From positions 1 through 26,281 of IMG/VR virus record IMGVR_UViG_3300025070_000196: a stretch of 26,281 bases of DNA; one strand, written 5' to 3'. Made by a program: the position numbers and the translations under genes. The notes beneath the pieces are model-generated. The model did not search any database. It was not told the DNA's origin and saw only the letters and a program-made list of their open reading frames with translations. Source of the stretch: a virus. Positions within the stretch are counted from its first letter, which is position 1. Every line of letters begins with the position of its first letter. Positions 1 to 26,281 of the stretch are shown here, one piece after another.

Positions 1-13
1 GTCGCGCGTTACC
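1..13. repeat. Left copy of 13-bp terminal direct repeat (probable cos end)
   Basis: GTCGCGCGTTACC at 1-13 is identical to 26269-26281. Together with the G at 26268, the right copy forms a 14-bp imperfect dyad (GGTCGCGCGTTACC, 10 of 14 positions symmetric). It lies about 57 bp upstream of the small terminase start on the circular map, where lambda-type phages keep cosN. A filled-in 5' overhang would produce this kind of duplication at both ends. The cos reading is inference; the repeat is observed. Confidence 0.7.
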
Positions 14-42
14 CGTGAAAGTTGCGCTGCACAAGTACCTTT

Positions 43-810
43 TTACCTTGCACGCTTGGCACTCCGCTTGGCTGCTGCAAATCTACGACCAAAATTTCTG
101 TTGAATGCACCTTTGGCGAACCGTTGACTGTCCTCATAAAAACTAAACTGCTTCGGCACGTTCAAGCTGCGTTGCTCAAGCAGATACAAACGCTTCAATG
201 GGTAACGCTTCTTCGTGCGGCGTTCCAATATCATCTGCTGACCACCCACCGTCTGTTTAAACGCCTTCGGTCTGTCCAACACTGTGCGTGGTGCATTGCG
301 GTTATACCCTGCACGACCGCGCACTGGTGGTCTGTCTGCGGCTGGTATCGCTATGCTGCGGCCATTAGCGTGCTTCAAGCCACCAACAGCCAGACGTTGC
401 AGATAGTCTTTGTGCATCGCGCCTGTGGGATGGTTCTGCACTATCGACCGCAGTTTCTTCTTTGTCGCGCGGTTGTTACCGCGTATAGGCATCATCGCTG
501 CCTTCATAAACGATTTGTTCTTAGCATCCACATCGCTTGGCCATACACGCTCAATGGTGTTGCGGCGTGTCTCAAACGCTGCATCGTTCAATGCTTGTGA
601 CATAGCAAACGGCATCTGGTTCTTGCCAAACGCATCAACAGCTTTGGCAAAAGCTGGCAAGTTGCTTGTGACGTTCACTGACATCGACCCTGCCGCTGCC
701 TGTGCTACTGCCCCGCGATCCACGCCACTGCGCAATGCGCCACTGATCGCCTTACCGACGACCATACGCCCGAAAAATGATAGTGGTGCTGCTAATAACT
801 GTATCGCCAT
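43..810 (-). CDS. Putative minor tail / tail-completion protein, gpZ-like
   Basis: This 255-residue basic protein starts at ATG 810 and overlaps the stop of the upstream gene as TAATG, which implies translational coupling. The middle (about residues 45-110) resembles the opening of lambda gpZ: a helical stretch with a run of small residues, then positions rich in Arg and Lys. The C-terminus is strongly basic (FGRRFAAAKRSAKRAR). gpZ-type proteins act late in tail completion, before the tail joins the head. The similarity is weak and judged by eye. On the circular map the gene lies directly upstream of cos and terS, away from the main tail genes, which is unusual for a tail gene but compatible with late expression. 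Another Arg-rich virion protein is possible. Confidence 0.5.
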   Translation of the reverse strand: MAIQLLAAPLSFFGRMVVGKAISGALRSGVDRGAVAQAAAGSMSVNVTSNLPAFAKAVDAFGKNQMPFAMSQALNDAAFETRRNTIERVWPSDVDAKNKSFMKAAMMPIRGNNRATKKKLRSIVQNHPTGAMHKDYLQRLAVGGLKHANGRSIAIPAADRPPVRGRAGYNRNAPRTVLDRPKAFKQTVGGQQMILERRTKKRYPLKRLYLLEQRSLNVPKQFSFYEDSQRFAKGAFNRNFGRRFAAAKRSAKRAR

Positions 811-995
811 TAGTGTTGCGTTTCCTGTTCCAATTCCAATATCACGACCGTGCCAGACGTATCACGCGCGTCAAATATGATGCCATCGCATTCGGTGCAG
901 TTGATCGTGCCGCTGTTCTCTTCGACACACGCATACGTCTCTGCCTCACAATGCAGACAAATGCAGACCTCTTCGAAGAATAACACATACGACAT
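810..995 (-). CDS. Small zinc-knuckle protein, function unknown
   Basis: This 61-residue acidic protein has two CxxC-type pairs (CLHC near residues 13-16 and CTEC near 33-36), spaced as in a small zinc ribbon. I chose ATG 995. A longer reading from TTG 1019 would start almost inside the terminator hairpin at 1009-1039. No strong Shine-Dalgarno is visible for either start. Its stop overlaps the start of the gpZ-like gene. Because it is the first gene after the terminator, it would be the first gene of the late transcript if that transcript begins here. No enzymatic domain is recognised; a nucleic-acid or protein-binding role is only a guess. Confidence 0.55.
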   Translation of the reverse strand: MSYVLFFEEVCICLHCEAETYACVEENSGTINCTECDGIIFDARDTSGTVVILELEQETQH

Positions 996-1008
996 TTGCA
1001 AACCATAT

Positions 1009-1039
1009 CTGCAAAACAAAAGCCGGTCAATGACCGGCT
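1009..1039 (-). terminator. Intrinsic terminator after the wHTH gene
   Basis: On the minus strand a perfect 8-bp GC-rich stem (AGCCGGTC / GACCGGCT) with a 3-nt loop at 1021-1039 is followed at once by TTTGTTTT. There is no matching T-run on the plus strand, so it acts in one direction. It lies 22 bp past the stop of the winged-helix gene and upstream of the two genes that lead into cos and the terminase. Confidence 0.82.
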
Positions 1040-1061
1040 GATGTCTATATTATTGCACATA

Positions 1062-1655
1062 CTACACCCGAATACCGGCTTGCAGTTTGCCAAGATTGTA
1101 CCAACGGGTCTGATCCTCAGATCGTTGCCGTTCTTTGCTTTTAACGCGGCGATCATATCGTGATATGGCCTCGCTAAATTTCTTTTTGGCCAGCTTATCA
1201 GCAGTTAATTCGTAGACAAACCCACCTGTCGTCTTACTGCCATCAACTCTGTTAACCAATCCCACAGCACTCATTCGCGTCAAATGCGCCGACACACTGC
1301 TTTTCGTTGCGTCAAACCTATGCAATGCTTGCAACCGATACGCATCACGCATCTTAAAGCGTTGATTTGGGTTTGCGTATTGCTGCCAGAGCATTTCATA
1401 CAAATCCCAAGCACGCAGTTTCTGTGAATAAGGTTGCACAATTTTCGGTTTAGGTGGGTGCTTGTAACTGCAATCGAAAGCCGGTGCCGTTGTCAGTGGC
1501 GGCGGCACGTCAACATTTTCCCGCACGACGACTGGTTTGTTTTCTTTAATGGCCTCGTAATCGATCTCGATGTTTGCTTCGCTATCTATGGCCGCTGCCA
1601 AGATTTCTGCCAGCCCCTGCTTATCGCATTTGATTTTGATTAAGTATTTATTCAT
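1062..1655 (-). CDS. Winged-helix DNA-binding protein, possible late regulator
   Basis: This 197-residue protein starts at ATG 1655, which has GGAG 7 nt upstream and overlaps the preceding stop as TGATG. A GTG one codon earlier is less well placed. The central region (about residues 85-160) reads as a winged helix: AYRLQALHRFDATKSSVSAH, then TRMSAVGLVNRV and a beta-wing ending VYEL. The C-terminus is Lys/Arg-rich. Residues 1-80 look divergent and partly disordered (VDVPPPLTTAP). It is the last gene of the early minus-strand block and sits immediately before a terminator, in the position Q holds in lambda. A late activator or antitermination role is inferred from position only. Confidence 0.6.
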   Translation of the reverse strand: MNKYLIKIKCDKQGLAEILAAAIDSEANIEIDYEAIKENKPVVVRENVDVPPPLTTAPAFDCSYKHPPKPKIVQPYSQKLRAWDLYEMLWQQYANPNQRFKMRDAYRLQALHRFDATKSSVSAHLTRMSAVGLVNRVDGSKTTGGFVYELTADKLAKKKFSEAISRYDRRVKSKERQRSEDQTRWYNLGKLQAGIRV

Positions 1656-1837
1656 CACTGATCTCCACTTTCAGTTTCTGGCGGGTCTGTCTTAACATCA
1701 CCCTGCCCGTTGCACATTTCGCATATCACGCGCTTGCCGGTGTCAATCTCATACCGGCCTTCACCAAAGCAGTTGTCACACGGCTTATAGTGATCCATCA
1801 CATATGGCGGCACAAAGCCTTTTGGATAAACTGTCAT
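1655..1837 (-). CDS. Small DnaJ-type zinc-finger protein
   Basis: This 60-residue protein carries two CxxCxGxG motifs (CDNCFGEG near residues 20-27 and CEMCNGQG near 39-46). That is the paired motif of the DnaJ central zinc domain and of many small phage and host zinc proteins. Two such motifs bind one zinc ion in the known family. There is no J domain, so it is not a DnaJ homologue. Both ends are coupled: ATG 1837 overlaps the upstream stop as ATGA, and its own stop overlaps the next start. The function is unknown; the charged C-terminal tail is probably disordered. Confidence 0.65.
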   Translation of the reverse strand: MTVYPKGFVPPYVMDHYKPCDNCFGEGRYEIDTGKRVICEMCNGQGDVKTDPPETESGDQ

Positions 1838-2046
1838 CCAACACGCCTGTCATCAACTACTGTTGACCATTCTGATATTTTATGCGTTCCATTAATACGC
1901 TGAAAATATCTATCAATTGGATCGGTTGGATCATCATCCATATTTGCCATATCGTAACTGCCAGCATCAACAAAACGCAAATACAACTCATATTCTTTGT
2001 CAGACATATTGATGCGATACCCTTTTTTCAGTCTAGTGATCTTCAT
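1834..2046 (-). CDS. Small acidic phage protein, unknown
   Basis: The sequence encodes 70 residues from ATG 2046. I prefer this start because it overlaps the stop of the small membrane-protein gene upstream as ATGA and follows a G-rich stretch (GGGGGGTGG). A GTG at 2103 in the same frame would run over that gene. The protein has a short basic beginning (MKITRLKKGYRI), then an acidic Asp-rich middle (DAGSYDMANMDDDPTDP) and no recognised motif. It is part of the closely coupled run of small early genes. Confidence 0.55.
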   Translation of the reverse strand: MKITRLKKGYRINMSDKEYELYLRFVDAGSYDMANMDDDPTDPIDRYFQRINGTHKISEWSTVVDDRRVG

Positions 2047-2171
2047 TGCACCACCCCCCAGTTGCCAGACATCCACGCCCATATTGTAAATTCCTTGCCC
2101 CACACGTCAAACATTAGTGACGCCACGGCCAGCAAAAACACCAGCCCGAATATTTCTTGCCATATACGCAT
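2043..2171 (-). CDS. Small single-pass membrane protein
   Basis: This 42-codon gene fills what would otherwise be a gap of about 125 bp. ATG 2171 lies 1 bp after the TGA of the lipoprotein gene and has a GGGGG run 5-6 nt upstream. Its TGA overlaps ATG 2046 of the next gene as ATGA. The protein starts MRIWQEIFGLVFLLAVASLM, a clear hydrophobic segment of about 16 residues, and continues with a Trp-rich tail (WAWMSGNWGVVQ). Placement directly after a lipoprotein gene might suggest an envelope or lysis role, but there is no coiled coil as in inner-membrane spanins. Confidence 0.5.
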   Translation of the reverse strand: MRIWQEIFGLVFLLAVASLMFDVWGKEFTIWAWMSGNWGVVQ

Positions 2172-2172
2172 A

Positions 2173-2400
2173 TCAGCCCCCTATGATACTGTGGCCACGA
2201 TTAATCAGGCACTTGTTTACCATTACCCGCACCTCACTTGGCAAGTGATACCAAGTGGCCGCCTGATCCGCCAATGCCTGACACTCAGCAACGTCACGCT
2301 GATAAAGCTGCGCCTTATCTTCGCTGACGCGCAAATCGGCTATTGGGGCGCGACTGGCGCACCCCGATAACACGATTGCTGTTACGACTAGCCAGCGCAT
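2173..2400 (-). CDS. Small lipoprotein, possible outer-membrane lysis component
   Basis: This 75-residue protein starts MRWLVVTAIVLSGCAS, a short signal peptide ending in a lipobox (LSGC, Cys14), so it should be lipid-modified and exported. The mature part holds two further cysteines (AECQ near residue 40 and NKCLINRGHSI near 64). This pattern resembles small bacterial envelope lipoproteins that end in C-x2-RGY. A phage-encoded lipoprotein may be an outer-membrane spanin or a superinfection-exclusion factor. Neither is proven: it lacks the Pro-rich body of Rz1 and lies far from the endolysin gene. Confidence 0.6.
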   Translation of the reverse strand: MRWLVVTAIVLSGCASRAPIADLRVSEDKAQLYQRDVAECQALADQAATWYHLPSEVRVMVNKCLINRGHSIIGG

Positions 2401-2401
2401 T

Positions 2402-2755
2402 TTAATAACCTAGATTGCGTTCGCCGCAACCTTCGCTATTGCCAAATGACGCATACATCGCGGTGATAACATCCATAAACTTTGGCCAAGCGGCTTGAGA
2501 CACACCATAATGATCTGGCAAATCCCAATCATCGGCACCGTCAACAAAAACACCTTTTTGCACTAAGCTGGAAATCACACCGCGATAAACGGTCATATCC
2601 AAAAACGACAGATTTTTGACACCGATCAACGCATTTGGATGGATGGTATTTTCATCAAGATCGTGTTCGGTTGGCCATTCTGATGATTGCAGTCTGCCCT
2701 CACCCAAAAAATCCCAATAATGCTCCAGCAACTGCTTTTCTAACTTTGTAAACAT
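2402..2755 (-). CDS. Hypothetical protein
   Basis: The gene encodes 117 residues. ATG 2755 has GGGAG 8 nt upstream, in a leader shared with the next upstream gene. The protein starts with an amphipathic helix (FTKLEKQLLEHYWDF), has a mixed acidic middle, and ends in an Asn/Gly/Cys-containing tail. I see no known domain, signal peptide or membrane segment. It lies between the lipoprotein and another unknown gene in the early minus-strand block. Confidence 0.6.
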   Translation of the reverse strand: MFTKLEKQLLEHYWDFLGEGRLQSSEWPTEHDLDENTIHPNALIGVKNLSFLDMTVYRGVISSLVQKGVFVDGADDWDLPDHYGVSQAAWPKFMDVITAMYASFGNSEGCGERNLGY

Positions 2756-2771
2756 TTTGCAAACTCCCGTT
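2753..2771 (-). promoter_or_regulatory. Duplicated ribosome-binding leader, copy 1
   Basis: Read on the minus strand, 19 bases, AACGGGAGTTTGCAAAATG, include the Shine-Dalgarno GGGAG and the start codon of the gene at 2402-2755. The identical 19-mer spans the start of the next gene upstream (3016-3034). This suggests a duplicated translation start, or a shared target for translational control. Confidence 0.7.
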
Positions 2772-3018
2772 AAACTGACGCTTTTGGATCACTGCTTGTG
2801 AACCAGCATTTGTTGCTGTTTTGCCCTTCATTGCAATGAGCAATTCGGATTTCGCCGCCAGTCAGACTATCTGACGAATAATGCAAATCGCGTGTGCCAT
2901 ACCAGCCGGTGTCAAAACAGCCGTGAAAAAAAACATTATGTTCACGCACCCAATTTGCCAGATCCTCATCTGGATGATATGGACTGCAACGAAAAATATT
3001 GTTGTATGAATTAGTCAT
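2770..3018 (-). CDS. Hypothetical protein
   Basis: This 82-residue protein starts at ATG 3018 with GGGAG 8 nt upstream. It is rich in His, Trp, Tyr and Cys (FFHGCFDTGWYGTRD; Cys at about residues 11, 34, 62 and 71), which could point to metal binding but matches no motif I know. It is the first gene after the short intergenic stretch that follows the HTH replication gene. No signal peptide or membrane segment is visible. Confidence 0.55.
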   Translation of the reverse strand: MTNSYNNIFRCSPYHPDEDLANWVREHNVFFHGCFDTGWYGTRDLHYSSDSLTGGEIRIAHCNEGQNSNKCWFTSSDPKASV

Positions 3019-3034
3019 TTTGCAAACTCCCGTT
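3016..3034 (-). promoter_or_regulatory. Duplicated ribosome-binding leader, copy 2
   Basis: This is the same 19-mer (AACGGGAGTTTGCAAAATG on the minus strand) as at 2753-2771. It contains GGGAG and the start codon of the 2770-3018 gene. The sequences diverge on both sides. Confidence 0.7.
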
Positions 3035-3055
3035 TTGCTGTGATAATTACAAGCC

Positions 3056-3074
3056 TTACCACTATCATTACCAC
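3056..3074. repeat. Pair of 7-bp direct repeats in intergenic gap
   Basis: TTACCAC occurs at 3056-3062 and again at 3068-3074 (GTGGTAA on the minus strand). The copies are 12 bp apart in the 69-bp gap just downstream of the HTH replication-type gene. They could be an operator or a minimal iteron pair. Two short copies are weak evidence. Confidence 0.35.
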
Positions 3075-3087
3075 CTGTCTACACTTT

Positions 3088-3774
3088 TTACACATCAGCA
3101 CCCACTTTTTTTAGTTCGGCAATCACATCCGGTCTGTTTTGCTTGTAATATGTACGCAAACCATCACCCATTTCCTGCCATTGCTCTAAGCTGACCATTC
3201 TGCGCTGTGGCGGTGTCCATTCAGTAGATTGGCTGTTAAACGCTCTAGAATGCCCACTGACGCGCTTTGTCTTGTTTTTGGCATCTCGCATACACCAGTT
3301 GCGCCAAAACGCCTGTACGTCCACATATGCGGCTTTATTGCCGTTTTGCTGATCCCACATTCTGATTGCTTGTAAGACCTCACCGCCATTTAGGCCTTTA
3401 TCAGCCGCATAGGCCAGATCTTCATCTGATGGCGTCCAATCGCAAACTTTGGTTTTTCTATTTTTATTAATTTTAGTATCTTTTAGTTTATGGTTGTCAC
3501 TGTGACAGGGGTGGGTAGTCAGACTGACTAGGGTATACTGTGATGATTTACCTGTACGGTGGGTCACTGTGACCAACCCCTCATCAACCAGCTTTTTAAT
3601 TTTCCGGCGCACTGTCGCTTCGCTTGCACCCGTAAAACGCGACAAATACCCTGCCGATGGCCACGCAATGCCACTATCGGGGTTTGAACAGTTGGCCAGC
3701 GCAATAAAAACCAGCTTTTCTAGTGGGTCATCCATCGGCGTTGTAAATGCTATTTTTAACGCTTCAATGCTCAT
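3088..3774 (-). CDS. HTH replication-initiation-like protein
   Basis: This 228-residue protein starts at ATG 3774, with GGAG 7 nt upstream; a TTG one codon earlier is less likely. Residues 1-85 form a winged helix of the HTH_36 type, with a start like lambda-O-type proteins (DPLEKLVFIALANCSNPDSG, then WPSAGYLSRFTGASEATVRR). After a basic linker, the C-terminal part has DWTPSDEDLAYAADKGL and AFWRNWCMRDA, a pattern common in phage DnaT-like replication proteins. Known relatives bind the phage origin and load host helicase. This is the only plausible replication initiator here, so the phage probably uses host polymerase, primase and helicase. It overlaps the upstream gene by 11 bp. Confidence 0.7.
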   Translation of the reverse strand: MSIEALKIAFTTPMDDPLEKLVFIALANCSNPDSGIAWPSAGYLSRFTGASEATVRRKIKKLVDEGLVTVTHRTGKSSQYTLVSLTTHPCHSDNHKLKDTKINKNRKTKVCDWTPSDEDLAYAADKGLNGGEVLQAIRMWDQQNGNKAAYVDVQAFWRNWCMRDAKNKTKRVSGHSRAFNSQSTEWTPPQRRMVSLEQWQEMGDGLRTYYKQNRPDVIAELKKVGADV

Positions 3775-4030
3775 CAATTATCTCCAATGTCAGTGCCGCA
3801 TAGCCAATGATGTCCAACAGACTGTCAACGTGCTTGCAGTCGCTGTTTGCCAGCCGTGACAGCTTCATTGCGATCATCATCGCCCCAAACTGCTCCGGCG
3901 AAATGTCTTTGCCAGCGATCATCGACATCATCTGGCTGGTCTGTGTCCAGTTTTGCCGCAGATCGCCATAGCTTTCGCCACGCTGCTTCAGTATGGCTTG
4001 CACATTTTCCAATGCTTTAGAACGGTTCAT
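3764..4030 (-). CDS. DUF6378-type small phage protein
   Basis: This 88-residue protein matches the pattern I know for DUF6378: RGESYGDLRQNWTQTSQMMS, then ISPEQFGAMMIAMKLSRLAN, then DSLLDIIGYAAL. The family is common beside phage replication and nucleotide-metabolism genes and is predicted to be all-helical; its biochemical role is not established. ATG 4030 has GAGG upstream. Its 3' end overlaps the replication-initiator gene and its 5' end overlaps the nuclease gene, so it belongs to the same transcript. Confidence 0.75.
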   Translation of the reverse strand: MNRSKALENVQAILKQRGESYGDLRQNWTQTSQMMSMIAGKDISPEQFGAMMIAMKLSRLANSDCKHVDSLLDIIGYAALTLEIIDEH

Positions 4031-4439
4031 TTAACACCTCTAACACCTTAAACTGCTCAATCGGCACTTCGGCCATCAACCCATAATCACGCTCAATCCC
4101 ACGGTCGCGTCTGCCGCCTATAGTCGTCAGGAAATCCACCGCGAAGCTGCAATAACCGACCCGATCCATCCATCGCACGATCAAAAACGTGGGTATGCCG
4201 GTTTCAAACGCCACCTGCCGCGCATAAATCATTTTGTGCAAATGTATCAGTGACGTTTTATAGCGGTTCATATTGAACGTGCGGCATTTAATTTCCGCAA
4301 ACGCAGATATGTTGCCATCACGCAACAGAGCAAAATCAAGCTGACAATATTGTGGCAATTTGACCGGCGTGACCTTCCACTTTTCGGCCACTTTTGACAT
4401 CGTTATCATTTCCAGCTTCAGGTTTTCACTGGTTTCCAT
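4017..4439 (-). CDS. PD-(D/E)XK nuclease-fold protein
   Basis: This 140-residue protein shows the nuclease core LDFALLRDG followed by AFAEIKCR, with Asp35, Glu49 and Lys51 as the likely metal-binding and catalytic residues. A helix with HKMIYARQVAFETG and a strand TFLIVRWMDRVGY follow, as in Holliday-junction-resolvase-type folds. I chose ATG 4439, which comes 1 bp after the preceding stop and follows a GGGGG run. An ATG at 4460 has no ribosome-binding site. The target (junction, end or flap) cannot be read from sequence. It lies beside another PD-(D/E)XK gene, with one small gene between them. Confidence 0.68.
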   Translation of the reverse strand: METSENLKLEMITMSKVAEKWKVTPVKLPQYCQLDFALLRDGNISAFAEIKCRTFNMNRYKTSLIHLHKMIYARQVAFETGIPTFLIVRWMDRVGYCSFAVDFLTTIGGRRDRGIERDYGLMAEVPIEQFKVLEVLNEPF

Positions 4440-4440
4440 C

Positions 4441-4701
4441 TCAGCCCCCGTTCGGATCATATGATAAATTGTTTGGATTAAACGGGATGATGTTGTGTTT
4501 CTTGCGCGTGTTCTTGCAGTATTCCGCGCGGATCACGCCAAGCGGCTCAACACCATCTTCGATGTGCCGTGGATAAACCCGCACCTCGATGCCGGTTTTG
4601 CCTTTAAACAAGTGTATCGTCAGATCTTTAACGTCTATCCAGCTTTCAGCCGACAGCATCGTATAAGTGCGATCACCGATTGTTTGATAGCCATCATCCA
4701 T
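4441..4701 (-). CDS. Hypothetical protein between two nuclease genes
   Basis: The gene encodes 86 residues from ATG 4701, which has GGGAG 10 nt upstream and overlaps the upstream nuclease gene by only 8 bp. In-frame ATGs at 4725 and 4758 would overlap it further. The predicted fold is mostly beta (YTMLSAESWIDVKDLTIHLF, then GIEVRVYPR), ending in a polar tail (NPNNLSYDPNGG). No known domain is recognised. Close packing between two nuclease genes suggests a DNA-metabolism role, but that is inference. Confidence 0.55.
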   Translation of the reverse strand: MDDGYQTIGDRTYTMLSAESWIDVKDLTIHLFKGKTGIEVRVYPRHIEDGVEPLGVIRAEYCKNTRKKHNIIPFNPNNLSYDPNGG

Positions 4702-5131
4702 TTGCCAAGATCTCCCGCGTGACATAACAGAACGTGTCAATGTCCATTTCACAGGCATATCGCCAATCGTGCTTTTCAGCAATGTCACCGGCCATCACGA
4801 AAAACGTCAGATATGTCAACGCTTGAACCGGCACCCTGACCCGCGTCTTTTGTCGATCCAGCCGGTAAAACAAACAAGGCATTTTATCGCCGCCAGCATA
4901 TTCAGCCGCCGCGCATACCTGATCCCACCACGCACTATCAACCCCCGATTTTCGCCTCTTGCATTCCAGAACAAAAGGAAAATCGCAATCATTAGTGACC
5001 AAATCGCCAAGGTGTTTCTCGCGCGTCTGATCCAGTTCACGCACGAATGTGATACCAAGCTGATCATACAATTCTTTTGCGATTTCATATTCATAGCCCT
5101 TGCCTTTATTACGGCTTTTCAATCCAGACAT
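4694..5131 (-). CDS. PD-(D/E)XK nuclease, Hjc / Holliday-junction-resolvase-like
   Basis: This 145-residue protein has the archaeal Hjc-like order: basic start SRNKGKGYEYEIAKEL (Glu14 or Glu16), then GDL (Asp43), then FVLECKRRK (Glu56, Lys58) and WWDQ. These are the expected catalytic positions of the fold. Relatives cut DNA junctions or act as nicking and restriction-type enzymes. In this context, with ERF recombination and no DNA polymerase, junction resolution before packaging is plausible. ATG 5131 has GGGGG upstream. It is the first gene of the leftward early block, facing the divergent region at 5132-5239. Confidence 0.72.
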   Translation of the reverse strand: MSGLKSRNKGKGYEYEIAKELYDQLGITFVRELDQTREKHLGDLVTNDCDFPFVLECKRRKSGVDSAWWDQVCAAAEYAGGDKMPCLFYRLDRQKTRVRVPVQALTYLTFFVMAGDIAEKHDWRYACEMDIDTFCYVTREILANG

Positions 5132-5239
5132 CGCTGCCCCCGTTTAAGTGGTTTCGCACATCATTGCCGAAATCGATTAAATCTGTAAAGCGGAAATTTA
5201 AGTGTTGCAAAATGTGACTGCGTGGAATACGGTTGCGGA
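5132..5239. promoter_or_regulatory. Divergent intergenic control region
   Basis: This is the only divergent gap in the genome, so both early promoters should lie here. It contains two copies of TTTAAGTG (5143-5150 and 5197-5204, 54 bp apart) and the 8-bp palindrome AATCGATT (about 5171-5178) between them. I do not see a clear -35/-10 pair on either strand. The repeats could be operator sites for a phage regulator. Confidence 0.5.
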
Positions 5240-6082
5240 ATGAAACGGGAAATCGGAAAAGAGTGGCGTGACGCTGACCTGACACACCTTTCTGTCAGCC
5301 AGCTAAATCGCACGCCTGCATATTGGATTTACGCATATTTGTATCTGCGTGATGACCGCAAAAACATAACTGTCGGGGAAAACGCCGCAGTCGGCACAGC
5401 AGTGCATAACGGCTTGCAGTCAATCGTCTGCCACGGTCAGGATATCACTGATCAGATCTTAGCAGCACAGATTGCGTTTGATTTCCACGATGCTAATCAG
5501 GATGCCGCAAAGCGCGAAAAATATCGTGACTGCATACCGGATATGATCCGCAACGGCATCGACATATTGACCGAATACGGCTTTACCGGCGCGGTTGATG
5601 AAGAACGCATTGAAACGTGGCTTGATGGCGTCAACGTGCCGCTGATCGGCTTTGTTGACCTATTGGTGCCGGATACGATGTTTTGTGAAATAAAGACCAA
5701 AGCACCGCGCAAAACAAAGCTGCTGAAAGATGGCACGCAGGGTTGGGCGAAAGCGACCCTGCCAAAAGCACCGGAAAAAGCGCACGTTGCACAGGCAGCG
5801 ATCTACAATTACGCGCTGCAAGTGACGCCATCGATCTGCTATGTGACCGATCACGATGCGGTGATGTTTACGCCATTTAATTGTGACGAATTGAAAGCTG
5901 ACGCACTGGCGTATGCTGTTGAAGATATGCGGCAAAAGGCATTGATCCGGCAGAACCTGTTGCGGGTCAGCACCGATCCGAAAGTGCTGGCCAGTTTTAC
6001 TGATCCAGATTGGGGTCATATGTATCAGTGGAAAATTGAAACCGAATATTTAGAAAAGGCGAAAAAACTATGGAAGCTGTAA
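5240..6082 (+). CDS. RecB/Cas4-like PD-(D/E)XK exonuclease
   Basis: This 280-residue protein carries the full RecB-family nuclease signature: GTAVHNGLQ (His56), LIGFVDLLVPD (Asp140), FCEIKTK (Glu150, Lys152) and AQAAIYNY (QxxxY, Gln185 to Tyr189). Such phage proteins take the place of lambda Exo, resecting DNA ends for an annealing partner, and here the next gene is an ERF protein. No four-cysteine iron-sulfur cluster is visible. I chose ATG 5240; a GTG at 5222 is possible, and neither has a strong Shine-Dalgarno. It is the first gene of the rightward operon and overlaps the next gene by 13 bp. Confidence 0.82.
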   Translation: MKREIGKEWRDADLTHLSVSQLNRTPAYWIYAYLYLRDDRKNITVGENAAVGTAVHNGLQSIVCHGQDITDQILAAQIAFDFHDANQDAAKREKYRDCIPDMIRNGIDILTEYGFTGAVDEERIETWLDGVNVPLIGFVDLLVPDTMFCEIKTKAPRKTKLLKDGTQGWAKATLPKAPEKAHVAQAAIYNYALQVTPSICYVTDHDAVMFTPFNCDELKADALAYAVEDMRQKALIRQNLLRVSTDPKVLASFTDPDWGHMYQWKIETEYLEKAKKLWKL

Positions 6083-6648
6083 AACTTGACAAAGCATTGA
6101 GTGATTTCCGCAATGCGGCAACGCTTGGCAAATCTGGCAAAAACCCGATGTTCAAAAGCCAATACAGCACGCTTGGTGATGTGCTATCTGCGCTGAATAA
6201 AATATCTGAATATGGTTTAGCGTTTAAGCAGTATTTCAGTGATGATTGTTTGGTCACAACTGTGTCGCACATCGAAACCGGCGAAAAGTTTGACAGTGCC
6301 ATACCGATCCGGCCAGAAAAGAACACACCGCAGTCATACATCAGTTGCGTGACGTATTTGCGCCGCGCCAGTTTAATGACGATGTTCGGATTGAATGCCG
6401 ATGATGATGATGGTAACTTGGCAAGTGGCAGTGGCGCGGCCTCCTCCCGTCCGCAGCCTATGCCAAAGGCACCGGCAGTCGCTCCCACTTCGGCTGTCGG
6501 TGCCGCCTTCCCAAACATCGAAAAAGAATTGCAGCAATGCAATAATGCGCGTGATGTCAACGCGCTTTACACCAATCTGGTGCGTGCGCGTGACGTGACG
6601 CCAGATGAAATTGAAAAAATGCGTATTAGAAAAGAGGAATTAAAATGA
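6070..6648 (+). CDS. erf: ERF-family single-strand annealing recombinase
   Basis: This 192-residue protein has the typical ERF arrangement: NPMFKSQYSTLGDVLSAL near residues 25-45, GLAFKQYF and VTTVSHIETGE, then the strongly conserved SYISCVTYLRRASLMTMFGL followed by an acidic patch (NADDDDGN). Residues 120-150 form a Pro/Ala-rich linker and a short helical C-terminal domain follows. ERF proteins pair complementary single strands; in P22 this lets the genome circularise or recombine. The upstream nuclease and downstream SSB-like genes complete a recombination cassette. Confidence 0.88.
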   Translation: MEAVKLDKALSDFRNAATLGKSGKNPMFKSQYSTLGDVLSALNKISEYGLAFKQYFSDDCLVTTVSHIETGEKFDSAIPIRPEKNTPQSYISCVTYLRRASLMTMFGLNADDDDGNLASGSGAASSRPQPMPKAPAVAPTSAVGAAFPNIEKELQQCNNARDVNALYTNLVRARDVTPDEIEKMRIRKEELK

Positions 6649-6908
6649 ACGATTATGATGATACAAATCGGGGCGCGATCTTCAAAAACGACAAAACATC
6701 TGACAATCAGCCAGACTATACCGGCAAGATCAATGTCGATGGCGTGGAAAAGCGAATTGCGTTGTGGATACGCGAAAGCGCAAAAGGCACCAAATATATG
6801 TCAGCAGCTATCAGCGATCCACAGCCGCCGCAAAGCCAGCCACAAAGCCAGCCGCAGTCGCAGCCGGTAACATTGGCACAAGCTGTCGATGATGCGATCC
6901 CGTTCTAA
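6645..6908 (+). CDS. Small OB-type/DUF736-like protein with SSB-type C-terminal tip
   Basis: This 87-residue protein begins with a short beta-rich domain (NRGAIFKND, PDYTGKINVDGVEKRIALWI, GTKYMSAAI) that resembles DUF736-like phage proteins and small OB folds. A Gln/Pro/Ser linker follows (PQSQ repeats, residues 59-74), and the last six residues are DDAIPF. E. coli SSB ends DDDIPF, and that tip binds many repair proteins. This linker plus acidic tip strongly suggests a phage single-strand binding protein that recruits the host's SSB partners. ATG 6645 has GAGG 7 nt upstream and overlaps the erf stop as ATGA. Confidence 0.7.
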   Translation: MNDYDDTNRGAIFKNDKTSDNQPDYTGKINVDGVEKRIALWIRESAKGTKYMSAAISDPQPPQSQPQSQPQSQPVTLAQAVDDAIPF

Positions 6909-7086
6909 AAAACCAACGCGCCGGATGCCACGCCTTGAGCGTTGCATCTGGTGTGAAAAAGATGTGGATCTAAACGGCAACGATTGGGTCTGTGATGGCA
7001 GCAAACAAGTGCTGCACGTTGACTGCTTTAATGACAGGTTAGGGATTATAAATGCAAATCGACAAAAACATACCGCTGCCACCTAA
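6889..7086 (+). CDS. Small Cys/His zinc-binding protein
   Basis: This 65-residue basic protein has CIWC (residues 19-22), a further Cys near 35, and HVDC near 43-46: a C-x2-C...C...H-x2-C set like half of a LIM or treble-clef finger. It overlaps the SSB-like gene by 20 bp and the next gene by 35 bp. The start is uncertain (ATG 6889, 6892 or 6925); none has a good Shine-Dalgarno. A nucleic-acid-binding accessory role in the recombination operon is inferred from position. Confidence 0.5.
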   Translation: MMRSRSKKPTRRMPRLERCIWCEKDVDLNGNDWVCDGSKQVLHVDCFNDRLGIINANRQKHTAAT

Positions 7087-7264
7087 ACGGCACGCGATCA
7101 GATCAAAAGCTGTGGCTTTTGTTGATACGATGGAAGCGGGTGATAGCGTGCTTTTTGATGACGTGTTGGATGCCAACAGACTGCGTGACGCACTGCGTTA
7201 TCGCGGCATCAAAACGTCAATGCGTAAAGGTGACGATGGGGTGCGGGTATGGCGTCTGTCATAA
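7052..7264 (+). CDS. Conserved small phage protein (IPLPPKR type)
   Basis: The gene encodes 70 residues from ATG 7052, which has AGGG 7 nt upstream. The opening IDKNIPLPPKR and the later FVDTMEAGDSVLFDDV and ALRYRGIKTSMRKGDDGVRV follow a pattern I recognise from many small phage proteins (I believe the DUF7303 group), often near recombination or replication genes. The C-terminal half looks like a small basic alpha/beta fold. Its function is not known. It overlaps the genes on both sides. Confidence 0.6.
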   Translation: MQIDKNIPLPPKRHAIRSKAVAFVDTMEAGDSVLFDDVLDANRLRDALRYRGIKTSMRKGDDGVRVWRLS

Positions 7265-7404
7265 AGGTGCCGACCAAAGATGAAATCAAAGCTGCTTTGG
7301 AAATCCCAAAAGCAACCCCGCCACTTGACCGGCTAGGTCGGCGCAACACAGCAACCACGCCAAAAGCGTTGCTGATCGAACGTGTAAAAAGAGAGCAGTG
7401 CTAA
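7249..7404 (+). CDS. Small basic protein, last gene of rightward operon
   Basis: This 51-codon gene starts at ATG 7249 with GGGG about 7 nt upstream, overlaps the previous gene by 16 bp, and stops at TAA 7402-7404 inside the loop and stem of the terminator. The protein (MASVIKVPTKDEIKAALEIP...RVKREQC) is short, basic and probably helical. No domain is recognised. The spacing, the ribosome-binding site and the exact fit before the terminator support it as a real gene. Confidence 0.5.
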   Translation: MASVIKVPTKDEIKAALEIPKATPPLDRLGRRNTATTPKALLIERVKREQC

Positions 7405-7416
7405 CTGCTCTTTTTC
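7391..7416. terminator. Bidirectional intrinsic terminator between convergent operons
   Basis: A 7-8-bp stem (arms AGAGCAGT 7392-7399 and ACTGCTCT 7404-7411) with loop GCTA is followed by a T-run on the plus strand (TTTTTCTTATTTT) and preceded by AAAAA, which is a T-run on the minus strand. It ends both the rightward recombination operon and the leftward late operon. The stop codons of both final genes fall inside the hairpin (TAA 7402-7404 plus; TAG 7401-7403 minus). Confidence 0.88.
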
Positions 7417-7769
7417 TTATTTTGGAAACTTTCCAGCGCACCCGCACCAAAGTAAAAGCCCAGAATAATCATCATCGCATAATTGATGCTGAATTGTTCC
7501 ATTACTTGCGTCACCGCATTCGGGTCGCCGGTTCCAGCAATCGTCATTGTCAGCACAATGATGTAACTGGCCAAAAACGTAAACCCAAACATCAACGCCA
7601 GATAGCGTTGCGCCAGCTTAAATGGTGCATAGGCATTCATAAGATCGATGCGTGCTTTGCTCTTTGCCGCAATCTCTTCTTCGGTGCTTGTGTGCATATC
7701 ATCGATCAGCTTCATACCCTGCTTCACGACATCGCCAGATCCCAAAATTTTACCTAATACTGCAAGCAT
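7401..7769 (-). CDS. Holin, GTA-type three-TM family
   Basis: This 122-residue protein resembles the GTA_holin_3TM family: MLAVLGKILGSGDVVKQGMK, then a helical IDDMHTSTEEEIAAKSKARI, then APFKLAQRYLALMF leading into hydrophobic segments near residues 62-84 and 95-115, ending in a Lys/Ser tail. Family members open the inner membrane for lysis in gene transfer agents and phages of alphaproteobacteria. I chose ATG 7769 (GGAG 8 nt upstream). In-frame ATG 7787 and TTG 7808 would overlap the endolysin gene. It is the last gene of the late operon, directly after the endolysin. Confidence 0.75.
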   Translation of the reverse strand: MLAVLGKILGSGDVVKQGMKLIDDMHTSTEEEIAAKSKARIDLMNAYAPFKLAQRYLALMFGFTFLASYIIVLTMTIAGTGDPNAVTQVMEQFSINYAMMIILGFYFGAGALESFQNKKKSS

Positions 7770-7770
7770 C

Positions 7771-8148
7771 TTAATAACTCCAAACATTCGGGCGCGGTGC
7801 GCCGCCAAACGTGTCTAAATGCAAAAACCTTGCACTGCCCTTTTGCGCCACGCCGATGCCAGTAAAGCCCATTTGAAACGCCAGCCGCATCAGTTCGTGC
7901 GCCTGTTGCCCATTGCACGCTATATCGACCGCACAGCCCCGCGTATGCACTGACAGTTTGCCGGTCGGCTTGCTGGCTTCGATGCTGTGCTTCGGGCTGC
8001 GATAGCCGCTGGTGACGGTCATTGGCTGACCATACACATCACGCAGTTCTTGCAGCTTTGCCATAAACGATGCCGACATATTGCATTCGCCGGTTTCGCT
8101 GCACGCAAATTCGTCTTTGCTAAAATTAGGATACTTTTCCCAGTCCAT
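7771..8148 (-). CDS. Endolysin, peptidase M15 family (peptidoglycan peptidase)
   Basis: This 125-residue protein has the zinc-ligand motifs of the M15A/VanY-like family: SVHTRGCAVDI (His68, Asp75) and FLHLD (His110, Asp112), preceded by TVTSGYRSPKHS. This compact single-domain form is common among phage endolysins and cuts the cross-link peptides of peptidoglycan. There is no signal peptide, so export should depend on the adjacent holin. ATG 8148 has GAGG 7 nt upstream. The gene overlaps the upstream nuclease-like gene by 23 bp and ends 1 bp before the holin start. Confidence 0.85.
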   Translation of the reverse strand: MDWEKYPNFSKDEFACSETGECNMSASFMAKLQELRDVYGQPMTVTSGYRSPKHSIEASKPTGKLSVHTRGCAVDIACNGQQAHELMRLAFQMGFTGIGVAQKGSARFLHLDTFGGAPRPNVWSY

Positions 8149-8560
8149 TCAAATGCCTCATTTCCATAATGACATCAACCGCGTGATGCCAGCTATCAGC
8201 TTCGTTTTCAGCCGTAAACCGTGTCGGTGACACCCGTTTGGTTTTGTGTTGTAACAACGATGTGACGGGCATAAACAAGCAGCGTCTTGTGTCGGGCTTA
8301 ACCAAAGCGACAATGTCATAATCCTCAATCGTTGCAGGACGTTTTTTGCCGCCCAAACCAAGCTGAAAATGGTGAGACGGGTGTTTACGCCTACCAGATA
8401 CATATGCGTTCGCAGATTTAACTTGAATGCGTAAAAAGATCTCATCATCAAAAGCCAGTAAATCAATGGATGTTTGTTGACACATAGACACCCGCCACCC
8501 CAGTGACAAAATGGCACTGGCCGCGATATGCTCTCCGATCAAGCCCAGTGTCACCGACAA
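8126..8560 (-). CDS. PD-(D/E)XK endonuclease-like protein in lysis region
   Basis: This 144-residue protein begins GLIGEHIAASAILSLGWRVS, then SIDLLAFDD and FLRIQVKSA: Glu10, Asp33, Gln46 and Lys48 give the E...D...(Q)xK form of the PDDEXK_5/Hjc-like fold, with Gln in place of the usual Glu. This helix plus core order is common in small host and phage endonuclease-like proteins. The track start is TTG 8560, immediately after the upstream TAA; GTG 8554 is the alternative, and neither has a good Shine-Dalgarno. Its place in the lysis block, away from the recombination genes, suggests an accessory role. Confidence 0.62.
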   Translation of the reverse strand: MSVTLGLIGEHIAASAILSLGWRVSMCQQTSIDLLAFDDEIFLRIQVKSANAYVSGRRKHPSHHFQLGLGGKKRPATIEDYDIVALVKPDTRRCLFMPVTSLLQHKTKRVSPTRFTAENEADSWHHAVDVIMEMRHLNGLGKVS

Positions 8561-8998
8561 TTACATCGCCATAATTAGCCAAACAATACCGCCAAGTGTC
8601 AGTGCAATAAGCCCTGCAATCAACCCCCAAATAATTAAATCATCGATAAACTGTTGTCGGGCAATTTCTTCTTCTTTTTTGCGTTTTCTGATTTCGCCTT
8701 GTAGCCTGATGATCTGTTGCCAAGCGTTCATCCCATAATGCCCGATCACGAAATTGCGTAATTCATTTTCCATCTGTTGTGCTTTTTTAAGCGCAGCGAA
8801 ACTCTCTAATGCCTCTTCTTCAACAGATCCGAAGCGACGTGATTTAGCTATGCCGTGTGATGTTTTGATGTTTTGGATAGCACCCATCCAGCGGCCAAGA
8901 TCGCCAGACATACTTTCGATCTCTTTACCGGCTGCAATGCCTTTTTTTAGCAGATTAAAACTGGTCGTGGCGGCTGCTAATAATGTGACGGGATCCAT
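8561..8998 (-). CDS. Tail-anchored membrane protein of unknown function
   Basis: This 145-residue protein starts MDPVTLLAAATTSFNLLKKG and continues with a Gly/Ser stretch, then a long helical, charged region (about residues 60-120, EIRKRKKEEEIARQQ), and one strongly hydrophobic C-terminal segment (IIWGLIAGLIALTLGGIVWLIM). Similar proteins occur in marine phages near tail-fibre and lysis genes; no function is established. The helical body with a membrane anchor could suit a spanin- or holin-related role, but the anchor is at the C-terminus. ATG 8998 has GAGGTGG upstream. Confidence 0.62.
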   Translation of the reverse strand: MDPVTLLAAATTSFNLLKKGIAAGKEIESMSGDLGRWMGAIQNIKTSHGIAKSRRFGSVEEEALESFAALKKAQQMENELRNFVIGHYGMNAWQQIIRLQGEIRKRKKEEEIARQQFIDDLIIWGLIAGLIALTLGGIVWLIMAM

Positions 8999-9019
8999 TT
9001 TGCCACCTCGATGTCATAG

Positions 9020-9094
9020 TTACTCCCGTACTAAATAAATCACCCAGATCAGCATAAACGTCTGGATCAGATCGATCATAGGTATCTGTATCAT
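9020..9094 (-). CDS. Very small membrane peptide
   Basis: This 24-codon reading frame (MIQIPMIDLIQTFMLIWVIY...) has ATG 9094 overlapping the upstream TGA as ATGA and ends 21 bp before the next gene. Nearly the whole peptide is hydrophobic, one membrane span. The gap it fills is otherwise 92 bp without a gene. The length is at the limit of what can be called by eye, so it may be chance. Confidence 0.35.
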   Translation of the reverse strand: MIQIPMIDLIQTFMLIWVIYLVRE

Positions 9095-9249
9095 TTACGT
9101 TGCCTCATTCGCCATAAACGCCAAAACACTAGCACCATTGCACCAAAAGCTGCGGCCATACCAAACCAGCTTTCGAGGGCGTCAACCCACATTGGCGCGG
9201 ATAAGCCGGTGACTACTGTCGCAACGTCAATTTGGGTATCGTTGTCCAT
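9091..9249 (-). CDS. Small one-TM protein, possible second holin or antiholin
   Basis: The gene encodes 52 residues from ATG 9249, which overlaps the preceding stop as TAATG; an upstream TTG would run deep into the previous gene. After a polar start (MDNDTQIDVATVVTGL) comes one hydrophobic segment (SWFGMAAAFGAMVLVFW) and a basic tail (RLWRMRQRK). The order is that of small phage holins with a cytoplasmic basic end. Its place between tail genes and the endolysin/holin pair fits a lysis role, but it is unproven. Confidence 0.5.
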   Translation of the reverse strand: MDNDTQIDVATVVTGLSAPMWVDALESWFGMAAAFGAMVLVFWRLWRMRQRK

Positions 9250-9608
9250 TAGGCATATGGGCTTGTGCCGCAACAAGCTGGCCAAGCTGCCTTTAGTTCT
9301 GCAATTGTTGTTGCACTGTCACCGGCAGTCGGTGCATCGCGCAGTGCTTGCTTGTCAGCCACAATCTGTGTGGTAGTTGCGCCAGTCTCTTGCGCTTTCA
9401 TAAAATCAGTGTCCAGCGCGGCAAGCAATGGTGTGCGTGCTTCGCGGATCTTGTCAGCAAAGATAGCTTTGGCACCATCCAGATCTTCAGTGATCACAGA
9501 ACCGCTTAACACCCACGCGCCACGAAAATCGCGGCTTGCTGGCACTGTTGCAGTGCTTGCATCGATTTGGTTGCCATCGCGGTCAACAATGTAAGTTGTT
9601 ACAGGCAT
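9249..9608 (-). CDS. Tail-fibre-assembly / DUF4376-like protein
   Basis: This 119-residue protein shows the helical pattern typical of tail-fibre-assembly and related phage proteins: AKAIFADKIREARTPLLAALDTDFMKAQE, then KQALRDAP and ELKAAWP. The first 35 residues are a short beta region (TTYIVDRDGNQIDAS). Such proteins are usually encoded just after the fibres and may help them fold or attach. It follows the fibre cluster and ends at the TAATG junction with the next gene. Confidence 0.6.
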   Translation of the reverse strand: MPVTTYIVDRDGNQIDASTATVPASRDFRGAWVLSGSVITEDLDGAKAIFADKIREARTPLLAALDTDFMKAQETGATTTQIVADKQALRDAPTAGDSATTIAELKAAWPACCGTSPYA

Positions 9609-9617
9609 TTTAGTCCC

Positions 9618-10091
9618 CTATGCGGCCAGTTTGTCAGTAGTTAAATCATCTTTAATTTTCCACGCATTACGCCATTCGCGCGTGCTTGGCAGTTGATCTT
9701 TGTGGCATATTACCATTTTGGGCTTGTTACCGCTATCCCACGTCTGCCAAATGTGTTGCGGTATGTCTTTCATTATCAAATATTCAATGCACTGTTCCAT
9801 TGTGCCAGCTTCAATCGGCTGTGTTTCGTGCAGTAAATAACCGCGTGTGTGCTTTTTGAAATCTGGTTGTGCTTCATCTTTTGCTAGTTCCCAGTAAACC
9901 CAGACCGGCGGCAATATCCCGCCCTGCAAAAAAGCAGAGCAAAAGTTCGGGTCTGGCACAAGCACCTTGGCGCACTCATCAATGCTGTCTTCATAAACAA
10001 CACGATAGTCTGACTGCACACCGTCTAGGTTTTCCTTTGCCCAGCACAGACGGTCAAACAAGTGTGTGCCTTGAAACTCTGGTGTGTTCAT
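9618..10091 (-). CDS. Hypothetical protein of the tail-fibre cluster
   Basis: This 157-residue protein is rich in Trp and acidic residues, with CWAKENLDGVQSDYRVVYED near residue 16 and a C-terminal PSTREWRNAWKI. A similar REWRNAWK ending occurs in small proteins near fibre genes of marine phages, without known function. ATG 10091 overlaps the upstream stop as TGATG. No export signal or membrane segment is present. A chaperone or fibre accessory role is possible from position only. Confidence 0.55.
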   Translation of the reverse strand: MNTPEFQGTHLFDRLCWAKENLDGVQSDYRVVYEDSIDECAKVLVPDPNFCSAFLQGGILPPVWVYWELAKDEAQPDFKKHTRGYLLHETQPIEAGTMEQCIEYLIMKDIPQHIWQTWDSGNKPKMVICHKDQLPSTREWRNAWKIKDDLTTDKLAA

Positions 10092-10465
10092 CAGGCAAGT
10101 TCCCCAATAGCAATATAAGAAATTGGTGCGTCCAAATAAGCAGTTCTATAAATACGAATATCATCTTTTGATGAAGTAGTGCTAGTCATATGCGTGGTAA
10201 CAGATGCGCCAACATATATACCTGTTACAGTTCCGATTGCTGTATATCCATCATTTGCGAAAGCATTTGTAAAATTGATGTCTGCATCTCCTAAACCTTC
10301 GTCAGTAATTGATGAGATTAGGAAAGAACTTTGATTTGAAGTAGCACCTGTGGCAAGAACATTAGATTTGATATGCGCTTTAGGAATAGATTCCACAAGA
10401 TGATTTGTATCAACCGCCCCTGCGGTGCTGTGTTCCAGCGTATCTGCTACAATTTTACCAGCCAT
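10091..10465 (-). CDS. Tail-fibre / receptor-binding paralogue 1
   Basis: This 124-residue protein is one of three tandem relatives. It opens MAGKIVADTLEHSTAG, has a central SSFLISSITDEGLGDADINFTNAF, and ends ISYIAIGELA. The shared frame is an N-terminal IxxDTL-type strand, a middle beta block (SxxxDxGxGDxxINFxNxF) and a closing xIxGxLA. Such small beta-rich proteins are common at tail tips of marine phages and probably contact the host surface. This copy is the most divergent at its ends. It starts at the TAATG junction. Confidence 0.6.
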   Translation of the reverse strand: MAGKIVADTLEHSTAGAVDTNHLVESIPKAHIKSNVLATGATSNQSSFLISSITDEGLGDADINFTNAFANDGYTAIGTVTGIYVGASVTTHMTSTTSSKDDIRIYRTAYLDAPISYIAIGELA

Positions 10466-10863
10466 TATGCTAAATCTCCGTGGATACTACAATAAAAACT
10501 CGATGGGTCTGTTAAAACCGTGCTAGATTCATAAAATCTAATATCTGCCTGTGATGCCGAATTAATAATTACGTTTTGAGACGCATCAACATTAGCAGAT
10601 TGGTGTGTGTTTAAATTGATTGCGTAGCTGGCGATGTCAAAAGAATGAGCCACGTTTATAATCACCCACCCAGTTCCGCTATCTACTAAACTGCTAACAG
10701 CAAAACTGTTGCTGTCAGATGGTGTGCCGCCACTATATGTGCCACGAATCCACGCCTTCGCCAACCCCTGTTCCAGAGACTGCGTAGCAGTAGCACCAAC
10801 CGTCACAGTGATGTCATTAGCAGTGGTCTTGCCTGTGAGGGTATCTACTTTGATTTCAGACAT
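10465..10863 (-). CDS. Tail-fibre / receptor-binding paralogue 2
   Basis: This 132-residue protein starts at ATG 10863, overlapping the upstream stop as TGATG; a longer in-frame reading to 10896 is not needed. The opening is MSEIKVDTLTGKTTANDITVT, a widely seen marine-phage fibre start. The middle (SFAVSSLVDSGTGWVIINVA) and the end (FYCSIHGDLA) align with its two neighbours. It is probably a beta-rich adhesin subunit. Confidence 0.65.
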   Translation of the reverse strand: MSEIKVDTLTGKTTANDITVTVGATATQSLEQGLAKAWIRGTYSGGTPSDSNSFAVSSLVDSGTGWVIINVAHSFDIASYAINLNTHQSANVDASQNVIINSASQADIRFYESSTVLTDPSSFYCSIHGDLA

Positions 10864-11243
10864 CAGGCTAAGTCTCCGTGTATTGTTACTGAACAACCCG
10901 TAGCATCAGAGTTTGCATTGGAATCATTTCTTGTCAAACCTTGCATATAAGATGCTGTGGCAACTTCTCTTGTCAAAACTCGTCTTGCTCCTGAACGGGT
11001 AGCTGAAGTTGCGACATAATTAACGGAAGAAAAGCTGTTGATAAAATTAATATCAAAATCACCTGCACCATTATCGTCCATTGAACTTACGCCAAAAGAT
11101 GTATCAATGCCTGTAGTGCCACCAGTTCCAGACAAGTCTGCCATATCCCAAAGAGAATAAACCTTCGCCGCACTCTGCTTAGTCAGCGTGACTGGACTGG
11201 TGCCATCACTTGCTGTGATTGTGTCTGCTCTTAACTCGCTCAT
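10863..11243 (-). CDS. Tail-fibre / receptor-binding paralogue 3
   Basis: This 126-residue protein starts MSELRADTITASDGTSPVTL. The middle SFGVSSMDDNGAGDFDINF and the end CSVTIHGDLA match the neighbouring copies, while the region between (about residues 75-110) differs completely. Conserved ends with a variable region near the C-terminus are what one expects of receptor-binding proteins. ATG 11243 directly follows the preceding TAA. Confidence 0.65.
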   Translation of the reverse strand: MSELRADTITASDGTSPVTLTKQSAAKVYSLWDMADLSGTGGTTGIDTSFGVSSMDDNGAGDFDINFINSFSSVNYVATSATRSGARRVLTREVATASYMQGLTRNDSNANSDATGCSVTIHGDLA

Positions 11244-11690
11244 TTACGCCACCACCAAGTTGCCGTTGACTGTCAGCGTTACGCCGGTCGCCACTGTTAA
11301 GCTGAAAAACGCGCCAGCATTGTCACCAGCCGCAATCGTCACATCTGTGTCAAGCTGTTGTTCGTGGACGCGAAAAATGTCGCCCTTGCCATTGGTCGTG
11401 TCGCCAGTTGCGCCATTCTCGCCATCAAAATAACCAGCACCGCCACCAGCCGCTGTTTCTGCTGTATCTGCAACTTGATCAAATAAAAACAAGGTGATCC
11501 ACGCATCATCATTTGCGTTTCTCATTTTCAATTCATCGTTGCCGGTGTCATACCAAAGCTGATATGCGTATGTGCTTGTCGGCGCGGTTGCACCGGCATT
11601 TGTGCTAACAACAGCCGCCAGCGCATTATTTATATCTGTGCGCGTGTTCGGAAACGTCTGATTGTCTATTACATAATCGTGCTGTGCCAT
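11244..11690 (-). CDS. Tail-fibre protein with marine-phage N-terminal repeat
   Basis: This 148-residue protein begins MAQHDYVIDNQTFPNTRTDI, then NNALAAVVSTNAGATAP and AYQLWYDTGNDELKMRN, a sequence type common at the start of cyanophage and pelagiphage fibre proteins, probably an attachment domain. The C-terminal part (VHEQQLDTDVTIAAGDNAGA) is a small beta region. It lies directly after the tip protein gene and before the three small paralogues. It may be the adaptor that links them to the tip. Confidence 0.65.
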   Translation of the reverse strand: MAQHDYVIDNQTFPNTRTDINNALAAVVSTNAGATAPTSTYAYQLWYDTGNDELKMRNANDDAWITLFLFDQVADTAETAAGGGAGYFDGENGATGDTTNGKGDIFRVHEQQLDTDVTIAAGDNAGAFFSLTVATGVTLTVNGNLVVA

Positions 11691-14546
11691 TTAGAACCCC
11701 GTTGCAACGTAATCAAACAGCCGGTCAACACCTGTGTCGCTGCTATCATAAAAATTGATAGTGAAGCCGGTTGCTGATTTACTTGTTATAGCATAATAGT
11801 CGCCGCTTTGCATATCCCCGACCGATATAGACACCGCCAGCAGCGTTTTAAATGGTGTTGTGAACGTGATTGCTTTTGCACCAGTTCCAGACTGTATATC
11901 ATTGTCGCTTTCAGTGCGGGTCGGTAGCTGCACAGATGCCTCTAACTCTTCAATGGCTGGCGTTTCATCGCTCTCATCTGTTGATAGTTCAGCCTTAAAC
12001 CGCAAAGCGCGTGCGGTGTAACTGCCAACAATGAATGGCCGGTATGCTGTCCAAGTTGGCGATCCAGCCGGATCATCTGTGGTCGTGCTAACAAATAGGT
12101 CAACGTCTGTTGCACCGCTTGTCGGCGTGCCGCCGTGTTGTGATAGTTGTGACACCTTTAGATTTGCATTGACTGTGCCGGTATATGTCGCGGTCAAATC
12201 GATATAATTAGCAAAATCATATGTGCCGGTTGATGCAACAAACCCGCCACCGCCATCAAACAAGCCAGTGGCATCATCAAAATTGCCGGTTGCACTATCA
12301 AACAAAATGCTGGTGTCTAGCTGTAACTTATCATTAACGACCACAACATCTGTTTTTGTGCCAGCAAATGCGGTTTGCTCAACGACCTCATCAACAAAAT
12401 TAAAGCCAGCAATCGCATCAACAAGTGCCACACTGCTTGCCGCGTTCTGTGACACTTTGCCAAATTTGTCGACTGCCTTACAGAAATATGTGCCAGTCAT
12501 TGCTGGTACTGTCACGCTGTTTGCAGGTCGTGACACCTTTTTAACAATGGCGCGGGTGTTGTTGTATGTTGCGCCGGTCGTCAGCGGTGAATGCCGAATG
12601 ATGTAATGCGACAGATCATCATCTGTAACCGGCGTCCACGTCAGATCGGCTTGCTGGCCAACGATATTGACGCTGAAATTGGTGACATCAGATGGATCAG
12701 TGGCTTTGCCCGTGACTGTATGTTGCACATCAGTAAATGGTGATCTGGCAAGCGTTCCAATACCGCGCACGCGAATATCATAAACTGTGTTGGTTTTAAC
12801 ATTAGGTATTGTAAAAGTGCCGCTGGATGAATAGCCAACAGATATATATGTGCTATCTGTGCTTTCTTTATATTCAGCTTCAAAATTAACCGTCAGTGGA
12901 TTTGTGCTTGATGCCGTGACTGTAATGACTGACACTGGCTGCTGATTAACCAAATCAATATCTTCAGATGTTGTCACCGTAGGAGCGGGCAGCGTGAACG
13001 GGTCTGGCAAGTTTGTATTGTCAAACGCAAATGTTTGTTCTTCGGCATCCCAATCAAACACCGCGCTGTTTAGTTCACGCAATGTCAAATCGACACCGAT
13101 GACCGGCTGATCATTCGCACCAACATCAACCGCTAACGACCATTCGCTGACCTCAAACACCTTGCTACTAAAACCAAGCCGGTCATTTGTCACCATAACT
13201 GTGTCACCGACCGACAGCTTGAATGCTGATATGGTGCAAGGCATTGTCATTGTGATCTGTTGCCGGTTGCGGAAAAGCGCAATCTTTGCCAAGCGTTGCG
13301 CCATAGCTGGATCAGTCGTAAATGGCAGATCATAATCTAAAAACTTGGTTTCGCCGCCATCTTCGGTGACAAACGCGCTTGAAATATATGCAGGATAATC
13401 AGTTGGCGTGTAAAACCGGCCATCCGCACTTGTTGATGCCGGTGCAAACACACCTTTTACCGCATTGTAGTTGTCGCGTGCGCTGCGCCGCGTTTGCAGG
13501 GATATAGCCCCGCGCAAATCATTTTCATCAAGCGTAATTGTTGGCGCAACATATTTGGCGACCTTCAAATAAAATTTTCCGTTTGCGAAATGAATAGTGC
13601 CGCCGCAACTTGTCAAAAGCTGTTCTAATACCTGTTTCGGGCTTTGATTGGTGTTGAAGCTGCCGTGTATTTCATAACGATTTTGCGTGCCGCCGCCGGA
13701 TAACGTTATCTGTTCATCACAAATGTCAGCCGCAGTTTCAAAGCTATCATCATCGATTTCTGTGCTATCCGCACCAAACCCATATGTGTCATTAGTCAGA
13801 TAGTCGCGTATTGCCAACGCAGGGTTTGATGAAAAAGCAGTTGTACCATCGCGCGGGTCATACAGCTTTTTGCCAGATACTTGCATTGACACATTTGGCA
13901 AGCCGGTCGGGAACACATCGCGGTCATATTCAAATCTGACATAGACTGATGCAATACCTTGCAGCCGATGGTTGCTTGTCCATTTGCTGCTTGCTGATAC
14001 CAGATCGCTATATGCGGTTTGCGTTGTTGTGCCAGTCTTTTTAGCTATTTTGACCTTGTTTCCATTATAGGGTGCCGTAATGACCGCGCCAAGCGTTTCA
14101 CCGGCAGATGGCGCAGATACAAACTTTTCATTTAAATAAAATCTGCCGTGGCTTTCTATTTCGTGCGACGCAACCGCCAGAACCATATGCAAAAATTTGT
14201 CATCGTTTGTGGTTTCAATAAACACAATGGTGCCACCAACACGAACAGTGCCATAAATGACATTCCGTGGCTGTACTGGCTGTTTAATGTTTTGTGTGCG
14301 CTTTATGCCGTTTTGTTGAAAATCGCCAAGCGAATACGAATAACTTGGTATTTCTGGCTTCGGTGCCAGTGCTTGGCTGGCAACACTAAGCGCAGCGGTC
14401 GCTGCTGCCGAAACGCCAAATGCTTGCAATGCAGTCAGCCCAAGTATTGTGCCGCCTGTTGCATAGGTCAGGCCAACTGTTGCCGCCGCAGTGATCAGCG
14501 TCACGGGGTTTGTTATTGCTTTCACGAAACTTTTAAAAAAGCTCAT
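11691..14546 (-). CDS. Tail tip / host-specificity protein, gpJ-like
   Basis: This is the largest gene (951 residues). A hydrophobic Ala/Gly-rich segment at about residues 15-60 precedes the J-type hub region: IKQPVQPRNVIYGTVRVGGTIVF, ASHEIESHGRFYLNEK, and NPALAIRDYLTNDTYGFG near residue 240. From about residue 510 on there are fibronectin-III-like units, including NTVYDIRVRG and PSDVTNFSVNIVGQQADLTW. The C-terminus is a beta region ending in a 90-residue block with TTPFKTLLAVSI. gpJ-type proteins form the central tip and contact the receptor. Gene order (after the L- and M-like genes and before the fibres) agrees. Confidence 0.82.
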   Translation of the reverse strand: MSFFKSFVKAITNPVTLITAAATVGLTYATGGTILGLTALQAFGVSAAATAALSVASQALAPKPEIPSYSYSLGDFQQNGIKRTQNIKQPVQPRNVIYGTVRVGGTIVFIETTNDDKFLHMVLAVASHEIESHGRFYLNEKFVSAPSAGETLGAVITAPYNGNKVKIAKKTGTTTQTAYSDLVSASSKWTSNHRLQGIASVYVRFEYDRDVFPTGLPNVSMQVSGKKLYDPRDGTTAFSSNPALAIRDYLTNDTYGFGADSTEIDDDSFETAADICDEQITLSGGGTQNRYEIHGSFNTNQSPKQVLEQLLTSCGGTIHFANGKFYLKVAKYVAPTITLDENDLRGAISLQTRRSARDNYNAVKGVFAPASTSADGRFYTPTDYPAYISSAFVTEDGGETKFLDYDLPFTTDPAMAQRLAKIALFRNRQQITMTMPCTISAFKLSVGDTVMVTNDRLGFSSKVFEVSEWSLAVDVGANDQPVIGVDLTLRELNSAVFDWDAEEQTFAFDNTNLPDPFTLPAPTVTTSEDIDLVNQQPVSVITVTASSTNPLTVNFEAEYKESTDSTYISVGYSSSGTFTIPNVKTNTVYDIRVRGIGTLARSPFTDVQHTVTGKATDPSDVTNFSVNIVGQQADLTWTPVTDDDLSHYIIRHSPLTTGATYNNTRAIVKKVSRPANSVTVPAMTGTYFCKAVDKFGKVSQNAASSVALVDAIAGFNFVDEVVEQTAFAGTKTDVVVVNDKLQLDTSILFDSATGNFDDATGLFDGGGGFVASTGTYDFANYIDLTATYTGTVNANLKVSQLSQHGGTPTSGATDVDLFVSTTTDDPAGSPTWTAYRPFIVGSYTARALRFKAELSTDESDETPAIEELEASVQLPTRTESDNDIQSGTGAKAITFTTPFKTLLAVSISVGDMQSGDYYAITSKSATGFTINFYDSSDTGVDRLFDYVATGF

Positions 14547-15104
14547 CTAACTGCCCCAAGTGATCTGTTTATCTTGCAAGCTGGCGACCATTTCCAAACC
14601 CTTGTCGCTTGGGTAATCAATTTTTTGATCTTCGCTTGTGTAACGTCTAGTCCGGCTGCGATCTAAATCAATCAATCTACTTTCTGCGCTGACGTTGATG
14701 TTAGCTGTTGCGCCAGCATCTTCGATGGTCATCACATCCATACGACCGCTGAACATTGTATATGGTGTGTCTATGATCGCACCGCTGTCATTCAAAAAGC
14801 CAAAAAACACTTTTAACGATCTGCCTTGATAGTTTTCTGACAACGCGGCAGATACCAAACTACTGTCTAAACCAGATAACGTAATATTCACGCCATTAGC
14901 TTGCACTTGGCTTGTCTCTGCAATTTCGCTTAAATTAAGATAACTGGCAGACCCCACATATGTTTCACTGTCAATCGTGATGTCACCGTAGCCATTCCAG
15001 ACCGTAACAAGACCGCCATCAAAATCCATACGCACAGCAAAAAACGGCTGAACTTCACCAGCCGCCAATTCAGCTTCAAAGTTAGTGCCAATCGATCTAG
15101 CCAT
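14547..15104 (-). CDS. Minor tail protein, tail-tip assembly (gpL-position)
   Basis: This 185-residue protein is rich in beta structure: FFAVRMDFDGGLVTVWNGYG, then YVGSASYLNLSEIAETSQVQ and VNITLSGLDSSLVSAALSEN, ending SEDQKIDYPSDKGLEMVASL. I recognise this as a common tail-tip protein of siphoviruses (DUF2163-like), found beside gpJ homologues; it probably forms part of the baseplate hub. It lacks a visible iron-sulfur Cys set of the lambda gpL type. It abuts the gpJ-like gene without a gap. Confidence 0.65.
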   Translation of the reverse strand: MARSIGTNFEAELAAGEVQPFFAVRMDFDGGLVTVWNGYGDITIDSETYVGSASYLNLSEIAETSQVQANGVNITLSGLDSSLVSAALSENYQGRSLKVFFGFLNDSGAIIDTPYTMFSGRMDVMTIEDAGATANINVSAESRLIDLDRSRTRRYTSEDQKIDYPSDKGLEMVASLQDKQITWGS

Positions 15105-15734
15105 TTACAACGCCTCAACTGCACCGAATGCCATTGAATAGAAACCGGCTGTGTCAATATTCCAATTGTGCGTGGGTGTTGATAACCGAAAAACGCCTTT
15201 TGCATCAGTGACGACAACTGTTGCGCCATCAGCCGGTGACGACCGCAGATCAGGCCAAATCGTCAATGTAGCTTCACCAGATGCGTTGCTGTTGACATCA
15301 TCTAGCACTTTGTAAAGCTGTGCAGTGCCGCTGCTACCTAGTTGAATATAATCACCCGCCAGCAGATAGCCTGTGGCAGACGCTGGAAGCCCGTCTATGG
15401 CCAGTTCGTCACCTGTCTGGCTTGCACCGTTCACGACCGGCGTGCCAGCCGCTGACGCCGCACTGCCGCGCGGTGTTGCGGCATTCGGATCGCCAAGCAA
15501 AAACGTGCCAAACCCGCCATATTGCTTCATAAAAAATGTGATCCATTGTTCGGCATCTGCGCGTTTCATTAGTGGCAAATTTATGTCAGCTTCCCAGCGT
15601 TGACCTTGGTGGCGGTAAACCGTTAGCTTATAATTGTATGGTGATGTCGTAACGCCAACAGTGTTGACTGCGGTCAGACTGACTGTGGCTACGTTTGTGT
15701 TTGTTGGGGTCGATAGTGGGTAAGTGATCGCCAT
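15105..15734 (-). CDS. Minor tail protein, distal-tail-like
   Basis: This 209-residue protein has an N-terminal beta domain (VYRHQGQRWEADINLPLMKR) and ADAEQWITFFMKQYGGFGTF, followed by LLGDPNAATPRG and a second beta domain ending WNIDTAGFYSMAFGAVEAL. This type is common between the tape measure and the tip genes of siphoviruses and probably forms the ring on which the tip is built. It starts 3 bp downstream of the tape-measure stop codon and ends next to the L-position gene. Confidence 0.62.
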   Translation of the reverse strand: MAITYPLSTPTNTNVATVSLTAVNTVGVTTSPYNYKLTVYRHQGQRWEADINLPLMKRADAEQWITFFMKQYGGFGTFLLGDPNAATPRGSAASAAGTPVVNGASQTGDELAIDGLPASATGYLLAGDYIQLGSSGTAQLYKVLDDVNSNASGEATLTIWPDLRSSPADGATVVVTDAKGVFRLSTPTHNWNIDTAGFYSMAFGAVEAL

Positions 15735-15736
15735 AA

Positions 15737-17350
15737 TTACACCCCAAATGCCGCGCTAAATGAACCGCCGCGCCGCTTTGCGTCCAATACCGCGCCTTTC
15801 GCTGCTTGTGCGATTTGCGGCAACATATTCGTCATTTCCGCACGCACCGTCTGTTGCACGCCGGTCGATACATTAATGTTTTGATTTATTGTAACACCGC
15901 CGCCAATCTGGTTGTTTGGCACGATGCTTCCAGACTGGTTCGGCACAAACAATTCGCGGCCACGTTCGCCGACCATATAAGGCGTGTTTTTATTGACCTG
16001 ACCGCCCATTGCGCGGGGTGCAGGGTAATACACACCAGCAGTGCCAGCACCGCCGCTGATGCCCCCGCCGCCGCCAAATATACCGCCAAATACACCACCA
16101 AGCGCACCAGCTAAAACGCCGGTCACTTGTTGCTGTATTGCCATCCTGATCATATCGCTGATGATGCTTGCAGCCATAGATTTAAACGCATCTTTGACCG
16201 ATGTTGTGCCTTGTATGACGCCAAGCAAACTGTCCTCAAGCCGGTTAAGACCTCGCACCGCCATATTGTCTAACTGTTGCGTTGTGTTGCGTGCTGCTTG
16301 TGCATATTGCTGCAAGCCGGTTTTAGATTTGTTCACAGTAAATGAAACGCCGGTTGCGCTTGCTTGCACCCGCTGAAACCCGTTTGCCAGATTTTGTATC
16401 GGCTGGCTTGCACTATTAGCTGTGTTGATGATGGCTTTAATATTACCGTCAGCGTCCATCACAGCTTTGCCAGCGTTTTCCATATTGAACACGATGCGAT
16501 CAATATCTTTTTCTAGCTTTTCTCCAAATGTAAATTTGTCCATCTCAACGCCAACGGTCTTGGCCAGATCGACAATGCTATTAAGAAAATCACGCAGCTT
16601 GCCAATAGCCGCGCTGATGACCTTCAACAAATTTACGATGATAAATTCAGATATTTTAGCTAATGCTGGCAAAAATGTTGCGGTGATTTGATTGCCGATA
16701 GATTTTAAAACTTGACCTAATTTGTCGAAATTATCATTTGCTGTTTCAACGGCTGCGGCTTGGTTTTCGGTCAGTTCTATTGTGACCGCATTAAACTGTT
16801 CGCGCAGCTTGTTTACTTCTTCACTGCCGTTTTGCAATGTGTTGATCAGGTTGACACCAGACCGGCCAAACAAATCAAACGCAACCCGCACGCGGTCAGC
16901 GGGGCTTTCGATCTCTTTCAACCTGTCAGCGACCGTGTTCAGCAATTCATTTGTCGGTCGCAGATTACCGGCGGCATCAGTCACGCTAATACCCAACGCC
17001 TCAAACGACCGCAAACCAGTGCCGATGCCGGTGCTGGCTTCAGAAATAGACCGATTGAAGCGTGTCAGACCTTTTTCAAGTTCTTCGGCTGACGCACCCG
17101 TCTGGCTGGCGGCAAATTGTAACGATTGCAGTTCATTGACGGTAAGACCCAAACGGCTTGACGCTTTCGCTAGGTCGTCAATCTGACCAGCCATAATCTT
17201 CAGACCGGCGCCGACGCCAAGTGCCACCAATGCGCCTTGCACGCTCATTATAGAGCGTCTGACGCGGCCTAGTCCGGCAGCAACTTTGCCAAATGCACGC
17301 TGCGTTTTGTCAATGGCCGTAATTTTAAATCTAAGATTTTGATCGGCCAT
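15737..17350 (-). CDS. Tail tape measure protein
   Basis: This 537-residue protein starts FKITAIDKTQRAFGKVAAGL and is mostly helical with ALGVGAGLKIMAGQIDDLAK, LTVNELQSLQFAASQTGASA and later FLPALAKISEFI. Near the C-terminus are a Gly-rich run and the signature PYMVGERGRELFVP, common in lambda gpH-type tape measures. The length sets that of the tail; at about 0.15 nm per residue, roughly 80 nm. ATG 17350 has AAGGTG upstream and overlaps the end of the frameshifted chaperone by 20 bp, as usual for this gene pair. Confidence 0.88.
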   Translation of the reverse strand: MADQNLRFKITAIDKTQRAFGKVAAGLGRVRRSIMSVQGALVALGVGAGLKIMAGQIDDLAKASSRLGLTVNELQSLQFAASQTGASAEELEKGLTRFNRSISEASTGIGTGLRSFEALGISVTDAAGNLRPTNELLNTVADRLKEIESPADRVRVAFDLFGRSGVNLINTLQNGSEEVNKLREQFNAVTIELTENQAAAVETANDNFDKLGQVLKSIGNQITATFLPALAKISEFIIVNLLKVISAAIGKLRDFLNSIVDLAKTVGVEMDKFTFGEKLEKDIDRIVFNMENAGKAVMDADGNIKAIINTANSASQPIQNLANGFQRVQASATGVSFTVNKSKTGLQQYAQAARNTTQQLDNMAVRGLNRLEDSLLGVIQGTTSVKDAFKSMAASIISDMIRMAIQQQVTGVLAGALGGVFGGIFGGGGGISGGAGTAGVYYPAPRAMGGQVNKNTPYMVGERGRELFVPNQSGSIVPNNQIGGGVTINQNINVSTGVQQTVRAEMTNMLPQIAQAAKGAVLDAKRRGGSFSAAFGV

Positions 17351-17821
17351 CGTCTGTCACCTTAAAATAAGCAAACCACTCATTTAATTCACTTAGGGTC
17401 AGATCTTCGATTTCACCCTGTGTTTTGTGCAAACGATCCGCCAAGGCCATCATATTTAGCCGCAGCGGATCTTGCTTTAGTTTTTTTCAGCGTCCTCGAC
17501 AGTATCAACATCGCCAAACATCTTACCAGCAATGTCACTAATCAGCGTCACACTCTCTTTCATAAGATACATTTTATCTTCAAGTGTGAATAGACGCTTG
17601 CCATCAACATCTTCAGCTTTTGCAATAATCAGATCAATCATACCCGTGATCGTCATATTGTTTAGAAAATCTTTGTGTTTTCTTTGCAGCTTGTCGATGT
17701 CTCCGGCGGTAATGGGCGCACAGTATATGATCAACGCATTGTCATCTTCGCCCCACTCAACAACTTCGATCTGTTTACGCTGCAACGCACGCCGCGCTGC
17801 GATCTGTTCTCCCAAGCCCAT
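17331..17821 (-). CDS. Tail assembly chaperone, -1 frameshift product (gpGT-like)
   Basis: If ribosomes slip at 17480-17486, reading continues for 49 codons to TAG 17331-17333, giving a 163-residue fusion. The added part, starting LKQDPLRLNMMALADRLHK and containing EIEDLTLSELNEWFAYFKV, is the typical gpT-type segment that binds the tail tube protein in known phages, while the gpG part binds the tape measure. The extension has no start codon of its own with a ribosome-binding site. Both products are needed in a fixed ratio in lambda. The frameshift is predicted, not measured, but the site, frame and domain all agree. Confidence 0.82.
17477..17821 (-). CDS. Tail assembly chaperone, short form (gpG-like)
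   Basis: This 114-residue protein starts at ATG 17821 with GAGG 6 nt upstream. It has a beta start (QIEVVEWGEDDNALIIYCAP), the helical DIDKLQRKHKDFLNN, then VDGKRLFTLEDKMYLMK and an acidic C-terminus, as in phage tail assembly chaperones. It ends EDAEKN with TAA immediately after the slippery sequence. It lies between the tail tube and tape measure genes, the conserved position. It is not part of the mature virion in known systems. Confidence 0.85.
   Translation of the reverse strand: MGLGEQIAARRALQRKQIEVVEWGEDDNALIIYCAPITAGDIDKLQRKHKDFLNNMTITGMIDLIIAKAEDVDGKRLFTLEDKMYLMKESVTLISDIAGKMFGDVDTVEDAEKN
17480..17486 (-). promoter_or_regulatory. -1 ribosomal frameshift site A_AAA_AAC
   Basis: Read on the minus strand, the zero frame is GAA AAA AAC TAA. 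The seven bases A-AAA-AAC are the classic X_XXY_YYZ slippery heptamer in the correct phase, directly before the zero-frame stop. The -1 frame stays open for 49 codons with gpT-like sequence. Confidence 0.85.
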
Positions 17822-17832
17822 TATTTACCTCA

Positions 17833-18222
17833 TCAAGTTACGGTTGTTTCAGTCAGACCGCCGGTGCCTTGAAAACTGTATGTGGCAGTCACGATACCGT
17901 CAGATGATACGCCAACAGACCGGCTGGTGACAATAGCTGAACCGGTCAGCTTGTGGTCGCCCGATGTATTGCCTTCCATCTGCAAGTTCAGTGTGATGCT
18001 TGAACCGGCTGTGCAGTTATTGTGCGCGGTGTCGGTGTCATCAAAATAGGTTTCAACGCTGCCGCTGAAATCGGTGAATGATGCTTTGTATGTTTTAGCA
18101 GTATCACCCATCGCTGTATCTTCGATTGTGTCTGCGGTTTCATCTACAGAAAAGCTGATCACTTCAGCCATAGCGTCTGTGCCGATAAGAACGACACCCT
18201 CGTTGCCTTTAAAAGTTGCCAT
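17833..18222 (-). CDS. Major tail tube protein
   Basis: This 129-residue protein is almost all beta: MATFKGNEGVVLIG, VISFSVDETADTIEDTAMGD, then FTDFSGSVETYFDDTD and SITLNLQMEG, ending in TYSFQGTGGL. This is the tail-tube fold pattern of TP901-1/HK97-like siphoviruses. ATG 18222 has AGGAG 8 nt upstream, one of the two strongest ribosome-binding sites in the genome, as expected for an abundant virion protein. It precedes the chaperone and tape measure genes. Confidence 0.85.
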   Translation of the reverse strand: MATFKGNEGVVLIGTDAMAEVISFSVDETADTIEDTAMGDTAKTYKASFTDFSGSVETYFDDTDTAHNNCTAGSSITLNLQMEGNTSGDHKLTGSAIVTSRSVGVSSDGIVTATYSFQGTGGLTETTVT

Positions 18223-18234
18223 CGGTTTGTCTCC

Positions 18235-18678
18235 TTAAGCGGCAGTTTCAACGTCATTTTCAACGGTGCGATATTCGACCGTTACAGTAAACCGACCCAC
18301 GGCTACCGGCTGTTCGCCATCACCCGCAAAATCAGCTTCAAACGCGGTGATCTGTGCATCTTTAGCCACACCACCAAGCGTTATATCTGCGGCAATGGCC
18401 TCTTCGACCTCAACCGCTATAGTGTCAAGCGTGTTGTCATAGTTCGACACGCCTTTAACGTATGCTTCAACAGCAACGTCCAAAACCCTGTTCACAGAAC
18501 GTGGCAAGCCGATTGTATCATATTCGCTTGCTTCGCTCTTTGTGTATATGCACAAAGCTGGCAGGTTTGTTTCCTCAAGCGGGAATATCCGGCTGCGGAA
18601 TACATTGCTGCCCGTTGTTGCCAACCCTGTCAGCGTGGTCACGATGTCATCGCGTATCTGTTGCCTAACGTGGGTCAT
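18235..18678 (-). CDS. Tail terminator, gpU-like
   Basis: This 147-residue protein starts VRQQIRDDIVTTLTGLATTG, then NLPALCIYTKSEASEYDTIG, VLDVAVEAYVKG and LDTIAVEVEEAIAAD, closing with RFTVTVEYRTVE. This order is the gpU-type tail terminator: helix, strands, helix, strand. The protein caps the tail tube to set its length and joins it to the head. Its size is close to lambda gpU (131). ATG 18678 overlaps the preceding stop as ATGA. Confidence 0.75.
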   Translation of the reverse strand: MTHVRQQIRDDIVTTLTGLATTGSNVFRSRIFPLEETNLPALCIYTKSEASEYDTIGLPRSVNRVLDVAVEAYVKGVSNYDNTLDTIAVEVEEAIAADITLGGVAKDAQITAFEADFAGDGEQPVAVGRFTVTVEYRTVENDVETAA

Positions 18679-18971
18679 TGTTTCTCTAATACCAGCGTGG
18701 TCATACCAGTGCCGTCATCTTGCACAATCCGCATCGTATAGGCCACCGCACTGATCGTGATAGTGTCGCCTTCAGCGGCTGTGGATACATCTGCGGTGCG
18801 GCAAACAAAGCGTGGCTGTTGTAGGGCAAACCCAACACCGCCACCAGCGTCAACCTCGACAAAATCATTGTCAAATATGCCATTCACTGTGCCGCCGTCA
18901 TAAGTAGCAGCAACGCCAAAATCATCAACGCCAATAAATATGGCACGATCATCTGCGCTTTCAACCGCCAT
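18675..18971 (-). CDS. Head-tail joining protein, gpFII-like
   Basis: This 98-residue protein starts at ATG 18971, overlapping the upstream stop as TGATG. The sequence FGVAATYDGGTVNGIFDNDF, then QPRFVCRTADVS, GDTITISAVAYTMRIVQ and DGTGMTTLVLE is the pattern of the FII-like head-tail joining family (lambda FII is 117 residues). It attaches to the filled head's neck and forms the docking site for the tail. It lies just before the gpU-like gene. Confidence 0.78.
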   Translation of the reverse strand: MAVESADDRAIFIGVDDFGVAATYDGGTVNGIFDNDFVEVDAGGGVGFALQQPRFVCRTADVSTAAEGDTITISAVAYTMRIVQDDGTGMTTLVLEKQ

Positions 18972-19162
18972 CAATCATCATCCTGATCAGCTATTTTAGC
19001 TGTTTTGGCTATTTTAGCTGACCACTGTTTTGCATATCCGCGATCAATCAGCTTTTGCGCTTCATCTTCACGCACATCGTGATCTTCACCGGCCAGCATT
19101 ATGCCTACAGACCCAGCTTGGCAGTCTTTGATCACTGTGATTTTCATATATCTATTTGGCAT
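18971..19162 (-). CDS. Small head-region protein
   Basis: This 63-residue protein has a short beta start (MKITVIKDCQAGS) and HDVREDEAQKLIDRGYA, a pattern common in small phage proteins encoded between the capsid and head-tail joining genes, where its function is not known. The end is a short in-frame repeat (AKIAKTAKIADQ) with an acidic tip. ATG 19162 overlaps the upstream stop by 11 bp; ATG 19147 is an alternative. Neither has a clear Shine-Dalgarno. Confidence 0.6.
   Translation of the reverse strand: MPNRYMKITVIKDCQAGSVGIMLAGEDHDVREDEAQKLIDRGYAKQWSAKIAKTAKIADQDDD
18990..19020. repeat. Short tandem repeat inside small head gene
   Basis: GCTATTTTAGCTG occurs at 18990-19002 and 19008-19020, an 18-bp in-frame period encoding the Ala-Lys-Ile unit at the C-terminus of the small head protein. 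It is probably a recent slippage duplication. Confidence 0.6.
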
Positions 19163-19370
19163 TTTTCTTTGTGTTCCGCTTGACTAGGCTGCTGGCTGAT
19201 TTCTTTGTCAAACCCACAGCGCGATCAGTGATACCAACTTTATCTTCGTAAACCTCAACGCGGCCAGTGTTCACCAGATCAAGGCCAATATTATCTTCGA
19301 CCTCAACAATATCACCGATGTTATATGACACGCCTTTGATCAGAATGTTTCTTTTGCATTTAATCTTCAT
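19152..19370 (-). CDS. Small basic head-region protein
   Basis: The gene encodes 72 residues from ATG 19370, which has GGGG about 6 nt upstream. The first half is beta (MKIKCKRNILIKGVSYNIGD, then IVEVEDNIGLDLVNTGRVEV), reminiscent of small SH3-like phage proteins. The second half is a Lys/Ser-rich tail (KKSASSLVKRNTKKNAK). It is the first gene after the hairpin that follows the capsid gene. A head-decoration or completion role is possible, but no family is certain. Confidence 0.55.
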   Translation of the reverse strand: MKIKCKRNILIKGVSYNIGDIVEVEDNIGLDLVNTGRVEVYEDKVGITDRAVGLTKKSASSLVKRNTKKNAK

Positions 19371-19386
19371 CAAAATCCCCTATGGG

Positions 19387-19414
19387 TAAAACGGGGCAGC
19401 CGAAGCCGCCCCGT
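19387..19414 (-). terminator. UUCG-capped hairpin after the capsid gene
   Basis: On the minus strand two 10-base arms (19414-19405 and 19400-19391, one G-U pair) close on loop TTCG and are followed by TTTAC. The stem is almost all G-C. It starts 9 nt after the capsid stop. The U-run is short, so partial termination or protection of the capsid mRNA 3' end is as likely as full termination. The downstream genes are late and must still be expressed. Confidence 0.72.
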
Positions 19415-19422
19415 CATTTGAT

Positions 19423-20709
19423 TTATGATGCGTCGATGTCCAAGCACGCTGCGAATGATTGCGCGTGACGTACAGCAACGTCCATTTCCTGCATTACGCG
19501 GATGCGTACTGCGCCGGTTGAACCGGCTGTGTATGGATCGACCAACACGTCTGGTGTTGAGAAGAAACCAAGCATCAGTTGGCTAAAGTCACCGAAGATC
19601 ATAGCAGATGCTGGATCAAGTGTGCCTTTGGTCAGATCTGATGGCACGTTGTTGGTTACAGCCAGTCTGTATCCATAGAGGCTGTCCCAAGGTGCATCCA
19701 GCAACATTACGCTATCTGTTGACGCAACCTTTGATGTTGATGCCATATGGCTCTTCACCTTCGGGTTTGTCAGATAGGCAAGTGTGTTGCCGTTGATCGC
19801 TGCGTTGTCAACTTCAACTTCTTTCACTAGGCTTGTAATCGCTGCCCAAGTAAGATCGCCACCGTTTGTGCCGATTGCAACAGAACCAATACCAGATGTG
19901 CCGGTGATGCCGGTTGGCTCATTTGAGCCGCCGCCCTCGATGGCAACATCTTCAACTTTTTGTGCAATCGCGTTTAACAGATCGTCACGAACGATTTGCT
20001 CAACTGATGGATCGGATTGAACCATTAACAGACGTGATACATCTGTGAATGCGCCAAGTGATTTTGGTGACATTGTGATCTGGCTGAATACAGCGTTGAC
20101 CTCAGATGTTGCGCCATTCTCCGCCACGAAACCGGCTGAAACGCCAGTTGCCAGCTTTGGAATAGCCACATCGCCGCGCAGACCTGTCATAAAGCGTGCG
20201 CCAAGTTCGCTGAACACTAAGCGTGCGCGAAGCGCGTCAACAAACTGATCGCCAAGGTGATCGGTTGGCCGCAGGAAACCACCGGCACTGTCTGTGCCAA
20301 CAGTCAGATCACGCTTGCCGCCCCAGAATGTATCTGGCGCATAAAAGCCGCGTGCTTCACGTCCGGTGCGCTTTGCGATTTCTTCAGAAACCTCACGCTC
20401 CAAACCTTGCAGACCTGAACCATTTACCAAGCCGCGAACAGCTTTGATGAATGAATAGTCACGCTCTTCTTTAGCTGACATATCAACCGCACCGGCTGAC
20501 TGCTCAAGTGGCTTGCCTTCGCCAATGGCGTCCAGCAGTGTTGCGCGGAATTGTGCAACAGACTGACCCGCACCGATGGCCTCATCAGCCAGATCGCGGC
20601 GGTTGTGCTTCACAGCAAGATTGATGATCTCGCTGGCATTCTTTTGGAAATCGCGCTTGGCTGCTTCGGCGGCTGCTTCGCGGATTTCGTTTTGATCAAT
20701 TTCTGACAT
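19423..20709 (-). CDS. Major capsid protein precursor from internal start (HK97 fold)
   Basis: In-frame ATG 20709 lies at residue 426 of the long reading frame and has AGGAG 9 nt upstream (20719-20723). The resulting 428 residues are a normal HK97-type capsid precursor: a charged helical N-terminus (IREAAAEAAKRDFQKN, residues 7-22) like the scaffolding delta domain, then FYAPDTFWGGKRDLTVGTD, FVAENGATSEV, FSQITMSPKSLGAFTDVS, DLLNAIAQKVEDVAIEG and the C-terminal VRIRVMQEMDVAVRH. The leader closely resembles that of the tail tube gene (AAGGAGACA in both). Separate synthesis of capsid is predicted, not shown. Confidence 0.72.
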   Translation of the reverse strand: MSEIDQNEIREAAAEAAKRDFQKNASEIINLAVKHNRRDLADEAIGAGQSVAQFRATLLDAIGEGKPLEQSAGAVDMSAKEERDYSFIKAVRGLVNGSGLQGLEREVSEEIAKRTGREARGFYAPDTFWGGKRDLTVGTDSAGGFLRPTDHLGDQFVDALRARLVFSELGARFMTGLRGDVAIPKLATGVSAGFVAENGATSEVNAVFSQITMSPKSLGAFTDVSRLLMVQSDPSVEQIVRDDLLNAIAQKVEDVAIEGGGSNEPTGITGTSGIGSVAIGTNGGDLTWAAITSLVKEVEVDNAAINGNTLAYLTNPKVKSHMASTSKVASTDSVMLLDAPWDSLYGYRLAVTNNVPSDLTKGTLDPASAMIFGDFSQLMLGFFSTPDVLVDPYTAGSTGAVRIRVMQEMDVAVRHAQSFAACLDIDAS

Positions 20710-21975
20710 TTTTGGTGTCTCCTTATCTTTGATCACTGGTTCAACATTAGCACTGCGATTAACGCCCACACCGGCATCGGCTGGCACGCTCACAATGCTT
20801 GCTTCATATGGAATCCACGAAGAGATGCCGACCGTCCCGTCAGATCTCTTATCTTCCATTTGACGTATCTGATAGCCAATAGACACATTGGATCGGATAC
20901 CGTCTTTGACATCATCATACACTTCTCTTGCAAGCGCACCTTTTCCAAAGCGCACAACTGCCCGTAGTCTGCGGTCAGCTTCATCAAGGTAAGTGCGTTC
21001 GACAACGCCAATCTGTTTTGTCATATCGTGATCTAACAGCAATGGCGCGTGGCCGCTGTTCATCCGTGACAAATCCACTGCTTCGCGGTTATGCCGCAAA
21101 ACCTCATAACCGAATGACCGTTCAACTGGTTCTTCGGATGACAGTGACATACGCACGCGGCGGTCATCTTCATCAACCATTTCACCAGCAGCGGCGCGAA
21201 ATACTAACTCGCCACGATCAAAGCGTTCCATTTCATCATCTTCATCATAGCCGGTTGTCTCAGTGATAGGCGCGTCTGATTTGCCAAACACGATTGTCAC
21301 TGTGTCTTCGGTCTCTGTGATGTTTTGTATGTGTCTATCCATTGCTTTATCTCCGCCATCAAGATACCTCAAAGCACTGATCTTGGTCAATGTGCTAAAC
21401 TTGTGACCAACAAGCCGGTCGGTGCCTTCATAGCCTTCATCTGTGCTTTGATATATGCGGATCAACGCCGCCGGATCATCTGGCGTGCCGGTTATTGTAA
21501 AATCACTATCTGGCACGTTGATCGATCCATCACGCTCAATGCGTTCAATCTCGCCGCGTGCAGTGCCGCCGGATGACCCCCACGACACAAAATCACCAAC
21601 TGAAAGCGCATCTGGTGCAGCGCGTTCGCCTTCATCAATACGATCTAAAGCCATATCTTTTGCCCTTGCCCAAGTTTGTCCGGCGTCACCGCCCCACGCT
21701 GCCCAAGCAACGCGACCTTTTGACGGGTAACCATCTTCACCGGCACTAAAACCCTCAGCTTGTTTGTCAACTTCGTGCCGACTAAAAAAGCTGTGCATCC
21801 GGCGCACTATATCAGCAGACAATTCCTGCCGATTTACTAATTGATTGGCACGCGCGACCGCAACCGCTGTGCCACCTTGTTCACCTTCTTCGCGCCATTT
21901 CTTGAATTTACGCGCTTCGGCGGCCATACCTTCGGTCGGCTTCAAGTTGATTTCAACGCCTTTATATGTCGCCAT
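19423..21975 (-). CDS. Fused prohead protease (S78) and major capsid protein
   Basis: This 850-residue reading frame starts at ATG 21975, with a GTG 3 codons earlier; the Shine-Dalgarno is weak. Parts in order: an N-terminal domain with RVAWAAWGGDAGQTWARA (about 90-110); a DUF2945/Tudor-like segment (SVGDFVSWGSSGGTARG, then VGHKFSTLTK, about 125-200); an S78 protease with HAPLLLDHD (His near 316), SNVSIGY (Ser near 365) and EASIVSVPAD; then a delta-like helix and the HK97 capsid from about 425. HK97 encodes protease and capsid separately; fusions exist but this four-part form is large. The protease would cut itself free and trim the capsid. Confidence 0.85.
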   Translation of the reverse strand: MATYKGVEINLKPTEGMAAEARKFKKWREEGEQGGTAVAVARANQLVNRQELSADIVRRMHSFFSRHEVDKQAEGFSAGEDGYPSKGRVAWAAWGGDAGQTWARAKDMALDRIDEGERAAPDALSVGDFVSWGSSGGTARGEIERIERDGSINVPDSDFTITGTPDDPAALIRIYQSTDEGYEGTDRLVGHKFSTLTKISALRYLDGGDKAMDRHIQNITETEDTVTIVFGKSDAPITETTGYDEDDEMERFDRGELVFRAAAGEMVDEDDRRVRMSLSSEEPVERSFGYEVLRHNREAVDLSRMNSGHAPLLLDHDMTKQIGVVERTYLDEADRRLRAVVRFGKGALAREVYDDVKDGIRSNVSIGYQIRQMEDKRSDGTVGISSWIPYEASIVSVPADAGVGVNRSANVEPVIKDKETPKMSEIDQNEIREAAAEAAKRDFQKNASEIINLAVKHNRRDLADEAIGAGQSVAQFRATLLDAIGEGKPLEQSAGAVDMSAKEERDYSFIKAVRGLVNGSGLQGLEREVSEEIAKRTGREARGFYAPDTFWGGKRDLTVGTDSAGGFLRPTDHLGDQFVDALRARLVFSELGARFMTGLRGDVAIPKLATGVSAGFVAENGATSEVNAVFSQITMSPKSLGAFTDVSRLLMVQSDPSVEQIVRDDLLNAIAQKVEDVAIEGGGSNEPTGITGTSGIGSVAIGTNGGDLTWAAITSLVKEVEVDNAAINGNTLAYLTNPKVKSHMASTSKVASTDSVMLLDAPWDSLYGYRLAVTNNVPSDLTKGTLDPASAMIFGDFSQLMLGFFSTPDVLVDPYTAGSTGAVRIRVMQEMDVAVRHAQSFAACLDIDAS
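20719..20723 (-). promoter_or_regulatory. Internal ribosome-binding site for capsid
   Basis: AGGAG on the minus strand lies 9 nt before the in-frame ATG 20709, exactly at the junction of the protease and capsid domains. It is stronger than the site at the true 5' end of the fusion gene. Confidence 0.7.
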
Positions 21976-23452
21976 CTTCTTCACGCCCTACATCGATTGA
22001 TGGCTGTGCCGGTAACTTGGCACCAAATGGCTGAAACGCTGTGTCGATGCCATAACGGTCGGCCAGTTCGCTTTCGCGGTTGATCTGTTCAAATATTTCT
22101 TCAGTATCGCGGCCATATTGACTATGCACATCTTGCAAGCTGACGATGCCGTTGTTTAGTGCAGTGACGCTGGCGTTGATTTCTTTTTGCGGGTCAACCC
22201 ACGCAAAACCGCGTGGCCGGTATATAACCTGATCAGCAAACAGATCATATTTACCCATCGGCAGATTGATGCGACCAACTGTGATGACCATTTCTAGCCA
22301 AGCGCGATAGATCGGATCAACAAACTGATCGATCATAAACTGTTGGATCATCTTAAAATGGTCACGATCTTCAATAGTGCCTTGCCGGATGCTGCTATAG
22401 CTGACACCTTCCAGATTGTTTGCCAGTGAAACATAGCTGACGCCAAGCCCTGACGCGATCCCGCGCAATATGGCTTTTTCAAATTCATCGAAACTTTCGG
22501 TGCCAGATGACGGGTCGAATGCTTTGAAATCCATTCCGACCGGCAACTGCGAAAACGTGCCGGGGCTGGCGTCCATTATTGGTGCCGCATTGTCGTAATC
22601 ATCGCCAATAAAGCCATCACCTTCCGGGCTGGTAAAGAAACCCATCTTTGACGCAGCAACCCGCGCATTTACAAGCGTGGCTTCTTCATAACCATCCAGC
22701 ATTTTCAGCCGTGACAGCACGTTTGACATCCACGGGGTGCCGCGTGTTTGTCCAGCGCGTTCCTGTATATAGCAATGAATGATCTGATCGGCTGGCACAA
22801 TCTTGTGATGCCGCTTTGTTTTGCTGCCATAGCCCTGATCGTGATGTGGGTGATCTTCAAACAGATAATAATTCAGTGGCTTGCCGGTGCGTTTGTCTAA
22901 CTCGACACCCATCCGCACTTCATTGCCGTTATTCAGCCGCGCGTCATAACCTTCATCAAGATAGTCAGCTTCCAGAAATTTCAGCGAAAAGCCAAACGGG
23001 TTGCCAGCAGGGTTCTTGATTTTCTGGATAAGCACTTCACCATCGCGTGCCAGCGTTTCAAGAAATAACCGCTGCGCTTGTGACCACGACATACGGCCAT
23101 CAACTGTGCAAAAGCCGGTGCGACCCCACTGCTGCCACGCCTGTTCGATGATGCGGTTTCCAACACTATCAAGCGATCCATCATCGTTGCGTTTCCGCAC
23201 CTGTATCCGCACGCCGTTATGACCGACCACGTTTGTTGTCATTATCTGCAAATAGCGTTTGCCATATGGGTGATTGCGGCTGATGTCGCGGCATCTGTCG
23301 CGCAATATACGCAGTGACGGTTTGATTTCACTGTCGGCTGACCGGCTGCTGCTAATGAAATCGCTAAATAGTCTGCCGGTGTCTGCCCCGTGGTATGCTC
23401 TAGCCATCTTGCGTGGCTTTGATTTTGCTTTAAAGAAATCGAAAACGCCCAT
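21962..23452 (-). CDS. Portal protein, lambda GpB-type
   Basis: This 496-residue protein follows the Phage_portal_2 pattern: RILRDRCRDISRNHPYGKRY, TNVVGHNGVRIQVR, EQAWQQWGRTGFC, MSWSQAQRLFLETLARDGEV, then IIHCYIQERAGQTRGTPWMS and LGVSYVSLANNLEGVSYSS. The portal is a dodecameric ring at one capsid vertex through which DNA enters and leaves. ATG 23452 has GAGG 8 nt upstream. Its 3' end overlaps the protease-capsid gene by 14 bp. It lacks a fused protease such as lambda gpC; that function sits in the next gene. Confidence 0.9.
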   Translation of the reverse strand: MGVFDFFKAKSKPRKMARAYHGADTGRLFSDFISSSRSADSEIKPSLRILRDRCRDISRNHPYGKRYLQIMTTNVVGHNGVRIQVRKRNDDGSLDSVGNRIIEQAWQQWGRTGFCTVDGRMSWSQAQRLFLETLARDGEVLIQKIKNPAGNPFGFSLKFLEADYLDEGYDARLNNGNEVRMGVELDKRTGKPLNYYLFEDHPHHDQGYGSKTKRHHKIVPADQIIHCYIQERAGQTRGTPWMSNVLSRLKMLDGYEEATLVNARVAASKMGFFTSPEGDGFIGDDYDNAAPIMDASPGTFSQLPVGMDFKAFDPSSGTESFDEFEKAILRGIASGLGVSYVSLANNLEGVSYSSIRQGTIEDRDHFKMIQQFMIDQFVDPIYRAWLEMVITVGRINLPMGKYDLFADQVIYRPRGFAWVDPQKEINASVTALNNGIVSLQDVHSQYGRDTEEIFEQINRESELADRYGIDTAFQPFGAKLPAQPSIDVGREEDGDI

Positions 23453-23454
23453 TG

Positions 23455-24036
23455 TTAAAACCTCACAAGCACTGTTGCGCCAGTGTGATCACCTTGCGCG
23501 GCGCGCTCTTTTTGCAACTCTTTTGCATATTCTTTACGGTAAAAATCACGCGCACTGATTAAATCTTCAAACGACATTTTTGTTAATGATCGCCCGTTGA
23601 TTGAATAGCTGGCAACATCTGCATCTGCTTTGCCTTGCAAAATGCTTTCGATCTTGTCGATCATTATTTGCGCGTGACTGCGAGGATCAACATTGTCATC
23701 CAGATCATAGTGTATATCGAGCGTGCCGGTATCTATGATGATACGGTTGCTTGTGGATGTTTCTGTGATTTCAAGCTGCCAATGATAATGGCCTTGATCA
23801 AAAGACGCACTGTCTGTGCTGTTTATTGTGAAAAGATAATATGTGCTTGCTTCGGTTGCTGCAACTTTAATTTCGCTGCTTGAACCGTGTGCCAGCCGCG
23901 CAACCCATTCTGCACTGTGCGTGGCCACAGGATAGTCGCCAACGATGTCTTCACGTTTCCATTGAACGAAATCACCGATGCTAAACCGTTGCGGTTCAGT
24001 TGTGGGTGCATTATCTGTGTTGAAAAGATTTGCCAT
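23455..24036 (-). CDS. gpW-like head-joining protein with N-terminal beta domain
   Basis: The gene encodes 193 residues. The C-terminal 70 (IESILQGKADADVASYSING, then RSLTKMSFEDLISARDFYRK) are helix-rich and fit the size and place of the small gpW-type connector between terminase and portal genes (lambda gpW is 68 residues). Residues 1-115 form an additional beta domain (FSIGDFVQWKREDIVGDYPV and HYHWQLEITET). The fused form would be about three times the usual length. gpW seals the filled head. The assignment rests mainly on the C-terminus and gene order. ATG 24036 lies 3 bp downstream of the terminase stop. Confidence 0.65.
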   Translation of the reverse strand: MANLFNTDNAPTTEPQRFSIGDFVQWKREDIVGDYPVATHSAEWVARLAHGSSSEIKVAATEASTYYLFTINSTDSASFDQGHYHWQLEITETSTSNRIIIDTGTLDIHYDLDDNVDPRSHAQIMIDKIESILQGKADADVASYSINGRSLTKMSFEDLISARDFYRKEYAKELQKERAAQGDHTGATVLVRF

Positions 24037-24039
24037 TAT

Positions 24040-25905
24040 TTACCGCCAGCTATTAACAAAGCCGCCCTGTCGCGGTCGGCGTGCAAGAGGATTAGGCTGT
24101 TGCGGTTGCGGCTCTGTGTCTGGTTCCGGCGCATTCACAACCCTATCGGCAACAGCGTTAATGTTCAGCGACAAGATACACAGCGCAGCATAAGCATACA
24201 CGCGGCAGTCAAGTGCCTCATTGCGGGTTCTTGTCTTTACAAATTCGCGGCGTGGGAAGCCCTTTTGATATTTTGTGACGATTTTTTCACTATTAGCCAA
24301 CTGCTGATAGTATTCGTCAGAACGCCCCGCCGGAAAATGACAATAGCCCGCACCACTAGATTGTATCTTTAATCTCGAAAAAATCAATTCCTTAATGGGA
24401 AACGTTCCGACCGTAAACAGCTTTATCTTGCCAATGTTGTTTTTTGACGGTCTGCCGACAAGTGGTCGCTGTTCACCGGCCATACCTTTGATCGCAAATA
24501 TGCGCCGACCTTCGCGCGGTCTGACAAAATTATATACGGCTTGCGTATAGTGACCGCCACTATCCACGCACGCAGCGCGAATGCCAAGTTGTCTGCCGCT
24601 TTCGGTCGTATAGCTGGCTTTCAAGATGTTATCCAGATCGTTCCACAGATGCGGCGTTGACGGGTCGCCATAAAGCGTTTTGTAATCCAGCGACCAACTT
24701 TCTTCATCACGCCCCCAGCCAATCAGTTCCAATTCCAGTCGGTCATCCTGCACATCGATGCCAGCCGTTATCACAACGATGTCATCAGGTATGCTTGCGC
24801 CAAATTCTTCTTCGCGGTCTTCAAAGCGGATGTCACCGACTGTTTCGCCTTGGTCTTCCCACGTTTCGGCCAAAAATGTATTCACAAACACCCGCAACGT
24901 ATCTGGTGCTTTTTTAGCTATTAGGAAATCGCGCACTGCGTCTGCCAGCATTGTCCAAGGCGAATAAAGCCCGTTTATGTGGAAACCAGCCACGCCGGTG
25001 AAATCAGCAGTCGCCACCCATTCACCTTTACGCACCGACCTGTTGCGTTTTGCATCGTCCCAGACACTGCCGCACGCTTCGCACGCATAATATGCAGTCT
25101 CCGGCTTGTCTTTTTCCCATTTGACATTCGACCATTTCAGCGTCTGCACTGTGCCGCAATCTTCACACGGCACGAAATACTGCCGCTTGTCGCTTTCTTC
25201 ATACTGGCTTTCGATCATAGACGCGCCTTTATTGGTCGGCGTGCTGACCATCACCATTTTGCGGTTGTGAAACGTGGCTGACCGTTTTCTGGCCAATAGG
25301 ATCGGCGACCCCTCAGATCCGGCAGATGGCGGATAGCGGTCGACCTCATCGCATAAAACCACGCGGATCGGGCGTGATGCCAAGCCAGCAGCACTGTTCG
25401 ACCCGACCAAGCTGATATGACCGCCGGTAAACACCTTGTGCGTTGTGGTGTTGTTTGCATCGCGGCTGCGCGGATCTTTGACGCTGCCCCGCAGTGCCGG
25501 TGTGTCACGCAGCATAGGTGCAAGACGGTCTTTGCTAAATGCTTGTGCCATTTCCAGCGTTGGCTGTACCAGTAGAATCGGTGACGGGTCGTGATGAATG
25601 TGAAAGCCAATGACGTTCAACAGCATTTCGGTTTTGCCGACCTGTGCGCCAGCCATCACCACGATGTCACGCAAACGCTGATCACTGATCGCATCCATAA
25701 TGCCGCGCTGGTATTCGGCGCGTGATGTCACCCAGCGGCCAGCGGCGGCACTAGCTTCCGATGACAGTCGCCTTTCGCGGTCTGCCCACTCTCCCACGCT
25801 TAGGCGCGGCGGTGGCTTTAGCGTCTGCATTGCCCCCACTATCACCGCCTTCAGTGACGCTTGTGCGTCCAGCGTGTTCGTGTGGTTGGTAAGATGATAG
25901 TTCAT
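24040..25905 (-). CDS. terL: Terminase large subunit, GpA family
   Basis: This 621-residue protein belongs to the lambda GpA group: LSVGEWADRERRLSSEASAA, Walker A-like AGAQVGKT (about 85-92), Walker B VVLCDE (about 182-187), motif III STPTNKG, a CxxC pair set (CEDC, CEAC) and the nuclease start VITAGIDVQDDRLELELIGW. GpA proteins cut cos sites and drive DNA into the prohead. ATG 25905 has GGGA 8 nt upstream but lies 155 bp inside terS; ATG 25830 (residue 26) would cut the overlap to 80 bp. The C-terminus is Pro/Gln-rich. Confidence 0.92.
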   Translation of the reverse strand: MNYHLTNHTNTLDAQASLKAVIVGAMQTLKPPPRLSVGEWADRERRLSSEASAAAGRWVTSRAEYQRGIMDAISDQRLRDIVVMAGAQVGKTEMLLNVIGFHIHHDPSPILLVQPTLEMAQAFSKDRLAPMLRDTPALRGSVKDPRSRDANNTTTHKVFTGGHISLVGSNSAAGLASRPIRVVLCDEVDRYPPSAGSEGSPILLARKRSATFHNRKMVMVSTPTNKGASMIESQYEESDKRQYFVPCEDCGTVQTLKWSNVKWEKDKPETAYYACEACGSVWDDAKRNRSVRKGEWVATADFTGVAGFHINGLYSPWTMLADAVRDFLIAKKAPDTLRVFVNTFLAETWEDQGETVGDIRFEDREEEFGASIPDDIVVITAGIDVQDDRLELELIGWGRDEESWSLDYKTLYGDPSTPHLWNDLDNILKASYTTESGRQLGIRAACVDSGGHYTQAVYNFVRPREGRRIFAIKGMAGEQRPLVGRPSKNNIGKIKLFTVGTFPIKELIFSRLKIQSSGAGYCHFPAGRSDEYYQQLANSEKIVTKYQKGFPRREFVKTRTRNEALDCRVYAYAALCILSLNINAVADRVVNAPEPDTEPQPQQPNPLARRPRQGGFVNSWR

Positions 25906-26212
25906 CCAACGCTTCCCTCACTTGGTTTTCCAAAATGCTTTGAACGGTTGCCAGTTCAGTTTCAGTTGCACAGACCGGCGCACATACTGATGGCAGTGCC
26001 AACAACCGCGCCTTCATTGCTGCTAACACATCAACCCACGCACCGGCAACATCTTCCGCTGGCACCAGCTTAGCCTTGGCTTGCAACAGTTCCAGTTCGG
26101 CCATCTGCGCGTCAGCTTCCATTTTGCGTGCGCGTGCTGCGTTATAGTCAGCGTCTTCGATGCGTGGTCTTCCCACTGGTTTCTTTGCCTTTTGTGCAAC
26201 AGTCTGTGTCAT
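25751..26212 (-). CDS. terS: Terminase small subunit with AT-hook-like ends
   Basis: This 153-residue protein starts at ATG 26212 with AGGG 6 nt upstream. The middle (about 20-110) is helical, KMEADAQMAELELLQAKAKL then WVDVLAAMKARLLALPS, as in Nu1-type small terminases that bind DNA and assemble the packaging complex. Both ends have a GRPR core in a basic setting: KKPVGRPRIED (residues 11-20) and KRGRVGRPRK (138-147), reminiscent of AT-hooks. No winged helix of the Nu1 type is visible. Residues from about 103 on are encoded within the overlap with terL. Confidence 0.75.
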   Translation of the reverse strand: MTQTVAQKAKKPVGRPRIEDADYNAARARKMEADAQMAELELLQAKAKLVPAEDVAGAWVDVLAAMKARLLALPSVCAPVCATETELATVQSILENQVREALDELSSYQPHEHAGRTSVTEGGDSGGNADAKATAAPKRGRVGRPRKATVIGS

Positions 26213-26228
26213 TGTTATCCCTATTGTT

Positions 26229-26248
26229 GCAATATTTTAAATAATTCT
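26229..26248. other. AT-rich stretch between terS and the terminal repeat
   Basis: CAATATTTTAAATAATTCT lies 16-35 bp upstream of the terS start, within the 69-bp gap before the end. It is the most AT-rich block near the end and would suit binding by a small terminase with AT-hook-like motifs, in the position of cosB. It could also be a promoter element; no -35/-10 pair is clear. Confidence 0.4.
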
Positions 26249-26268
26249 GTCGCTAGAAATCTTTTGCG

Positions 26269-26281
26269 GTCGCGCGTTACC
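26269..26281. repeat. Right copy of 13-bp terminal direct repeat (probable cos end)
   Basis: Identical to 1-13. Both copies lie in the 111-bp gap, on the circular map, between the gpZ-like gene and terS. The gap holds no intrinsic terminator, so late transcription could run through it. Confidence 0.7.

Follow-up and report, generated by a model that had tools for sequence, protein, structure and literature searches.

Is the small protein encoded directly after the ERF annealase in this DNA the phage's own single-stranded DNA-binding protein (SSB), or is it an unrelated protein that has borrowed an SSB-like tip? The window, which is the whole stretch of DNA analysed, is a virus record of 26,281 bases, and the protein, here called mini-SSB, has 87 residues (MNDYDDTNRGAIFKNDKTSDNQPDYTGKINVDGVEKRIALWIRESAKGTKYMSAAISDPQPPQSQPQSQPQSQPVTLAQAVDDAIPF) and ends in VDDAIPF. 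Its core, linker and tip are listed with the neighbouring genes in Table 1. An earlier note on this DNA took the protein for a mimic of bacterial SSB whose tip could draw host partners to phage DNA. The SSB-like build and the idea of a partner-recruiting tip are upheld by the conservation of the tip throughout the family, by the ordinary SSBs that take the same gene slot in related phages and by the finding of no other SSB in the window, while the notions of an unrelated tip borrower and of an OB fold are not. The protein is better read as the phage's small SSB.

Table 1. Positions of mini-SSB, its parts and the adjacent genes in the window
Feature	Position	Strand	Basis or remark
RecB/Cas4-like nuclease	5240..6082	+	phrog_1706 E 7e-11; ATG 5240, GTG 5222 also possible
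ERF annealase	6070..6648	+	PF04404 E 3e-13; Erf-like annealase phrog_155 E 6.5e-23
GAGGA, ribosome-binding-like site, 6 nt before mini-SSB ATG	6634..6638	+	sequence alone
mini-SSB gene	6645..6908	+	87 aa plus stop; phrog_18154 E 2.5e-12
Core, residues 1-58	6645..6818	+	AlphaFold, conservation
Predicted strands of core, residues 10-14, 25-31, 34-44, 50-57			AlphaFold
Linker, residues 59-81, PQSQ repeats	6819..6887	+	low model confidence, no conservation
SSB-type tip DDAIPF, residues 82-87	6888..6905	+	conservation
Next ORF, 65 aa, cysteine-containing	6889..7086	+	begins within mini-SSB tip codons

The ERF annealase and RecB-like nuclease that the earlier note had placed directly upstream are borne out by the PF04404, phrog_155 and phrog_1706 matches. 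The ERF stop (6646-6648) and the mini-SSB start overlap in an ATGA at 6645-6648, and this overlap, together with the GAGGA site, suggests that ERF and mini-SSB would be translated in a coupled manner. The next ORF starts at an ATGATG in the tip codons and overlaps mini-SSB by 20 nt.

Among the families of PHROGs v4, mini-SSB matches phrog_18154 over residues 4-54 and phrog_7364 with an E value of 2e-9, and both carry the name 'single strand DNA binding protein'. By profile these are the same protein family, and the members examined bear the tip, although the match of the window protein is mainly confined to its first 54-56 residues. The SSB name is an annotation, and no experimental or biochemical study of any member was found in the open-licence literature. 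A tblastn search gave 42 phage records and five plasmids, and scans of viral contigs from five different members gave 292 family ORFs, of which 172 are distinct with a complete C-terminus. A distant member is found at one Herminiimonas locus, and no relatives of the window protein were found in 84,980 bacterial and archaeal genomes. The family is widespread and already labelled as ssDNA-binding; since PHROGs and several phage records annotate it so, this assignment is not new. The bacterial SSB profile PF00436 does not match the window protein at E values up to 1, nor does it match elsewhere in the window, and phrog_112, the gp2.5/Enc34-type SSB, is absent both from the PHROG matches of the protein and from the window. 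The resemblance of the core to DUF736, which the earlier note had remarked on, is real: Pfam DUF736 (PF05284) aligns with residues 12-62 (E 5e-4) at 20.4 bits, just under the gathering cut-off of 22.1. The mini-SSB family is a distant relative of DUF736. In the open-licence literature searched, DUF736 is mentioned in passing in two papers. A protein of the Caballeronia plasmid pSBC1_4 (L090 2270-2767) that is named DUF736 has the tip EDEDIPF and matches phrog_18154.

The tip is real and far beyond chance. The final Phe, for which a survey of relatives had been proposed, is conserved in 166 of the 172 distinct members, and 164 of them end in PF, compared with 12 of 693 other ORFs of at least 200 residues in the same loci. 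Several of these 12 are helicase-like proteins with the same kind of tip. When the set is thinned to less than 85% core identity, terminal PF is still present in 46 of 53 members, and three of the seven exceptions are extensions rather than losses, keeping DDDIPF or DDEVPF ahead of one to five extra residues (DDDIPFS, DDEVPFS and DDDIPFAMEWR). All ten complete named phages examined, whose hosts include Salmonella, Burkholderia, Acinetobacter, Erwinia, Proteus, Alteromonas and Microcystis, have the tip, for example as FDDDIPF, LDDDLPF or DTDTIPF. The frequency of the commonest residue averages 0.61 in the core and 0.19 in the linker and reaches 0.96 and 1.0 at the last two positions. The PQSQ linker of the window protein is not conserved in the family.

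It could be argued that such a tip is a side effect of common descent or of the downstream start codon that overlaps it, since the start codon of the next ORF in the window lies within the tip codons and since the window's clade, where this overlap occurs, shows almost no variation in the tip DNA. This explanation was rejected for gene overlap and is extremely improbable as a whole, because 89 of the 96 members without a downstream overlap also end in PF, with synonymous change free and all Pro and Phe codons in use, and because the linkers have diverged beyond recognition. The conservation of the tip under free codon choice, next to such linkers, therefore indicates strong selection on the final two residues at the protein level.

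That the mini core performs the task of an SSB core is argued chiefly from its natural exchange at the same place, with the tip kept in the best case. In several freshwater phage contigs, an ordinary OB-fold SSB sits in the mini-SSB slot between flanks that are up to 95% identical. In the clearest type of swap, the start codon and the tip are common to both genes and the core alone is different. The canonical SSB of one such locus, L297 (PF00436, E 7e-42), ends in RSGPAIEGADEDVPF, and the mini-SSB of its counterpart, L178, ends in RSAPAVEGADEDVPF. Upstream, the two loci are 95.0% identical over 1,497 nt through position +5 of the gene, which takes in the ribosome-binding site and the start codon; downstream, they are 90.6% identical over 1,469 nt from 48 nt before the gene end. 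Between these flanks lie unrelated cores of 352 nt (OB-fold, L297) and 190 nt (mini, L178). The same arrangement is found in L313, a different strain that is 90.9% identical to L297 over 3,226 nt, and, with more diverged flanks, in L316, L317 and L318-L322, where the upstream homology ends at or near the start codon. A canonical SSB (E 2.5e-19) also occupies the mini slot in L306/L307, after an ERF that is 62% identical to that of the mini-SSB-bearing locus L140. Related phages show that an ordinary OB-fold SSB core can take the place of the mini core without loss of the tip. Core identity to the window protein is about 45-54% in the swap clade, and no swap was observed in the window's own clade, which counts against the reading of the window protein as an SSB.

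The record that holds L297, IMGVR_UViG_3300028027_000073 (L252, L297, L314), is 52 kb long and has two ERF genes at a distance of about 39 kb from each other, one with a mini-SSB and one with a canonical SSB; two strains may have been joined in it. On its own, this record is insufficient to establish the swap. An assembly artefact was rejected as the source of the swap, since the distinct strain L313 and other contigs show the same. In L309, an ERF related to the one in L140 is followed directly by a different small protein (3627-3875; weak phrog_18187 match) that ends in DDDDIPF and may represent a fourth core with this tip.

Phages with mini-SSB seldom have another SSB. PF00436 is found in two of 40 IMG/VR records holding mini-SSB, while ERF is found in 24 of them, and neither PF00436 nor the gp2.5-like phrog_112 is present in the ten complete named phages, all of which have mini-SSB. 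The two records with both a mini and an ordinary SSB, one of which is the 52-kb record, count against reading the protein as an SSB, and the absence of other SSBs is supportive rather than statistical evidence.

A third core is seen in the closest isolated relatives of the window by terminase (62% identity), which are roseobacter phages; the window phage, too, probably infects a roseobacter. All three related roseophages are without mini-SSB and carry a gp2.5/Enc34-type SSB (phrog_112), ending in LDDALPF or DFDDEIPF, beside a PD-(D/E)XK nuclease. Since this nuclease has no detectable similarity to that of the window, the arrangement is a parallel and not a one-to-one swap, and no ERF is annotated in these phages. 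The Enc34/T7 gp2.5-type SSB (PF10991, PF21265, phrog_112; PMC5686142) is, like mini-SSB, a phage SSB with an acidic C-terminus, but it has about 200 residues and its core is unrelated to the mini core. PHROGs names phrog_112 as both ssDNA-binding and annealing. It may be, at somewhat less than even odds, that the tip rather than the DNA-binding core is the conserved part of a hub in which at least three unrelated cores have been exchanged, namely the ordinary OB-fold SSB, the gp2.5/Enc34 type and a sheet of about 58 residues that would be new as an SSB fold. The swap of the core beneath a kept tip and the sharing of the tip by unrelated cores appear to be new within the open-licence literature searched, which yielded no paper describing a mini-SSB with a tip or a core swap of this kind.

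The parallel with the bacterial SSB (PF00436, E. coli type) lies in the overall build, a core and a variable linker followed by an acidic DDxIPF tip ending in Phe, and in the exchange of the two at the same gene slot. The bacterial core, however, has about 105-110 residues compared with about 58, the cores have no sequence match, and the OB fold of the one is set against four predicted strands in the other. The AlphaFold model of the window protein has these four β strands, with pLDDT values of 85-92 at most core positions and a tail of low confidence, and a second family member is predicted to have the same four. Structure prediction, which had been suggested as the check for an OB fold, does not support one: neither the two models nor the searches of the PDB gave a confident OB match, Foldseek found nothing in the PDB at E below 0.4 for either model, and pieces of Enc34 SSB were short, with E values of 1.6-3 only. 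By sequence, no solved relative was found. With VIA-align 2, Borrelia Pur-alpha (3nm7) ranked first for both models, with weak scores of Z 4.8 (3.5 Å over 50 residues) and Z 4.1 (3.1 Å over 48 residues) that unrelated folds tie, and chains of PC4/Sub1 lie lower, near Z 3. Pur-alpha and PC4/Sub1 proteins bind ssDNA, and their type is recognized by a curved four-stranded sheet followed by a helix. Kinship with them is not claimed, since the top rows are weak and tied with unrelated folds, and a PUR/PC4-like sheet for the mini core is a lead only, drawn from the models. A search of viral models gave matches that include a 'Single stranded DNA-binding protein' of a Vibrio phage and a DUF736 protein. 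The want of a confident match between the mini core and solved ssDNA-binding folds counts against its role as an SSB, as does its near-neutral charge (median net charge +1).

These two features, together with the strongly conserved tip, would suit a decoy, in which ssDNA is left uncoated by the protein and the core serves as a scaffold, while the free tip would vie with host SSB for its partners, such as exonucleases or RecQ/RecO, and so protect phage DNA. A decoy, however, would have no need of a core that trades places with genuine OB-fold SSB cores in one slot, nor would it need an annealase and an exonuclease as neighbours, and its core positions are conserved, with P23, G27 and W41 invariant in 53 diverse members. 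These points make the decoy quite unlikely.

A recombination exonuclease and an annealase frequently precede the gene of the small SSB. Among 52 diverse members, the two genes upstream include Erf in 13 cases, Sak in nine and RecT in one, and exonucleases (YqaJ, RecE-like and others) in about 15-20. The frequent position directly after Erf or Sak, and the translational overlap with ERF in the window, could also mean that the protein is an annealase accessory whose core contacts ERF or duplex intermediates and whose tip brings host SSB-coated partners to ERF. This is unlikely, since an ordinary SSB can replace it in its slot and since both core and tip are kept in members that lie beside DNA polymerase and helicase genes and have no adjacent annealase. 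In PMBT28, SH-Ab 15497 and Bm1, for example, mini-SSB adjoins a DNA polymerase and an adenylosuccinate synthetase, and no annealase is annotated beside it. The position next to a DNA polymerase and a PurZ-like adenylosuccinate synthetase is that of mini-SSB at the loci L083, L085 and L088. This synthetase marks phages that are known or likely to use 2-aminoadenine, and the phages of these three loci probably do so.

That the protein is the phage's own miniature SSB, with a core that binds ssDNA, a linker that presents the tip and a tip that docks on a partner, is very probable; the binding of ssDNA and the partners are what we infer. The small β core would bind ssDNA that the neighbouring nuclease and replication lay bare, and the linker, which is predicted to be disordered, would hold out the acidic-hydrophobic tip to a partner able to read it. 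In HK620, deletion of the last six residues of the SSB (NDYPPF) cuts Sak4 recombineering 10-fold (PMC5928155). Because this phage SSB, also encoded beside an annealase, needs its tip for stimulation of the adjacent protein (PMC5928155), the adjacent ERF is the first candidate partner, and the tip would load it onto the covered strand in the way that the HK620 SSB tail loads Sak4. The HK620 SSB is likened to mini-SSB by description; it is distantly related to the SSBs of N4, Lc-Nu and PhiAT3, and its partner Sak4 is RecA-like, whereas the mini-SSB of the window adjoins ERF. No tip-reading site was identified in ERF, which counts against this reading of the protein as an SSB. The E. coli SSB tip (SSB-Ct) recruits at least 17 partners (PMC10018359), and host readers of SSB tips would form a second, compatible set of partners. 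By the HK620 precedent, the adjacent annealase is at least as likely a candidate tip reader as the host partners RecO, PriA or exonucleases that the earlier note had in mind. Since members without an adjacent annealase keep the tip, host readers or other phage proteins probably serve there.

If this reading is true, a very small SSB with a recruiting tip exists across phages of proteobacteria and cyanobacteria, and the loci with the same gene start, the same tip and a different DNA-binding core are a natural swap experiment. The part of an SSB that phage recombination machinery needs would then become directly testable, annealase-based genome editing would gain a compact partner, and some DUF736-like proteins would gain a functional reading.

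SSB-like tips also occur on other proteins. In phages that carry mini-SSB, helicase/primase-like proteins of L110 (1870-2868) and L113 (2759-3697) have tips such as NFDDKLPF and NFDDQLPF, and tip-bearing proteins of this kind are also present in L112, L115, L116 and L118; the families concerned are phrog_5482, phrog_239 and phrog_18375. In L293, a 168-residue protein (3596-4099) with a weak match to phrog_6015, 'single strand DNA binding protein', ends in KPLDDEIPF.
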